Positions 1 through 64,000 of a stretch of 64,000 nucleotides of DNA are shown piece after piece. How positions within the stretch are numbered: position 1 is the first letter of the stretch; each line of letters starts with the position of its first letter. The notes below the pieces were generated by a model. That model did no database searches and was not told where the DNA came from. It saw nothing but the letters and a program-made list of their open reading frames with translations. The position numbers and the translations under genes were made by a program. Source of the stretch: Candidatus Gastranaerophilales bacterium (GTDB taxonomy: Bacteria; Cyanobacteriota; Vampirovibrionia; Gastranaerophilales; CAJFVJ01). The stretch covers positions 124,001 through 188,000 of the forward strand of contig CALUSR010000003.1 in NCBI GenBank assembly GCA_944323485.1. Reading direction: 5' to 3'.

Positions 1-244
1 GAGATTCAAGAATCAGCGCTTCTACCTCTGTATCTGTCACTATATATTTGAAACTCACAATCTGAGGCACCATCACTCTCAGCTTCGGAGAGTCATGATT
101 TTTGTTAAAATAGCTTCTGACACGATTTTTGAGAATCTTTGCCTTGCCGACATAGATAATTTCACCGTTTTTATCAAGCATAAAATATACTCCGGGCATA
201 TCCGGAAGTAAATTCAGCTGTTCTTTTAAAGGAATGTTTGTCAT
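1..244 (-). CDS. uvrC: UvrABC excinuclease subunit C, N-terminal part (cut by window edge)
   Basis: I translated this by hand from the minus strand. It reads [20 protein letters not shown], then a YVGKAK block, an RVRSYF block and a [12 protein letters not shown] block. This is the GIY-YIG nuclease domain of UvrC, which makes the 3' incision in nucleotide excision repair. Only about 81 residues are present and the rest lies to the left of the window. The start codon overlaps the panD stop as ATGA, so it is probably translationally coupled to panD. Confidence 0.9.
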
Positions 245-594
245 ACCTTTATTATATTATTTTTTTCATCAACGTGAACAATCTTTGGAACGAGTTTATC
301 GGCTTCCTCGGGTGTGCACTGAGCAAATGCTACAATAATAACTTTATCACCGATAGCAACTTTTCTTGCAGCTGCACCATTCAAACAAATATCACGGTTT
401 CCCCGTTTTCCTGTTATGACATAAGTTGAAAAACGCTCGCCGTTATTTATATCAAGGATATCAACTTTCTGACCTTCTCTTATTCCGGATGCCTGTATAA
501 GCTCTTCATCTATGGTGATAGAGCCGACATAATTCAAATTTGCATCTGTTACCGTTGCACGATGAATTTTTGAGTACAACATCTCTATTAACAT
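241..594 (-). CDS. panD: Aspartate 1-decarboxylase (pyruvoyl enzyme)
   Basis: PanD converts L-aspartate to beta-alanine for pantothenate and CoA synthesis. The 117-residue protein has the normal family length. The self-processing Gly24-Ser25 pair (YVGSITID) sits where it does in the E. coli enzyme; Ser25 becomes the pyruvoyl group. The conserved [10 protein letters not shown] and [12 protein letters not shown] blocks are present. It follows proS by 11 bp and overlaps uvrC by 4 bp, giving the operon proS-panD-uvrC. No other pantothenate genes are in the window. Confidence 0.95.
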
Positions 595-605
595 AATTCT
601 AACCT

Positions 606-2333
606 CTATGAAATGGTTTTCACCACTTCTATCATTTTTTCAACTGCCTCATCAGGAGTAAGTTTCATAACTTCTCCGGTTTCTCTAATCTTAAATTCAA
701 CCAAACCTTCAGAAAGAGTTTTTCCTGCGGTAATTCTATAAGGGAATCCGATTAAATCGGCATCCTTAAATTTTACGCCTGCTCTTTCCGGTCTGTCATC
801 AAGAACAACCTCAACACCTGCTTTTTGAAGTTTTTCATAAATATCTGAAGCAACGCTCATCTGCTGCTCATCCTGGTCACTGACAGGAACCACAACAACA
901 TGATATGGAGCAATCTGTACCGGCCATTTGATGCCATGCTCATCATGATATCTCTCAACGGCAGCAGCAGCCGTCCTAGAAATTCCTATACCGTAACATC
1001 CCATTATGAAGGGTTTTTCTTTTCCATCTTCAGCTGTAAATGTTGCATTCATTGCCTTTGAATATTTTGTACCGAGTTTGAAAATATTACCGACTTCAAT
1101 ACCTTTCGTAATCATCAGATGTCCGTCGCACTCAGGACACCCTTCTCCGACCTGTGCAAGTCTGATATCAAACAGTTCAGGCAAATCAATATCAACGCCC
1201 CAGTTTGCGCCGACAAGGTGCTTATCGGTCTGGTTTATGCCGACTACGAAATTTTTCAAATCTTTAACACTAAAATCTGCAACAATTCTTACATTTTTCA
1301 TTCCCTTCGGACCGATAAATCCAGGTTCTGCACTGAATCCGTTTTTGTTCATCAGTTCAAGAATTTCTTCTGATGTAGCAATTCTGATTTCATTTGCACC
1401 AAGTGCATTTTGAAGTTTAATTTCTTCTACATTCTGATCACCTCTGATGAGGGCTATTGCCGGTTTGCTGTCTGCTATATAAACAAGAGCTTTACAAATA
1501 ATTGTTGAAGGAATTTTTAAAAATTCTGCAAGTTCTTCAATTGTTCTTGTATGCGGAGTATCCACTATCTCAGCTTTTTCAAAACGCCCCGTCAGCTCAG
1601 CAGGCAGCATCTTTGATGTTGCATTGTTTGAGTTTGCGGCATAAGAGCACTTATCACAGTACAAAACATCATTCTCCCCGCTGTCAGTCTTTGTCAACAC
1701 CATAAACTCATGGCTGACGCTTCCGCCGATTGCACCTGAGTCACTTCTTACCATACGTGTTTCAAGCCCGCATCTAAGGAATATCTTGGTATAAGCTCTT
1801 GCCATCTTTTCATAAGCAACGTCAAGCCCTGCTTCATCAACATCAAAGCTGTAAGCGTCTTTCATAATAAACTCACGTCCTCTTAAAAGCCCGAACCGAG
1901 GACGAATTTCATCTCTGAATTTATTTTGAATTTGGTATAAGTTGACAGGCAGCTGGCGGTAAGAACGAATCTCATCACGTGCAAGCGCAGTAATCACTTC
2001 TTCATGAGTCGGTCCGAGTGCCATTTCTTTGCCATGACGATCTTGAAGACGCATCAGCTCTTTTCCGTACACAGCCCATCTTCCTGACTGTTCCCATAAT
2101 TCTTTAGGCTGAACAATCGGCATCAGAAGCTCTTGAGCACCTTCTTTGTCCATCTCTTCTCTTACTATATTTTCTATTTTCTTGAGAACTCTCCACATCA
2201 GAGGAAGATATGTATAAATACCCCCTGCGAGCTTTCTCATATAACCGCCTCTTAAAAGAAGCTGATGAGAAACGACTTCTGCATCTGAGGGAACTTCTCT
2301 CAGAGTCTGAACAAATAAAGATGACATTTTCAT
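606..2333 (-). CDS. proS: Prolyl-tRNA synthetase, bacterial type with editing domain
   Basis: ProS is a class II aminoacyl-tRNA synthetase that charges tRNA-Pro in the cytoplasm. The 575 residues match the bacterial (prokaryotic-like) form. The N-terminal class II motifs are visible ([13 protein letters not shown], then a GPTHEEV block and an [17 protein letters not shown] block). An insertion of about 180 residues between motifs 2 and 3 corresponds to the Ala-tRNA(Pro) editing domain. The motif 3 region includes [11 protein letters not shown], followed by the anticodon-binding domain. It is the first gene of the proS-panD-uvrC unit. Confidence 0.96.
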
Positions 2334-2383
2334 ATTATAACTAACCTCTTATTCCATTTTTCTTAATGATATAACAAAAAAAT

Positions 2384-2409
2384 AAAAAAGAGGACATTTT
2401 CATCCTCTT
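2384..2409 (-). terminator. Rho-independent terminator downstream of cobO
   Basis: A perfect 7-bp stem (AAGAGGA / TCCTCTT, 2388-2394 with 2403-2409) encloses an 8-nt loop. On the minus strand a U-rich tract follows. It lies between cobO and proS and separates the two transcripts. Confidence 0.75.
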
Positions 2410-2459
2410 CTGTAATTTATCCCCAATCTCCAACCATTTACGTTGGTTTAGTTTATATA

Positions 2460-2996
2460 CTAATATTCTATCCCTTGTCTTGCCATAACTCCCGTATCAA
2501 AGTAGTGCTTAATGGGTTTCATCTCCGTAACGAGATGAGCCATTGCTATCAACTCGGGGTTAGCTCTTCTCCCTGTCAGTACAATCTCCAATTCCTGAGG
2601 CTTGTTCATCAGAGCCTCTTTAATTTCTGAAATTTTTATCATCCCTAAATCAGCACAGATATTAATCTCATCCAAAATAATCAACTGATATTTCCTGCTC
2701 TGGATGGCTTCTTTGGCAAACTGCCATCCTCTTCTTGCTTCTTTGAAATCTTCAATACAAACATTGTGAGAATAAACCACTCTGTCCATACCGAATTGCG
2801 CTACTTCAAAGTTTGGCAAAAATTTTGACGCAGACATCATTTCGCCATAGTAGTTAGCACCATTATCCCCTTTTGTGAACTGAATCATAAGCACCTTCCA
2901 CCCATGACCCAAAGCTCTCAGTGCCAATCCCAAAGATGCTGTTGTTTTCCCTTTTCCGTCCCCTGTGTAAATCTGAATGTAGCCGTTTTGTAACAT
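2460..2996 (-). CDS. cobO: Corrinoid adenosyltransferase (CobO/BtuR family)
   Basis: The enzyme transfers the adenosyl group of ATP to reduced corrinoids to make adenosylcobamide. The protein has 178 residues with the P-loop GDGKGKTT at residues 12-19. The ALGHGWKVLMIQFTKG and LIILDEIN blocks are typical of the CobA/CobO/BtuR family. No other cobalamin synthesis genes are nearby, which would suit salvage of imported corrinoids. The likely Shine-Dalgarno sequence GGAGG lies 13 nt upstream of the ATG, a little farther than usual. A corrinoid-using operon occurs at 60-64 kb. Confidence 0.93.
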   Translation of the reverse strand: MLQNGYIQIYTGDGKGKTTASLGLALRALGHGWKVLMIQFTKGDNGANYYGEMMSASKFLPNFEVAQFGMDRVVYSHNVCIEDFKEARRGWQFAKEAIQSRKYQLIILDEINICADLGMIKISEIKEALMNKPQELEIVLTGRRANPELIAMAHLVTEMKPIKHYFDTGVMARQGIEY

Positions 2997-2999
2997 AGT

Positions 3000-3527
3000 A
3001 AGAATAATTCCTCCGAAAAATCAATGCAGCGACAACAAGATAACAAAATAACCAACAACGTTATTTTATCAGTTAAAAGTTACTAACCATTTTTTAGAGT
3101 TAAACTTTTTTATATCTTTATCTTTATTATCTCTATCTTATTATTATCTTTTATTTTTTCCAGCAATGTAGATTCGAAAAGCTATACCCGATATAATAGA
3201 ACAAAACTCACCCGTTGGGCAAAAAAACTTTTGATTTGTTACATTTAAAATTTTACAACGCTATTGAAAACGAGAGCAGCTCTGTTTATAGGGTTTTGTA
3301 GAAAAAATTAACAACAAAAAAATTAAACAATCTTAATGAACTATTGAAAAAGCCTAAATAAAATAATTACAGCTATATTTATTAAAAAAATTAGTGCATT
3401 ATTTCTTAAACTTATTTCTGAAAAACTGAAACATCGTTCTGAAAAAAATATTTTTTTAAAAAACCTTAAAAATTCTTATCAATTAAAAAAATCTATAGCA
3501 TTCGGATTATTTATAAAATATCTGTTA
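3000..3527. other. AT-rich intergenic region without a recognisable gene
   Basis: About 530 bp separate the divergent cobO and sigma-factor genes. The stretch is very AT-rich, with T-rich runs near 3110-3165 and A-rich runs near 3300-3500. I checked by eye for tRNA, a cobalamin riboswitch core and DnaA-box clusters and saw none. It probably holds the divergent promoters. A small RNA cannot be excluded. Confidence 0.5.
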
Positions 3528-3536
3528 TGTTATAAT
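3528..3536 (+). promoter_or_regulatory. Extended -10 promoter element (TGTTATAAT)
   Basis: TGTTATAAT matches an extended -10 box (TGnTATAAT) and lies 36 nt upstream of the sigma-factor start. No good -35 hexamer is visible at 17 bp. The same nonamer precedes ftsH at 51995. Confidence 0.55.
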
Positions 3537-3571
3537 GAAAAAGAGAGAGAAAAACAGAAAGTATTTCATAA

Positions 3572-4363
3572 ATGATGGAAGAGTCATTTAATAAACAAGA
3601 CATAGATTATTGGATAAAGGAATATAAAAACTCCAAAAACGAGCACATTAAAGAACAGCTGCGCAAATTTATTGTGATTGCCTGTACTCCGCTTGTCAAA
3701 AAAATCTCTCATGGTCTTGCAAGAAGAAACACTGACCCGATAGAAGACCTCATTCAGGTCGGAAGCGTCGGGTTGCTTAAAGCCATTGATAACTATGACC
3801 TGACACAGGGCTCGAGTTTCAAAACTTATGCAACTTACCTTATCACAGGAGAAATAAGACACTATCTCCGTGATAAATCTTCAATGATTAGGGCACCAAG
3901 GGAGCTGCAGGAGTTATCATACCGTGTAAATCAGATTATACAAAAACTCACCGTAGAACTTGGAGAACCTCCGTCAGATTTGGAAATTGCAGGAATGCTG
4001 CAAATACCTGTCCAGAGAGTCAACGAAGTAACTGAGGTAGACAGAAGAAAGAACACTGTTTCTCTTGATTATATTGCCTCGTCGAGCAATGACTCAGACC
4101 AGCCTTTGATTGAACGATTGGTTGACAGCAATTATCAGGAAAAAATTGACCGTCAGGAAATAAAAATTATACTGACAGATGCTCTTGAGATGCTTGATGA
4201 AGATTTGAAAAAGATTGTGCTAATGAGCTATTTCAAGGATATGAGCCAGCAGGAAATTGCTGATGAACTAGGGATATCTCAGATGCAGGTAAGCCGGAAA
4301 ATCAAAAAAGCACTGAATGAGCTGTTTAACATAATCAAAAATAAAGAAGAAATGCTGAAATAA
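3572..4363 (+). CDS. SigF/SigB-type (group 3) RNA polymerase sigma factor
   Basis: The 263-residue protein is an alternative sigma-70 family factor. Region 2 is visible (DLIQVGSVGLLKAIDNYD, then SFKTYATYLITGEIRHYLRD). Region 3 holds ELGEPPSDLEIAG, and the C-terminal region 4 helix-turn-helix contains MSQQEIADELGISQMQVSR. It lacks region 1 and looks like the SigF/SigB/SigG group. Its stop overlaps the prepilin peptidase start (TAATG), so the two are co-translated. In cyanobacteria SigF controls type IV pilus genes (known for that group); a pilus role here is inferred from the neighbour. Two in-frame ATGs at 3572 and 3575 are possible starts. Confidence 0.9.
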   Translation: MMEESFNKQDIDYWIKEYKNSKNEHIKEQLRKFIVIACTPLVKKISHGLARRNTDPIEDLIQVGSVGLLKAIDNYDLTQGSSFKTYATYLITGEIRHYLRDKSSMIRAPRELQELSYRVNQIIQKLTVELGEPPSDLEIAGMLQIPVQRVNEVTEVDRRKNTVSLDYIASSSNDSDQPLIERLVDSNYQEKIDRQEIKIILTDALEMLDEDLKKIVLMSYFKDMSQQEIADELGISQMQVSRKIKKALNELFNIIKNKEEMLK

Positions 4364-5328
4364 TGACTCTTGAACTTTATTTGAATATATTTGCGGCAAT
4401 AATCGGGCTCTGCATAGGTAGTTTTTTGAATGTTGTTGCCCTAAGACAGTTGAAGGGAGAAGAGTTTGTCCTGAAAGCATCTCATTGTCCGAAGTGCAAT
4501 AAATTCCTCAAGTGGTATGATAATATACCTGTTTTATCTTATCTGTTCTTAGGCGGTAAATGCAGATTTTGCAAAGAAAAAATCAGCATACAATACCCGC
4601 TTGTTGAAGCATCAACAAGTGTTGTGTTTGCTCTTTTGTTTTTCTTTTTCGGCTTAAGTTTCAAAACATTGTTTCTGATGATTTTATCATCTCTTATGAT
4701 TGTCATGTGCATCACTGACATAAAAGAGCAGGCTGTATTTGATGCAAATTCATATCCTGTCATAATCTTAGGCATTTTATACAACGCGCTCAACCTTGGA
4801 GATATCAGCCTTCTGAACTCTTGTATGGCTGCAGCTGCAGGTTTTGTATTTTTCGAGATTGTAGCAAGAAGCGGAAAACCTTTCTTTGGAGAAAGAATTT
4901 TCGGTGAAGGCGATTCGGTAATCGCATCTGGACTCGGAGCATTCTTCGGATTAAAAGCTTTAATTCCGATAATTATAGTCAGCTTTATCATTCAAGTTCT
5001 CGCAGGCATGCCTGTTGTTGTGAAAAATATGCTGAAAGAAAAAGACTACAAATCGGTAACTGCCATATTTGCATTATTTTTCTGCATAATACTCGCTTTT
5101 ATAAATAAATATATAATCAGGCATGAAGAACTTATTTATTATTCACTCGGTTTATCGGGATTGACAATGATTATTGCTATAATCTCTACAGTAATAATCC
5201 TCAAAGGAATAAAAGAAAGACAATCTTTCACGCTTTTGCCTTTCGGACCTGCACTGATTATCAGCGGACTGCTTTACATGTTTGCGGGTTCAAATCTTTT
5301 ATCCTGCTTAATCAAACTCTTTACATAA
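4363..5328 (+). CDS. pilD: Type 4 prepilin peptidase / N-methyltransferase (A24)
   Basis: This membrane aspartic protease cleaves and N-methylates prepilins and pseudopilins. The zinc-binding pairs C42/C45 and C67/C70 are present. The catalytic aspartates are D119 (in MCITDIKEQ) and D184 in GEGD, the GxGD motif. Many hydrophobic segments follow. At 321 residues it is longer than most family members because of extra C-terminal membrane helices. It is coupled to the upstream sigma factor gene. Its last 55 bp overlap the 3' end of dxr on the other strand. No pilin gene is in the window. Confidence 0.92.
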   Translation: MTLELYLNIFAAIIGLCIGSFLNVVALRQLKGEEFVLKASHCPKCNKFLKWYDNIPVLSYLFLGGKCRFCKEKISIQYPLVEASTSVVFALLFFFFGLSFKTLFLMILSSLMIVMCITDIKEQAVFDANSYPVIILGILYNALNLGDISLLNSCMAAAAGFVFFEIVARSGKPFFGERIFGEGDSVIASGLGAFFGLKALIPIIIVSFIIQVLAGMPVVVKNMLKEKDYKSVTAIFALFFCIILAFINKYIIRHEELIYYSLGLSGLTMIIAIISTVIILKGIKERQSFTLLPFGPALIISGLLYMFAGSNLLSCLIKLFT

Positions 5329-6446
5329 TCCCGTGTGTTTTTATCCACCTCAATAATATCAGCAAGCGACGGATTTCTGAGAGTTTTATGTTTTGATAAA
5401 GCATCTTCGACAATCTCCCAGATGCGATAAAGAGGAATTTTCTTCTCTAGATATGCATATACGGCAACTTCATTTGCGGCATTCAACACAACTGGATTCG
5501 TTCCGCCTTCTTTCCCCGAATGATAAGCAAGTTCAAGACAGCGGAATTTTTTAAAATCAGGCTTTTCAAACGTAAGCTGTCCGATTTTATAGAAATCAAA
5601 GCTGTCAGTTTTTATCCCCTCAGAGCGTTCAGGATAAGTCAGAGCGTATTGTATGGGAATATGCATACTTGGAATTCCCATCTGTGCAATAACGCTTCCA
5701 TCATTATATTCAACAGCGCTGTGGATAACACTCTGAGGATGAATAACAACTTCTATATCATCATAATCAACTCCGAAGAGATGATGAGCTTCAATTACCT
5801 CAAGACCTTTATTCATCAATGTGGCAGAGTCAACGGTTATTTTGTTGCCCATATGCCATTTCGGATGATTCAGCGTTTGCTCGACTGATGCATTTTTCAT
5901 ATCTTCAAGAGATTTATCTCTGAATGGTCCGCCTGATGCCGTAATAAGAAGTTTTCTGACCATACTGATATCTTTTATACACTGATGGATGGCTGAATGT
6001 TCGCTGTCAACAGGAAGAAGTTTTGCTTTTGATTTTTTCAACCTTTCATTCACAATATCTCCTGCGGCAACAAGCGTCTCTTTATTTGCAAGCGCCACAT
6101 CAACATTGCTGTTGATGGCGGCAAGTGTCGGGAACAGACCGTTCAATCCGGTAACACTGACAAGGACAATGTCATTTATCGCATTTTGAGCAATTTCAAC
6201 AAGCCCGTCATTACCGCAGAGCACAGTCAATCCGGGAAATTCTTTTTCCAGCGCCAAAGCAGCATCTTTATCATCCATAGAAACAACTTCCGGATTATAC
6301 TTTCTAATCTGCTCGCTAATCAGCTCAATATTATGTGCGGCAGCAAGGGCATAGATTTCAAAGTTATCAGGCATCCTGTCTACAACCTCTAATGCCTGCC
6401 TGCCTATTGAACCTGTTGAACCGAGTATGGAAATTTTCTTTTTCAT
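5274..6446 (-). CDS. dxr: 1-deoxy-D-xylulose 5-phosphate reductoisomerase
   Basis: Dxr (IspC) makes 2-C-methyl-D-erythritol 4-phosphate in the MEP isoprenoid pathway using NADPH. The 390-residue protein has the N-terminal GSTGSIGRQALEV nucleotide-binding motif, the ALANKETLVAAG block, the PVDSEHSAI metal-site block and the TASGGPFRDKS loop. It lies 27 bp downstream of the GH13 gene in the same direction and is probably co-transcribed with it. Its 3' end overlaps the convergent prepilin peptidase gene by 55 bp. Confidence 0.96.
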   Translation of the reverse strand: MKKKISILGSTGSIGRQALEVVDRMPDNFEIYALAAAHNIELISEQIRKYNPEVVSMDDKDAALALEKEFPGLTVLCGNDGLVEIAQNAINDIVLVSVTGLNGLFPTLAAINSNVDVALANKETLVAAGDIVNERLKKSKAKLLPVDSEHSAIHQCIKDISMVRKLLITASGGPFRDKSLEDMKNASVEQTLNHPKWHMGNKITVDSATLMNKGLEVIEAHHLFGVDYDDIEVVIHPQSVIHSAVEYNDGSVIAQMGIPSMHIPIQYALTYPERSEGIKTDSFDFYKIGQLTFEKPDFKKFRCLELAYHSGKEGGTNPVVLNAANEVAVYAYLEKKIPLYRIWEIVEDALSKHKTLRNPSLADIIEVDKNTRDYVKSLIKQDKRFEPANM

Positions 6447-6473
6447 AATAAAAAAGTATAGGACAAACAGAGT

Positions 6474-8501
6474 TTATTTCACATTATTTTTTTGTCCGAA
6501 TAAAATCAAGCTGTTTGATTCTTCAAAGTCACCCTGAATAATATGTAACTTCTTCGTGCTGCTTAATTGGTAAGTGTTACCGGAGAACGGATCATACCAG
6601 AAGTCAACGTCTGAGAATGGAAGATTTGAAATATCAACAACCACATCTTCCTCGGGTTCATTTCTTGATACAATAACTATTGCACACTCATCATCGAGAT
6701 ATCTGGCATAAGAGTACAATTTGTTCTCATCATCAACTTTAACAGTCAAGAACACACCGTCTTGCAAACATTGTTTATGCTGGCGGAGACTTATCAGCTG
6801 TTGATAGTACCCGAATATTTTCCTTGGCTCTTGATATGCAATTAGGTTGTCAAATACATCCCATTTCATAGGACGTCTGTTATCAGGATCTTCATTCCCC
6901 TTCATCCCTATTTCGTCACCGTAATAAATCGTAGGTGAACCGATAAGACTAAACTGCATCAGCAGCGCTGTTTTATAAACTTTAAAATCACTCAAAACAG
7001 AACGCAAACGCCTTGTATCATGAGTTGAAAAACAGTTAAACTGCGATTTATCCGTGTTAAATGAAATATTTGCATAATTCTTATGCAAAATCTCATCAAG
7101 CTCGCTGATAGAAATTTCATCCTCTGATTGCACTCTGTCACTCTTTGGTTCCAAGATTTCTCCTGAGAGAAAATTCAATATAACTTCTCTTATAGGATAG
7201 TTCATAACAGCATCAAAGCGTCTAGGACGATTTTCAAGGTTTGAGTTTAGGAAACTGTTGGTTATTTCATCATTTGACCATATTTCGCCCAAAATATACA
7301 AACTGTCTTTGTCTCTTCCGAGATGTCCGAGTTCTTTTCTCATCTCTTCTCTGAACTCTTCCCAGAACTCATGAGCATTCTCAAGCAAATCCGGCACATC
7401 AAGTCTGAAACCGTCAAAACCAAGCCTTAGAACCCGTCTTGCACTTTCAAACAGATGTTCTTTTACATCAGGATTTTTGGTGTTGAGCTCAGGAATCTCA
7501 AAGAAGCCAAACCAACAGTTATAACTGGGCTGATTGTTTATATCAGTAAGCAGATAATATGGTTGGTCTGCTATAATGGCACCAAGAGATGAATTTTTAA
7601 ATTTCTCTGGATTTTCTATCGGAAACCTGTATTTTCCTCCCCATATACTGAGATAACTCTCTTTAGACGAATCAAAAGAAGCTTCTCTCGGGTCATTTTC
7701 AACTTCCACATTGGTGTATTTCGCTTCATTTGAATTCTGCAAAATAGGAATTTCTACCTTTTGCCCGTTTTCAAAATAAATACCTCGATACCAGTCAACA
7801 TACTGCGATTCGGGACCGTTTTTAATAATATCTTTGAATGCATAATGGTTTAATCCGGTATGATTAAAGACAACATCAAAAATAATTTTTGCACCTTCCC
7901 GATGCAATGCTTCTATCAACGATTTCAAATCTTCTGATGTTCCAAACTGGGGATCTATTTTCATTAAATCCTCAGGCCAGTATTTATGATTTGACGCAGC
8001 AGAGTAATAAATTGAATTCAAATAGATTGCGCAGTCGGTCAAATCTCCGTTATACAGCTCTTTCAAATAGTCTATTTTTTGTTCGATACCCTTCAAATCA
8101 CCGCCGAAACTGTTAAAATAATCAGGTTTATCCCCCCAGTCCGCCATGCCCGGTTTATTACAGCTTTTATGAAATCTATCAGGAAAAATCTGGTACCAAA
8201 TAGCATTTCTTGACCACTCGCATGTGCTGATTGTCGAATAATAGAGCTCGCTCATATCAGGATAATAAGAGTCACCGTCTATCAAAAATTTATATGGTTC
8301 TCTGCCAGGTCTAACATCAAATACCCCCACCCAGTGGTTATTCTTATCTTTGATGAGAGCATAATCTTCAAGCACCGAATAATCTCTTCCCCATTCATTG
8401 AACTCGCCGAGGAGATGAACACTCTTTATCTCCGAATTCTTGTAACCGCAACTGTCAGGATCAAAGCAAAAAATTTCTTTCACCAGTCCTCGTTTTTGCA
8501 T
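6474..8501 (-). CDS. GH13 alpha-glucan hydrolase with N-terminal CBM48-like domain
   Basis: The 675-residue protein has an N-terminal CBM48-like domain (around residues 25-85, with LLGEFNEW) and then a GH13 barrel starting at AIWYQIFPDRF. Conserved regions are DVVFNHTG (I), DGFRLDVPD (II, nucleophile D368), YILGEIWS (III, acid/base E406) and STHDTRR (IV, D495). The layout resembles cyclomaltodextrinases and neopullulanases (GH13_20-like). No signal peptide is seen, so it should act in the cytoplasm on imported or stored glucans. A TetR-type regulator gene is divergent from it. The exact substrate is unknown. Confidence 0.88.
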   Translation of the reverse strand: MQKRGLVKEIFCFDPDSCGYKNSEIKSVHLLGEFNEWGRDYSVLEDYALIKDKNNHWVGVFDVRPGREPYKFLIDGDSYYPDMSELYYSTISTCEWSRNAIWYQIFPDRFHKSCNKPGMADWGDKPDYFNSFGGDLKGIEQKIDYLKELYNGDLTDCAIYLNSIYYSAASNHKYWPEDLMKIDPQFGTSEDLKSLIEALHREGAKIIFDVVFNHTGLNHYAFKDIIKNGPESQYVDWYRGIYFENGQKVEIPILQNSNEAKYTNVEVENDPREASFDSSKESYLSIWGGKYRFPIENPEKFKNSSLGAIIADQPYYLLTDINNQPSYNCWFGFFEIPELNTKNPDVKEHLFESARRVLRLGFDGFRLDVPDLLENAHEFWEEFREEMRKELGHLGRDKDSLYILGEIWSNDEITNSFLNSNLENRPRRFDAVMNYPIREVILNFLSGEILEPKSDRVQSEDEISISELDEILHKNYANISFNTDKSQFNCFSTHDTRRLRSVLSDFKVYKTALLMQFSLIGSPTIYYGDEIGMKGNEDPDNRRPMKWDVFDNLIAYQEPRKIFGYYQQLISLRQHKQCLQDGVFLTVKVDDENKLYSYARYLDDECAIVIVSRNEPEEDVVVDISNLPFSDVDFWYDPFSGNTYQLSSTKKLHIIQGDFEESNSLILFGQKNNVK

Positions 8502-8570
8502 AAACCAAGCTCCTTATATAAACTAACCACCAAAGACACTATAGGATATTAATAAATAATACCACATTTT

Positions 8571-8599
8571 TTGTTCTGTTAACTCGTTTGCAGTATAAT
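8571..8599 (+). promoter_or_regulatory. Sigma-70-type promoter for the TetR-family gene
   Basis: TTGTTC (8571-8576) and TATAAT (8594-8599) are separated by exactly 17 bp and lie 28 bp upstream of the ATG at 8628. The site sits between divergent genes, so binding of the regulator here could affect both. That regulatory link is inference. Confidence 0.6.
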
Positions 8600-8627
8600 T
8601 ATTACAATATATATATGAGAAATAATT

Positions 8628-9248
8628 ATGCCTCAAATACTAAAAGAAGAACTCAAAGAACAAATTTTATCCGCAGCTAAAAAAGAATTTCTGACAAAAG
8701 ATTTTCAAAATGCAAGTATCAGAAACATAGCAAAAAGCCTATCATGTTCAGCAGGCAATATATACAATTATTTTGAAAACAAAGATGCTCTATTCCTTGC
8801 GACAGTGCAGGAAACCATCTCTGAATTTGAAGAAGCAAGAAAATATATAGAAACAACTCTGAAAGATAAAAAAACTTTGATTTATCTAAACTTTGACAAA
8901 TCAAAAACTTATGCAAACCTTATAGTAAACTTCATTCTAAAACACAGGGAAAATCTCTACCTGCTTTCTTGCAAATCAAGAGGCTCTCAGCTTGAAAATT
9001 TCCTTGACAACTGGGCTAAAGAATATGCCAAACTCGAATATAAAAGCATTACACTAAAAGCAAAAGGACATAAGGAATTGTTCAAACATCTGCCGAGTCA
9101 GTTTTTTATTGAAAATTTATGTTTGTTTTTCTTTGACTGTGCAAAATCTCTGGTAGAAAAAGATTTGGACGAAAAACAACTTGTAAAATACTTGGGGGAA
9201 ATTTTTTCGTTTATTTATCAGGGTTGGGAATATTATATTGATTTCTAG
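8628..9248 (+). CDS. TetR/AcrR-family transcriptional regulator
   Basis: The 206-residue protein has a typical TetR N-terminal DNA-binding domain. Residues of about 10-55 include ILSAAKKEFLTKDFQNASIR, then IAKSLSCSAGNIYNYFENKD. The C-terminal ligand-binding part is helical and divergent, so the inducer cannot be predicted. It stands alone, divergent from the GH13 glucosidase gene and convergent with a small gene 7 bp downstream. Confidence 0.88.
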   Translation: MPQILKEELKEQILSAAKKEFLTKDFQNASIRNIAKSLSCSAGNIYNYFENKDALFLATVQETISEFEEARKYIETTLKDKKTLIYLNFDKSKTYANLIVNFILKHRENLYLLSCKSRGSQLENFLDNWAKEYAKLEYKSITLKAKGHKELFKHLPSQFFIENLCLFFFDCAKSLVEKDLDEKQLVKYLGEIFSFIYQGWEYYIDF

Positions 9249-9255
9249 TTTTTGA

Positions 9256-9456
9256 TTATGCAATCAGGTTCATCAAGCCTGAGCCTGTTTTCTTCTGGCT
9301 GTAAAAAGGATTTTCTTCCAACAATGATTCAAGTGAGCTGTATCTTTTTACTCTTGAAGCTCTGAATCTCATTTCTGCAAATTTATCAACTGTATTTTTG
9401 TATGCATCTTTTGCGAATACGTTTGTTAAAAATTCGTTAGCTTTAAAGTTTTCCAT
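9256..9456 (-). CDS. Small protein of unknown function
   Basis: A 66-residue protein starting MENFKANEFLTNVFAKD, rich in charged and aromatic residues and ending GSGLMNLIA. I chose the ATG at 9456 because AAGGAA lies about 8 nt upstream; a longer reading frame from 9558 would add a hydrophobic leader without a ribosome binding site. No family is recognised, and no membrane segment or metal motif is visible. The gene is convergent with the TetR gene. Confidence 0.6.
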   Translation of the reverse strand: MENFKANEFLTNVFAKDAYKNTVDKFAEMRFRASRVKRYSSLESLLEENPFYSQKKTGSGLMNLIA

Positions 9457-9618
9457 AGTCAAATTCCTTATCTCTACTGCTTTTATGTGTGTCTTATATA
9501 TTATTAAAAACAAAAAGTATATATTTATTGTCTTTTTGATATATACTTTGCTTAACATTTAGTTACATTTATATTTTTATTTTGTGATAATCTTGAATTA
9601 ACAAGGATTTTCAGGATT

Positions 9619-10524
9619 ATGCCCACAAACAGTTATTCTCAAAAATTTGATATATCAAAATCGCAGGAACTCAAAAACAAACTCTCAAACTTCTCTTTTG
9701 AGGAGACGGCACATGCACTCTGGCGAGCAAAAGGCAGTGGGGTAACAGTTACTTTATACAAAAGCGGGAAAATTCTTGTTCAGGGAACAGGTACAGAAAA
9801 CTTTATTCATGAATACCTCGGGCAAAATGTCGAAAAACAAACAACCCTCAATCTGCCGACAGAGAAAAACGACAAAATAGAACATTCTTTTACCTCATGG
9901 ATAGGAACCGATGAATCAGGCAAAGGAGATTATTTCGGTCCGCTGATAATTGCCTCAGTTGCTATTACTCCCAAAAATCAGGAAATTTTGGGCAATCTTG
10001 GAATAAAAGACAGCAAAAAACTTGATGACAAACAAATTGCACAGCTTGCGATAAAAATCAAACAAAACTCTCTGTTCTCGATAGTCACAATCACCCCCCA
10101 GAAATATAACGAGCTCTATAAAAGCTTCAATAATCTGAATAAACTTCTCGCCTGGGGACATGCAAGAGCCATCGAAAATATTCTCGAAAAAGCGCCTGAT
10201 GGAAGCATCAAAAATGCTATTTCCGATAAATTCGGAGATGAATCATTCATAAAAAATGCTTTGATGAAAAACGGAAAAAACATAAATCTAATCCAAAGAG
10301 TTCGTGCTGAAAGTGATTTGGCTGTTGCGTCAGCATCTGTTCTTGCTCGGGATGAATTCGTGAAAAGAATAGACAAATTATCATCAGAATTTGGGATTTC
10401 TCTGCCTAAAGGGGCTTCATCCCTTGTTCTTGAAGCTGCAAAAGAATTTGTAAATAAACATGGAAAAAGTCAATTGAACAGAGTAGCAAAACTTCATTTC
10501 AAAACGACTAAAGAAATTTTATAA
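9619..10524 (+). CDS. rnhC: Ribonuclease HIII
   Basis: RNase HIII cleaves the RNA strand of RNA-DNA hybrids. The 301-residue protein has an N-terminal TBP-like substrate-binding domain (about 1-85) with the GSGVTVTLYKSGKILVQGTG block. The catalytic domain begins at GTDESGKGDYFGPL, with D98 and E99 as metal ligands and the GKGD loop typical of type 2 RNases H. Later blocks include KDSKKLDD and ASASVLARDEF. It is a single gene with AGGATT just before the ATG. Confidence 0.94.
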   Translation: MPTNSYSQKFDISKSQELKNKLSNFSFEETAHALWRAKGSGVTVTLYKSGKILVQGTGTENFIHEYLGQNVEKQTTLNLPTEKNDKIEHSFTSWIGTDESGKGDYFGPLIIASVAITPKNQEILGNLGIKDSKKLDDKQIAQLAIKIKQNSLFSIVTITPQKYNELYKSFNNLNKLLAWGHARAIENILEKAPDGSIKNAISDKFGDESFIKNALMKNGKNINLIQRVRAESDLAVASASVLARDEFVKRIDKLSSEFGISLPKGASSLVLEAAKEFVNKHGKSQLNRVAKLHFKTTKEIL

Positions 10525-10612
10525 ATAAATTATCCATTTAACGTATAGACAACTATTACATATTCCATGATAATAATATACATATTTTTGCCGTAATCTT
10601 AAAGGCAGAGAT

Positions 10613-11032
10613 ATGCGGCAGAAAACAACCATGAAAAATAATTTATTTCAAAATACAAAATCATTTATTGAACAAAATTCTTCTATAGAAGAAGCTGTTG
10701 AAAAATTCAAAAAAGAGGCGGAAGATACTCTTGTCGTTCTAGATAACAATTTTTCAATAAAAGGCTCTGTATACAAAGAGGATGTCATGAATTATTATGA
10801 ACAAAACAAAAATTCACGACTTCTCAAAAAAGAAAAAATATCAAAACTTATTTCAATAAAAAAGTCAACAATTATTATGTACCCGCAGAATAATATAAGA
10901 GAAGTTCTCGCTCTTATGAATAATATGAAACCAAAGGCCATTGCAATCGCAAACAACCCTTGGGAAAAGAAATTTCTGGGGATAATAATGCCTAAAGATT
11001 TGAAAAATCTGAAAACATATCAATCTCTATAA
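10613..11032 (+). CDS. CBS-domain-like protein
   Basis: The 139-residue protein looks like a single CBS pair. One half covers about residues 15-60 (SSIEEAVEKFKKEAEDTLVV) and the other about 75-135 (NIREVLALMNNMKPKAIAIA, then LGIIMPKDLKNL). CBS pairs usually sense adenylate-type ligands, and no effector domain is attached here. The ATG at 10613 is preceded by AAAGG at good spacing. The last 6 bp overlap the convergent M16 peptidase gene. Assignment rests on pattern rather than strong motifs. Confidence 0.6.
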   Translation: MRQKTTMKNNLFQNTKSFIEQNSSIEEAVEKFKKEAEDTLVVLDNNFSIKGSVYKEDVMNYYEQNKNSRLLKKEKISKLISIKKSTIIMYPQNNIREVLALMNNMKPKAIAIANNPWEKKFLGIIMPKDLKNLKTYQSL

Positions 11033-12268
11033 GCCGGTAACATACTCAGGAGTTGCAAGAACAGATATAATTGAGTGTTCGTCCAAATATTTTTGAGCAA
11101 CAGCCTGCACTTGCTCTGAGCTGACTTTTTCTATTCTATCAAAAATTTCAGCATCAAATTCAGCCCCAAGTCCCATAAACTCATAATATGCAAGATAATA
11201 AGCCTGCTGAGAATTTGTTTCATGATAATATTTGCGTTTTCCAAGAAGATTATTCTTCGCTCCTGAAAGTTCTTTTTCACTCAGAGGAATATTCTGAATT
11301 TTACCTATTTCTTCTCTGAAACCATCAAGAGATATTTGAATATTCTTCGGTTCAGTTCCGATATAAATCGTAAAAATACCCGTGTTTTTCAGTGATTCAT
11401 AAGAACTTCTCACATCATAAGCAAGCCCTTTTTTATCTCTTAGTTCAAGCAAAAGGCGGGAGCTCAATCCGCATGCGCCCAAGGCTGTGTTCATTACACT
11501 CATTGCAAAGAAATCTTCATCCTCAAGCTTCGGAGCCAACCACCCCTGAACAATCTGTGCCTGTGCAGCATTTTTCTTTGCTATGGTAACCGTTCTGTTC
11601 TCCAAAATAGGAGTTATCAAAAACTCAGGACGTATGACACTTTTATTTTCAATAACACCAAGAGTTTTATCAAGTTTATCAACAATTTTCCCGTAGTCCA
11701 TAGAGGATACAACGGATACAACAATATTATCTGCAGAAAAAATATTTTGATAAAAACTCTCTACCTTCTCTTTTGTAACATTTGTCAGATTATCAAGAAT
11801 TTTTGTATATGTATTCCCGTAATAATGATTCGGGAACATATTTTTTGCAAGATTATCAAAAGCCTGCAATCTTGGAGAATCCAAATCAGCCGTAAGCTCT
11901 CCTCTAAGTTTTGAAATCTCTTTTTGAACTTTTTCAAAAGTTGACTCTTTCAATACCTCATCTATTAAATCAGAAGCCACATCAAAATCTTCATCCAAAA
12001 AATATGCCTGAAGCCTTATATAATCATGTTTAACATCAACATTGAACTCAAAACCGTTATTATCTATAATATCCGAAATTTCTTCCGCAGAATGTTTTTT
12101 TGTCCCCTGCAAAAGCAATCTGCTCATAACATTTGAAACTCCTGCCTCCATTGATAAGTCATTCAACGAATTAAAAAAAACATTCACTGCTGTTCTCGGT
12201 GTGTTTTTATTCTGTCTGTACAGCACGGTGATTCCGTTTTGCAGCTTGTATCTGTTCAAATTATTCAT
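11027..12268 (-). CDS. M16-family peptidase-like protein lacking the zinc motif (inactive subunit)
   Basis: The 413-residue protein has the M16 fold: an N-terminal NLNRYKLQNGITVLYRQN strand, later GKIVDKLDKTLGVIENKS, and LSSRLLLELRDKKGLAYDVR. Where active members carry HxxEH, this one reads NVMSRLLLQGT, so the zinc ligands are absent. It overlaps the downstream end of the catalytic partner gene by 8 bp. I prefer the ATG at 12268 (GGAAGGAG 9 nt upstream) to the GTG at 12274. It probably pairs with its neighbour as a non-catalytic subunit, as in the mitochondrial processing peptidase and other bacterial M16B pairs. Confidence 0.85.
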   Translation of the reverse strand: MNNLNRYKLQNGITVLYRQNKNTPRTAVNVFFNSLNDLSMEAGVSNVMSRLLLQGTKKHSAEEISDIIDNNGFEFNVDVKHDYIRLQAYFLDEDFDVASDLIDEVLKESTFEKVQKEISKLRGELTADLDSPRLQAFDNLAKNMFPNHYYGNTYTKILDNLTNVTKEKVESFYQNIFSADNIVVSVVSSMDYGKIVDKLDKTLGVIENKSVIRPEFLITPILENRTVTIAKKNAAQAQIVQGWLAPKLEDEDFFAMSVMNTALGACGLSSRLLLELRDKKGLAYDVRSSYESLKNTGIFTIYIGTEPKNIQISLDGFREEIGKIQNIPLSEKELSGAKNNLLGKRKYYHETNSQQAYYLAYYEFMGLGAEFDAEIFDRIEKVSSEQVQAVAQKYLDEHSIISVLATPEYVTGL

Positions 12269-13619
12269 TTTCACCTGCTCCTTCCGGCATAATTACTGAG
12301 ATAGTAGCCTTGTTTATATCAAGATATTTCCTTGCCGTTTCCTTCACATCTTCTTTTGTAATAAAATCCAACGTTTTCAAATAATCATTCAAACTGGAAA
12401 CATCATCGCACACCGTAATATTAAATCCGATTGTTTCACCTATTTCAGAAACCGTTTCAGATAACTCGGCAAAGCGTATCTTGAGTTTTTTCTTAGCTTT
12501 CTCAAATTCATCATCGGTAATCTGCTCATCTAACACATTCTGGACCTGTTCTTTTACCTGAGCAATTGCATCATCTTTTCTTGACGCATCAAAATTTGCC
12601 TGAACATAAAAATTATTCCCGTCGCGAAGGGCATAGTTGCTTGTATCAATAATATTAAATACAGGATTTTCAGGCTTCTCTACAAGATTTTTGTATAATC
12701 TCGAACTTGTTCCGTCACCCAAAACAACACCGATTATATCCATAATCAAAGTATTTTTCATATCATTTGCAGGGGCACACTTATATCCAAACATAAGAAA
12801 GCCAGTATTTACACTGTGAGTCGACTCAACATATCTTGTTTCTGTCTGCTCATCTTCCTGCTCTCTCTGTACAAAAAGAGGTTTTTGAGAATTCCGTTTT
12901 TCATCAAAAGAAAATTTTTCAAGAATTGAATTCAACACTTTTTCTTTATCAAAATCACCAACGACTATGGTTGTCATATTCGATGGAACATAATGAGATG
13001 CATAATAATCATAAATTATCTCTCTCGGGACAGAGGAAATCACCTCTGATGTACCAATGACTTTTCTTTTATAAGAATGCTTCTTATACATCTCTGCATT
13101 AAGCTGCTCATAAGTTCTGCTCCATGGTCTGTCCTCGCACATCTTAATTTCTTCGAGAACAACATATCTTTCTCTTTTCTCTGAAGGTACTTCTTTTGAA
13201 AAATCAAATGAAGGTCCTATCTCTTCATCAGGAAAGCAGGCATTCAGCATCATATCAGAGTGCAAATCAATAGCAATTTCCAAATTATCATCAAGATTCG
13301 GAATGGTTATGTAATAAAAAGTATAATCCTTGCTCGTCCCTGCATTGATTATAGCCCCTCTTGACTCGAGAGTTCTATCAAAATATCCCGCCTTAAACCT
13401 TTTTGTTCCTTTAAACATTAAATGCTCAAGAAAATGAGAAATACCGGTGTTTGAATCATCTTCATTAATCGATCCTGTCTTGACCCAGGTACTTATATTC
13501 AACATCTCGCTGTCTTTATGTGCAAGAATGACAGTATGCCCGTTATCCAGTTCATAGATGTCTATAGGTTCATCCAAAAAAGGATAGGGCTGTTTTATCA
13601 AATTTTTAACCGAACTCAT
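12261..13619 (-). CDS. M16-family zinc metalloprotease (active subunit)
   Basis: The 452-residue protein carries the inverted zinc motif HxxEH as HFLEH at residues 62-66 (in GISHFLEHLMFKGTKRF). The distal acidic region follows in RYVVLEEIKMCED. It continues with the usual M16 C-terminal half. It should degrade or process peptides as a clamshell with the neighbouring inactive subunit. No signal peptide is visible, which argues for a cytoplasmic site. TTGGAG precedes the start at good spacing. Confidence 0.93.
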   Translation of the reverse strand: MSSVKNLIKQPYPFLDEPIDIYELDNGHTVILAHKDSEMLNISTWVKTGSINEDDSNTGISHFLEHLMFKGTKRFKAGYFDRTLESRGAIINAGTSKDYTFYYITIPNLDDNLEIAIDLHSDMMLNACFPDEEIGPSFDFSKEVPSEKRERYVVLEEIKMCEDRPWSRTYEQLNAEMYKKHSYKRKVIGTSEVISSVPREIIYDYYASHYVPSNMTTIVVGDFDKEKVLNSILEKFSFDEKRNSQKPLFVQREQEDEQTETRYVESTHSVNTGFLMFGYKCAPANDMKNTLIMDIIGVVLGDGTSSRLYKNLVEKPENPVFNIIDTSNYALRDGNNFYVQANFDASRKDDAIAQVKEQVQNVLDEQITDDEFEKAKKKLKIRFAELSETVSEIGETIGFNITVCDDVSSLNDYLKTLDFITKEDVKETARKYLDINKATISVIMPEGAGENE

Positions 13620-13770
13620 ATAGATTACTCCAAAAATTGTTTTATTTTATAATAATTCTAGCAAATATATGCCAAACATAAAAATAATATACAAAAAGTT
13701 ATCTTTGCAGTATTTCTGAGTATAAGATACTCTAAGAATTGTATTTAAAAAAAAAATTATTTATTAATTA

Positions 13771-13800
13771 TTAGCACAATATTTTTGAGGATTGTATAAT
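13771..13800 (+). promoter_or_regulatory. Putative promoter of the atpD-atpC unit
   Basis: TTAGCA (13771-13776) and TATAAT (13795-13800) are 18 bp apart and lie 61 bp upstream of the atpD ATG. The intergenic region is otherwise AT-rich. The -10 match is perfect and the -35 is partial. Confidence 0.5.
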
Positions 13801-13843
13801 TAATAAGGTAAGAAAAAAATATAAATAATAAATGTTCTAATAG

Positions 13844-15283
<1,440 letters not shown>

Positions 15284-15296
15284 ACGAGGTATAAAT

Positions 15297-15698
15297 ATGC
15301 CCTTAAAACTAAAAGTAATCACTCCTGAAAAAATATTGATTGATACAGAGGTTGATGAATTTTATTCAACAGCTACGGATGGAGATTTTGGCATAATGCC
15401 CGGCCACATTCCGTATATGACGCCTCTTGCTATCGGCGTATCAAAATATGTCCAGGGTGATAAAGATACATATATATCAACTATCGGAGGGCTGTTTCAG
15501 ATTCAAAACGATGAAATCATCGTTTTGACTGACTCTGCTGAGTTCGGAAATAAAATCGACGAACAAAGAGCCAAAGAAGCAAAAGAAAGAGCAGAAGCCC
15601 GCCTTGGTTCACTCAAAACAGAAACCGATATAAGAAGGGCAGAACTTGCTCTTGCAAGAGCGATGGCAAGACTAAAAGCTGCCCGTAAATCAAAATAA
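15297..15698 (+). CDS. atpC: F-type ATP synthase subunit epsilon
   Basis: The epsilon subunit sits on the rotor stalk and inhibits ATP hydrolysis. The 133-residue protein has the N-terminal beta-sandwich (LKVITPEKILIDTEVDEFY, then GDFGIMPGHIPYMTPL) and a C-terminal two-helix domain rich in Arg and Ala. It starts 13 bp after atpD. gatD starts 2 bp after its stop, so all three are probably one transcript. Confidence 0.95.
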   Translation: MPLKLKVITPEKILIDTEVDEFYSTATDGDFGIMPGHIPYMTPLAIGVSKYVQGDKDTYISTIGGLFQIQNDEIIVLTDSAEFGNKIDEQRAKEAKERAEARLGSLKTETDIRRAELALARAMARLKAARKSK

Positions 15699-15700
15699 AA

Positions 15701-16444
15701 ATGAATCTGCAAACAAAACTTAAATTGAATATTGCCCATCTCTATCCGGAATTACTCAATATTTACGGGGATATGGGCAATATTTATGCCCTCAAAAAAA
15801 GATGCGAATGGCGAAATATCAGTGCAGAAGTATATAACATAAATCAAGGAACAGATATAAACCCTGATTTATTCGACATCTATTTTATCGGAGGCGGACA
15901 GGATAAACAACAAATTGATGTCGCAAAGGAGATGCAAAAACAAAAAGAAAATCTCAAACAAGCAGCAGAGAATAATGCCGTAATGCTCGCAATCTGCGGA
16001 GGGTATCAGCTGCTTGGGAAATATTATCTTCCCCATAAAGGAGAAAAACTTGAAGGAATAGGCATTCTCAATGCTTACACTATAGCCGGCAACAAGAGAT
16101 TTATAGGAAATGTTACCGTAAAATCAAATTTTCTATCCCCGGAAACAATTGTCGGCTTTGAAAATCACAGCGGGCTGACTTACCTCGAAGAGGGGACGAC
16201 TCCGATAGGAAAAGTCATCACCGGCAATGGAAACAACGGAAAAGATTTAACGGAAGGAGCAAGATACAAAAATGTCTTCGGAACATATCTGCATGGCTCA
16301 CTTCTTCCCAAAAACCCTCAATTTGCTGACTATTTGATAAAACTTGCCTTAAACAAAAAATATAACTGTGAAATTGAACTGGACAAACTTGATGACTCCA
16401 TCGAAAACACTGCCCACAAGGAAGCCACAACCCGTAAATACTAA
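15701..16444 (+). CDS. gatD: Lipid II isoglutaminyl synthase, glutaminase subunit GatD
   Basis: GatD supplies ammonia from glutamine to MurT for amidation of D-Glu in lipid II. The 247-residue protein is a class I amidotransferase of the CobB/CobQ type, with the N-terminal HLYPELLNIYGDMGNIYALK signature. The nucleophile is C99 in LAICGGYQLLG, and the catalytic histidine is in FGTYLHGSLLPKNP. The size and cysteine position agree with the Staphylococcus aureus protein. The usual partner gene murT is not adjacent; instead gatD follows atpC by 2 bp. Confidence 0.88.
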   Translation: MNLQTKLKLNIAHLYPELLNIYGDMGNIYALKKRCEWRNISAEVYNINQGTDINPDLFDIYFIGGGQDKQQIDVAKEMQKQKENLKQAAENNAVMLAICGGYQLLGKYYLPHKGEKLEGIGILNAYTIAGNKRFIGNVTVKSNFLSPETIVGFENHSGLTYLEEGTTPIGKVITGNGNNGKDLTEGARYKNVFGTYLHGSLLPKNPQFADYLIKLALNKKYNCEIELDKLDDSIENTAHKEATTRKY

Positions 16445-16576
16445 ATCAATCGTACTTTATATCACAATTTATATTCAAATTTTAATTTAAATAGATGATT
16501 TTATATTCGCTTGCTAATGATACCTTTTACTTAAGGTTTACTCGATACATAATAGAAGAGTTGAGAAAGGAAAAAC

Positions 16577-17032
16577 ATGAGCAAGATTAGTGAAATCAGC
16601 AGCAGCTTAAGCATCTTTAAAAGAGCAACGGCTGTAAAAAATGAAAACAGTGCATCATCTTTTGCATCAAATCCTTTTGGTATCAGCTTCAAAGGTAAAG
16701 CTTTATCAATGGATGCATTTGTATCTAGCACAAAAGAACAAACTCCTTCATTCAAGGAAAACATTCAACAAAAAGGTAAACTATTCGCTTCAGCAGTAGT
16801 TACCAACATGACAAATTTCAAAAATTCATTTACGGAAAAACTTCAACCGGTAATCAACTTCGGTAAAAAAGCCAAAGAAAACATCTCAAATCTTTGGAAC
16901 AAAATGAACAGCTATGAAATTAAAATGCCTTCATTCAACTTCGGAAGCGAAGGAAAAATTAATGAACTGACAAAACTTCCGGTATCGGAACTTGAAGAAC
17001 AACTTAGTTCTCATATAGCAGCTTTAAGTTAG
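16577..17032 (+). CDS. Hypothetical protein with ISFKG motif
   Basis: A 151-residue protein of unknown family. The first 35 residues are Ser/Ala-rich, followed by GISFKG at residues 35-40. The rest is Lys/Phe-rich with predicted helices (KGKLFASAVVTNMTNFKNSF) and two similar SFNFG/VINFGKK stretches. No signal peptide or clear membrane segment is seen. AAAGGA lies 6 nt before the ATG, so it is well translated. The next gene, a HEAT-like protein, begins 16 bp later. It shares the [VI][SN]F[KRQ]G motif with four other proteins in the window. Confidence 0.75.
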   Translation: MSKISEISSSLSIFKRATAVKNENSASSFASNPFGISFKGKALSMDAFVSSTKEQTPSFKENIQQKGKLFASAVVTNMTNFKNSFTEKLQPVINFGKKAKENISNLWNKMNSYEIKMPSFNFGSEGKINELTKLPVSELEEQLSSHIAALS

Positions 17033-17048
17033 AAAAGAGGAATGAAAA

Positions 17049-17402
17049 ATGGCAAAAGTTGAACACATTATCGAAGCACTCTGCCGTCATAAAGATGACA
17101 GCGCAGTAGAAGTTTTAAGCAGAATCGGCACAAACTGCCCGATAGATGATATCAGAGAACAAACTGCAAAAGCTCTGGTAAGAAGAAACACACATGACTC
17201 TCTATCAGTAGTTATAATTAACAAAGGAAAAGGTATCAACGACCTGAACCCTAAAGTAGCTATGAGCGTTATAAATGAAATTATTTCTCTCAAAGACAAA
17301 TCAGAAGCTATGAAAATCCTTGAAGATACTATCAATATGCACTCTGATGAAAATGTCAGAGAAACAGCCCGCTCTGTAAAAGCTTTGATTGAATTATCTT
17401 AA
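17049..17402 (+). CDS. HEAT-repeat-like small protein
   Basis: The 117-residue protein is all-helical, with units that resemble HEAT repeats: DSAVEVLSRIGTNCPIDDIR followed by EQTAKALVRR, and KSEAMKILEDTINMHSDENV followed by RETARSVKAL. Such repeats usually bind other proteins. AGAGGA precedes the ATG. It forms a two-gene unit with the ISFKG-motif gene upstream and ends at a strong terminator. The partner is unknown; the neighbouring gene product is the obvious candidate. Confidence 0.7.
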   Translation: MAKVEHIIEALCRHKDDSAVEVLSRIGTNCPIDDIREQTAKALVRRNTHDSLSVVIINKGKGINDLNPKVAMSVINEIISLKDKSEAMKILEDTINMHSDENVRETARSVKALIELS

Positions 17403-17460
17403 AAAACAAAACTCTGAAATACATATCAACAAAAGACCAATTTAATGGCATATCATAAAT

Positions 17461-17489
17461 AAAAGAGTCCTTATAATAAGGACTCTTTT
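17461..17489. terminator. Bidirectional intrinsic terminator
   Basis: A perfect 13-bp inverted repeat (AAAAGAGTCCTTA, 17461-17473, and its complement 17477-17489) encloses a 3-nt TAA loop. A and T tracts on the two sides give a U-tail in each direction. It serves the HEAT-like gene on + and the Pro/Gln-rich gene on -. Confidence 0.9.
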
Positions 17490-17508
17490 TTAATTAAGAC
17501 AAATTTGT

Positions 17509-18018
17509 TTATTTATTGACAACTTGCTGATAAATATGAAGAGGCATAGTATCAATATCTTTTGAAGACTCTCTCTCCTCGCCTGTCAAAGTTTCATAAA
17601 CACCATTCGGGCTCATAGACATAAATTCCTTGCCTGAGAGTTTTTTCAACTTATCAAAACCTTCTTTAAATTTATCTGAGTGCAAAATAGTGTCCAAATC
17701 ATCATCTTCAAAAACATCAAGAATAACGCCTGCAACTCTTGCACCTTTTACGCTCATATTATCAGCTTTCATCAAAATTTTGAGATTTTCGCTATATGAA
17801 GAGACTTCATTTTCTCCATCAGGTCCAAAAACAGTGTCCCCTCTGAAAGAAACCTGTGCTCTGCCCTGAGCATCAAGAGCATTCATTGTTTTTTGAATAG
17901 CTTGAGGAGCTGATGTTTGAGTTTGAGGAGCAGCAGGAACCTGAGGCTGAGGAGCCGGTTGTGTTTCGCTTTGTCTCAAAGAATTTGCACCGAATGTTTG
18001 TACTGCGTTGATGTTCAT
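17509..18018 (-). CDS. Hypothetical protein with Pro/Gln linker and VSFRG motif
   Basis: A 169-residue protein. Residues 1-16 (MNINAVQTFGANSLRQ) are followed by a Pro/Gln/Ala-rich linker (about 17-43). VSFRG occurs at residues 56-60, and a helical acidic domain follows (VKGARVAGVILDVFEDDDLD). The C-terminal part contains KFKEGFDKLKKLSGKEF. No known family is recognised, and no signal peptide or membrane segment is seen. The motif is shared with the next upstream gene product and three others in the window. Confidence 0.75.
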   Translation of the reverse strand: MNINAVQTFGANSLRQSETQPAPQPQVPAAPQTQTSAPQAIQKTMNALDAQGRAQVSFRGDTVFGPDGENEVSSYSENLKILMKADNMSVKGARVAGVILDVFEDDDLDTILHSDKFKEGFDKLKKLSGKEFMSMSPNGVYETLTGEERESSKDIDTMPLHIYQQVVNK

Positions 18019-18093
18019 AATATACCTTTCTTAAAAAACTATTTTTTATTGTACTCTTGCTTAAAAAACAAACAAAAAATTTTTTGACAGTTT

Positions 18094-18387
18094 TTATCCT
18101 ATTTTTTCAAAACTAAAACCGACTTCCCTCATAGAATTTTCTACTTTTTCATTATCCTGAGTGTAAAAATCCAACTCAATTTCTTCTCTATCAGGATTTT
18201 CTTCAAGCTGGGCACTAACATCATTTCCGTTTTTGGCTATGCTCATGAGATATCCGAGAGTCATCTCCTGCAAAACAGATTTGTTTATCCCTGTTTCCTG
18301 CGTTTCAAAAGCCTTATCTCCGGGCTTTTTCAAATTTATCAAATACGTTCCTCTGAAAGAAACAGGCGAACCCCCCATCATGTTCAT
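18094..18387 (-). CDS. Small hypothetical protein with VSFRG motif
   Basis: A 97-residue protein. VSFRG lies at residues 9-13, right at the N-terminus (MNMMGGSPVSFRGTYLIN). The remainder is acidic with no recognised domain and ends MREVGFSFEKIG. It is 75 bp upstream of the other VSFRG gene in the same direction and may share its transcript. No transport signal of a known type is visible. Confidence 0.7.
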   Translation of the reverse strand: MNMMGGSPVSFRGTYLINLKKPGDKAFETQETGINKSVLQEMTLGYLMSIAKNGNDVSAQLEENPDREEIELDFYTQDNEKVENSMREVGFSFEKIG

Positions 18388-18464
18388 ATCTTTTGTCCTT
18401 ATTTTTTAACTACAGAGAAATAAAAAAACAAAAAGATTTTTTCTGAACACATGAAAAATTTTTT

Positions 18465-19361
18465 CTAAATAAATCTTAAACTTCCTCTCTCTGCATCAAT
18501 CATATATTCAACCCCTATCGGAAGAGTATATCTTGGTGCAACATGCGACGCATCAAATCCATAAAATACAGGTATTCTTATATCTTCAAAAAATTCTCTC
18601 AAAAATTCTTTCAACACATCCTCATCAACACCGCAGCCGCTGAATTTTGCAATAACAACTCCCCTAACTTTATCAAACACCCCGCATAAGCGTAACTGCG
18701 TCAGCATTCTGTCTATCTTATACAACGGCTCTGATACATCCTCAAGAAGCAATATCTTCTCCTCAAAACCAATCTCAAAAGGCGTTCCCATCAAAGACAA
18801 AATCGTAGCCAAATTTCCGCCGGCCAATACCCCTCTCGCCATGCCAGGACTTATACAAACAAAATCATCATTATGCACAAATCCCCCAACAGGATGCCCC
18901 TCAAGAATATCAAAAAAACTCTTCACTGTTATTGCATATAAATCATCAACCCCGAAATCACTCACGGCAAACGGTCCATGATAAGTTACAAGCCCTGTCT
19001 TCATATAAAATACATTCAACAAATTTGTTATATCACTATATCCACAAAATATCTTAGGGTTTGCCTCTATCAAATCATAATTAATCTTATCGAGCATACG
19101 AAGCGTTCCATATCCGCCTCTTGAAGATAATATCGCACTGACTGACTCATCCTCGAAAAAAGTCTCAAGCTCTCTGACTCTCGTATCATCATCCCCTGCA
19201 AGATAGCGTTTTTTATCCGTTACATGGTCAGAAAACTTAACCCTGTAATCATACCTGTCAAAAAATTCTTCTATTTTTTCATATGGAAATTCATCTTTTA
19301 CACACCCGGCTAAAGACAGAATCCCTATTGTATCACCTTTTGTTAATTTCTTTGCAAACAT
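18465..19361 (-). CDS. LD-carboxypeptidase, S66 family
   Basis: S66 serine peptidases (LdcA/MccF) remove the terminal D-Ala from murein tetrapeptides or cleave microcin C. The 298-residue protein has the Ser-Glu-His triad: S109 in FCGYSDITN, E207 in LLLEDVSEPLYKIDR and H273 in DASHVAPRYTLPIG. The SSRGGYGTLRML block is also typical. There is no signal peptide, so the likely role is cytoplasmic recycling of muropeptides. It is divergent from dnaX. Confidence 0.9.
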   Translation of the reverse strand: MFAKKLTKGDTIGILSLAGCVKDEFPYEKIEEFFDRYDYRVKFSDHVTDKKRYLAGDDDTRVRELETFFEDESVSAILSSRGGYGTLRMLDKINYDLIEANPKIFCGYSDITNLLNVFYMKTGLVTYHGPFAVSDFGVDDLYAITVKSFFDILEGHPVGGFVHNDDFVCISPGMARGVLAGGNLATILSLMGTPFEIGFEEKILLLEDVSEPLYKIDRMLTQLRLCGVFDKVRGVVIAKFSGCGVDEDVLKEFLREFFEDIRIPVFYGFDASHVAPRYTLPIGVEYMIDAERGSLRFI

Positions 19362-19438
19362 GATATTTGATTTTTCTTTATAACAACAGTTTGTAATATA
19401 ATAATACTATTAAATATCATATTTTGGAGAAGAGCAAG

Positions 19439-21322
19439 TTGGGCGAGTCATATATTCCTCTTTATCGTAAATACAGACCTCAAACTTTTGCTGACCTCAT
19501 CGGTCAGGAAGCATTGGTCAAAACACTTTCTAATGCCATAAAACTCGATAAAGTTGCACACGCCTATCTGTTCACAGGTCCAAGAGGAACAGGGAAAACT
19601 TCATCGGCAAGAATATTTGCAAAATCATTGAATTGCATTAACGGTCCGACTACGGAACCTTGCGGAAAATGTCCTAATTGTCTAGATATGATGAACGGCA
19701 GCTCGCTTGATGTCATCGAACTTGATGCGGCAAGCAATAACAGCGTAGAGGATGCGAGAAATCTTCTTGAGAAGACCCAGTTTGTTCCAATTTCCGGAAA
19801 CTACAAAATTTATATTATCGACGAAGTTCATATGCTCTCAACAGCAGCATTTAATGCATTACTGAAAACGCTCGAAGAACCTCCTAAAAAACTGATATTT
19901 ATACTCGCAACAACAGAACCTCATAAAGTTCTTGAAACAATTATCAGCCGCTGTCAGAGGTTTGATTTCAGAAGAATAAAAAGCGAAGATATCTTCAAAA
20001 GACTCAAACATATCTCTGAACTCGAAAAAATTAATATAACCGATGAAGCTATCAGGCTTATTGCAAGAAAATCTTTCGGAGGAATGAGAGATGCTCTTGC
20101 CATGCTTGACCAGGCAAGCGTTCTTGCATTAGACGGCAAAACCATAGATGTCCCTGACGTTTTGAGTATTATCGGCTCTCTGAGTGAAGATTCGCTATTT
20201 GAAATAGTCGACACTCTGGCGCATAAAAAACCTGAAAAACTCCTCGAAATTCTCAATAAAATTTTGCAGTCAGGCAATGAACCTTCGATGATTCTCAAAG
20301 AACTGACTTTGTATTTCAGAAATCTCTTATTGATAAAATCCTGCAACCTATCTGATAACAAAGATGAACTTCTCGAAGTGTCAAATGAATATATTCCAAA
20401 ACTCAAAGAGCAGGCAGAGTTATTTGAAGTTGTCGAAATAGCACAAATTATAGAAAAACTCTCTGAGTATAACAATAATCTTAAAAACAGCACAAACCAG
20501 CTGCTATGGTTAGAAGTTATGCTGATAAACATCCTCTACAGACAGGATATCAACACAATTAAAAATCTTGAAAAAAGAATAGAAAAACTCGAAGAAAAAC
20601 TAACAAATCCTCAAAGTATTACTCTTACAAAACATCAAGAGCGGCAACAGACACCTGAGGAAGAATTCAAGTCTGATATAACACCGGCACAGCCGCCGAA
20701 AATGGTACACTCAAAGGAAGAAACTCCCGGTCAAAAAATAACTCAGGAATATCATCAGGAACCGCCTGCAGCTGAAGATAAACTCGAAAAGCAGCTAAAT
20801 TCAGCGCACACTGAAATCTCCGGTGATTTGAAAGAGAGATGGAAAACAATCCTCACGAACATCGAAAGCGTGCCATCACGCATGCTTTTCTGTAATCTTT
20901 CAAAACCGGTTGAAATAAACGAAGACAGAATTGTCATAACATTCAAAGTCGAATCATTCATCAAACAGGCAAAAGAAACAAACAAAATTGCTCCGCTTGA
21001 GAAAGCCGCCCAGAAAATGTTCGGAAAAGTTCCTCAAATTATTCTTCGCACTCCACTGGAAAGCGATAATAAAATAGAAGAATCAACGAAAGAAATCGCA
21101 AAAGAACTGGCTTCCTCTGAAAAAAAAACCGAACATTCAATCCAGATAGAACATAATCTTGATGAAAATCTGGAAAAATCACAGCAGGAAGTACTCAAAG
21201 AAACAACCCAGCCCCAAGCTGCTCAAAAAAAAGTGAAAGACCTTGCACATGCCTCAAGTTTATTCCTCGAAGAAGAGGCAAAATACGTGGTAGATTTGTT
21301 CCAGGGTAAAATAATAAATTAA
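19439..21322 (+). CDS. dnaX: DNA polymerase III subunits gamma and tau
   Basis: DnaX is the clamp-loader ATPase. Using the TTG at 19439 (GGAG 9 nt upstream) gives 627 residues beginning MGESYIPLYRKYRPQTF, the usual family start; the frame also opens at a TTG at 19424. Walker A GPRGTGKT is at residues 47-54. The zinc cysteines are C66, C75, C78 and C81. The DEVHMLS Walker B region and sensor residues follow. The C-terminal third is a Glu/Lys/Gln-rich linker and a tau domain. An A9 run at 21120-21128 is a possible slippage site (see findings). Confidence 0.95.
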   Translation: MGESYIPLYRKYRPQTFADLIGQEALVKTLSNAIKLDKVAHAYLFTGPRGTGKTSSARIFAKSLNCINGPTTEPCGKCPNCLDMMNGSSLDVIELDAASNNSVEDARNLLEKTQFVPISGNYKIYIIDEVHMLSTAAFNALLKTLEEPPKKLIFILATTEPHKVLETIISRCQRFDFRRIKSEDIFKRLKHISELEKINITDEAIRLIARKSFGGMRDALAMLDQASVLALDGKTIDVPDVLSIIGSLSEDSLFEIVDTLAHKKPEKLLEILNKILQSGNEPSMILKELTLYFRNLLLIKSCNLSDNKDELLEVSNEYIPKLKEQAELFEVVEIAQIIEKLSEYNNNLKNSTNQLLWLEVMLINILYRQDINTIKNLEKRIEKLEEKLTNPQSITLTKHQERQQTPEEEFKSDITPAQPPKMVHSKEETPGQKITQEYHQEPPAAEDKLEKQLNSAHTEISGDLKERWKTILTNIESVPSRMLFCNLSKPVEINEDRIVITFKVESFIKQAKETNKIAPLEKAAQKMFGKVPQIILRTPLESDNKIEESTKEIAKELASSEKKTEHSIQIEHNLDENLEKSQQEVLKETTQPQAAQKKVKDLAHASSLFLEEEAKYVVDLFQGKIIN

Positions 21323-21413
21323 AAAATTTTTTGTAAATATTTATTAAAATAAGAAAATTTTTGACCTTCAGGATATTTCTTATATTCAAAATAAGTCCAA
21401 GAAGGGAAAGATT

Positions 21414-21716
21414 ATGTTATCATCAATTAATTTTCAAGGAAATTACAACATCGACCCGTCTAAAGCAAGTCCACTCTGCAAGGTTGTAGCAGCCGTTGAC
21501 ATCAGCAAGTTTGCAAAAGAATTCGACGGAGAAATGACTTTCAACCCAGAAGCCCATGATGCTTTTGATGCCGTTCAACAGCCATATACCTTAGCTATAG
21601 ATGAAGATAAAATTTCAAAAGAAAAGTTTAATGCGCTTCTTGATGAGCTTGATGCTCTCGATGTAAAATTTACCAAAGAAAAAGACTCTGACTCAAAGCT
21701 GGATATACAGGGATGA
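21414..21716 (+). CDS. Small hypothetical protein with INFQG motif
   Basis: A 100-residue acidic protein beginning MLSSINFQGNYNIDPSKASP. The INFQG motif at residues 5-9 fits the [VI][SN]F[KRQ]G pattern. A compact fold seems likely (VVAAVDISKFAKEFDGEMTF), and it ends with DSKLDIQG. AAGGG lies 7 nt before the ATG. It sits between dnaX and a P-loop kinase gene. Function unknown. Confidence 0.7.
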   Translation: MLSSINFQGNYNIDPSKASPLCKVVAAVDISKFAKEFDGEMTFNPEAHDAFDAVQQPYTLAIDEDKISKEKFNALLDELDALDVKFTKEKDSDSKLDIQG

Positions 21717-21822
21717 ATGTAACAAAATATTTCAATAAACTTTTTTTCACAAAAAAACTCTTATCATCAATCCGTTTTAGCTATAAAATAAATACACGGT
21801 TTTTTCGTGAAAGGGTATTGTA

Positions 21823-22668
21823 ATGACTTTAGCAAATCAAGATAACAGTTTGATTATAGAAAGCCTTATGAAAATCATCGAGAGATATTCCTCTGATGAA
21901 ACAAATGTAATAAAAAGCATAAAACCGGATTTTATTAATAAAATAGAAAAATTATTGACTCAAAAAAATATCACACTGGCTATCTCAGGAGAATCGGCAT
22001 CCGGGAAGTCAACATTTGTTGAAAGTATACAGGATTATATCTCATTCCTGCAGGAATTCAGCGAAGATAACATCCTCACCATTATCTCAGGTGATAACTA
22101 CTTCAACGATATATCAAAAGAAATTAAACAATACGGAAGTTTTAACGCTCTCATCGACTCAGGTTATAACCCTGATGCCCCTGAGAGCTTTCAATTAGAT
22201 TTAATGAGAGAAGATATCGCAAATTTGAAAAATGGTATAGACATTAAAATTCCGCAGTATAAAGTCAACGGAACAGGAATCAGTGTGCCCAAAGCAATAG
22301 AGAAGAAATCTTCAGATATAAACATCGTTGAAGGAATCTGCGTGTTATATGACAAAGTCCATGACCTCTTCGACATCAAAATCTATATCGATGTAGATGA
22401 AAATATAAGAAAAGAAAGATACCTCTCAAGAGCAAAACAACGCAATCAGAGTTTGGAAGAAGTCAAAGAGCAGTGGGAAATCGTAAACAAATCGGCAATC
22501 AAATACATCAGACCGACAAAAAAACATGCTGATATTGTTATCAATGGAAGTATCGATATCAAACAACTCAAAAATTTCGCTTCTGATTTACTATCAACAG
22601 TTGCTTCTTTCAAACGTCAGAAATCTTCAGAGATTTTCAACAGAGAATTTGCTCTAAAAAATGACTAA
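21823..22668 (+). CDS. Uridine-kinase-like P-loop kinase
   Basis: The 281-residue protein belongs to the uridine kinase/phosphoribulokinase P-loop group. Walker A is GESASGKS at residues 56-63 (LAISGESASGKSTFVESI). A nucleoside-binding region follows (GDNYFNDISKEIKQYGSFNA), then the lid-type arginines in RKERYLSRAKQRNQSLEEV. An N-terminal extension of about 50 residues precedes the P-loop, which ordinary Udk lacks. The real substrate may therefore differ from uridine. Confidence 0.8.
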   Translation: MTLANQDNSLIIESLMKIIERYSSDETNVIKSIKPDFINKIEKLLTQKNITLAISGESASGKSTFVESIQDYISFLQEFSEDNILTIISGDNYFNDISKEIKQYGSFNALIDSGYNPDAPESFQLDLMREDIANLKNGIDIKIPQYKVNGTGISVPKAIEKKSSDINIVEGICVLYDKVHDLFDIKIYIDVDENIRKERYLSRAKQRNQSLEEVKEQWEIVNKSAIKYIRPTKKHADIVINGSIDIKQLKNFASDLLSTVASFKRQKSSEIFNREFALKND

Positions 22669-22683
22669 AATTCATTATTTATA

Positions 22684-22721
22684 AAAAAAGGAACCTGTCG
22701 AAAAATACAGGTTCCTTTTTT
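22684..22721. terminator. Bidirectional intrinsic terminator
   Basis: A perfect 15-bp stem (22684-22698 with 22707-22721; core GGAACCTGT / ACAGGTTCC) encloses an 8-nt loop. It is flanked by A and T tracts and serves the kinase gene on + and the AsmA-like gene on -. Confidence 0.92.
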
Positions 22722-22735
22722 ATTTGTTCTTATGA

Positions 22736-25700
22736 CTAAAAATCAAGCAAAATCTGTTTTGTTCCCTTTATCAGATTTTCAATTTTTTCAGCCTTATCAG
22801 CGGCAGAATTTGACTTTGTTTGTGCTGACTGTTGAGTTTGATCTGCTGATGGAACGGTTTGCGTGGTATCAACAGAAGAATCTGTCTGGGTTCCTGTTTG
22901 ATTTGTCTGTGATTGAGAAGAACTATCAGAATCAGACTGTGTTGTATCCGAAGACGAAGTTTGCTGCACCTCATCTTTTATCCACTTAAACATCTTAACA
23001 GAAGCAGGTTTAAAGACATTTCCATTTATTTTTACAAGAAACATTCCGGCGCCATCACTGTTGTCATTTAACTTTGGAACCTGAGCTCTGTCTGATTTTC
23101 CTTCTGTTGTCTGAAAACCGGTAAGAGGTATATTCAACAACTCGGTAAGCGGAGTCAGCTTGCTGACAACCTTATCAAACGCCGCCTGAGAAAGAGGCCC
23201 TAACGCATCAACCATATCTTGAGACAAACGCCCGATAACCTGCAGATTACCGTTAAATGTTATGTCATTCAGATTGCCTTTCATATAAATACTCATCTTT
23301 GGTCCCTGAGTTTTTAAAGAATTGATATTGATATTCCCGCCTTTGGAAAAAGTCAGAGTACCATAGGCTTTATTGAATTTACCGGTCTGATTAAGAGTAG
23401 AAAGATTGATAACTTTATTTATCGCTGCTGATACAGCATTATTTGAAAGAATATTTGAAGCCTTCAAATAAAAATCCAAACGTCCGAGATTTCCCATCTC
23501 ACCATCAGAAATGGTTATGTTTACGGTTCCGTTCAGTGTTTTCGTAATTTCCTCAGGTGTTATTCCGCTAAACTTCAAATTAGCATCCGCAGAGGCATTT
23601 CCTGAAATTGTCTTTGAAGGCATACCAAGAAATTTCACTGCAAAAGTATCAGAGTTAATATCACTACCATGTACTGACATATCAACAGCACCGTTCATAA
23701 GGTTGTAAACAACTTTACCGCTTGCAGTACCTCCCATTGTTGATGTTTTCAACGAAGATAATATAGCATTATATTTCTTATCCAGACTAAAATTTGATGT
23801 AAGATTGTTAAACTCTGTTTTGTTCAACATCAACCTTGACACCTTCAACGAACCTGTTTTAATGAGAACAGGAGAGTCTCCGGTTGAAGCTGATTTTGAA
23901 GAAGCTGATGATGCCACGGTGTTTGCTGCTGGAGAAGCGGGAACAGATGCAAAAATGGAACCTACTTCATCTATATTCAAGAAAGATGAAACAACAGCAA
24001 CATTTGATATGGTGTAAGGCATCGAGAATTTTGAAGGTCCCTGAGCATTGATGGACAGACTGCTTGATTTAGCTTTCAAATCAGGAATTTTGACCGATAA
24101 CAAATTATTTTCAATCTTTATATCTATAACCCCGGCACTAACACCCATATCAGGAAGAACAAGGTTCTGAACTTTCAGATATCCCTTCATCTGGGGATTT
24201 GTTAACACTCCATTGAGAAGTAAATCACCTGCAAGAAAAGAAGAGTTAGAAATTCCGACAGGAAGATTTACCTTTATCGGAGAAACCGTATGAACTCGAA
24301 CATTCGCAAGCGACGGTTGTTTTTGATTCAAAGCATTTATCTTGCCAGATACATCAAGGAGTTTCTTCGAATTTGTTGTATAAAGTCCTGTGTTTACTAT
24401 TTCAAAAGAATTATTTTCCAAAACACCATCCAATACAATATTTGTGTTTTGGTCAAATCCTGTCAGCAGCAAATAATTTGATGAACTGTTCGAAACAACG
24501 GCTTTTGTGCTTATTTTTTCAGGAGTACCGCTTATTTCAAAAGTTACGGGAACAGAACCTTTTGCAAGTCCCTGCATTCCTGCCAATTTTGCCATATCTT
24601 TTTCATTGAGCTTCCCTTTAGCAAGCAGATTAAATTTTATATCATCATCAAAATCAACATTACCGTTAATATTGAAAGATGAACTCGGAGAATTCAAGAA
24701 TAAAGAAGGAATATCAACTTTCAATTTGCCATCAAGCAGTGAAACAAGCCCGTTGTTTACAGTCAAAGGAACAGGCAGATCCTGATGTTTTATATTAAAA
24801 GAACTCAAACGAATCTCAACCTTAGGCTGAATAGTTTCAAGCTTGCCTGCAAGAATAGCCTTAGCTGAAATAACCCCGCTCAGGCTCTTTACTTTATCAA
24901 TTTGTTTCTTTGTTTCTGTATCAATATTTTTTGACTCTTTCAATGACTCGAACAAAGAATGTAAATTCAACGATGGAACCATCGCTGTGATATTTGCAAT
25001 CATTTTATTGTCTATATTTCCGGAAACAACAAGAGGAGATTTGTCTATATTTGCTTTAATATTATCAATTACCACACCGTTGCTGTTCAAAGCTATTCGA
25101 CCATTAAGATTATTCAAAGAAGGTTTGAATCCTTTATAACCGACAGAAATACGATTAAGGTTTATATATCCGGAACAATCAAGTTTATCAGCAGAACTTT
25201 TAACCTTTGCATCAACCAAAAAAGAACCGCCGACCAAAACATCTCTGATATTAACACCTGGAATAATTGTTTCTATAGCCGCTACAAAATTCCTTAGATC
25301 AACCATGCTTATTTCGCTTGTTTTTACGGCAATATCAGTATTTACTTTTTTCTTGAAATCAGCTTTACCGTTAACTTTTATAACAGAGGCCCTGCTTACG
25401 TATAATTCTGAGTTTATCCCGAGATTATGCCCCTTAAATACAATATCTATACCACTTTCAGGGAGTTGATAATCATTTATTTTTGCACTCAACTTCGTAA
25501 CTTTAAAGTTTCCGTTTATATTATTAAGACTTTTTATATTAAGTTTTGTATCCAACTCGGCACGAAGATTGTTCTTGGCTATTTCAATAACAGGATTCAT
25601 CTCTTGTTTTGAATTATCCTCAGAAACAGCAGCCTCACCGCCTTCCATATCTTTCATAACAGAAGCAAGATTAACTTTTATATCTGCCTTGTAGTTAAAA

Positions 25701-26356
25701 TGCTCATTACCGTTAATAAGAAACTTACCGTCAACTTTGGCAGACACATCTTTTTTTAAATCAAAATTATCAATGAGAATGTTATCACCCTGTGCTACAA
25801 TTTCAAGCAAAAACGGGTCAAACGCATCAATAAATACAAATTTATAATCAGTTATTTTTACATCATGCAAAATAATATTAAACATATCAGATGAACTCTT
25901 AGGAGCTGATGCAGCGCTTCGATTTTCATCTGATGGCATCAGCTTTTGAAGACCGACAAATTCTCCATCTACCGTTCTTGCCAGATTTATACGGAGTTTT
26001 GAAGCATCAAGAGAAGATATTTTAACCGTCTTAAACAACAATGGCAGGATATCCATTCTGACATTCAATTTTTCCGATGAAAAAAGAGAATCCGCATTTA
26101 CATAGTCAACAACAGGCTCTTCCAGCTTAACATTTACACTGAGAGGAAACTCAAGACTTATGTTCATTTTTTTATAACCGAGCTCTAATCCTGTTGCCTT
26201 TGTAAACTCTGAATTTACGGATTTCTTAAACCCTTCTGAACCGACATAGATATTCAATGCCTGAAAAAATACAAAAAATACTACAATAATCCCGATAACA
26301 GAACCTGTTATCAACTTACCTTTTGCAGACTTGAAGAAATTTATTACTTTATTCAT
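22736..26356 (-). CDS. Large AsmA/TamB-like envelope protein
   Basis: A 1206-residue protein with an N-terminal signal anchor (about residues 15-33, SGSVIGIIVVFFVFFQAL without the first residue's context) followed by a long beta-rich periplasmic part. The early LKLE-type region and the GLELGYKKMNISLEFPLSVN block resemble the AsmA N-terminus. The C-terminal half carries AsmA-type strands such as GTVNITISDGEMGNLGRLDF. The last 75 or so residues form a Ser/Thr/Gln/Asp-rich low-complexity segment (about 1132-1186) and a short helical tail. AsmA-family proteins are thought to form bridges for lipid movement between membranes. It stands alone between terminators, upstream of no obvious partner. Confidence 0.8.
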   Translation of the reverse strand: MNKVINFFKSAKGKLITGSVIGIIVVFFVFFQALNIYVGSEGFKKSVNSEFTKATGLELGYKKMNISLEFPLSVNVKLEEPVVDYVNADSLFSSEKLNVRMDILPLLFKTVKISSLDASKLRINLARTVDGEFVGLQKLMPSDENRSAASAPKSSSDMFNIILHDVKITDYKFVFIDAFDPFLLEIVAQGDNILIDNFDLKKDVSAKVDGKFLINGNEHFNYKADIKVNLASVMKDMEGGEAAVSEDNSKQEMNPVIEIAKNNLRAELDTKLNIKSLNNINGNFKVTKLSAKINDYQLPESGIDIVFKGHNLGINSELYVSRASVIKVNGKADFKKKVNTDIAVKTSEISMVDLRNFVAAIETIIPGVNIRDVLVGGSFLVDAKVKSSADKLDCSGYINLNRISVGYKGFKPSLNNLNGRIALNSNGVVIDNIKANIDKSPLVVSGNIDNKMIANITAMVPSLNLHSLFESLKESKNIDTETKKQIDKVKSLSGVISAKAILAGKLETIQPKVEIRLSSFNIKHQDLPVPLTVNNGLVSLLDGKLKVDIPSLFLNSPSSSFNINGNVDFDDDIKFNLLAKGKLNEKDMAKLAGMQGLAKGSVPVTFEISGTPEKISTKAVVSNSSSNYLLLTGFDQNTNIVLDGVLENNSFEIVNTGLYTTNSKKLLDVSGKINALNQKQPSLANVRVHTVSPIKVNLPVGISNSSFLAGDLLLNGVLTNPQMKGYLKVQNLVLPDMGVSAGVIDIKIENNLLSVKIPDLKAKSSSLSINAQGPSKFSMPYTISNVAVVSSFLNIDEVGSIFASVPASPAANTVASSASSKSASTGDSPVLIKTGSLKVSRLMLNKTEFNNLTSNFSLDKKYNAILSSLKTSTMGGTASGKVVYNLMNGAVDMSVHGSDINSDTFAVKFLGMPSKTISGNASADANLKFSGITPEEITKTLNGTVNITISDGEMGNLGRLDFYLKASNILSNNAVSAAINKVINLSTLNQTGKFNKAYGTLTFSKGGNININSLKTQGPKMSIYMKGNLNDITFNGNLQVIGRLSQDMVDALGPLSQAAFDKVVSKLTPLTELLNIPLTGFQTTEGKSDRAQVPKLNDNSDGAGMFLVKINGNVFKPASVKMFKWIKDEVQQTSSSDTTQSDSDSSSQSQTNQTGTQTDSSVDTTQTVPSADQTQQSAQTKSNSAADKAEKIENLIKGTKQILLDF

Positions 26357-26407
26357 ATAACATCCTCACTCCATAAAATCCTTAATAATTATTCTAATAT
26401 AAAACCA

Positions 26408-26947
26408 TTAAAACATAAACCTCGATACACAAATGGCAGCAGTAATTCCTATAATATCAGAAATAATACCGACATGAAGGGCATGCCTGAATTTTGTGAT
26501 ACCTACTGCACCAAAATATACACTCAGAACATAAAATGTTGTTTCAGAACTTCCCAACATAACAGCTGCCATCTTTGCAGCATAAGAATTTCCCCCATGT
26601 TCATGCACAATCTCAGACATAATACCAAGAGCTCCCGAACCTGAAAGAGGACGAACTATCATCAAAGGAAGCATATCAACCGGTATCTTTAAATATTCAA
26701 AAACACTGCCTATAGCTCTCTCAATCAAATCAATTGCGCCTGATGCCCGAAACATACCTATCGCTACAAGAATAGCCACCAGATAAGGAATAATTTTTAC
26801 TCCGACAGAAAAACCGCTACGGGCACCTTCGACAAAAGCTTCATAAATAGCAACTCGCTTAACTGCTCCGAACAGCAAAATAAAAACTACCATAACAGGC
26901 AATATCCACAGAGAAATAACATCAGCAGCATACTTCAAATTATCCAT
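26408..26947 (-). CDS. spmB: Spore maturation protein B homologue
   Basis: The 179-residue membrane protein has the nucleoside-recognition (Gate) fold: about five hydrophobic segments with VKIIPYLVAILVAIGMFRAS and PLMIVRPLSGSGALGIMSEI blocks. I chose the ATG at 26947 because GGGAG lies 6 nt upstream; a frame opening at 27019 overlaps spmA deeply. The start overlaps the spmA stop by 8 bp. SpmA and SpmB are needed for spore core dehydration in Bacillus and Clostridium, but homologues are common in non-sporulating bacteria, and no sporulation genes are seen here. Confidence 0.9.
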   Translation of the reverse strand: MDNLKYAADVISLWILPVMVVFILLFGAVKRVAIYEAFVEGARSGFSVGVKIIPYLVAILVAIGMFRASGAIDLIERAIGSVFEYLKIPVDMLPLMIVRPLSGSGALGIMSEIVHEHGGNSYAAKMAAVMLGSSETTFYVLSVYFGAVGITKFRHALHVGIISDIIGITAAICVSRFMF

Positions 26948-27527
26948 TTTTTCTCCCGAATTTTTCAAAAATTTTCGTAACAACAATCGCAGACCCGAAA
27001 GATATACATGTGGCAACAAGAGTCGGGAAAATTATTTCAGTAGGATTCGTATTTCCTGCTGCAACAAGCACTGCAATTGCAGAAGCAGGAATGAGCTGAA
27101 AGCCGGATGTATTCATCCCCAGAAACATACACATAGAGTTGCTTGCCGTATCTTTTTTATCATTAATCTTCTGCAGCTCCTGCATCGCTTTTATGCCTAT
27201 AGGAGTAGCTGCATTCGTCACACCAAGAGCATTTGCCGAAAAATTCATGGCAATATGCCCTATTGCGGGATTATCCTTTGGTATTTCAGGAAACAAGCAT
27301 CTTGAAACAGGAAGAAAAATTTTTGATATCAAACGGACAAGACCTGATTTCTCGGCTATTTTGACAAGCCCGAGCCAGAAAGCCATCACTCCGATTAAGG
27401 AAATAGACAACTTCACGGCAAATGACGCATTATCAAGCATCGCATTTGTCACCTTCGAAATATTTCCCGTGAATATACTAACAATGATGGAGACAACTAT
27501 CAAAAACAGCCAGATATAACCAATCAT
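26940..27527 (-). CDS. spmA: Spore maturation protein A homologue
   Basis: The 195-residue integral membrane protein has the Gate domain with GHIAMNFSANALGVTNAATP and the MFLGMNTSGFQLIPASAIA block, both characteristic of SpmA. It has several membrane helices, the first at about residues 4-20. It overlaps spmB by 8 bp. It probably acts as a complex with SpmB in the inner membrane; the transported substrate is unknown. Confidence 0.92.
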   Translation of the reverse strand: MIGYIWLFLIVVSIIVSIFTGNISKVTNAMLDNASFAVKLSISLIGVMAFWLGLVKIAEKSGLVRLISKIFLPVSRCLFPEIPKDNPAIGHIAMNFSANALGVTNAATPIGIKAMQELQKINDKKDTASNSMCMFLGMNTSGFQLIPASAIAVLVAAGNTNPTEIIFPTLVATCISFGSAIVVTKIFEKFGRKNG

Positions 27528-27628
27528 AAACTCCTCCCGTCATCTTTTTATTTTAAACCAATACATCAAAAGATAGATATTTATTAACTTTTATCTCTTA
27601 ATATGCTTTAATAAAGATAAAACTATAT

Positions 27629-28573
27629 GTGAACATGTCTATGGGTAAGCAAGGCTCACAGCAAAATAAAAATAATATTTCCCTGACAGGATACAAAAGC
27701 CTTCACATATTAGGGTTGTTGACAAAATCACCTCAAAGTGAAGCTGATTTGAATGAGCATTTTGCAAATAACAAACTCATCGGGAAAAAAGTTTCTGATG
27801 ACAGTATAAGCTTGTATATAAATACCCTCAGAAAAATCGGATGCAAAATACCAAGACCGTCAAAATCAAACAACTACAAATATGAATTGACTTATAATCC
27901 GTTTATATTAACTCTTGATGAAAAAGAAAAACAAACTCTATCAACAGCCATAAAACATCTTGCAAAAATAAATAACTGGGAATTCATATTTGACGTCGAC
28001 AATGTTTTTCTCGAACTGCAAAATCTTATAAATATCAACAAAGATGAAATACTCAGTTCTATATCAAATATAACAAACATAGACAGACAAATTATTCTGA
28101 AACTCAACCTCCACTGCAAAAACAAAAACGTAATAACAATACTCCATAGAACTCTCTCTTCTGATGAAATAAAAAAAATAACTATTCTTGCAGATGAAAT
28201 GTTTCTCGAATCGGGGAAATTGTATGTATGGGGTTATAACTTTAAACAACAGGAGATGCAGTATTTCAGAGTAGATAAAATTTCTGACATAAAAAAAGTG
28301 GGCATCAGCAACAATGAACCAATAATCAAAAAACCAATAGCTGTATATAAACTCAAAGATGAACTGGCAAAAACATTCAAAATTGATGAAAACCAGACTA
28401 TTATCTCCAAAAAATCAAATGAATTGATAATCGAAGAACAAATTATCAACAGATTCAAATTTGTTCAAAAAATTCTTTCCTACGGAGCAAACTGCACTTT
28501 GTTATCACCGCAGAATATCGTAGACGAAATAAAACTTACTCTCGAAACTCTGGAGCAGATATATGAAGAATGA
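27629..28573 (+). CDS. HTH-WYL regulator, first of a tandem pair
   Basis: The 314-residue protein has an N-terminal winged-helix part (GYKSLHILGLLTKSPQSEAD and SISLYINTLRKIGCKIPR) and a WYL-type domain around residues 195-235 (LESGKLYVWGYNFKQQEMQY, then FRVDKISDIKKVG). WYL domains bind nucleic acid or nucleotide ligands. The frame opens with GTG, with ATGs 6 and 12 nt later, and no strong ribosome binding site favours one. Its last 11 bp overlap the second regulator. The pair resembles PafB-PafC of actinobacteria in arrangement. Confidence 0.75.
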   Translation: MNMSMGKQGSQQNKNNISLTGYKSLHILGLLTKSPQSEADLNEHFANNKLIGKKVSDDSISLYINTLRKIGCKIPRPSKSNNYKYELTYNPFILTLDEKEKQTLSTAIKHLAKINNWEFIFDVDNVFLELQNLININKDEILSSISNITNIDRQIILKLNLHCKNKNVITILHRTLSSDEIKKITILADEMFLESGKLYVWGYNFKQQEMQYFRVDKISDIKKVGISNNEPIIKKPIAVYKLKDELAKTFKIDENQTIISKKSNELIIEEQIINRFKFVQKILSYGANCTLLSPQNIVDEIKLTLETLEQIYEE

Positions 28574-29477
28574 GAACAACAAAAATTTTATCCCGGCAGC
28601 CTATAGAATACTATTTCTTCTGAACCTCCTAACTAAAAAAGACATGACACTCAAAGAAATAGAAGAAAAGTTTTCTCAAAATGAAGATATTCAATGTGAA
28701 ATCAGAAAAGAAACCCTGCTCAAATACCTAAAAACTTTAAATCTGTCAGGTTATAAAATAGAAAAAAACGGAAATAAATACGGAATCAAAGAATTTCCGA
28801 CAAAACTGAATCTCTCTAATTCTTCCATAAATACACTCATAAATCTTCAAAAATTTATACAGGGACTCTACAGACACAAACTTTCTGTTGAATACAGCGA
28901 ATTTATAACTCACATCTCTAAATACCTGACAAAAGAAAAACTGAACAAAATATCAAACCTCAAAAACGATAACAGAGCTATTTTCAAAGAATACCTTCAC
29001 TATAAAGATATACTTACAACAATTGATGAATACCTGAACAAAGGCAGAAAACTCGAAATAACCACGCTTTATCAAAAGAAAATACTTTTGGACTCACCGG
29101 AGTTGGATTATTATGACAAAGAAATATTTTTGAGCGGATACAACAAAAAAACAAAAGAACTCACATCAATTCCTGTTGAAACCATTACCAAAATTAACCT
29201 CTCCTCTCAGGTATCAAGCAAAATAAACATCTATCCTTCTATAACGTTTAAACTCAAAGGAAAACTATCCCACAACTATAAGCTGAAAACAAACGAAAAA
29301 ATACTCTCCTATGATAAAGAAAAACAAGAATTAATAATTCTAAATACAAAAGAAGACAAAAATCTTCTATTTAGACGAATCATTAGATACGGACTTCTCT
29401 GTGAACTCCAAAGCCCAAAATATATCAAAGAAGAATTCAAAGACTTTATTTCTCAGATGAGGAAGAATTATCAATGA
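28563..29477 (+). CDS. HTH-WYL regulator, second of a tandem pair
   Basis: A 304-residue paralogue of the upstream gene. The N-terminal HTH part is AAYRILFLLNLLTKKDMTLK and KETLLKYLKTLNLSGYKIEK. The WYL-like region (about 190-235) reads DYYDKEIFLSGYNKKTKELT followed by SIPVETITKINLS; the aromatic signature is degenerate, with FLSGY instead of WYL. The two genes overlap by 11 bp, so a heteromeric complex is likely. The last 32 bp overlap kdsC on the opposite strand. Confidence 0.72.
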   Translation: MKNENNKNFIPAAYRILFLLNLLTKKDMTLKEIEEKFSQNEDIQCEIRKETLLKYLKTLNLSGYKIEKNGNKYGIKEFPTKLNLSNSSINTLINLQKFIQGLYRHKLSVEYSEFITHISKYLTKEKLNKISNLKNDNRAIFKEYLHYKDILTTIDEYLNKGRKLEITTLYQKKILLDSPELDYYDKEIFLSGYNKKTKELTSIPVETITKINLSSQVSSKINIYPSITFKLKGKLSHNYKLKTNEKILSYDKEKQELIILNTKEDKNLLFRRIIRYGLLCELQSPKYIKEEFKDFISQMRKNYQ

Positions 29478-29949
29478 GCAAATCGCACAACTCTCTTATA
29501 GCCCCTCTTCCTCCATCCTTCGATGAAATAAACACAGAACTCTCTTTCACTCTATCAACAGCATCATGAGGACAACATGATAATCCCGCTTTATCCAAAA
29601 TGCACAAATCAGGCAAATCATCCCCCATATAACACACATTATTTAACTCAAGATTATAAATTTTTAAAAGCTCATTAAGCGCCTCAAGCTTATTTTTTGC
29701 ACCCTGATAAACATGTGTAATGCCTAAATCTTTTGCACGTCTCTCAACTATATCAGACTTTCTTGCGGTTATAATAGCAGTAATATACCCGTAATGAGGT
29801 AAAAGACTCAACCCCTGTCCGTCTTTCGCATTAAAAGTCTTTATCTCTCTGCCATCATCACAATAAGATATATCGCCGTTTGTCATAACTCCATCAACAT
29901 CAAAAACAACCAGTTTGATGTTCTTTATCTTCGATATAATATTTTGCAT
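29446..29949 (-). CDS. kdsC: 3-deoxy-D-manno-octulosonate 8-phosphate phosphatase
   Basis: KdsC removes phosphate from Kdo-8-phosphate in LPS core synthesis. The 167-residue protein is a cap-less HAD phosphatase, with the DxD motif D17/D19 in VVFDVDGVMTNG, the TARKS motif II and MGDDLPDL motif IV. It abuts kdsD directly. Size and motifs fit KdsC rather than a general HAD enzyme, and the neighbour confirms it. Confidence 0.93.
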   Translation of the reverse strand: MQNIISKIKNIKLVVFDVDGVMTNGDISYCDDGREIKTFNAKDGQGLSLLPHYGYITAIITARKSDIVERRAKDLGITHVYQGAKNKLEALNELLKIYNLELNNVCYMGDDLPDLCILDKAGLSCCPHDAVDRVKESSVFISSKDGGRGAIRELCDLLIDNSSSSEK

Positions 29950-30930
29950 CTACGCAACTCCCATCTTCAAAAGATCGTGAATATGCACCATTCCTATAGG
30001 ATGCATCTGCTCATCATTCACAACAAGAGACGTGATGGAGTTTGCCTCCATCAAATGCAGCGCCTGCGCAGCAAGAGCATTTACTTTTATCGTTTTTGGA
30101 TTACGGGTCATCGCTTCTGATACAACCAAATTATCCATATCTTTATAATGCAAAACAGCCCTTCTTATATCACCGTCAGTCAAAATACCGGCTGTTTTTC
30201 CGTCTTTATCCACAACTATAGCGGACCCGAGCTTCTTCGCTGAAATCTCTTCAAGTGTGTTTTTGAACAACTCATCTTCTCTTACTAGAGGTAAATTTTC
30301 TCTTGCAATCATTACCTCTTCAACCGTATACAAAAATCCTCTGCCAAGAGCACCCGATGGATGGAAGAACAAAAAGTCTTCTTTTGTAAATCCTCTCTTT
30401 TGCAAAAGACATACAGCAAGCGCATCCCCCATTGCCAAAGTAGCCGTAGTGCTTGCTGTCGGAGCTTTACCAAGAGGACAAGCTTCCTTTTCAACAGATA
30501 TATCAAGCACGGCATCACTCAAATGAGAAAGAGTTGAATCCATCTTGCCGGTCATCCCGACAAGTTTTATCCCCAATCTTTTGACTATAGGCAGCAAATG
30601 CAAAAGTTCAGAAGTTTCTCCGCTGTTTGAAATTGCAATCACTACATCATCTCTCGTCAACACCCCTGAATCTCCATGAGTGCTGTCTGCAGGATGCAAA
30701 AAATAAGACGGCGTCCCCGTACTTGAAAGAGTAGCAGCAATCTTCTGACCAATAAGCCCTGATTTTCCCATTCCTGTGACAATTACACGCCCCTTGCAAG
30801 CATAGAGAATATTCAGAGCATTCTCAAAATTTTCACCCAATCTTGGAATAAGATTTTCTATAGCCTCTGCTTCTATTTTCAGAACATCTTTCGCAAGAAT
30901 CAAAAATGCACTCTCTTTACAATAAACCAT
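29950..30930 (-). CDS. kdsD: D-arabinose 5-phosphate isomerase
   Basis: KdsD converts ribulose 5-phosphate to arabinose 5-phosphate, the first step toward Kdo. The 326-residue protein has an N-terminal SIS domain (TGMGKSGLIGQKIAATLSST, then HPADSTHGDSG and ISNSGETSELL) and two C-terminal CBS repeats (about 205-325). The kdsC start abuts its stop. Together they show that the organism probably makes Kdo-containing LPS; kdsA, kdsB and waaA are outside the window. Confidence 0.94.
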   Translation of the reverse strand: MVYCKESAFLILAKDVLKIEAEAIENLIPRLGENFENALNILYACKGRVIVTGMGKSGLIGQKIAATLSSTGTPSYFLHPADSTHGDSGVLTRDDVVIAISNSGETSELLHLLPIVKRLGIKLVGMTGKMDSTLSHLSDAVLDISVEKEACPLGKAPTASTTATLAMGDALAVCLLQKRGFTKEDFLFFHPSGALGRGFLYTVEEVMIARENLPLVREDELFKNTLEEISAKKLGSAIVVDKDGKTAGILTDGDIRRAVLHYKDMDNLVVSEAMTRNPKTIKVNALAAQALHLMEANSITSLVVNDEQMHPIGMVHIHDLLKMGVA

Positions 30931-31073
30931 CTTTACCTCCGAGCTATAACCAAATTATACTTTGCTCAACATATGTATAATCAGCTTTATTAAAAATAAT
31001 TTACATAACCCGTATTTTAAGCAAATTTTCAATACTTTTGGTTTTTAATGAAACAAAAGGTAGGTAGTAAAAT

Positions 31074-31757
31074 ATGGTTAACTTTTCTTATTTTAATATA
31101 GCCAAAATCAATGGAGACTCAGGTCCCTATGACAACAAAATACAAAATTCGTCAGTAAGATACGGAAGAAATGCAGCAGCCAACTACAAAAAATATCTTG
31201 AAGGAGGACAAATACCTCCTCTCAGCAGAGAATATAATTTTCAAACTCTTGAAGATATATCAGAATTTACAAAAGAATTAAACTCTCCTGAACAACAAAG
31301 AGCTCTCAAATATCCTATTCAGTTCTCTTATAAATATCTCCCGGGAATAGTCGATGTACAAAATATCGACACCAGAGCGCTCCTTGGTTCGGCATTCGAA
31401 GAAATGGGAAAAACAACAAAAATCCCCGTTAAAGATTTTACACAGCAGTTACAATCCGCATTAGGACCGGACGTTTCAGCTGAAGCTCTTGATATAAACA
31501 AAGACAGCAATATAGATATAGGCGAATATGCAACATCTACTCTTGTTGCTGATATGCTCAGCTCAGATAAAACAAAACTCAAAAAAGAAAATATCACGGG
31601 AACAATAAATAATCAGGGAGAAAACAGCTCCTTAGCTTATATAAACTCTAAAAACAAAGCTGTTGCCTCTGCAGAATTTAAGGCAATATACGACGACTTC
31701 AAACTGGATGAAGCGACAAAAGACTTTTTATCAGACCCAAATAATACAGTAATCTAA
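31074..31757 (+). CDS. Hypothetical protein with an EF-hand calcium-binding loop
   Basis: A 227-residue protein of no recognised family. A canonical 12-residue EF-hand loop lies at residues 140-151 (DINKDSNIDIGE: Asp/Asn at 1, 3, 5, 7, Asp at 9, Glu at 12), flanked by helices (FTQQLQSALGPDVSAEAL before, YATSTLVADMLSS after). Only one complete loop is seen. There is no signal peptide or membrane segment. AGGTAGG precedes the ATG. Its stop overlaps the convergent acyl-CoA synthetase stop by 4 bp. Calcium binding is inferred from the loop alone. Confidence 0.75.
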   Translation: MVNFSYFNIAKINGDSGPYDNKIQNSSVRYGRNAAANYKKYLEGGQIPPLSREYNFQTLEDISEFTKELNSPEQQRALKYPIQFSYKYLPGIVDVQNIDTRALLGSAFEEMGKTTKIPVKDFTQQLQSALGPDVSAEALDINKDSNIDIGEYATSTLVADMLSSDKTKLKKENITGTINNQGENSSLAYINSKNKAVASAEFKAIYDDFKLDEATKDFLSDPNNTVI

Positions 31758-33661
31758 AGGTTAGAATACATTTTCTCAATAACATCTTTATAATATTCAA
31801 AGACGTTATTTCTTCTGATTTTTCCAGTTTGAGTGAGAAAACCTTCTTCTTGAGATAATTCTCTATCAAGAAGCCTGAAATTTGCAATTCTCTCAAACTG
31901 AACAAAATTAGGACGTTCTTGAACTCTCTTTTTTAACTCGAGTTTTATGAGTTCTTTCACCCTCGGATTTTCTGCAACAGAAACCTCATCAACATCAGCA
32001 TCTTTGCCGAGAACGGATTTCAAGTTTACGACATCAGGAACAACCAGAGCTCCAAGCGACGGTTTGTCCTGTCCTGTCAGAACTATCTGCTTGATATAAG
32101 GACTCTCTAAACATGCATCCTCAATCCCCTGCGGCTCAATATTCTCACCGTTTGATAAAACAATAGTTTCTTTCTCCCGTCCGATTATGATTATATTATT
32201 ATCTTTCGATAAATAAACCAAATCACCGGTATTTAACCATCCATCATCAGATATAACTTTTTGGGTGCTCTCTGGATTTTTATAATACCCCATCATAACC
32301 TGAGGACCTCTTACCATAAGAACACCTCTCTGACCAAAGTCAACTTCCTGTCTTGTTTCAGGATTTTCAACTTTTATCTCGGTATAAGCGAAAGCAGGAC
32401 CGATAGAATTCAAGAAACCGGATGATGGTTCCCGAACAGAAATAATCGGAGATGCCTCTGTCAATCCGTAACCGTTGCGAACTTCTATGCCTACAGCATC
32501 AAAAAATTCGTCTAAATATCCGCTCAGTGCACCGCCTCCGCTTATGCCGAACTTATAATTCGGAGAAAAAGCAGCTTTTATCTGTTTATAAACGGTAGCA
32601 GACGCAATCTTATGAACAGGATACAAAAGTATCAAATCACACAATGCACAAAGTTTATCCCAAAGAGAAGGACAGGGCAGCTCAGTGCATATTCCTTTCA
32701 AAATTCTTCTCGCTTTCCTGAATTTGATACTCATTCTAATCAACGTACGGATTTTCTCTTTCTTCTTCTCGGGAAGAGAGTTCAACTTATACTGTATCCC
32801 TGAATAAATGCTCTCCCATATCCTCGGAACACTAATCAAAAAGTCAGGCTGATATTTGAACAGGTCTATTTTAAAGTTCTTAACGGATGTATAAATAAAC
32901 GACACACCCTGCGACATAAGATAATACTCGCATGTTCTCTCATAAGCATGCCATATCGGTAAGACACAAAGAGCAGACCCGTAGCAGTTGACTCTTATTC
33001 TGTAATGAGCAACCTCAACCTGAGAAAGCAGATTGCGATAAGACAACATAACACCCTTCGGCTCTCCGGTCGTGCCTGATGTATAAATCAATGTGGCAAG
33101 CGAATTTTTGTCTATTTCAACTTTTTCAAAAGTTTTCTTCTCTCCAAGTTTTATCACTTCTTCAAAAGTATAAACAGGAATAACTATATCTTCTGTATCA
33201 TAAGACTTATCACCGCTCAAAATCACGGCAAATTCAACTGATGTTTCTTTCAGATATTTCTTCAATCTGTTCAGAACAAATGCATTCTGCACAAAAACAG
33301 CCCTGCTGTCACTGTGCTTAAGAATATAAATAAGCTCTGCATCTGATGAACCTATTCCCCTGACGGCATTAACTATACCCGCAAGAAACATTCCCTGATC
33401 AGCAATCATCCAGTTTGCAGAGTTCTCGGAAAACATTCCGACATGATCGTCTTTTCTCAATCCGAGCTCTCGAAGTCCCATAGAAAAAACTTTAATCTTT
33501 TCAAATAACTCTGAGTAAGTATACTTTACACCTAAATAATCATCCTGCAGCGCAACGATTTTTCCATGACGGGATACAATCTCTTCCCAATAATCAAAAA
33601 AACTGTCTGCAACAACAGGTTTTTCAAAAACTTTTCTCTCATCCATACCCTGATAATCCAT
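31754..33661 (-). CDS. Long-chain acyl-CoA synthetase (AMP-forming)
   Basis: The 635-residue protein is a full-length ANL-superfamily ligase of the FadD/FAA1 type. The AMP-binding P-loop is LIYTSGTTGEPKGVMLSYRN. The GYGLTEASPIIS, GWLNTGDLVYL and GREKETIVLSNGENIEP blocks are all present. It activates fatty acids as CoA (or possibly ACP) thioesters, probably at the inner face of the membrane. In cyanobacterial relatives related enzymes recycle free fatty acids. It is a single gene. Confidence 0.9.
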   Translation of the reverse strand: MDYQGMDERKVFEKPVVADSFFDYWEEIVSRHGKIVALQDDYLGVKYTYSELFEKIKVFSMGLRELGLRKDDHVGMFSENSANWMIADQGMFLAGIVNAVRGIGSSDAELIYILKHSDSRAVFVQNAFVLNRLKKYLKETSVEFAVILSGDKSYDTEDIVIPVYTFEEVIKLGEKKTFEKVEIDKNSLATLIYTSGTTGEPKGVMLSYRNLLSQVEVAHYRIRVNCYGSALCVLPIWHAYERTCEYYLMSQGVSFIYTSVKNFKIDLFKYQPDFLISVPRIWESIYSGIQYKLNSLPEKKKEKIRTLIRMSIKFRKARRILKGICTELPCPSLWDKLCALCDLILLYPVHKIASATVYKQIKAAFSPNYKFGISGGGALSGYLDEFFDAVGIEVRNGYGLTEASPIISVREPSSGFLNSIGPAFAYTEIKVENPETRQEVDFGQRGVLMVRGPQVMMGYYKNPESTQKVISDDGWLNTGDLVYLSKDNNIIIIGREKETIVLSNGENIEPQGIEDACLESPYIKQIVLTGQDKPSLGALVVPDVVNLKSVLGKDADVDEVSVAENPRVKELIKLELKKRVQERPNFVQFERIANFRLLDRELSQEEGFLTQTGKIRRNNVFEYYKDVIEKMYSNL

Positions 33662-33722
33662 AAAATTTTAAACTTATTTTTTTATTAATTTAATTTTAAC
33701 ATATTCTGTTTCTATGTAAATT

Positions 33723-34814
33723 TCAGAAATTAAATTTTATTGAAAATCCATATTTCTGAGACTCAGAACTATCCAAATTTCTTGTCTTTGACGCCTTTAA
33801 CTGAAAGTTTACATTATTAAGTTTAGGGATCTTATCACCCAAAAAATAATCAAGAATAAACTCATCCGTATACGCATCATAATCAGAATACTGCTTGTGC
33901 TTCGCCCTGAAAGTCAAATTCTTCGTCAAATACAACTCGGGCATAATATTCCAGTTATCAACATAAACATTTCCCAAAAGACTCCTTGACACCTCACTAC
34001 GAAATCCCAAACTTTTGAACCTGTAAGAACTGAACAACCCGTAAGATGAATTATTTTGATTGTCTATATTCTTATCATAAAAAGCTCCGCCAATTTTCAA
34101 ATTGGAAAAAACCTCGCTGCCATACCCGAACGGCTTGAAGGAAAGAACTCCTCCCTTTGCAAGCCCTTCATCAGATGAAAGCGCATTATCCAGATTATAT
34201 GCCCCGACTGCATAATCAAATAAACCGCTGCTGCCAGAAAATCTTACGCCAAGGTCATTGACCCCGTAAGCATACTCTGCATCTTCAATAAATGAAATAT
34301 AATTCCCGTTGCTGTTTGATAATCTTGCATTCCCAATCGCAAAACTATTATTTTCCCCTACAGAAAAAGATATAAAAGAATTCGACGCAACGGTTTGATT
34401 ACCGTCTATTGTATTCAAATTCTTCGCCGTAACACCTATGTTATAGTTAATTTTATCATTTATTTGACCGCCGTAATTTGCATCCATCCTATCAACCGCC
34501 TGATATCTGTGCAAATACTGAGTGTCCTGCCCGTAATATCTGAGCGAAAACTGGAACTTCCCCTCACTGTCAAGAGCACTGTCATAAAGTATCGGTCTCA
34601 GCTCATTGACTATCTCAGGAATTTCAGTGTTTTTCGGAATATAAAGCTGCTGAGGCTCGGAGAGAATAAATCTGTTCGTTGAGACCATCCCTTTTACAGG
34701 AGAAGACGGAGAAGATGACACCTCATCATCTGATAAATCAAGTGTTATCTCCTCATCTGCATAAGCTAATCCGCTAAAAAAGCATAAAATTAATGCTAAA
34801 AAAACTCTTTTCAT
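33723..34814 (-). CDS. Outer-membrane beta-barrel protein (putative)
   Basis: The 363-residue protein has a clear signal peptide (MKRVFLALILCFFSGLAYA, cleavage after A19) and then an acidic segment. Many alternating strands follow (FQFSLRYYGQDTQYLHRYQ, INYNIGVTAKNL, KLNNVNFQLKASKT). It ends in a terminal aromatic strand (YGFSIKFNF), the typical C-terminal Phe of barrels inserted by the BAM machinery. No S-layer or OprB domain is visible. It follows the glutamate synthase operon by 40 bp in the same direction, but a functional link is not evident. Confidence 0.75.
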   Translation of the reverse strand: MKRVFLALILCFFSGLAYADEEITLDLSDDEVSSSPSSPVKGMVSTNRFILSEPQQLYIPKNTEIPEIVNELRPILYDSALDSEGKFQFSLRYYGQDTQYLHRYQAVDRMDANYGGQINDKINYNIGVTAKNLNTIDGNQTVASNSFISFSVGENNSFAIGNARLSNSNGNYISFIEDAEYAYGVNDLGVRFSGSSGLFDYAVGAYNLDNALSSDEGLAKGGVLSFKPFGYGSEVFSNLKIGGAFYDKNIDNQNNSSYGLFSSYRFKSLGFRSEVSRSLLGNVYVDNWNIMPELYLTKNLTFRAKHKQYSDYDAYTDEFILDYFLGDKIPKLNNVNFQLKASKTRNLDSSESQKYGFSIKFNF

Positions 34815-34854
34815 AGCTCTAATTTTAGCTCATATAATAATTATTTTCCATATT

Positions 34855-37146
34855 TTAATTGGGAACCATCGTCCATATTCCGCAAGGACAAATCCCCGCA
34901 CAAATACCGCAGCCAATGCATTTTTCATCATGGCTTATGTATTCAAAAGTACCGTCATCATGCTGAATACGTTCAATTGCACCATTCGGGCATGTATCCC
35001 TGCAATACCCGCAATCTCTGCAATATCCGCAGCTCATACAACGATTTTGCTCTGTTGAGTTATCAGCTTCAAATCTCTGGTAATAGTTAAACTTCAACCT
35101 TTCAGAAGGAATAAGCTCTCTTTCTTTACCAGATACAAGCTGTTCTTGATTAAACATTCTGTCTATATTCAAAGCTGTATTACGCCCATCTCCCATTGCG
35201 TTGGTAAACAATGAACAACGATGAGCATCCCCAATTACAAAAACTCTATCATTAACTATCGAACGTAAGTACTCATCAACAAGAACTTGAGAGCGCTCAT
35301 TCAAATAATCTTTTTCAAGAAAATCAAATACAGGTCTGTCACCGACTGATATAATAACACTATCAGCCTCCAAAAACCTTCCGTCTTTCAAATAAACCCC
35401 ATCTTCTGTAACTTTTTCAGTAAAAGCAGGCCATAGAATTTTTGCCCCGAGAGATTCAGCATGGGCTATCTCCTTATCGAAAGCTGACGGTTTTTGAATA
35501 TCAACGGCAGTAACCTCCAGAGCACCCAGTTTGTAAGCTTCAATGATAACATCCATCGCAGCATTACCGGCACCAATAACAACAACCTTCTTGCCTATTT
35601 CGGGCTTTTGACCTCTGTTTACGGCCTTCAAAAATTCAAGCCCCTTTATCAACCGCTCATGTCCTTCAAACGGTATGACAACAGGACTATGCGCACCTAC
35701 GGCAACAACTACGGCATCAAAATTCTTCCGCAAATTTCCAAACATCTCTTTTGTTACTTTTGAAGATGTATGTATTTTTACTCCCGAGTTCTTGAATCTA
35801 TCCATCTCTATCTTTAAAACATCACGGGAAAGACGTTCATTTGGAATAACCTGTCTGAGTTTACCGCCGATTTCTGTATCCTCTTCATACAAATCAACAC
35901 TATAACCCATCATCACAAGATGCCATGCGGCTGTAATCCCGGCAACTCCGGCTCCGATAATCGCAACCTTCTCCTTTTTTGATATCGGAGGAACAGGCAG
36001 CTGAACCTTTGCTGACATACCTCCAAGCAAACCTATTTCAAGAGGAGAATCGACATCACATCTTGAGCATTCATCCATACAAAGATTCGGACATACCTGA
36101 GCACAAACGGAAGCCGGAAACGGACTGTATTTCAAAATTAATTCATAAGCTTCTTTATGCAAGCCTTTTCTCAAAAGAGAAAACCTCTGCTGTGTAGGTA
36201 TCCCTATCGGACAGTTATATTCGCAAGGAGCACTGTAAACATAATTTTTCCACTTTGGAATTTTCAAACGGGTTTTATCACGGGGAACAAGTTCACCTAC
36301 CTGAAAATCATCTTCGATTAAATCGCCGAAAATCCCGCCCTGAACCCATTCATTAAGACGAAAATCTTTCAAAGAACGTCTCGTTTTCTTTGAACGTTCT
36401 TCATAAGTTTTAGCAACAATTTTCTTCCACTTTGAAAAATCAGCAATCTCCGTATAAAGATGTATTTTACCTATTTTTGAAAGAAACTCCTTCAAACCTT
36501 CTTTCAAAAAGTCCAAATCACTCGAGTCTAACTCCATTACCCACACATCGTCAGAAACACCCGAGAGATTTCCTCTCACATAAACAGTACCTCCAACCAT
36601 GCCCGTGCAGGCTCTATCACCTAAAACAGAGTGAAAATCTTCACACTCATAGCCGCAAACAACAGCAACGCCGCCTCCCATAAACTCAAAACTGAAAGAC
36701 CCTGTATTTTTCAATACCCAGAACTCGGGTTCCGGGAACTTCGGATCATGCTTCATCAAAGCACCTGAGCGGGTACCGCTGCGACCGCCGATAAATATCT
36801 TTCCTGATGCAGCACAATGAGCTGTTGTATCACCGGAATCCCCTTTTACTACAATTTCAGCCCCCGAGTTCAACCAGCCAACATCAGCAGGAGCACTGCC
36901 TTCTACTATAATTTTTGTATGAGGCATCCCCATCGAACCAACTCTTTGCCCGGGATTTTTAACCTTAAAAACCAGCTCCCCGCCGTCTTTTCTCCACATA
37001 GAGCCGCCGATATTATGCTGCCCGGATGCATTTATATTAAACTCGTTTACTCCCTCATCAACCTTTTTATAAATCCACTGAAGAAGCTCCTGTGTCGATA
37101 ATCTTTTATTGTTTTCTAAAGTATTTATTTCTGCAATTTCTGTCAT
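34855..37146 (-). CDS. Glutamate synthase GXGXG domain fused to GltD-like oxidoreductase and ferredoxin
   Basis: The 763-residue protein is a fusion. Residues about 1-230 form the GXGXG beta-helix normally at the C-terminus of GltB (GGSMWRKDGGELVFKVKNPG, then SGKIFIGGRSGTRSGALM). Residues about 310-690 are GltD-like, with the N-terminal Fe-S region (PCEYNCPIGIPTQQRFSLLR, then CAQVCPNLCMDECSRC), an FAD motif (VAIIGAGVAGITAAWHL) and an NAD(P)H motif (VVVIGAGNAAMDV). The C-terminus carries two ferredoxin-like Cys clusters (from about residue 700). It is the third gene of the glutamate synthase operon, 9 bp after the FMN subunit gene. Confidence 0.9.
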   Translation of the reverse strand: MTEIAEINTLENNKRLSTQELLQWIYKKVDEGVNEFNINASGQHNIGGSMWRKDGGELVFKVKNPGQRVGSMGMPHTKIIVEGSAPADVGWLNSGAEIVVKGDSGDTTAHCAASGKIFIGGRSGTRSGALMKHDPKFPEPEFWVLKNTGSFSFEFMGGGVAVVCGYECEDFHSVLGDRACTGMVGGTVYVRGNLSGVSDDVWVMELDSSDLDFLKEGLKEFLSKIGKIHLYTEIADFSKWKKIVAKTYEERSKKTRRSLKDFRLNEWVQGGIFGDLIEDDFQVGELVPRDKTRLKIPKWKNYVYSAPCEYNCPIGIPTQQRFSLLRKGLHKEAYELILKYSPFPASVCAQVCPNLCMDECSRCDVDSPLEIGLLGGMSAKVQLPVPPISKKEKVAIIGAGVAGITAAWHLVMMGYSVDLYEEDTEIGGKLRQVIPNERLSRDVLKIEMDRFKNSGVKIHTSSKVTKEMFGNLRKNFDAVVVAVGAHSPVVIPFEGHERLIKGLEFLKAVNRGQKPEIGKKVVVIGAGNAAMDVIIEAYKLGALEVTAVDIQKPSAFDKEIAHAESLGAKILWPAFTEKVTEDGVYLKDGRFLEADSVIISVGDRPVFDFLEKDYLNERSQVLVDEYLRSIVNDRVFVIGDAHRCSLFTNAMGDGRNTALNIDRMFNQEQLVSGKERELIPSERLKFNYYQRFEADNSTEQNRCMSCGYCRDCGYCRDTCPNGAIERIQHDDGTFEYISHDEKCIGCGICAGICPCGIWTMVPN

Positions 37147-37155
37147 TTTTTATTC

Positions 37156-38802
37156 CTAACAAACATGTTGTATCTGAAGACGCTCTGCAACATTTTTATC
37201 TACCGTAACCAATGCATCCGAACGTCCTACGGGTAAAGAGCTGTTACCTACCGGTGCAAGAAGTTTTTTCAACTCGGTGTCGGTTGCCTTGAAATAATTA
37301 ACTATATTCTCAGCGACCCTATCAATATCGAGTCTGTTTACAAGCAGCGGATTTTGAGTTGCTATTCCTACAGGACATAAGTCTGTATTGCATGCATTGC
37401 ACTTGCCGAAATCATTTCCGACGCAGCCTGCCATCTGCAAAATTAATCTGCCTGCAAAAACACCGTTTGCCCCAAGGCAAATCATCTTGAATGTATCAGC
37501 AGCAAGATTTCCGTTCATTCCCATTCCTCCTCCTGCCCAGAGTGGAATCTGCCCCTGCTTGCCCTGATGTACGGCTGCGAGATAACAATCTCTCAACTTT
37601 GATACAATCGGGTGCCCTGTGTGATTCAGAGAAATTTCATGCGCAGCGCCTGTGCCGCCGTCCAAACCATCGAGGAAAAATCCTCCGACTATGTTATATG
37701 GATCTCTCAAAAGATTATTGTAAACAGATACACTTGTAGATGATGCTGCAACTTTAATTGCGACAGGAACCTTAAATTTGAATGCGGCATTCATTGATAA
37801 AAACATCTTCTGAACACTCTCTTCAATAGAATAAAGTCCCTGATGATTTGGAGGACTCAATAAATCAGATTTTGGAACCCCTCTGATTTCCTGTATGTGT
37901 TTTACCACTTTTTTCGCCATCAAAAGACCGCCATCACCAGGTTTTGCACCCTGACCTATCTTAATCAGTATCCCCGCAGGATCTTCTATCATATCAGGCA
38001 TTGAGTTTATAATCCTATCCCAGCCAAAGTGCCCTGATGCTATCTGCAAAATCATATATTTCAGATAACGTGATTTCAAAAGACGCTCAGGAATACCTCC
38101 TTCTCCTGTGCACATTCTGATTGGAATACCAAGCTCTTCATTCAAATAGGCAGTCGCAATTGCAACAGCTTCCCACATTCTCCATGACAGAGCCCCTATT
38201 GACATATCCCCGATAATAATCGGATAAATCCATCTGTTCGTAGGCATATTTGACTTAAGCTCAAGATTTCCGTCTTTCACGTCAAATGTCATATTTTCTG
38301 CAGACATAACACGCCCGAGAGGTGTTCGCATATCAAAAGTGTGACGCAGTGCATCCAAAGAAGGGTCTGTCATCTGAGAGATACGCCCTACCTTAATTTT
38401 ATCAAGAGTTCTTCCCTCAGTATGAATATTGCAACGTCCGCCTCTTTTAACTGATTCGCCGGTTGCGCATCTATAACGAGTACCATAAACCTCACGTTCA
38501 TTTCTTACCGGTTTGATGGCATTGTTTGCGCAAACTTTTTTGCAAATCCCGCATCCTCTGCAATAATTTGTATGGCTTACAACCTGCTTGATATAAGGCT
38601 GTGCCCATGTTTCCTCTTCCTTTGTAAAACCATCCTCATCAACTTTTGCCTGAGTTTTCTTTATTTTCAGAACATCCACTTTTAATGCGCCAAAAGAACA
38701 TGCAGCAACACACTTACCGCACATAGCACATTTTGAACGGTCATATTCAATTGTCCACGGCAGCTCGTCCACTGCCAGCTGATTAATCTTTACTGCTGCC
38801 AT
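37156..38802 (-). CDS. Glutamate synthase FMN-binding subunit with N-terminal ferredoxin domain
   Basis: The 548-residue protein starts with two ferredoxin-like [4Fe-4S] sites (CAMCGKCVAAC near residue 25, CRGCGICKKVC near residue 80). The FMN-binding glutamate synthase barrel follows: GDMSIGALSWRMWEAVAIA, IKIGQGAKPGDGG, DGLDGGTGAAHEISLNHTGH, and a 3Fe-4S type CVGNDFGKCNACNTDLCPVG. This corresponds to the archaeal-type GltB2 form rather than a single large GltB. Its start overlaps the amidotransferase gene by 13 bp. Confidence 0.93.
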   Translation of the reverse strand: MAAVKINQLAVDELPWTIEYDRSKCAMCGKCVAACSFGALKVDVLKIKKTQAKVDEDGFTKEEETWAQPYIKQVVSHTNYCRGCGICKKVCANNAIKPVRNEREVYGTRYRCATGESVKRGGRCNIHTEGRTLDKIKVGRISQMTDPSLDALRHTFDMRTPLGRVMSAENMTFDVKDGNLELKSNMPTNRWIYPIIIGDMSIGALSWRMWEAVAIATAYLNEELGIPIRMCTGEGGIPERLLKSRYLKYMILQIASGHFGWDRIINSMPDMIEDPAGILIKIGQGAKPGDGGLLMAKKVVKHIQEIRGVPKSDLLSPPNHQGLYSIEESVQKMFLSMNAAFKFKVPVAIKVAASSTSVSVYNNLLRDPYNIVGGFFLDGLDGGTGAAHEISLNHTGHPIVSKLRDCYLAAVHQGKQGQIPLWAGGGMGMNGNLAADTFKMICLGANGVFAGRLILQMAGCVGNDFGKCNACNTDLCPVGIATQNPLLVNRLDIDRVAENIVNYFKATDTELKKLLAPVGNSSLPVGRSDALVTVDKNVAERLQIQHVC

Positions 38803-39896
38803 CTTTCCACTTCCAAATTATTATCTACAACAACCATCTCCCGCTCATTGGGATAAATATCATCTTCGATGTTTCTTTGAGGCAAAATTTCGTTTGCGCC
38901 TGTTACCTCTGAAGATATAACAACCATATCATCGGTTCTCGCTACAACAACAGGTCTGAGTTTTTTTGAATCGCATAAAGTAAACATCGTCCCATCGGGA
39001 GTAACACCGATTATGGTATTAGGACCATTGATTTCAAGATTTGATAAAGAAGCTTTTATTCTCAATAAAACCTCTCTGTCTTGCCGTTCCTGTATATCAG
39101 AATAAGGCAGAGGCGTCACGGTGTGTTTATAATACTTAAGAGGCCACTTCAAAATTTTATGAATATAATGAAGTGTGTATAAAAAACACTGAGAATCTGA
39201 CTCAAAACCTATATACCCTTTGTAGAGATTTTCCTGGAACAACTTGTTCTTTTCATAAAACGTATTTTCTCCGTTTGCAAGCGCTGTATAGCCCTGCAGA
39301 AAAAACGGGTGAGCAGCGTATCTGACGATATCATAATTCGTATTTTGACGACACTGCGCCGTTATAATCTTTGCCGTAAAATCAGAATTGGGATGCCATA
39401 AGTTAAAATACGTCCCTATATCTCTCGGGTCGCCGATTTCTTTCAGCATCACAACATCGGGCCAGAAAGAATATACATACCCCTCATCAGCTTCCTCAAG
39501 AGCTTTTCTGAGCTTAAGCCTTGTATCAACAAGCAGTTCCTGTTTTTCATCATCAGGGGCATATTTAAAACTCTTCGGATATTGAAAAACTTCAAACACA
39601 TAATTTGGCATAGGTTCTATATTCAAACCATCTTTGTTGCAAATTTCAGGTGACCACTGAAGAACACGAACAAAACCGATTGAATGAAGAATGCTTTCAG
39701 CAAGTCTCATCCCCTCATCAGTGCAAGCCATAGATAAAGTCGGTAAATCTTTGTATTTCTCAAAAATACCACCCAAATCTTGCATTACAAATGCAAATCC
39801 TGAGTTATCATGCCCCTTTTGCTGCGAGCGCATAAGCTCAAGAGCCTTTGAAGGGTGAATATATTTTTTCGACTTAATTGCACCGATTCTACACAT
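38790..39896 (-). CDS. Glutamate synthase glutamine amidotransferase subunit (GltB1-like)
   Basis: The 368-residue protein is a class II amidotransferase. Cys2 directly after the initiator Met (MCRIGAIKSKK) is the N-terminal nucleophile. The QQKGHDNSGFAFVM block replaces the usual RG-DGAG region and the YAAHPFFLQGYTALANGENT region holds the HNGE-like segment. It releases ammonia from glutamine, to be channelled to the FMN subunit. First gene of the three-gene operon, behind a strong promoter-like sequence. Confidence 0.9.
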   Translation of the reverse strand: MCRIGAIKSKKYIHPSKALELMRSQQKGHDNSGFAFVMQDLGGIFEKYKDLPTLSMACTDEGMRLAESILHSIGFVRVLQWSPEICNKDGLNIEPMPNYVFEVFQYPKSFKYAPDDEKQELLVDTRLKLRKALEEADEGYVYSFWPDVVMLKEIGDPRDIGTYFNLWHPNSDFTAKIITAQCRQNTNYDIVRYAAHPFFLQGYTALANGENTFYEKNKLFQENLYKGYIGFESDSQCFLYTLHYIHKILKWPLKYYKHTVTPLPYSDIQERQDREVLLRIKASLSNLEINGPNTIIGVTPDGTMFTLCDSKKLRPVVVARTDDMVVISSEVTGANEILPQRNIEDDIYPNEREMVVVDNNLEVERWQQ

Positions 39897-39925
39897 AATC
39901 CAAACATCCGCCTCATTAAAAACTT

Positions 39926-39963
39926 GTATTTTGACAATACGATATTTTTCCTTTTCATGTCAA
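39926..39963 (-). promoter_or_regulatory. Promoter of the glutamate synthase operon with overlapping inverted repeat
   Basis: On the minus strand a perfect TTGACA (39958-39963) and TATTGT (39934-39939) are 18 bp apart. The -10 is overlapped by an inverted repeat GTATT-N5-AATAC (39926-39940), which reads GTA-N9-TAC. The position suggests a repressor-type site. The GTA/TAC ends recall CRP/NtcA-type dyads, but the spacing is one longer than the NtcA consensus. Confidence 0.5.
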
Positions 39964-40029
39964 GAAAAAATTCAGCTCAAATATAGATAAATTAAAGATT
40001 AGGCTATATTTAAATTATTTTCCAAAATT

Positions 40030-40500
40030 TTACATGATAATATCTGCAATTTTTAGCCTAACAAGCTTTTTCAGATTCTCAACACTCATCTCTACCTGAT
40101 AGCCTATTTTACCTGCACTGAAAATTATCATATCAAAATCACAGGCCGATGAATGAATAACCGTTTCAAAATTCTTCTTCATCCCAATCGGAGAACATCC
40201 TCCATGCACATACCCGGTCGTCGGGAGCAAATCTTTCTGCTTCAACATCTCAACGGATTTTTCATCTACCGAATGCGCAGCTTTTTTTAAATCAAGTTCC
40301 TCCTCAACGGGAATCATAAAAACATAATATTTTTTAGACTTTCCTATAGTAACAAGCGTTTTGAAAACTCTCTTCGGATTTTGCCCGAGGACTTTTGCAA
40401 CATCAACACCGCTTATTGCGTCTGTATCCGCATAAGTATAATGATTGTAAGGAATTTTACTTTTATCAATAATCCTCATAACATTTGTTTTGTAATCCAT
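40030..40500 (-). CDS. ybaK: Cys-tRNA(Pro)/Cys-tRNA(Cys) deacylase, YbaK/EbsC type
   Basis: YbaK hydrolyses Cys mischarged on tRNA-Pro, complementing ProS editing (proS is at 606-2333). I chose the ATG at 40500 (GAGG 5 nt upstream), giving 156 residues starting MDYKTNVMRIIDKSKIPYNH as in the family. The KTLVTIGKSKKYYVFMIPVE block and the GYVHGGCSPIGMKK block (the GGxSPxG-like loop) are typical. It is a single gene. Confidence 0.93.
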   Translation of the reverse strand: MDYKTNVMRIIDKSKIPYNHYTYADTDAISGVDVAKVLGQNPKRVFKTLVTIGKSKKYYVFMIPVEEELDLKKAAHSVDEKSVEMLKQKDLLPTTGYVHGGCSPIGMKKNFETVIHSSACDFDMIIFSAGKIGYQVEMSVENLKKLVRLKIADIIM

Positions 40501-40653
40501 ATTGCCCTCATAGGAATAAACTGAATTCATATTGATTTTACTATAATGTTTCGGAGGTTTTAATATTTTATTAACGAATGTAGAGAATCTCTTGACGAAG
40601 ATATAATTTTATACGAATATACAAGAATGAAATAAAGAAAAGAGGTATCAGAA

Positions 40654-40854
40654 ATGAAAGAAGGAATACATCCTGATTATAAAAAAACCACAATAACCTG
40701 CGTTTGCGGTAATGTAATAGAAACAGGTTCCGTAAAAGAAGGTATAAGAGTTGAAATCTGCAATAAATGCCACCCGTTCTTTACTGGAACTCAAAAGATT
40801 CTTGACTCTGAAGGTAGAATTGAAAAATTCAACAAACGCTACGGCAAAAACTAA
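40654..40854 (+). CDS. rpmE: 50S ribosomal protein L31, zinc-binding form
   Basis: The 66-residue protein is the C+ form of L31 with zinc cysteines C16, C18, C36 and C39 (TCVCGN and [12 protein letters not shown]). The MKEGIHPDY start and the C-terminal [13 protein letters not shown] are standard. AGAGG precedes the ATG. A TTGACG-like -35 at 40592 could drive it, but the -10 is weak. A terminator follows 28 bp after the stop. Confidence 0.97.
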
Positions 40855-40882
40855 ATTTATTTGCCATATCAAAGAAGTTAAT

Positions 40883-40902
40883 AAGCCCGTTTTTACGGGC
40901 TT
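40883..40902 (+). terminator. Intrinsic terminator after rpmE
   Basis: AAGCCCGT (40883-40890) pairs with ACGGGCTT (40895-40902) around a TTTT loop, followed by TTGTTTG. It lies between rpmE and thyX, so thyX may need its own promoter or partial read-through. Confidence 0.75.
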
Positions 40903-40935
40903 TTGTTTGATAAATTTCAAGAGAGCAGGTGCACC

Positions 40936-41628
40936 ATGAAAGAGAATTTCCCTATTGTTAATTTAATTAGCATGCCAGATGATATGCTCAAAACTATTTA
41001 TACGGCATGCAGAACTTGTTACAGTGCAGACTACCCTATAAACATCTGGGATAAAAGCAACGACAGAGAAAAAATGCTCAAACTCGTCAAAAATGTTCTC
41101 GCTTCAGGTCACCACAGCACAATAGAACACTGCCATCTTGTTTTCTCTATCAGCGGTGTTTCAAGAGCATGCACCCACCAGCTCGTACGTCACAGACATA
41201 TGTCTTTTTCTCAAAAATCTCAAAGATATGTTACTGAAAAAGGAGAATTTGAATACATCACTCCTCCGACAATCAAAGGAAGCCCTCTTGAAGCAGAGTA
41301 TGACGAGTTTATGAAAAAAACAGCGGAATACTACTCAAAACTTATATCAAACGGAATACCGGCGGAAGACGCAAGATTTATTCTGCCAAACGCAGCATCA
41401 AGTTCTCTTATCGCAAGTTTGAACCTGAGAGAACTCATACACCTTGCAAATTTGAGATTATGTACAAACGCACAGATGGAAATAAGAATTTTAACCAAAA
41501 AAATGTGCGAACTTGTTGTAGAAAAAGAACCCTGGTTGAAAGAATACCTTGTCCCCAAATGTGAAGCAATAGGTTACTGCAACGAACACAGAAGCTGCGG
41601 ACGTGTTCAAAAAAGAGAAAAAGTCTGA
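40936..41628 (+). CDS. thyX: Flavin-dependent thymidylate synthase
   Basis: ThyX makes dTMP from dUMP with methylene-tetrahydrofolate and FAD. The 230-residue protein has the signature [14 protein letters not shown] at residues 85-98. Start at ATG 40936, since AGGTG lies just upstream; a TTG at 40903 would lie inside the rpmE terminator region. It precedes prfA by 17 bp. A dUTPase gene that supplies dUMP is at 57602. No thyA is seen in the window. Confidence 0.95.
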
Positions 41629-41645
41629 TAAGAGGTTTATCATTG

Positions 41646-42731
41646 ATGAAAGACATGTTAGAGAAAATCAAAAGCATTGAAAAAAGCTACAACGAATTGG
41701 GCGTAACTTTATCAGACCCAGAGGTTATTCAGGACTATAATAAATTCAAACAACTCTCTAAAAAAAGAAAATCAATGGAAGAAACTGTCGAACTCTATCA
41801 TAAATGGCAGGATGCGGAGCAAAGGCTGAATGAAGCCTCATCAATGATAAAAAATGAATCTGATGCTGAAATGAGAAGTTTTCTTCAGTCAGAGATTGAA
41901 GAGTCACAAAAAATTATCGAAGACTCTGAAGAAAAAATGAAACTCCTCCTCCTACCCCGTGACCCCAACGATGATAAAGACATTATGCTTGAAATCAGAG
42001 GCGGTGCAGGCGGTGATGAAGCAAATATATTTGCCGGAGATCTGATGAGAATGTATCTCAAATATGCAGATAAACAGGGATGGCAAACTCAAATTCTCAG
42101 CATATCAAACTGTGAAGCAGGCGGAGTATCTGAAGTGGTAATCTCTATTCAGGGTGATGCCGTATATAGCAAGCTTAAATACGAATCAGGAGTGCACAGA
42201 GTCCAGAGAGTCCCCGCAACGGAATCACAGGGACGTGTTCATACAAGCACTGCAACAGTAGCCGTTATGCCAGAAGTAGGAGATGTTGAAATAGAAATTA
42301 ACCCTAATGACCTTGATATTTCAACAGCCCGTTCCGGAGGAGCAGGCGGACAGAATGTCAACAAAGTCGAAACTGCAGTCAGAATCGTTCATAAACCATC
42401 TGGCATTATGGTCCACTGCACGGAAGAAAGAAGCCAGCTGCAAAACAAAGAACGGGCAATGCAAATCCTCAAAGCAAAGCTCTATGACATAGAAGTCCAA
42501 AAGCAGATGAAAGAAATCACAGACCTTAGACGCTCTCAAGTCGGTACAGGTGACAGAAGCGAGAGAATTAGAACCTATAACTTCCCTCAGGGCAGACTTA
42601 CAGACCACAGAATAGGGCAAAACCTCAACGTTTGGACGGTAATTGAAGGTGATTTGGACGAACTTCTCAATATGTTAATCAGCTACGATCAGCAAAAGAA
42701 ACTCGAAATGCTAGCACAAACAGCTGAATAA
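41646..42731 (+). CDS. prfA: Peptide chain release factor 1
   Basis: RF1 terminates translation at UAA and UAG. The 361-residue protein has the PAT codon-recognition tripeptide ([17 protein letters not shown]) and the catalytic GGQ motif near residue 235 ([17 protein letters not shown]). I use the ATG at 41646; a TTG lies one codon upstream. The N-terminal coiled-coil region and the ribosome-binding domains are complete. It sits in a run of + strand genes thyX-prfA-radical SAM-rne. Confidence 0.96.
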
Positions 42732-42760
42732 CCGCTGAAAATTTTAGGATAGAATTTATA

Positions 42761-45319
42761 ATGGATAAAATCATTGAAAAACTTCTTATGGAAGTGAATA
42801 AACCCTCCCGTTATACAGGAGGAGAAGTCGGTTCTGTTAGCAAAAACTGGAATAGTTCAAAAGTTCGTTTTGCCATTACATTTCCTGATACTTATGAAGT
42901 CGGAATCTCAAACCTCGGATGCAGAATCCTCTACCATGTTCTGAATAAGCAGGATAAAGTTTTATGCGACAGAGCGTATGCTCCTGAAAAAGATTTTTAT
43001 CAAAAACTAAAAGACAATGATATTCCTCTCTACGCAGTAGAATCAAAAAGACCTCTCAAAGATTTCGACGTATTAGCCTTCTCGCTGCAATATGAACTCA
43101 GCTATCCGACACTGCTTGCAATACTGGAGCTTGCAAAAGTAAATATCTTATCAAAAGACAGAGCTGATGATGAACCTATTGTCATAGCAGGTGGTCCGGG
43201 GGCTTACAACCCTGAGCCGATGAGCGATTTTATCGACGTTTTTTTGATTGGAGATGGGGAAACCCTCCTCTCGGAATTTTCAAAAAAACTTATCGAATTC
43301 AAGGGACAAAAAAGAGAAAAAATTCTGAGAGAACTGGCAAAACTTGATGGAGTCTACGTTCCTGCGTTTTATAAAAACAAAAACAATGATTTCTCAGCAC
43401 CGGAACCAATTGACTCAAGCATTCCGCAAAAAATAAAAAAACGAATTGACTTATTCACAACTGAAAATACCCCGACAAACTTTCCGGTTTCTTTCACAGC
43501 AGGAGTTCATGACAGAGCAGTTGCAGAAATCAGAAGAGGCTGCGGAAGAATGTGCCGATTCTGTCAGGCATGCTTTACAAATCTGCCGGTAAGAGAACGT
43601 GATAGCAAAGAAGCGGCACAAATAGTTGATGAACTTCTCCACAACACGGGTTATGAAGAATACTCTCTTCTTTCTCTGTCGTCAAATGATTATACAAACA
43701 TCGAAAACCTTGCCTCTTATCTCTGTGAAAAATATTCAAACAGCGGAGCATCAATATCTCTTCCAAGTCAACGAGCGGACTCTTTCAGTCTGAAACTTGC
43801 TCAAACAGTAAGTTCTGTCAGAAAAAGCACCCTCACATTTGCCCCGGAAGCAGGCAGCCAGCGACTCCGTGATGTAATCAATAAGAATCTTACACAGGAA
43901 CAAATTCTTAATGCGGTTATGACCGCTTATGAAGCAGGCTGGTCAAAAGTTAAACTATATTTCATGATAGGACTTCCGACAGAAACATTTGAAGACCTCG
44001 ATGAGATTATCAATCTTCTTTGGACAATCAAAAAAGAAGTCTATAGAGTAAAATCAGAAAACAATATTCCTCATCACCTTGATATGACCTGCACTATCTC
44101 AACTTTTGTTCCAAAAACATTCACACCGTTTCAGTGGTGCGCTCAAAACTCTATGGAACTGATTGATGAGAAAATAAAATATCTGAGACAAAAGTCAAAA
44201 TTCATCAAAGGTTTGAAAATGAACTTCTCTGATACTTTCCTCTCGCAAATCGAAGCTGTGTTCTCAAGAGGCGACAGGAACCTGAATAAACTTATTCTGC
44301 AAACCTTCAAAAACGGCTCGTATCTTGATGCCTGGTCAGAGAACTTCAACAGAGAGTTATGGATAAAATCGGCAAAAGAAACAAACATAAACTTTGATGA
44401 CTACGCCCAAAGACAAATTCCTCTTGATAGTGAGCTTCCCTGGGGATTTATCGACACAGGGGTGAATATTGACTGGTTAAAAAATGAATACAATCAGGCA
44501 ATGAATAATCAAAATTCACATCCATGCGATGAGAAATGCACAAATTGCGGTGTATGCCAAAATACAAAAATAAAAAAACTTACCTGCCAAAAGACATCCT
44601 TTGAAAAGCCGGCTGCAAAAATATTCAGCACTCAGAATGATTCTGTTTATAAATACCGCATAAAAATAGAAAAAAAGGGAAACCTAAAATATATCTCCCA
44701 TCTTGATTGGGCTGGAACGTTTTATAAAGCCTTAAGGAAAACAGGTCTTGACCTTGTATTTACACAAGGTTTCAACCCGTCCCCAAAAATTTCAATGGGA
44801 GTAGCCCTCCCTTTGTTTGTTGAAAGCGATGGAGAATTGGTCGACATCGAATTGTTTGATGACATACATCCTGAAAAACTAAAAGAGCTAATACAGCCAA
44901 AACTGCCTGACGGCGCCAGTATAGTCAAGATAGAACAGATAGATAAAAAAACACAGGCTATAGAAAATGAAGTGTCATGGGCAAGATATATTGCACAACC
45001 TCTTGACAAGATAAATATAAAAGAATTAAACTTATCTTATAAATTAAGTGAGTTTTTAGAAAAAACTAATCTGTTTTTAGAAAAAACTACAAAAAAAGGT
45101 TTGAAAAAACAAATAAACATAAGACAATCGCTGCATAGTGCAACAATCAGCGATGAACATTCGGGAAAAATAGAGTTTACACTAAAAACAGCACAGGGAG
45201 CGCCCCGTGAAATCCAGTCACTTAGAGCAGATGACTTTTTGCAAATGCTCACCCCAAATCTAAGATGGAATATAGTTAGAGTAGATTTGTTAGATGAGAA
45301 TTTTAAGAAAATATTTTAA
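42761..45319 (+). CDS. B12-binding/radical SAM protein with C-terminal DUF2344
   Basis: The 852-residue protein belongs to the TIGR03960-type radical SAM group. The N-terminal part has a cobalamin-binding-like region (VIAGGPGAYNPEPMSDFIDV). The radical SAM cluster is a CxxxCxxC motif in RRGCGRMCRFCQACF. A Cys-rich linker near residue 590-610 leads into a DUF2344 (TIGR03936-like) domain from about residue 625 (YKYRIKIEKKGNLKYISHLD). The gene lies directly before RNase E/G, as in many Firmicutes. The reaction is unknown; a role in RNA or ribosome modification is only a guess from context. Confidence 0.88.
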   Translation: MDKIIEKLLMEVNKPSRYTGGEVGSVSKNWNSSKVRFAITFPDTYEVGISNLGCRILYHVLNKQDKVLCDRAYAPEKDFYQKLKDNDIPLYAVESKRPLKDFDVLAFSLQYELSYPTLLAILELAKVNILSKDRADDEPIVIAGGPGAYNPEPMSDFIDVFLIGDGETLLSEFSKKLIEFKGQKREKILRELAKLDGVYVPAFYKNKNNDFSAPEPIDSSIPQKIKKRIDLFTTENTPTNFPVSFTAGVHDRAVAEIRRGCGRMCRFCQACFTNLPVRERDSKEAAQIVDELLHNTGYEEYSLLSLSSNDYTNIENLASYLCEKYSNSGASISLPSQRADSFSLKLAQTVSSVRKSTLTFAPEAGSQRLRDVINKNLTQEQILNAVMTAYEAGWSKVKLYFMIGLPTETFEDLDEIINLLWTIKKEVYRVKSENNIPHHLDMTCTISTFVPKTFTPFQWCAQNSMELIDEKIKYLRQKSKFIKGLKMNFSDTFLSQIEAVFSRGDRNLNKLILQTFKNGSYLDAWSENFNRELWIKSAKETNINFDDYAQRQIPLDSELPWGFIDTGVNIDWLKNEYNQAMNNQNSHPCDEKCTNCGVCQNTKIKKLTCQKTSFEKPAAKIFSTQNDSVYKYRIKIEKKGNLKYISHLDWAGTFYKALRKTGLDLVFTQGFNPSPKISMGVALPLFVESDGELVDIELFDDIHPEKLKELIQPKLPDGASIVKIEQIDKKTQAIENEVSWARYIAQPLDKINIKELNLSYKLSEFLEKTNLFLEKTTKKGLKKQINIRQSLHSATISDEHSGKIEFTLKTAQGAPREIQSLRADDFLQMLTPNLRWNIVRVDLLDENFKKIF

Positions 45320-45336
45320 TAAGGATTTGAAAAAAA

Positions 45337-47253
45337 ATGAATAAGTCAATCGTTATCTCAGAACGGGATAATATAGCCGCAGTTCTTGAGAATGGTCGTG
45401 CTGCAGAATTTTATATACACAAAGGGGATATTCTTTTAAATGATGTATATCTTGCAAAAGTAGAAAATATATTACCGAGTATCGACGCTGCTTTTGTTAA
45501 CGTCGGGAGCGACAAGATGGGCTTTCTCCATGCTTCTGATGTTATCGGAAGAGGTGCTCTTCAAGATAAACTTAAACCGGGACAAAAAATTATAGTTCAG
45601 GTTGTCAAAGAACCTACCGGACATAAGGGACCGAGAGTAACAATGTCTTTGAGCCTGCCCGGAAGATTTCTCGTTCTTATGCCTGAAGAAAACGGTATCA
45701 GCATAAGCAGAAAGATTTCTTCAGCAAAGGAACGGGCAAGACTGAAATCAATAGTAAGTCTTATAAAACCAGCAGGTCTTGGAGTAATCATAAGAACGGA
45801 AGCAGAGCATCAAACAGATGCAGAAATTCAGGAAGACCTTGAAATTCTCCTCGAAAAATGGACAACCATCGTAAACTCAGCAGACACAATAGAACCTCCG
45901 AATCTTCTTTATCGTGATCAGGATTTGTTGTACAGAGTAATCAGAGAGGCCTGCACAGAAGATATAGAAGAAATTATATTCGACACACCGTTTGCTATGC
46001 ATAGAGCAACCCAAATTCTTCAGTCCTGGAATATGGGAAAGAACATAAAACTCAAAACGTACAAAGGAAGCGAGCCTATTCTTGTTGCAACGGGCGTTGA
46101 TAAAGAAATCAAAGCTGCGCTCCAAATTAAAGTTAACCTGCCGTCAGGAGGATATCTGTTCATCGAAACAACTGAAGCACTCTCGGTAATTGATGTTAAC
46201 AGCGGTAAGTTTACAAGCTCAGCTACTCAAGCAGAAACAATTAAATTCACAAACCTTGAGGCGATTGATGAAATAGCACGCCAGCTTAGATTGAGAAATA
46301 TCGGCGGTATGATTATCATCGACTTCATCGATATGGAGAGCAGAGTAGATAAAATAGCAATCCTTGAAGCACTTGAATTAGCTCTTGAACCGGATAAAGC
46401 AAAACCAACCGTCGGTCAGCTCTCTGACTTGGGTCTGGTAGAACTTACAAGACACAGACAGGGACAAAGCTTATCCGAAATATTTACAAAAAAATGCCCT
46501 GCCTGCGGTGGAACAGGTCACATTATGGTAGATTTTAATTTTGCAAACTCTCCTCAGGAAGCTGAGGCAAACATGAAGAATGCAAAATTAAATAAAATCC
46601 CTCAAAAGCAAAATAACAACAAGTTCCAGCAAAATAACAATAATAATCTGAAACCGGACAGATTGAAAAACCCTCAAAATCAAAACCAGAGGACAATGCA
46701 GACAAATCCGTCCGCAACAGCAGAGGCAGCTGAAACAAGACAAAATCAGCCTCAGGATAACTTTGTTCTGACAATGAATAAAGTAGAAGACTTTTTCACA
46801 AAAACAAACTATTATATTAACGTAGCCAAAAACATCAAAATAGCTGCAGTTCCATCTTCTTTTATTCATAAAAATCTGAGCAACAACTATCAAAAAGATG
46901 TGTTCACAATCATCGCAGAACTCGAATCGGATAAAGAACCTGTTCAAGTTCAACAACAACTTGATATACAACCTGAAGAAACTGTTGTAACGCAAGAAGA
47001 GCAAACAGAACAACCAGCTGCTGTTATTGAAGAACAGCCAAAAGAAGAAGAAAAAACAGAAGAAAAACCTAAAAGAGGAAGAAGGACAACCTCTACAAGG
47101 AAGAAAAAAGAAGAAAGTTCAGAATCTGAAACAACTGAAATAAAACAGGAAACAGAACAAACGGAAGAACCAAAACCAAAAGCAAAAACCGTTGCAAAAC
47201 GTCCGAGAAGACCACGTGCAACCAAAAAGGCAACAGAAGAAAAGGAAGAATAA
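45337..47253 (+). CDS. rne: Ribonuclease E/G
   Basis: This endoribonuclease cleaves single-stranded AU-rich RNA in mRNA decay and rRNA processing. The 638-residue protein has the N-terminal S1 region (GDILLNDVYLAKVENILPSI), the catalytic region (IDVNSGKFTSSATQAETIKF, then GGMIIIDFIDMESR) and the zinc-link CPACGGTGH. The C-terminal 230 residues are disordered, first Asn/Gln-rich and then Glu/Lys/Arg-rich with KRPRRPRATKK near the end. This recalls the basic tail of cyanobacterial RNase E. It overlaps the next gene as TAATG. Confidence 0.93.
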   Translation: MNKSIVISERDNIAAVLENGRAAEFYIHKGDILLNDVYLAKVENILPSIDAAFVNVGSDKMGFLHASDVIGRGALQDKLKPGQKIIVQVVKEPTGHKGPRVTMSLSLPGRFLVLMPEENGISISRKISSAKERARLKSIVSLIKPAGLGVIIRTEAEHQTDAEIQEDLEILLEKWTTIVNSADTIEPPNLLYRDQDLLYRVIREACTEDIEEIIFDTPFAMHRATQILQSWNMGKNIKLKTYKGSEPILVATGVDKEIKAALQIKVNLPSGGYLFIETTEALSVIDVNSGKFTSSATQAETIKFTNLEAIDEIARQLRLRNIGGMIIIDFIDMESRVDKIAILEALELALEPDKAKPTVGQLSDLGLVELTRHRQGQSLSEIFTKKCPACGGTGHIMVDFNFANSPQEAEANMKNAKLNKIPQKQNNNKFQQNNNNNLKPDRLKNPQNQNQRTMQTNPSATAEAAETRQNQPQDNFVLTMNKVEDFFTKTNYYINVAKNIKIAAVPSSFIHKNLSNNYQKDVFTIIAELESDKEPVQVQQQLDIQPEETVVTQEEQTEQPAAVIEEQPKEEEKTEEKPKRGRRTTSTRKKKEESSESETTEIKQETEQTEEPKPKAKTVAKRPRRPRATKKATEEKEE

Positions 47254-47729
47254 TGAAAAAAATAATAATATTTTCACTAATATTATTTTCCATCATTACT
47301 TTCAATAATATATCACTTGCAGAGTATGACAATCATACTCTGCAATCTTATAGCACAACCCTTGCCCAAAAAACAGAAACAGATGACCTTCCTGATATAC
47401 CTCAGACGCTTGCTCCTGAAGAAAAAGACCAAATTGACAGCTATCTGAAGCAGGATGAACCTCTGATGAGCACAAACATGTTATTCAAGGCTCTAAAGGC
47501 TTTAGGACTGGCATGTGCCTCATTTTTCTTATTTGTTGCTGTCATTTTGTTAATCAATAAATTTCTCTTCAAGAAAAATATATCTTCCGCTCAAAACGTG
47601 GCGATGCCACAGCACGAAACAGAAGAACAAAACGACGAATTCGACAAAATCAAAGAAAACTACCAAAAGGAAATGAATGCCAAAGTAGGCGAAGTTATAT
47701 ATGATTTTTACAAAAGGAATATGGATTAA
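47253..47729 (+). CDS. Hypothetical membrane protein downstream of RNase E/G
   Basis: A 158-residue protein. An N-terminal signal peptide (MKKIIIFSLILFSIITFNNI, cleavage near residue 23) is followed by a soluble part, then a membrane helix at about residues 84-106 (ALGLACASFFLFVAVILLIN), and a charged C-terminal tail. No family is recognised. Its start overlaps the rne stop (TAATG), so it may be co-expressed with RNase E/G, perhaps as a membrane anchor; that is inference. The stop shares TTAA with the convergent exonuclease gene. Confidence 0.7.
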   Translation: MKKIIIFSLILFSIITFNNISLAEYDNHTLQSYSTTLAQKTETDDLPDIPQTLAPEEKDQIDSYLKQDEPLMSTNMLFKALKALGLACASFFLFVAVILLINKFLFKKNISSAQNVAMPQHETEEQNDEFDKIKENYQKEMNAKVGEVIYDFYKRNMD

Positions 47730-48649
47730 TAAGTTTTTATCTTATCAGGCTTTTGAATTACAATATTCCTGACTTCTTTTATATCAACTCTGGCTTGGGA
47801 TAACTTCTCTTTATTCTCTTCTGAAACACCGTTGCTTGTCAGAATTCTGTCTATCAATCCGTTGTTAACACGAATAACCTTATCCCAGGCATCTATTTCT
47901 TTGAGAGTATCTTTTATCTGAGAAATATCATAATCATGTGTCACTTTTGACCCGTAAGATAAAACTTCACCGGTAGAAGATGTTATCTCTCTTCCGCCCT
48001 GTTCAAAATAAACTTTGAAAATAGATTTTATATCACTCAACTCAGAATGCATAATCTGTATCGCATCCTGTATGCGCAAATATCTTTCAAATAAATAATC
48101 AACATTTTCAAGCTGCGACATCTGCCAGGCATTCTTCTGCCGGTATAAAGCCTCAAGCTTCGGATAAGAAAGAGCAAGCCCTCTAGCATCAGCCATCGCT
48201 CTATGGCGTGTATCCGTTGTTACTCCCATGCGAGCCATCAAAGCATCCAATCCGCATGAAAATTCATCGGGAAAGACTTCTTTAAACATCTGCTGTGTAT
48301 CAATCCTCGGATTTGTAAGCTCTTTTTGATATAAATCTACAGATGCCTTATTCAAATAGCTGTAATCAAAAATAACATTATGCCCTACAATAGGATAATC
48401 TTTGATAAAATCAAGAATTTTGGGCATAACCTCTTCCAACACAGGTGCATCCTTGACCATATCTTCAGTTATTCCATGAATTTTTATGCTTGAGTTTCTT
48501 ATGTGTTGTTTTGGGTTGATTAAAGTTTCATACTCTTCGACAATTTGCCCGTTCACAAGTTTGAGCGCCGCAAATTCAACCATTTTCTCACGGGTAAAAT
48601 CAAGCCCCGTTGTTTCTACGTCCAAAACTATTACTGTATTATCTGTCAT
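47726..48649 (-). CDS. DEDDh 3'-5' exonuclease (DNA polymerase III epsilon-like)
   Basis: The 307-residue protein has an N-terminal exonuclease domain with ExoI VLDVETTGLDF, ExoII VGHNVIFDYSYL and ExoIII HRAMADARG, the DEDDh pattern. The C-terminal 120 residues are helical and lack known motifs. It resembles DnaQ/PolC-type proofreading exonucleases, but no polymerase domain is attached. Start at ATG 48649; a TTG two codons upstream is possible. It is convergent with the membrane protein gene, sharing a TTAA. Confidence 0.88.
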   Translation of the reverse strand: MTDNTVIVLDVETTGLDFTREKMVEFAALKLVNGQIVEEYETLINPKQHIRNSSIKIHGITEDMVKDAPVLEEVMPKILDFIKDYPIVGHNVIFDYSYLNKASVDLYQKELTNPRIDTQQMFKEVFPDEFSCGLDALMARMGVTTDTRHRAMADARGLALSYPKLEALYRQKNAWQMSQLENVDYLFERYLRIQDAIQIMHSELSDIKSIFKVYFEQGGREITSSTGEVLSYGSKVTHDYDISQIKDTLKEIDAWDKVIRVNNGLIDRILTSNGVSEENKEKLSQARVDIKEVRNIVIQKPDKIKTY

Positions 48650-48723
48650 CTTCAACTTCTTTTGTTAGTTATCCCTCTCAACAATATTCTATCATAAAAG
48701 TCTTATCAGATGACAACAAAAAG

Positions 48724-48748
48724 AAAAACGGCTCATAAGCCGCTTTTT
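48724..48748 (-). terminator. Intrinsic terminator downstream of the 48790 gene
   Basis: CGGCT (48729-48733) pairs with AGCCG (48738-48742) around a 4-nt loop, with an A/T extension. On the minus strand a T-rich tract follows. It ends the transcript of the gene at 48790-49266. Confidence 0.65.
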
Positions 48749-48789
48749 AGTCATTATTCACATATCAATATCACTTTAATATGCACTAT

Positions 48790-49266
48790 CTAATGACTAA
48801 ACCCTAACTCCTCCCCCAATATTTGAAGTTTATTTATTACTTCAAGGGTCTTATTATAATTTATATCTGCCTTTATTCTGCAATGAAAAGCCTCCGAAAG
48901 CTTATCATTGAATGTGTACTTAGACTTAACCAACACCTCATACGCCTTGTCTATTGCATTTGAATTTGTTTCTTCATCATTAACAAGCAAAAAAATAGCA
49001 GTTTCTATTATCCCGGCAAGCTTAAGCATATGTGCAGGCTTATTCGATGAGGTATAAACAGGACTGGTCGTGCTAGCTTTCTTTATAATCACAGATTTTG
49101 CACTGATATCAGCAAGTATATTCGCAAGAGAAACAATATCTCCTTGACAATAAGCATTTGCGACTTTAGCCTTCAGCCCGACAGCTCTTTTTATCCCGAG
49201 TTTCATCTCATCTTTCATGGGATGTTCTGAGAAATAACTATAATCTATGGATTTTAATATATTCAT
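48790..49266 (-). CDS. Hypothetical helical protein
   Basis: A 158-residue protein of unknown family beginning MNILKSIDYSYFSEHPMKDE. It is mostly helical and contains LAGIIETAIFLLVNDEETNS and KSKYTFNDKLSEAFHCRIKA. Two cysteines are present but no motif is apparent. There is no signal peptide. It is a single gene ending at an intrinsic terminator. Confidence 0.6.
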   Translation of the reverse strand: MNILKSIDYSYFSEHPMKDEMKLGIKRAVGLKAKVANAYCQGDIVSLANILADISAKSVIIKKASTTSPVYTSSNKPAHMLKLAGIIETAIFLLVNDEETNSNAIDKAYEVLVKSKYTFNDKLSEAFHCRIKADINYNKTLEVINKLQILGEELGFSH

Positions 49267-49569
49267 AAATTTGAAATTAAATATGTTTTGTCGTTTGTAT
49301 CTAAAATTAAAACACTTTTTTTGTTTCCTGTTAAGAGCCTTTATTTAAAAACTTTTTCTCATACCGTTCCCAAAATCCACAAAAACCGCTCCGGCATGTA
49401 ATTTACAAATTTTTGAATACTCAACATTTACATTAATAATTCTTAATACAGTATATACTTTACTTAAAAAATTTAACATTAAAGTATTAATTTCAAAAAT
49501 AGGAAAACTGTTCAATACAAAAAATATATCTTTGTTGATTAATTAATAATAAAATAGGAGGAACCTGCT
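49267..49569. other. Intergenic region upstream of the superoxide dismutase gene
   Basis: About 300 bp between divergent genes. It is AT-rich; I see no tRNA, riboswitch or clear promoter. The Shine-Dalgarno AGGAGG lies 8 nt before the ATG at 49570. Confidence 0.45.
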
Positions 49570-50175
49570 ATGGAAACACAAATCTACACCCCTAAAGAAT
49601 TTCCCGAATTATTTAATCTGAAATCACTCTCAAAACAAGCCGTTGACTACCACATCAAACTCTATGACGGATATATAAAAAAACTCAACGAAATTCAGGA
49701 TGAATACAAAACAATCAATCTCGACACAGCAAATCACAACTACTCACACCACCGTTCCCTGCTTGTTGAAAAAGCATACAACTACAACGCCGTTGTTTTC
49801 CATGAAATGTTTTTCGAAAACCTCATCTCAAAACCGTTTGAACCTGAATGCTGGTTAAAAGAAAAAATAGAAAAATACTTCAAGTCCTTTGACACCTATA
49901 TCAGAGACCTGAACGCAACCGTAAGAAGTTCCCGTACGGGATGGGCTATTACAGGTTACAACCACACTGATGACACCATTCAAAATTACGCCATAGATTC
50001 CCACTACATAAGCGTTCCCATAAAAATTTCTCCTATACTGGTAATTGATACATGGGAACACTCATTTATGCCTGATTATGGAATAGATAAAGCCGGTTAT
50101 TTTGAACACCTTATTCCCGAAATAAATTGGATTATAGTCAAAGACCGCCTGCAAAAAGCAATCAGTGATGTTTGA
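49570..50175 (+). CDS. Superoxide dismutase, Fe/Mn family
   Basis: The enzyme dismutates superoxide in the cytoplasm. The 201-residue protein keeps all four metal ligands: H28 (VDYHIKLYDGY), H78 (VVFHEMFFENL), D160 and H164 (VIDTWEHSFMPDYGIDKAGY). The gateway Tyr35 is present. The sequence is divergent from E. coli SodB and Fe versus Mn cannot be told here. No signal peptide. The last 14 bp overlap the convergent RWYD-repeat gene. Its presence suggests that this presumed anaerobe meets oxygen. Confidence 0.85.
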   Translation: METQIYTPKEFPELFNLKSLSKQAVDYHIKLYDGYIKKLNEIQDEYKTINLDTANHNYSHHRSLLVEKAYNYNAVVFHEMFFENLISKPFEPECWLKEKIEKYFKSFDTYIRDLNATVRSSRTGWAITGYNHTDDTIQNYAIDSHYISVPIKISPILVIDTWEHSFMPDYGIDKAGYFEHLIPEINWIIVKDRLQKAISDV

Positions 50176-50491
50176 TTTCTCTTGATAACCCAAGCTCTTC
50201 AAGAGCATGAATAAAATTCTCTGCGGCTTTCTTCTGAGTTTCAGGAGGAACAATCCTCAACAACTCGATAACCTTTGAGAGAGTGGGGTCTTTGTCATAC
50301 CACCTGTTTTGCTGCGGAGGTTTTACCATATCATAAAATTTTGCAACGGTTTCTTTACCTACTTTTTCCTCTATTTTTTCAAGAAAAACCTCTGCCTGAG
50401 CTTTCAACTCATCCTGATAGTTTCGCAAAAGCTCTATAACTTCCATTAAGAGAGGATCATAATCATACCAGCGTTTATATTCTTGGGACAT
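50162..50491 (-). CDS. Hypothetical protein with two RWYDxDP repeats
   Basis: A 109-residue protein that is an internal duplication. Repeat A spans about residues 7-43 (RWYDYDPLLMEVIELLRNYQ start) and repeat B about 63-100 (RWYDKDPTLSKVIELLRIVP start). Each starts with RWYDxDP, then a VIELLR helix and a second charged helix. No known family is recognised. It sits 12 bp downstream of murA in the same direction, so it may be part of the murA transcript. It overlaps the superoxide dismutase gene by 14 bp. Confidence 0.75.
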   Translation of the reverse strand: MSQEYKRWYDYDPLLMEVIELLRNYQDELKAQAEVFLEKIEEKVGKETVAKFYDMVKPPQQNRWYDKDPTLSKVIELLRIVPPETQKKAAENFIHALEELGLSREIKHH

Positions 50492-50503
50492 ATCATTCCT
50501 TTT

Positions 50504-51862
50504 TTATTTAATCAGTAACGGTTCTTCCATCTTGTAGTTATCTACCCGTTTGGCATGCCCTCCGAGAGAAGTCAGCTTATCAACAAGATTTTCATATCCG
50601 CGGTCAATATGATGAATGTTCTGGATAATAGTACGCCCATGAGCTGATAAACCTGCGACAATCAATGCACCGCCTGCCCTCAAGTCGCTTGCCTTTACCT
50701 CGGTTCCCGTGAGTTTTTCGACACCTTTGATTATGGCGTGATTCCCGTCATGGTGAATATCCGCCCCCATCCTTGCAAGCTCTCCGATTTGCATAAAACG
50801 ATTTTCATAAAGATTTTCCGTTACAATACTTGTACCGTCTGCAATTGCAAGAATAGAGCTGAAAGGTGACTGCATATCAGTCGGAAATCCGGGATAAGGC
50901 TGTGTTACAATATTTGTTGCCTTAGGACGTCCGCTGCAGGATACTTCCATTGTCAAAGGCTCAAGAATGTTCACCTCTGCACCGATTTCAATCAGTTTGT
51001 TAGTGACAAACGTAAGATGATTTGGAAATACATTTCTAATAATAGCATGCCCTCTTGTCGCAACAACTGACGCCATATAAGTGCCTGCTTCTATTCTGTC
51101 AGGCATGGTTGTATAAGAAATAGGCTTAAGAGAGCCTTTTGGAACACCGTTTATAACTATCTCAGATGTGCCTGCTCCTGAAATATCAGCACCGGCCAAA
51201 TTCAAAAAGTTTGCCAAATCTGCAATTTCAGGTTCTTGTGCGGCATTCTGAATTCTCGTAGAGCCCTCTGCAAAAACTGATGCCAGAATAATATTCTCCG
51301 TTGCTCCAACACTCGGTTTATCAAGATAAATATCAGCGCCGACAAGCTTTGAAGCTTTTGCAATAACATAACCGTTTTCTATCTTGACCTTTGCTCCAAG
51401 AGCCTCAAATCCTTTTATATGGTAATCTATCCTTCTCTCACCTATTGCGCATCCGCCGGGCATCGCAACTTTTGCCTCCTGACATCTGCTCAACAATGCA
51501 CCGAGGACAATAAATGACGCCCTCATCTTACTGACCAGTTCATATGGGGCGACAACACCAGTTATATTTGACGCATCTATTTCAAGAGACTTGTGAGCTT
51601 TGTCATATTCAATCTTTACGCCAAGACAGTTGAGGACTTTTATCATTGTATCCACATCTGTCAAATCAGGGACATTATACAATTTGCAGGTGTCACTAAT
51701 CAAAATACAAGCGGCCATCTGCTTCAATACGGCATTCTTTGCTCCGCCTATCGAGACTTCTCCGTCTAACCTTGTTCCGCCGTCAATAACTATACACTCT
51801 GACAATGGTATCCCTCCATTCGGTAGAATTTTCTTTATTTTTTTTAACACTGGATCCTGCAT
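50504..51862 (-). CDS. murA: UDP-N-acetylglucosamine 1-carboxyvinyltransferase
   Basis: MurA starts peptidoglycan synthesis by adding enolpyruvate to UDP-GlcNAc. The 452-residue protein has the active-site cysteine C138 in PGGCAIGERRIDYH, so it should be fosfomycin-sensitive. GGAKNAVLKQMAA and PGFPTDMQSPFSS are conserved blocks. An N-terminal extension of about 20 residues precedes the usual start; an in-frame ATG that would shorten it is not apparent. The downstream RWYD-repeat gene lies 12 bp away. Confidence 0.96.
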   Translation of the reverse strand: MQDPVLKKIKKILPNGGIPLSECIVIDGGTRLDGEVSIGGAKNAVLKQMAACILISDTCKLYNVPDLTDVDTMIKVLNCLGVKIEYDKAHKSLEIDASNITGVVAPYELVSKMRASFIVLGALLSRCQEAKVAMPGGCAIGERRIDYHIKGFEALGAKVKIENGYVIAKASKLVGADIYLDKPSVGATENIILASVFAEGSTRIQNAAQEPEIADLANFLNLAGADISGAGTSEIVINGVPKGSLKPISYTTMPDRIEAGTYMASVVATRGHAIIRNVFPNHLTFVTNKLIEIGAEVNILEPLTMEVSCSGRPKATNIVTQPYPGFPTDMQSPFSSILAIADGTSIVTENLYENRFMQIGELARMGADIHHDGNHAIIKGVEKLTGTEVKASDLRAGGALIVAGLSAHGRTIIQNIHHIDRGYENLVDKLTSLGGHAKRVDNYKMEEPLLIK

Positions 51863-51994
51863 CTTTATTTATTATCTCTCAAACAAATCAGATTACACTA
51901 TATATTATAATTTTATTATAGAAATAACAGAAAGTCGTTAAGTTTTTGTTATATCTAATACATTTAACTTATTTTTCTGCAAAATTCATTTTAA

Positions 51995-52003
51995 TGTTAT
52001 AAT
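51995..52003 (+). promoter_or_regulatory. Extended -10 promoter element upstream of ftsH
   Basis: TGTTATAAT, identical to the element before the sigma-factor gene, lies 50 bp before the ftsH start. No convincing -35 is visible. Recurrence of the same nonamer suggests extended -10 promoters are used here. Confidence 0.55.
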
Positions 52004-52052
52004 TTATTAACTGAGATATTTCCTGAAATAAGAGTTTATAGAGGATAGATAA

Positions 52053-53879
52053 ATGAAAAAGAATCAAACAATAGGTTTTTATATACTGCTCGTGTTTCTA
52101 ATCGGTGCATTGTTCTTTTCATTCAAAGGACAGGGAACAAAAACAACAGTTAAAGAACTGTCTTACAGCTCTTTTCTGAACAAAGTCGAGCAGAAAGAAA
52201 TTAAATCCGTTACGATGATGGGCAACTCCATCAACGCCGTTCCTTCATCAGAAAAAAATATCAACTATTCGGTAATAATTCCTATGAATGACCCGAGTCT
52301 TATGCAAAAAATGGAAAAAAATAATGTTGATATAACCGTCAAAAACGAAGAAAATAAAGGACAGCTTTTAGGATTTATAGGATCTTTATTTTTTCCGATT
52401 TTATTCCTGATTATTCTTCTGTTCATATTCAAAAGTGCGCAAGGAGGCGGTTCTCAGGCTATGTCCTTCGGGAAAAGCAAAGCCAAAATGATGGTGGATA
52501 ACAAAGTTAAAATTACATTCAAAGATGTCGCAGGCATCGATGAAGCAAAGCAGGAACTCGAAGAAATTGTTGACTTCCTCAAAAGCCCTGCAAAATATTT
52601 ATCTCTCGGGGCAAAAATTCCTAAAGGTGTTTTGCTTGTAGGCTCCCCCGGGACAGGTAAAACCCTTATGGCAAAAGCAGTTGCAGGAGAAGCAGGCGTT
52701 CCGTTCTTTAGCATAAGCGGTTCCGACTTCGTTGAAATGTTCGTTGGTGTCGGTGCATCAAGAGTCAGAGATTTATTTGAACAGGCAAAAAAACACTCTC
52801 CTTGTATTGTATTTATAGATGAAATAGATGCCGTAGGCCGCCAGAGAGGAGCAGGTCTAGGCGGAGGACATGATGAAAGAGAACAAACCCTCAACCAGCT
52901 GCTTGTTGAAATGGATGGTTTTGACGGTCAAACAAACAGCATAATAGTTATTGCTGCAACAAACAGACCTGATATTCTTGATAATGCACTTCTTCGTCCC
53001 GGACGTTTTGACAGACAGGTTGTAATTGACAGACCGGATGTCCTCGGCAGAGAACAAATTCTCGAGGTTCATGTAAAAGGCAAACCCCTTTCAAACGAAG
53101 TTGATATCAAGACTCTTGCAAAGAGAACACCCGGGTTCACAGGGGCTGATTTGTCAAATCTTTTGAACGAAGCTGCATTGTTCGCTGCAAGAAAAGAGAA
53201 AAAAGAAATCGAGATGGATGACCTCGAAGAAGCAATCGACAAAATCATCGCAGGACCAGAAAAGAAAAGTAAAATTATAACTGATGAAGAAAAAGAAAAC
53301 ACGGCATACCATGAAGTCGGGCATGCCCTCATCTCAAAACTTCTTCCAAACTGCGACCCGCTGCATAAAGTGACAATTATCCCTCGTGGTATGGCTCTTG
53401 GAATAACAATGACGCTTCCTGAGAAAGACCATCTGACTTACAGAAAAGAACAGCTCTATGATCAAATAGCAATGCTTCTTGGCGGCCGTATCGCAGAAGA
53501 GCTCGTTTTTGGCGAAGACAAAATTACAACAGGCGCCTCAAATGATATCCAAAGAGTGACCGATATAGCAAACAAGATGGTAACCTCTTACGGTATGAGC
53601 AAGGATTTGGGACCGATGACATTCGGCACCCACAACGAACATGTTTTCCTAGGGCGTGACTTCGGTCATGAGAAAAACTACTCTGAAGAAGTTGCTTTCA
53701 AAATAGATAAAGAAGTTAAATCTATCGTAGATGAACAATATAAAAGAGCAAAACAACTTTTGATTGACAACAGAGATATAATGGAAGAACTTGTCAAAGT
53801 ACTCCTTGAAAAAGAAACTCTCGACAAAGAAGAAGTAGATGAAATAATCGAAAAAGTCAAAGAAAAAAGAAATGCCTGA
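52053..53879 (+). CDS. ftsH: ATP-dependent zinc metalloprotease FtsH
   Basis: FtsH is a membrane-anchored AAA+ protease for quality control. The 608-residue protein has two membrane segments (about residues 8-24 and 107-127), Walker A GSPGTGKT at 197-204, Walker B in [11 protein letters not shown], the second-region-of-homology arginines and the zinc motif HEVGH at 420-424. Start is supported by AGAGGA upstream. It ends at a strong bidirectional terminator. Confidence 0.97.
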
Positions 53880-53908
53880 AATTCAAAATCACAAATAATA
53901 AACACAAC

Positions 53909-53938
53909 AAAAAATACCTGCTAAGGCAGGTATTTTTT
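53909..53938. terminator. Bidirectional intrinsic terminator
   Basis: A perfect 13-bp stem (53909-53921 with 53926-53938; core ATACCTGC / GCAGGTAT) encloses a TAAG loop. It is flanked by A and T tracts and serves ftsH on + and the VSFKG-motif gene on -. Confidence 0.92.
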
Positions 53939-53958
53939 GTATTCGAATATTTTTTTAA

Positions 53959-54930
53959 TTATCCGAAGAAACTTCCTGATGAACCTTCAAGAACCATAGT
54001 GCCAACTGCTTTGCTGAACTGGTCTTTTATTGTTTCCTGCTGAAATTTATCAGGAATTTTATCACCGTTTTCATCTTCGCTGACACCTGATACAGCCTTG
54101 AGTCCTGCACCGACACCAACAGCATTTCCGGCGACTTTAATCAAACCGTTCTTTCCTGTTCTTCTTTGTACATATTTATCAAATGCAGCCAAATCATCTT
54201 TGTTCCAGTCAGATACAGACTTTTTGAAGCCTGAAGCATATTCAGCTTTAGCAACACCGAGGTCAATACCTTTATTTCCCTTTACCCAGGAGATAAATGC
54301 ATTATCTTCAGGATTTATATCATCGACATTTTGTTTTATTTCTTTAGCGAACTGAGCTTTTACAGCATCCAAATCGATATCTTTCGATTTTTTCAACCAT
54401 TCGGGAAAAGCCTTCATCTCATCATCGGTCAAATCAGCAACACCTTTAGCAAGATTTTTTGAGAAAGCTTTTCTCATATTGTCTTCGTCAATACCTTTTG
54501 AGGCAAATTTTCTGATTTTATCGGGCATTCCTTTGACCATTCCGACAACAGCTTTCTTAATCCTGCCTGCATCTTCTCCGACTTCGAGTTTTCCTACACT
54601 TTTTTCAAATCCGTGGAATAACTCAACTGCTTTATCTGATACATTGTCAAGATATTTGGTATTTGAACTGAGAGATGACAATACACCTTTTGCTGTTTTG
54701 CTCGCTACCAAATAACCGCCAGTACCGATACCAACCAACATAGCGAGAATACCCAGAGTTTTCGTTCCCTTGTTTCCTTTATCAGCAAGGTCAATAACAA
54801 CACTGCTCACCGTATCGGCAACATCAGCTTCAGAAAATTTCGGAGCTTCATTCTGCTGTTCCCGTCCCTTAAAAGACACATGACTCTTTGGTTGCAGTGG
54901 CTGACATGAAATATTGTTGATTGTGTTCAT
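53959..54930 (-). CDS. Hypothetical protein with VSFKG motif, membrane segment and three repeats
   Basis: A 323-residue protein (start at ATG 54930, AAAAGG 8 nt upstream; the frame opens 21 nt earlier). VSFKG is at residues 18-22. A Gly-rich hydrophobic segment lies at about 57-77 (TLGILAMLVGIGTGGYLVAS). Three tandem repeats of about 37 residues follow at about 147-187, 185-224 and 222-263, each with a pattern like IDLDAVKAQFAKEIKQNVDD and an acidic turn followed by an aromatic W/F helix. The C-terminus has NGDKIPDKFQQ. No known family is recognised. Confidence 0.75.
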   Translation of the reverse strand: MNTINNISCQPLQPKSHVSFKGREQQNEAPKFSEADVADTVSSVVIDLADKGNKGTKTLGILAMLVGIGTGGYLVASKTAKGVLSSLSSNTKYLDNVSDKAVELFHGFEKSVGKLEVGEDAGRIKKAVVGMVKGMPDKIRKFASKGIDEDNMRKAFSKNLAKGVADLTDDEMKAFPEWLKKSKDIDLDAVKAQFAKEIKQNVDDINPEDNAFISWVKGNKGIDLGVAKAEYASGFKKSVSDWNKDDLAAFDKYVQRRTGKNGLIKVAGNAVGVGAGLKAVSGVSEDENGDKIPDKFQQETIKDQFSKAVGTMVLEGSSGSFFG

Positions 54931-55037
54931 ACCTAATACCTTTTTATACATTAAGCATACTCACCAATATAAAGATTATAAAGGATAAAGATTGCTAAAT
55001 AAAGTTTTTTTTATTAAAAAAACTTTACAAAAGTAAT

Positions 55038-56276
55038 CTACCCATCAAAATACTTTCTATCCTTGATTTTTTCAGGCAAAAAACTCTGTTTGAAATCAGG
55101 GTTTTCATGAGTATAAACATAGCCTACACCAAAGCCGTATTTTTGAGCATCCTTATAGTGAGCATCCCTCAGATGGTCAGGCACGGGATAATCATCACCG
55201 TTTATTTGAATATCCGATAAAGCCTTATCTATAGCCATAATCGATGCATTAGACTTTGGTGCCCTTGCAACATATTCTACAGCCTGGGCAAGAGGAATAC
55301 GCCCTTCGGGCATGCCTAAAAGCTCAACAGCACGGTAAGCATTCAACGCAACACCAAGAGCATCAGGGTCAGCATTACCGACATCTTCACTTGCGCAAAC
55401 AATCAATCTGCGAGCTATAAACCGTGGGTCCTCTCCAGCTGCTATCAACTTCGCCAGCCAATAAATTGCAGCATCGGGGTCAGAACCTCTCATGCTCTTT
55501 TGGAAAGCAGAAGCAAAATCATAATGTTCCTGAATGCCATATTTTATGTTTCTCTTCTGTGTAAGTTTCTCCAGCAGTTCAGGAGTCAACACCCGCTCTC
55601 CGTCAACGATGTTTGCGCTAAAATACGAATTTTCGACAAGATTTAGTGCAAGACGGGCATCCCCGTTGCTATATTTCACTATCAGCTCGCCAATTTTCGG
55701 ATTAAGAGTAATTTTCCCGTATTTTTCAATCAAGAACTTATACCCCTTCCTGATAATTTTCAATAAGTTATCATTGTCAATCGGTTTGAGCATAAGAGTC
55801 TGAGTTCGTGAAAGAAGAGCCGGTACAACCTGAAAAGACGGATTTTCGGTAGTTGAACCGATTATATAAAAAGTCCCGTTTTCAACATAAGGAAGCAGGG
55901 CATCCTGTTGTGTTTTTGAAAACCTGTGAATTTCATCAACAAAAACAATCGTCTTCTTTCCAAGCATCTTCAAATTGTCTTTTGCCTGCACAACAGTATC
56001 TTTGATATCCTTTATACCCGAGCTGACGGCACTCAGCTCAACAAAACAACTGTCTGTATTTTTAGCAATAAGTCTTGCAAGAGTAGTCTTACCGCACCCT
56101 GGAGGTCCCCAGATTATCAAAGAAAAAAGGTGAGATGACTTCAAAAGATTTAAAATTGCGGAATTTTGCCCGAGAACCTCCTGCTGCCCCAAAAACTCAT
56201 CAAGTGAAGACGGCCTCAGCTGTTCAGCAAGAGGAACCTGTTTGTATTTATCTTCGAGCGTATCAAATAAATTCAT
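55038..56276 (-). CDS. rarA: Replication-associated recombination ATPase RarA/MgsA
   Basis: RarA (MgsA) is an AAA+ ATPase related to clamp loaders that acts at stalled forks. I use the ATG at 56276 (GGTGAG 7 nt upstream), giving 412 residues starting MNLFDTLEDKYKQVPLAEQL. The family motif LRPSSLDEFLGQQEVLGQ, Walker A GPPGCGKTTLARLIA and Walker B DEIHRFSKTQQDALLPYVEN are present. The C-terminal tetramerisation part includes MRGSDPDAAIYWLAKLIAAG. It is divergent from the solute-binding lipoprotein gene. Confidence 0.95.
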   Translation of the reverse strand: MNLFDTLEDKYKQVPLAEQLRPSSLDEFLGQQEVLGQNSAILNLLKSSHLFSLIIWGPPGCGKTTLARLIAKNTDSCFVELSAVSSGIKDIKDTVVQAKDNLKMLGKKTIVFVDEIHRFSKTQQDALLPYVENGTFYIIGSTTENPSFQVVPALLSRTQTLMLKPIDNDNLLKIIRKGYKFLIEKYGKITLNPKIGELIVKYSNGDARLALNLVENSYFSANIVDGERVLTPELLEKLTQKRNIKYGIQEHYDFASAFQKSMRGSDPDAAIYWLAKLIAAGEDPRFIARRLIVCASEDVGNADPDALGVALNAYRAVELLGMPEGRIPLAQAVEYVARAPKSNASIMAIDKALSDIQINGDDYPVPDHLRDAHYKDAQKYGFGVGYVYTHENPDFKQSFLPEKIKDRKYFDG

Positions 56277-56338
56277 TGTTTTTCTCACCCTGTATAATAT
56301 AATTAAGTGTAACATCAAAAGTTTATGGAGTTTATATA

Positions 56339-57595
56339 TTGAAAACTTTTATTAAACTAACTCTATGCCTTATATTCTCTGCATTTTTATTGAGCGGATG
56401 CACCAACAAACAAATGCAGGAAGAAAAAATAACAATTGAATTCTGGACTCTTCAGCTTAGTGATTTCACTCCTTATATGAACTCTATGATAGATGAATAT
56501 GAGAAGTCCCACCCTAATATAAAAATCAAATGGATTGACGTTCCTTTCTCTGAAGGTGAAAAAAGAGTTCTCGCATCAATAATGAGCAATCATGTTCCCG
56601 ATCTCGTAAATCTCAACCCGTCTTTTTCATCAATACTTGCCTCAAAAGGGACACTGAGTAATATATCAACATATTCAGAGAAAAAAGACTTCGATGACTT
56701 TCTCTCCCCTGCAATAAACCTCTGCACTCAAAATGAAAAGATTTACTGCATACCATGGTACATAACATCTTCGATAACTTTATATAACTCAGATTTGACA
56801 GAAAAAGCAGGCATAAAAAAACTTCCGCAAAAAGATGAAGAGTTATATGAATTTGCAACACAAATAAAATCTAAAACGGGGAAATATGCTCTTATGCCGA
56901 CTTTATCCGAAGATGGTTATATGCTGAAAAATCTTGTCAAACACAATATTCATATAATAGATGAAAAAACAGAACAAGTTTCGCTCAACACAACAGATGT
57001 TCAAAATATCTACAAAATTTGGAGCGAGTTGTATTCAAAAGGCTTTATCCCGAAAGAATCAATCACCCAAACCCACAGGGAAGCTCTTGAAAAATATATG
57101 TCGGGAGAACTCGCAATGCTGCAGACAGGTGCAAATTTTCTTGTGATGATAAAAGACAACGCTCCTGATATATATAAAAAAACAAAACTTGCTCCCCAGC
57201 TGAATTTGGAAAACGGAGTTGTAGACTTCTCTATGATGAATTTGATAATTCCCGAAAAATCAAAACACAAAAAAGAAGCTCTTGAATTTGCCTTATTTTT
57301 GACCAACGAAAAAAATCAACTCGAATTTTCAAAGCTTGCTCCGGTTTTGCCATCATCGAAAAAAGCTCTCGACAATGACTTTTTCGACAGTAATGCAACA
57401 TTAATAGAACAGGGGCGTAAAATTTCCGCTTATCAAATGAAAACGGGAGAAAAAAACATTCCTCTTTATCCGCAACAAAAGGAAATAAATACAACCATTG
57501 ATTATGCATCTCAAAAAATTATCCTGAAAAAAGAAACTCCTCAAAACGCTCTTGATGAAGCTGAGGAGAAACTGAAAAATATCTTATTCAAATAA
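56339..57595 (+). CDS. ABC transporter solute-binding lipoprotein (family 1, sugar-type)
   Basis: The 418-residue protein has a lipoprotein signal (LSGC lipobox at the end of MKTFIKLTLCLIFSAFLLSG) and then the family 1 solute-binding fold: KITIEFWTLQLSDFTPYMNS, YEKSHPNIKIKWIDVP and VPDLVNLNP. Ligands of this family are usually sugars or oligosaccharides. The start is a TTG with GGAG 8 nt upstream. No permease or ATPase genes are beside it, so it is an orphan component; transporter partners must be elsewhere. A TATAAT at 56293 may be its -10. Confidence 0.88.
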   Translation: MKTFIKLTLCLIFSAFLLSGCTNKQMQEEKITIEFWTLQLSDFTPYMNSMIDEYEKSHPNIKIKWIDVPFSEGEKRVLASIMSNHVPDLVNLNPSFSSILASKGTLSNISTYSEKKDFDDFLSPAINLCTQNEKIYCIPWYITSSITLYNSDLTEKAGIKKLPQKDEELYEFATQIKSKTGKYALMPTLSEDGYMLKNLVKHNIHIIDEKTEQVSLNTTDVQNIYKIWSELYSKGFIPKESITQTHREALEKYMSGELAMLQTGANFLVMIKDNAPDIYKKTKLAPQLNLENGVVDFSMMNLIIPEKSKHKKEALEFALFLTNEKNQLEFSKLAPVLPSSKKALDNDFFDSNATLIEQGRKISAYQMKTGEKNIPLYPQQKEINTTIDYASQKIILKKETPQNALDEAEEKLKNILFK

Positions 57596-57601
57596 AAAAC
57601 A

Positions 57602-58045
57602 TTAATACCCTGTAGACCCAAATCCTCCTGATGCTCTGTTTGTTGCACCGACTGTTTCAACAACTTCAATCTCCGCTTTAACAACAGGAGCCACAATCAT
57701 TTGAGCAATACGATCTCCCGGGTTAATTGTATATTCTTCCTGAGAAAGATTGATAACAGGCACCTTCAACTCTCCTCTATAATCCTCATCTATTGTTCCG
57801 ACACAGTTCACAAGGGTAATGCCATGTTTTATCGACATGCCGGATCTGGGTCTGACCTGCGCTTCGTACCCGTGAGGAAGTTCGATGATTATACCTGTTG
57901 GGACAAGCTTTCTTTCAAGAGGCTTGAACACCATAGGCTCATCAATCCCTGCTGTCAAATCCATGCCGGCAGCGCCTGATGTTGCATATTCAGGCAGAGA
58001 TTTGTTGTTATCCAATTTTTTTACCTTCAAAACTATTGTATTCAT
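57602..58045 (-). CDS. dut: dUTP pyrophosphatase
   Basis: Dut hydrolyses dUTP to dUMP, preventing uracil misincorporation and feeding ThyX. The 147-residue trimeric-type protein has the conserved motifs GAAGMDLTAG, PRSGMSIKHGI, GTIDEDYRGEL, RIAQMIV and the C-terminal RASGGFGSTGY. It follows dnaA by 14 bp and so is probably co-transcribed with it. It is convergent with the lipoprotein gene, 6 bp away. Confidence 0.97.
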   Translation of the reverse strand: MNTIVLKVKKLDNNKSLPEYATSGAAGMDLTAGIDEPMVFKPLERKLVPTGIIIELPHGYEAQVRPRSGMSIKHGITLVNCVGTIDEDYRGELKVPVINLSQEEYTINPGDRIAQMIVAPVVKAEIEVVETVGATNRASGGFGSTGY

Positions 58046-58059
58046 AACTCCTCCTTTAG

Positions 58060-59508
58060 CTATATTTTTGATAATATTCCTGCTATTTCATCTATTGTTT
58101 TAGATAGTGCAATATTATGCAGCTTTTCTTCTTTCACTTTCTCATAAGAATATAAAACTGTCGTGTGTTTTCTTCCTCCCAACGCTTCGCCGATTTTCGG
58201 AAAACTATATCCCATTGTTTCTCTTATCAAATAAATCGAAATCTGACGGGCTTTAGATACATCCTTTGACTTCGACGGGCTCATTATTTCATCAGCATCT
58301 ATTTTGAAATACTCTGCAACAATATCAACAATATCCTCAACACTGAGATTTTTTGGAGCAGAAACCTCTACAATATTTTTTACAACATCAGGAACTACAG
58401 GAAGGCTGTTTATACTGCAATATGCAATCACTCGATTTAAAGCGCCCTCAAGTTCACGGACATTATGACTGTAAGCAGATGCTATCAACTTCAAAACATC
58501 GTCAGAAACATTCAGCTTCTCTATCTCAGTTTTTTTCTTCAAAATAGAAACTCTCGTTTCAAAATCAGGCGCTGATATATCAGCAAGCAATCCCCATTCA
58601 AAACGGCTCCTCAATCTGTCTGTCAGTGTAGGTATTTCCTTCGGAGGTCTGTCACTTGTAAGTACAATTTGTTTTCCTGAGTTATAAAGATTTTCAAATG
58701 TATGAAAAATCTCCGTCTGCGTTGTTTTTTTCGACTCAAGAAACTGAACGTCATCAAGCAGCAAAACATCAACATTCCTGTATTTTTGCCTGAATTCCGA
58801 CATCTTGAACGTAGAGTTTGAACCTGATTGTATACAGCTGATTAAATCGTTCATGAAAACTTCCGTGTTGGTGTATTTTATCTTAAGCCGAGGATGATTT
58901 ACCAGAATATAGTGCCCTATTGCATGCATAAGATGAGTTTTGCCAAGCCCGGTACCACCGTAGATAAACAGAGGATTATGCAGCTTTGCAGGTTCTTTTG
59001 CAACAGCCATCGCAGCTGCATGAGCAAATTTGTTGTTTTCGCCGACAACAAAATTATCAAAGGTATATTTCAAGTTGAGGTTGTAAGATGTACTCTTCAG
59101 CGCATCTATCTGAAACTCGTTGAACACAGGCTTTACCTGAGGAATAGCCCCTTCTCTTGTTGTTAGTTTCATTCCTGATTTCGGCTCAACAACCTTTTGA
59201 GCAAACTTTTTCTCTAACTGATTTTTTCTCTGCAAAAAGTCTTCTGATAAATCTTTTTTTAGAACTATATTCAGGTTATAACTGCGTCTTGTTGTATCTT
59301 TCAGAGCTTTACATATCAGAGAAGAAAAGCGTTCCCTCACCCAATCTCTGCTGAGAGTGTCTTTTGTTGCAATCACAAATGTCTTATTCTCAACACTCAC
59401 AGGAGTAATAGGTCTTATCCAGGACTCAAACTTCGAGTGTTCTAGCTCATTGCTGAGACAAGTCAATACACCTGCCCAAATTTCTTCCGCTGTTTTTTTT
59501 TCCGCCAT
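58060..59508 (-). CDS. dnaA: Chromosomal replication initiator DnaA
   Basis: DnaA binds DnaA boxes at oriC and opens the origin. The 482-residue protein has the four standard domains: N-terminal (WAGVLTCLSNELEHSKFESW), a linker, the AAA+ domain with Walker A GGTGLGKTHLMHAIGHY and DDVQFLESKKTTQTEIF, and the C-terminal HTH with FPKIGEALGGRKHTTVLYSY. The dnaN gene is not beside it, and no DnaA-box cluster is visible nearby. It is followed by dut. Confidence 0.97.
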   Translation of the reverse strand: MAEKKTAEEIWAGVLTCLSNELEHSKFESWIRPITPVSVENKTFVIATKDTLSRDWVRERFSSLICKALKDTTRRSYNLNIVLKKDLSEDFLQRKNQLEKKFAQKVVEPKSGMKLTTREGAIPQVKPVFNEFQIDALKSTSYNLNLKYTFDNFVVGENNKFAHAAAMAVAKEPAKLHNPLFIYGGTGLGKTHLMHAIGHYILVNHPRLKIKYTNTEVFMNDLISCIQSGSNSTFKMSEFRQKYRNVDVLLLDDVQFLESKKTTQTEIFHTFENLYNSGKQIVLTSDRPPKEIPTLTDRLRSRFEWGLLADISAPDFETRVSILKKKTEIEKLNVSDDVLKLIASAYSHNVRELEGALNRVIAYCSINSLPVVPDVVKNIVEVSAPKNLSVEDIVDIVAEYFKIDADEIMSPSKSKDVSKARQISIYLIRETMGYSFPKIGEALGGRKHTTVLYSYEKVKEEKLHNIALSKTIDEIAGILSKI

Positions 59509-59583
59509 AATATCTTTATTTTATTCTAACCATTCGATTGTATACATTATTTTACCGCAAATTTTTCATGAAAAAAGTAAAGT

Positions 59584-60024
59584 TTATTTAACTTGAAACG
59601 GACACTTGCTGCACCTCGCCTTGGGATGTTTTATTAAGTTATCTTCAAGGTCATACATCTCTTCTATATGAGCAACAAGAGAATTTCCGCATACAGGACA
59701 TTTCAACCCCTCATAAATACCATCAAGAATACACAGTCTGATTGACTCTATAGCATCATCAAGACTTTTGTGCGATTCATCAAAATGTTTTTCATGTTTT
59801 TTAATATCAATCAACGACAACCTCAATGCCTTCGCAAGACGCTGTCTGATAGTTGAAGGTAAAAACAGCTCCTGGGCTGATTCTATTCTTTCAATCATCT
59901 CAACCGGAACATTAGCCTTATGAGCAAGACCTGTCTGAGATAAACCCATTTTTTCTCTTGTTTGTGATATAAACTGAGCCAGCGACATCTTTTCCATGTT
60001 AAGTATTTTATTTTTTCCCCTCAT
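59584..60024 (-). CDS. XRE-family regulator with C-terminal zinc ribbon
   Basis: The 146-residue protein has an N-terminal XRE helix-turn-helix (about residues 14-70: FISQTREKMGLSQTGLAHKA) and a C-terminal part with two CxxC pairs (CPVCGNSL and CSKCPF) resembling a zinc ribbon. A HxxEM-type linker joins them. No good ribosome binding site precedes the ATG at 60024, and ATGs at residues 10 and 13 are alternatives. It lies 75 bp upstream of dnaA in the same direction, so a role in controlling dnaA is possible. This fusion is not a family I recognise. Confidence 0.78.
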   Translation of the reverse strand: MRGKNKILNMEKMSLAQFISQTREKMGLSQTGLAHKANVPVEMIERIESAQELFLPSTIRQRLAKALRLSLIDIKKHEKHFDESHKSLDDAIESIRLCILDGIYEGLKCPVCGNSLVAHIEEMYDLEDNLIKHPKARCSKCPFQVK

Positions 60025-60071
60025 TGATGATAAACTTGACTATATAAGATTTTACTATAAGGATAAAGAAC

Positions 60072-61160
60072 TTGAAAGAAAATTTATCACTCACATCAAC
60101 AGCAATCGGAAGCCTGCCACACAACAGCGCACAGGCGGCACTCGACCTGATTTTTTCAACACCGATAGATATCCCCTTCTGGCCTCAGCTCTCAAAAGTA
60201 AGCCCAAAAGAAGACATGATTATTCAGCTGAATGAGAATATCCCGGGGCTTAAATTTGATGAAGAAAATAACAAACTGTTCTTTGATACCGAATCAGAAG
60301 AATTTTTCCTCGGACTTGAAGAATTTTTTGAAGATTATGAAAAAATTACCACGGAAAAAAACTTTGACTTGCTCGAAAAATATGCAATAAGCGAAAAGTT
60401 TGCATGCTCTATTCATCCTTTTCTTGAAAAAATCAAAGAAACAAAACCCTTCTATGCAAAAGGACATGTAACAGGCCCTTTCAGCTGGGGAGTAAGCATC
60501 TGTGACCCTGAAAAAAAAGCAGCATTCTATGATGAAACTCTAAGAGATATAATCATTAAAGCTCTCACCCTGAAAGCTCTCTGGCAGGTTATAAACATCA
60601 AAAAAGCATCACCTGAAACAACACCCATAATCTTTCTTGATGAACCGACACTATCACAATATGGAACATCGGCATTTCTTACGGTAACAAAAGAAGATAT
60701 AACAAACAGCATAAGCGAAATTTCACACGTTTTGAGAGATAACGGAGCTCTCATAGGCGTCCATTGCTGCGGAAAAACAAACTGGTCACTGATTACTGAC
60801 AGCGATGTTGATATTCTCAACTTCGACGGTTATTTCTTCGGAGAAAGCCTCTCAGCTTACTCAAAAGAAATAGACGGTTTCCTCAAAAAAGGAGGACTGA
60901 TTGCCTGGGGAATGGTTCCGACTCTTGATCCTGATGCTCTTGAGAAAGAAGATGTGAACTCACTTCTTGAAAAATTTGAAGCTGATAAAAATTATCTCCT
61001 CAAAAACGGCATAAATGAAAAACAACTCCTCTCTCAAAGCATAATAACCCCCTCATGCGGCGCAGGAGTGCTAAGCGAAGAACTTGCACAAAAAGCAATC
61101 AGGCTTACAAAAGAGCTTGCTGATACACTGAAAAACACTTACGGGGGAACATCAAAATGA
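60072..61160 (+). CDS. Core-MetE-fold methyltransferase, putative folate-independent methionine synthase
   Basis: The 362-residue protein belongs to the UROD/MetE superfamily. The C-terminal catalytic MetE features are visible: FLDEPTL (D190-P192), an HxC pair H231/C233 in GVHCCGKTNW, D252 at the usual Glu zinc-ligand position, and C329 in ITPSCGAG. There is no N-terminal MetE half, so it fits the short core-MetE type. Known core-MetE enzymes of anaerobes take methyl groups from corrinoid proteins rather than from folate. The start is a TTG with AAGGA 8 nt upstream. It overlaps the CooC-like gene by 4 bp. Assignment to methionine synthesis is inferred; a methylcobamide methyltransferase is an alternative. 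Confidence 0.8.
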   Translation: MKENLSLTSTAIGSLPHNSAQAALDLIFSTPIDIPFWPQLSKVSPKEDMIIQLNENIPGLKFDEENNKLFFDTESEEFFLGLEEFFEDYEKITTEKNFDLLEKYAISEKFACSIHPFLEKIKETKPFYAKGHVTGPFSWGVSICDPEKKAAFYDETLRDIIIKALTLKALWQVINIKKASPETTPIIFLDEPTLSQYGTSAFLTVTKEDITNSISEISHVLRDNGALIGVHCCGKTNWSLITDSDVDILNFDGYFFGESLSAYSKEIDGFLKKGGLIAWGMVPTLDPDALEKEDVNSLLEKFEADKNYLLKNGINEKQLLSQSIITPSCGAGVLSEELAQKAIRLTKELADTLKNTYGGTSK

Positions 61161-61897
61161 CTCTGACTCTTGCGATAATCGGCAAAAGCGGCAGCGGAAA
61201 AACAACCGTCACAAAAGCATTCATGCGTGTGATGAAAGAAAAATATCCGGAAAAATCAATCCTTCTCTTTGACAACGACTTAACCTGCGAACTCGGGCAT
61301 ACCTTCGGGCTTGACATAAGAAACACCGTATATGGAATAAGAAGCGGCAAACACGAGTATAAAACAGGTATTCCGAGCAAAATGACCAAACAGGAATACA
61401 TAGAATGGGCGCTTGAAGACATCGTCGTCAACCTTGAGAAAAATGTTGATATTCTTGTATCCTGGTTAATCGGCTCAAAAGATTGCCGGTGCCCTATTAC
61501 CCAGCAAATAAACGATGCCCTTGCAAAATTTTTCAGACAGTATGATATAGTCATTTTCGACTGCGAACTTGATTTGAAATACCTTAACCAGCTTGTTGAC
61601 TGCCATATTGATACGGCGCTTATTATTGCGGAACCGACTGAAGAATCGGCAAGACTTGCGGCAAGAATAGAAGAATATTCCGCAAAATATGCAACAGGAG
61701 GACAAATCGGAGTTGTTCTCAACAAAATTCAAGGGAACACTGATGAAACAGTATCAAAGATGATTAAAGACAATCATATCGATATACTTGGCGTAATACC
61801 CTATGACAAAGATATAAACGGCATCACAAAAGAATCAGAAACAGTTCAAAATGCAATCAAAAATATGCTGTTCAGACTAAACATCGCAATTGATTGA
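61157..61897 (+). CDS. CooC-like P-loop ATPase (corrinoid or nickel enzyme accessory)
   Basis: The 246-residue protein is a MinD/ParA-type ATPase with P-loop GKSGSGKT at residues 9-16 and a CxC motif C110/C112 in SKDCRCPITQQ. The position and context of CxC resemble CooC, which inserts nickel into CO dehydrogenase; the CooC-type C-terminal region is also similar (HIDTALIIAEPTEESARLAA). AcsF-like homologues serve acetyl-CoA synthase. It overlaps core-MetE by 4 bp and precedes folD by 9 bp. Its client enzyme is not in the window. Confidence 0.8.
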   Translation: MTLTLAIIGKSGSGKTTVTKAFMRVMKEKYPEKSILLFDNDLTCELGHTFGLDIRNTVYGIRSGKHEYKTGIPSKMTKQEYIEWALEDIVVNLEKNVDILVSWLIGSKDCRCPITQQINDALAKFFRQYDIVIFDCELDLKYLNQLVDCHIDTALIIAEPTEESARLAARIEEYSAKYATGGQIGVVLNKIQGNTDETVSKMIKDNHIDILGVIPYDKDINGITKESETVQNAIKNMLFRLNIAID

Positions 61898-61906
61898 GGT
61901 AGAAAA

Positions 61907-62752
61907 ATGATTTTAATCGACGGAAAAACTACAGCAAAAAAAGTTTTTGACAAAATCAAAACAGAAACTGAAAATCTTGAAAAAAAACCGGCAATTGCCG
62001 TCATAATCGTAGGAAATGATCCTGCCAGCAAGATTTATGTCAACAGAAAACACAAAAAAGCAAAAGAAGTGGGAATAAACTCTCTTGTCATAGAATTCGA
62101 CGAAAATATCTCTCAGGAAGAACTCGAATCAAAAATAAATGAACTCAACAACGATGACTCAATCAATGCAATTCTTGTTCAACTTCCGCTGCCAAAGCAC
62201 CTGAACACGTACAGGATTATAGAAAAAATCCTTCCAATAAAAGATGTCGACGGGTTCCACCCGGAGAACGCAGGTAAAATAAACATAGGCATAGAAGCTT
62301 ATGCAGCCCCATGTACTCCACTCGGTGTTATGACCCTGCTTGATGAATACAAAATCAATCCTGAAGGCAAGCATGCCGTTATCATCGGGCGCTCAAACAT
62401 AGTCAGCAAACCTCTTGCATCAATGCTGTTATCAAAAAATGCAACAGTCACAATATGCCACTCAAAAACACAAAATCTGAAAGAAATCGCATCAACTGCA
62501 GATATCCTTGTTGTGGCGACAGGTAAGGCGAATATAGTTACTTCTGATTATGTCAAACAGGGAGCTGTTGTTATAGATGTCGGAATCTCTCGGGATAAAG
62601 ACGGAAAAATTCACGGCGATGTTGACTTTGATAATGTGGCGGAAAAAACATCATACATTACTCCTGTTCCAGGAGGAGTAGGAGCTATGACCATTGCAAT
62701 GCTTATGCAAAACACACTGAGATTATACAAAATACAGAGAGGTCAAAAATGA
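61907..62752 (+). CDS. folD: Methylenetetrahydrofolate dehydrogenase / cyclohydrolase FolD
   Basis: FolD interconverts methylene-, methenyl- and formyl-tetrahydrofolate with NADP. The 281-residue protein has the catalytic Lys region (SKIYVNRKHKKAKEVGI), LVQLPLPKHL, VDGFHPENAG, the Rossmann GRSNIVSKPLASMLL, and PVPGGVGAMTIAMLMQNT. It lies between the CooC-like gene and the MeTr-type gene and overlaps the latter by 4 bp. It should feed methylene-THF, which after reduction to methyl-THF can serve the next enzyme. Confidence 0.95.
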   Translation: MILIDGKTTAKKVFDKIKTETENLEKKPAIAVIIVGNDPASKIYVNRKHKKAKEVGINSLVIEFDENISQEELESKINELNNDDSINAILVQLPLPKHLNTYRIIEKILPIKDVDGFHPENAGKINIGIEAYAAPCTPLGVMTLLDEYKINPEGKHAVIIGRSNIVSKPLASMLLSKNATVTICHSKTQNLKEIASTADILVVATGKANIVTSDYVKQGAVVIDVGISRDKDGKIHGDVDFDNVAEKTSYITPVPGGVGAMTIAMLMQNTLRLYKIQRGQK

Positions 62753-63666
62753 AACTAATAGGCGAAAATATTCATATAATTTCAAAAAGAACAAGAACAG
62801 CCATCGAGGAAAAAGACAAAGAATATATCAGGAATCTTGCAAAAAAACAAACAGATGTCGACTGGATAGACCTGAATATAGGTCCTGCAAGAAAACAGCA
62901 GGGGACAATGAGATGGCTGATTGATACGGTAAGAGAAGTCAGCGATAAACCTCTCAGTTTTGATACAACAAATCTTGATGAAATTAAATCAGCCCTGCAA
63001 TATGTCGGCACCCCTCAAAAAAGTTTGATTAACAGCACAAACGCCGATGATGAAAGGCTCAATCCTCTGAGTGACATTACAGCGGAATACGGCTGCAGCC
63101 TTATAGCTCTGACCATGGATAACAAATCAGGAATCCCAAAAGAAGCCGACCTCCGCCTTGAGATGGCCTGCAAAATCATAGAAAAAACAACGGAATCAGG
63201 AATTGACAACTCAAAAATATTTATCGACCCTCTTGTTCTTCCGGTGTGTGTAGACCAGTCACAAGCGCTCGAGTCGCTCAACTCCATCAGAATGTTCAAA
63301 GAAGCATTTGACCCTCAAGTCAATACAACCATTGGACTTTCAAATATTTCTAACGGCTCGCCAAAAGAACTGCGTCCGTTGATAAACAGAGTTTACCTCA
63401 CCATGGCATCAGGATGCGGGCTGGATAGTGCAATAGTCGATGCCTGCGATGAAGAGTTAATCAGAACAGTAAAAATGCTTGACTCATCAACGCCTCAAAA
63501 TAGTACGGATGAACTCCTGCTTAATATATACAATATGATGCTCAACTTCGACGACCTCGAAAACGTATCCTATGACAAAACAAACGATGATGAGGTAAAA
63601 ATCTTTAAGACAGCTGAAATTCTTATGAACAAACATATTTATTCCCACAACTATCTGGATGTGTAA
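62749..63666 (+). CDS. Methyltetrahydrofolate:corrinoid protein methyltransferase (MeTr/AcsE-like)
   Basis: The 305-residue protein has the pterin-binding TIM barrel of the DHPS/MeTr superfamily: IGENIHIISKRTRTAI, WIDLNIGPARKQQG, LSFDTTNLDEI (substrate Asp/Asn positions) and SLINSTNADD. The single-domain length fits AcsE, which methylates the corrinoid iron-sulfur protein. The usual full Wood-Ljungdahl genes are not in the window. It is coupled to folD and ends 1 bp before the response regulator start. Confidence 0.85.
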   Translation: MKLIGENIHIISKRTRTAIEEKDKEYIRNLAKKQTDVDWIDLNIGPARKQQGTMRWLIDTVREVSDKPLSFDTTNLDEIKSALQYVGTPQKSLINSTNADDERLNPLSDITAEYGCSLIALTMDNKSGIPKEADLRLEMACKIIEKTTESGIDNSKIFIDPLVLPVCVDQSQALESLNSIRMFKEAFDPQVNTTIGLSNISNGSPKELRPLINRVYLTMASGCGLDSAIVDACDEELIRTVKMLDSSTPQNSTDELLLNIYNMMLNFDDLENVSYDKTNDDEVKIFKTAEILMNKHIYSHNYLDV

Positions 63667-63667
63667 G

Positions 63668-64000
63668 ATGAAAAAAATATTCGCAGTAGATGACCATATA
63701 GAGTGGCTTAATTTTTATAAATCAATTCTGCCCGAGTATTTTGATGACTTTTCCTATACAACAGCCATGAGCGCAAAGGAAGGAATCAAAACAGTTGATG
63801 CCCATCCGGATAACTACTTTGATTTTATACTCTCCGATTTGGAGATGGAAACAGATACCCCTGAAAAATGCGCCGGTATGTATTTCATCAAAAATATCCT
63901 GCATAAAACAGATAAAAAGAAAATAACTATTATCTCTGCATCTTTCAACATAGACTCTGTTGCAAAAGAACTCGGAGTCAAATTTATAGCAAAAAGAAGC
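63668..64000 (+). CDS. Response regulator receiver domain (truncated by window edge)
   Basis: I read 111 residues from the ATG at 63668. It begins MKKIFAVDDHIEW (acidic pair D8/D9), holds the phosphoacceptor D in FDFILSDLEME and ends with KFIAKRS, where the conserved Lys is expected. It runs out of the window to the right, so any output domain is unseen. It begins 1 bp after the methyltransferase stop and is probably in the same operon, suggesting that signalling is linked to the methyl-transfer genes. Confidence 0.85.
   Translation, partial: MKKIFAVDDHIEWLNFYKSILPEYFDDFSYTTAMSAKEGIKTVDAHPDNYFDFILSDLEMETDTPEKCAGMYFIKNILHKTDKKKITIISASFNIDSVAKELGVKFIAKRS

Follow-up and report, generated by a model that had tools for sequence, protein, structure and literature searches.

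Core methionine synthases of the MesB type, described from Dehalococcoides mccartyi (Deobald 2020, Price 2021), are half-size MetE proteins that keep an HCDC zinc site and lack the folate-binding half. The published MesB organisms have been described with a Wood-Ljungdahl pathway (Deobald 2020, Price 2021); D. mccartyi possesses AcsB and lacks AcsE and MetF, and the homologs in Chloroflexales are reported to have lost synthase activity (Price 2021). Methionine synthesis is divided in another way in split MetH, for example MtgCDE of Phaeobacter and Ruegeria, in which, according to PMC12478193, separate proteins handle pterin, corrinoid and homocysteine.

We analysed a window of 64,000 nucleotides from a Candidatus Gastranaerophilales bacterium and found at its right-hand end a gene cluster that can be compared with each of these systems. 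The first protein of the cluster resembles MesB in being a half-size MetE with an HCDC zinc site and no folate-binding half; the corrinoid iron-sulfur protein (CoFeSP) is encoded in the genome, and the protein is often the sole methionine synthase found. Unlike in D. mccartyi, AcsE and MetF are present, AcsB was not found, and the protein matches no Pfam family. The locus and its genome also encode the proteins of the Wood-Ljungdahl methyl branch (FolD, MetF, AcsE and AcsCD), and the first methyl transfer would be the same. In contrast to that branch, no acetyl-CoA synthase (ACS) was found and no CO dehydrogenase (CODH) appeared among the classified matches, and the methyl group would reach homocysteine rather than acetyl-CoA. 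The likeness to split MetH (PMC12478193) is that of a three-module methionine synthase with a relay through a corrinoid protein, although PF02310 corrinoid and PF02574 homocysteine domains are used there, and CoFeSP and a MetE-type barrel here. We consider it likely that these genes form a split methionine synthase built from the Wood-Ljungdahl methyl branch, with the carbonyl branch absent.

The open reading frames of the window and of its right-hand extension place five tightly packed genes on the forward strand at 60072-64048. The MesB-like core methionine synthase (60072..61160, 362 aa), with IGSxP (S14) and DEP (D190) motifs, starts at a TTG codon with AAGGA a short way upstream. It is followed by a CooC-like ATPase of the MinD class (61157..61897, 246 aa), which has a P-loop GKSGSGKTT (residues 9-17), C110-x-C112 and an invariant C136. 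Next come FolD, the methylene-THF dehydrogenase/methenyl-THF cyclohydrolase (61907..62752, 281 aa), MeTr, an AcsE-type methyl-THF:CoFeSP methyltransferase (62749..63666, 305 aa), and a single receiver-domain response regulator (63659..64048, 129 aa) that ends at C3:188048, 48 bp beyond the window. The initial annotation had claimed a tightly packed unit of these five genes, in which neighbours either overlap by 4 bp or are 1-9 bp apart; all five were found in one direction, and the junctions are, in gene order, a 4-bp overlap, a 9-bp gap, a 4-bp overlap and, departing from that description, an 8-bp overlap.

Divergent to the cluster lies a gene for an XRE-type HTH protein with Cys motifs (59584..60024, reverse strand, 146 aa), a candidate regulator that in some relatives, too, lies upstream of mesB. 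Beyond 64000, the open reading frames read by eye to L002:20000 gave flagellin and then housekeeping and two-component genes. A search with Rfam at gathering scores returned no match in the window and three loci, and a promoter and terminator scan yielded about as many sites as shuffled sequence.

Among 17 relatives' loci, the region 3' of mesB contained cooC in 17, folD in 16 and MeTr in 7, and the response regulator gene was confined to families f1 and f5. We also considered the best 80 of 367 loci, which overlap with these 17, have at least 46% identity and are mostly titled Gastranaerophilales or uncultured bacteria. In this set cooC followed mesB in 75 of the 79 loci with room for it and folD in 66 of 75, and MeTr within 4 kb in 5 of 65. 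Because the order of cooC, folD and MeTr recurs in relatives' loci, the grouping of the cluster genes is not due to chance.

The initial annotation had proposed a search for CoFeSP genes to the right of 64000. Both subunits are encoded in the genome, as acsD-acsC, but on contig C4 and not beside the cluster, and this lack of linkage counts against the explanation we prefer. AcsC scored above the cut-offs for PRK04165 (378 bits, cut-off 306), PF04060 (N-terminal 4Fe-4S domain; 38 bits over 23) and PF03599 (corrinoid domain; 205 bits over 24.8), and its nearest solved relative is the CoFeSP 2h9a (2e-74). AcsD matched 4djd_D (9e-41) and exceeded the cut-off of PF03599; its top NCBIfam model was the delta subunit, at 211 of 280 bits and so under the naming cut-off. 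Domain searches bore out both FolD and the pterin-binding barrel of MeTr. The latter matched the solved MeTr 2e7f (5e-51) and keeps the equivalents of its D75, N96, D160 and N199, which we take to be the methyl-THF residues; its C-terminal ~60 residues did not align, and its scores for PRK07535 (224 bits, cut-off 259) and CODH_ACS_meth (186 bits, cut-off 370) were both below cut-off. A check of the genome for metF located it on contig C1. A cobO gene that had been suggested as a source of corrinoid does encode a CobO/BtuR ATP:corrinoid adenosyltransferase (2460..2996, reverse strand, in the same window and outside the cluster), which by itself is no sign of corrinoid synthesis. No CoFeSP reactivase was identified, a further point against our explanation: the suspected neighbour, a ~630-aa gene overlapping acsD (family f2), was FtsH in all three cases checked. 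Genes for DUF2229/HGD-D proteins lie near acsCD in G000 and G015 and were considered as a possible reductant.

The same genome check found no full metE or metH and no MetE or MetH domain, PF02965 included. We extended the searches to a set of 60 genomes, consisting of this one and 59 others of the order Gastranaerophilales. The MetH homocysteine domain PF02574 occurred in none of the 60, and full MetE (PF01717 in a two-barrel protein) in three, with no match in the genome studied here.

The predicted structure of the MesB-like protein (pLDDT 91.5) is a single MetE C-half barrel, without the folate-binding N-half. Its top structural match was the core methionine synthase 3rpd (Z 26.0, rmsd 2.9, 283 residues aligned), a structure solved with selenomethionine. 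The C-half of MetE 1xdj scored Z 25.4 (rmsd 2.9, 293 aligned; residues 1-358 of the model against 395-733), and two MetE entries aligned by their N-half gave 22.8 and 22.9. The zinc-type residues H231, C233, D252 and C329, of which the HxC/C ligands had been pointed out at the start, are invariant in all 44 aligned sequences, own included, and are spaced 2/19/77, compared with 2/19/76 in MesB by the residue numbers in PMC7857596. A MAFFT alignment with MetE brought S14, D190, D252 and C329 into register, though not the HxC motif. MetE-likeness judged by sequence alone was dropped in favour of structure, which settled the matter better: Pfam gave no match, the NCBIfam methionine synthase model reached 22 bits (cut-off 258), hhalign with MetE gave a probability of 2%, and a PDB profile search returned PPR and other unrelated chains and no MetE. 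This weak link in sequence, with the HxC motif out of register, counts against our explanation. Price's bit-score thresholds for MesB similarity are 130 or 173 bits; the label MesB-like refers here to ligand spacing, fold and the CoFeSP in the genome.

Since the fold is shared with uroporphyrinogen decarboxylases (URODs; best Z 20.8) and with 4ay8, titled a methyltransferase from M. mazei (Z 19.9), the barrel could also be read as a UROD/MtaA-type corrinoid methyltransferase that passes methyl from an unknown substrate through CoFeSP to THF in demethylation catabolism. G053 and G056, which have the MesB-like gene and CoFeSP without MeTr or MetF, would fit such a role. We regard this as unlikely, given that 3rpd exceeded the best UROD by 5.2 Z units and most MetE rows exceeded it by 1.4 to 4.6, the chain 3ppg being level with it, which is a point against the MetE-like reading. 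In addition, the homocysteine-site motifs at S14 and D190 line up with MetE, the H-C-D-C ligands have the MesB spacing, and 57 of the 60 genomes would be left without MetE or MetH. A placement among URODs had been named beforehand as evidence against a core-MetE; the predicted structure instead suggests that the protein is closer to core methionine synthases (Z 26.0 versus 20.8).

The components of the proposed split synthase are present in the genome, keep their gene order and conserved residues, and occur together across genomes. From characterised relatives we infer the direction and chemistry of the route. FolD and MetF would produce methyl-THF, and MeTr would transfer its methyl group to the corrinoid of AcsCD. 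The MesB-like zinc barrel would then activate homocysteine and take the methyl from AcsCD to form methionine. This chain had been put forward by the initial annotation, and the finding of acsCD and metF, with no metE or metH, supports it. The accompanying description of methionine synthesis as folate-independent holds for the last enzyme only; since the methyl comes from methyl-THF via MeTr, the route as a whole would be folate-dependent.

Within the 60 genomes, own included, the MesB-like gene was present in 53, a CoFeSP-family match in 52, MeTr in 50 and MetF in 49. Wherever a CdhD-family match had a best E of at most 5.5e-23, in 52 genomes, the MesB-like gene was present too, and one of the 53 genomes with the MesB-like gene lacked CdhD, counts that ignore ancestry. 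We found a similar relation in 382 genomes of the class, where a strong MesB-like match in one piece (E of at most 1e-110) was accompanied by CdhD in 151 of 154, again ignoring ancestry; from the CdhD search 29 weak rows of the same class (E from 1.4e-8) had been removed before the count. The MesB-like gene was matched in 199 of these genomes, all belonging to the order, the share of other orders in the 382 being unlisted. Three genomes of the class sample (G205, G280 and G320) have CoFeSP and no MesB-like match, which counts against our explanation. G053 and G056, and also G006, G018 and G023, which have no MetF, leave the methyl source there in doubt, and the CdhD match of G025 possibly represents one subunit only.

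Divergent MesB-like copies, by contrast, were accompanied by CdhD in none of 38 genomes, which belong to genera g29 and g30; the match was in two pieces in five genomes, none with CoFeSP. These 38 and five genomes, together with G057, which also carries the gene without CoFeSP, could indicate that the MesB-like protein has no synthase activity, like the Chloroflexales homologs of Price, and that methionine is scavenged. For the genome studied here we consider this very unlikely: the four zinc ligands are invariant in the 44 aligned sequences, CoFeSP, MeTr and MetF are retained, and the divergence accompanies CoFeSP loss, as it should if the gene, when intact, acts together with CoFeSP.

We searched the same 60 genomes for the carbonyl branch. 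ACS (PF03598) was found in none, although 50 of them have a completeness of 90% or more and a contamination of 5% or less; the control search was positive in two methanogens, and the named controls included no acetogen. With no gene for ACS detected, the task of CoFeSP here would be to carry methyl groups for methionine. The prismane family PF03063 matched in 56 of the 60 genomes, once in our own. Seven matches, one each from G000, G006, G013, G017, G025, G031 and G059, were classified and hit hydroxylamine reductase (hybrid cluster) models only, not CODH, three above and four below the naming cut-off (that of G000 below); the remaining matches, including both of the same-genus G001, were left unclassified. 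PF03063 was accordingly dropped as a sign of CODH. That a full Wood-Ljungdahl pathway is present, with MesB part of it as in the published cases and ACS and CODH missed, would agree with the presence of CoFeSP, MeTr, FolD, MetF and a CooC-like protein, but is highly improbable in view of the absence of PF03598 from all 60 genomes, 50 of good completeness, and of the hybrid cluster models alone among the classified prismane matches.

CooC was the top match of the ATPase in sequence and in Foldseek, and VIA ranked MinD 1hyq first (Z 20.8), followed by FlhG 4rz2 (19.4) and CooC (19.3); CooC and MinD are therefore not told apart by fold alone. C110 and C112, the CxC noted at the outset, are invariant in 30 of 30 sequences, own included, as are K10, K15 and T16 of the Walker A motif. 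The protein resembles the nickel-insertion ATPases CooC/AcsF as a P-loop ATPase with a CxC near the dimer-interface Cys112/Cys114 of CooC. It differs in having GKSGSGKTT where the deviant Walker A motif of CooC is GKGGVGKTT (PMC6006190), in the lack of a detected ACS and in its linkage to mesB. The initial annotation had the protein mature a metal enzyme; the usual nickel clients of CooC were not found: ACS was detected in none of the 60 genomes searched, and the single prismane match of our genome is a hybrid cluster protein. We call it CooC-like because no CODH or ACS partner was found. Its most likely role, which we put forward tentatively, may be to mature or reactivate the MesB-like enzyme or CoFeSP. 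It is conceivable, if rather doubtful, that the order makes its methionine with the remains of a Wood-Ljungdahl pathway that has been taken apart, and that its CooC-type ATPase, having no nickel enzyme left to serve, is now devoted to maturing or reactivating the MesB-like zinc enzyme. The basis for this is the position of cooC beside mesB in 75 of 79 loci (among the best 80) and its retention in G057, where cooC is still with mesB and CoFeSP, MeTr and MetF were not found.

In a gut bacterium related to cyanobacteria, a methionine relay of separate proteins made from parts of the carbon-fixing Wood-Ljungdahl pathway, whose defining enzyme was not found, would combine known components in a new way. 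With CoFeSP, MeTr and the MesB-like protein across much of the order and ACS in none of the 60 genomes, the proposed methyl transfer from CoFeSP to homocysteine would be separate from carbon fixation, which would make this transfer directly testable. Genomes that lack acsCD and have a divergent mesB provide a natural experiment on the partnership of MesB with CoFeSP. Annotation from MetE and MetH alone leaves no methionine synthase visible in 57 of 60 genomes, and the proposed pathway would make these bacteria depend on a supply of corrinoid.

A run of five genes (60072-64048) starts in the window (C3:124001-188000) and ends 48 bp beyond it, in an assembly of 2.05 Mb that is 99.5% complete in 8 contigs. 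Its products are, in order, a core-MetE-like protein of 362 aa (MesB-like; gene mesB, 60072-61160 (+)), a CooC-like ATPase (246 aa), FolD (281 aa), MeTr (305 aa) and a receiver domain protein (129 aa), joined by three overlaps (4, 4 and 8 bp) and one 9-bp gap. Among the best 80 of 367 loci, the nearest named relative was Candidatus Adamsella avium (L131), with a core-MetE protein 94% identical; many of the other 79 homologues were titled Candidatus Gastranaerophilales bacterium and others uncultured or plain bacterium. A mesB-cooC pair of the Gastranaerophilales type also occurred in a record titled Heliobacteriaceae (L188), which may be a misnomer. Divergent from mesB is a gene for an XRE-type HTH protein with Cys motifs (59584-60024 (-)), a candidate regulator. 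Such a gene held the same position in 5 of 17 relatives' loci and, counted regardless of upstream room, lay beside mesB in 8 of the overlapping best 80 of 367.

The MesB-like protein had no match in Pfam and a weak one in NCBIfam, to methionine synthase PRK00957 (8.8e-5; 22 bits vs a cut-off of 258). Its AlphaFold model was a barrel (pLDDT 91.5), for which VIA gave the core synthase 3rpd as best structural match (Z 26.0, rmsd 2.9, 283 aligned). MetE structures reached Z 25.4, with most rows at 22 to 25 and one (3ppg) at 20.8; UROD reached 20.8 and 4ay8 19.9, both below 3rpd and the best MetE. Foldseek placed MetE 4l6h first (1.8e-10), with 3rpd at 3.2e-7 and UROD at 5.1e-6. The zinc ligands H231, C233, D252 and C329, of which the initial annotation had recognized HxC/C, proved invariant in an alignment of 44 sequences, own included. 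According to DSSP on the model, each sits where strand 227-232, 248-251 or 323-327 ends or just past that point. Judged by residue numbers in excerpts of Price 2021 (PMC7857596), their spacing of 2/19/77 is closer to that of MesB (214, 216, 235, 311; 2/19/76) than to MesC (204, 206, 225, 314) or MesA (216, 218, 240, 301). When aligned with MetE in MAFFT, S14, D190, D252 and C329 matched the corresponding residues, and the HxC motif failed to align.

The initial annotation had proposed searching for acsC/acsD, encoding the corrinoid iron-sulfur protein (CoFeSP), and for metF; we found all three in this genome. On contig C4, acsD (L024:10077-10955 (-)) and acsC (L024:8753-10072 (-)) lie directly downstream of flagellar fliI, and MetF, above the TIGR00676 cut-off, is encoded on C1. 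AcsC exceeded the NCBIfam cut-off for acetyl-CoA decarbonylase/synthase gamma subunit (378 vs 306 bits), contained a 4Fe-4S domain and matched CoFeSP 2h9a at 2e-74; AcsD matched 4djd_D at 9e-41, its NCBIfam score being under the cut-off. The window MeTr, under the NCBIfam naming cut-offs, matched solved MeTr 2e7f (5e-51) with methyl-THF residues conserved. In this genome acsD overlaps the fliI 3' end by 4 bp (L024:10952-14070 (-)), and fliI then acsD also occurred in G001, G006 and G012. AcsC of family f2 was 375-386 aa (L026, L027, L028, L033, L034, L035) vs 439-465 in the other families aligned, keeping the 4Fe-4S domain and C-terminal corrinoid part and missing a middle part of the barrel. 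DUF2229/HGD-D proteins are encoded close to acsCD both here (L024:5740-6810 (-)) and in G015 (L030:6030-9523 (+)), and may donate electrons in an ATP-linked reaction.

Across 60 genomes of the order (own plus 59), the MesB-like gene was present in 53, the CdhD family (CoFeSP) in 52, counting one match rather than both subunits (G025 has one only), MeTr in 50 and MetF in 49. Full MetE occurred in 3, and neither the MetH homocysteine domain nor acetyl-CoA synthase (ACS) was found in any of the 60. All 52 CoFeSP genomes carried the MesB-like gene, and seven genomes lacked MesB-like, CoFeSP and MeTr all at once (MesB-like vs CoFeSP, Fisher p 2e-8, shared ancestry ignored). As exceptions, G053 and G056 had MesB-like and CoFeSP without MeTr and MetF; MetF was missing in G006, G018 and G023 (99, 91 and 88% complete); and G057 had MesB-like, CooC-like and FolD without CoFeSP, MeTr and MetF, its MesB-like copy retaining the zinc ligands and having lost the GTSA motif.

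Prismane-family matches occurred in 56 of the 60. The seven classified (one each in G000, the window's own genome, and G006, G013, G017, G025, G031 and G059) hit hydroxylamine reductase (hybrid cluster) models only, three over the naming cut-off and four under; the single G000 match was nearest to solved hybrid cluster proteins. A divergent hybrid cluster protein (L217:7720-9375 (-)) scored slightly under the NCBIfam hydroxylamine reductase cut-off, and two family f2 copies (G017, G059) had still lower scores.

In the class, 199 of 382 genomes had a MesB-like match. Of the 154 genomes with one strong match (E no higher than 1e-110), 151 had CoFeSP, as did 2 of the 7 with two matches and none of the 38 with a divergent copy (E 1e-20 to 1e-69). 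These 38 all belong to family f2, genera g29 and g30, and their divergent copies have perhaps a new or lost function. Three CoFeSP genomes (G205, G280, G320) were without the MesB-like gene.

Excerpts of Price 2021 predict CoFeSP as MesB's methyl donor and link MesB to Wood-Ljungdahl organisms (PMC7857596). Those of Deobald 2020 propose, for D. mccartyi, a route from acetyl-CoA through AcsB and CoFeSP to core-MetE, and give this bacterium as without acsE and metF (PMC7005905). Excerpts of other papers describe split MetH (PMC12478193) and another bacterium with an acsE match and acsBCD not found (PMC7000372). These two papers, PMC7857596 and PMC7005905, were the only ones that a search of open-access PMC gave for core methionine synthase with CoFeSP; Gastranaerophilales and corrinoid together returned nothing there, and no match listed, judged by title and abstract start, described the arrangement in Gastranaerophilales. 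When searched by term, neither the eLife 2013 nor the GBE 2014 paper on these lineages mentioned corrinoid, methionine, Wood-Ljungdahl or acetyl-CoA synthase; cobalamin appeared once in the latter, in a legend.

The CooC-like ATPase does carry the CxC noted initially, the motif of CooC (described in excerpts of PMC6006190), yet ACS was not found in the 60 genomes. Because its gene follows mesB in 75/79 loci (from the best 80 of 367) and persists in G057, we lean, with low confidence, to the ATPase acting with MesB. Our evidence consists of genes, gene order, co-occurrence, residues and predicted fold, and we infer the reactions from characterised relatives. By this analogy, FolD would supply methylene-THF, which MetF would convert to methyl-THF; MeTr would pass the methyl group to the Co of CoFeSP, and the MesB-like enzyme would transfer it to zinc-bound homocysteine.
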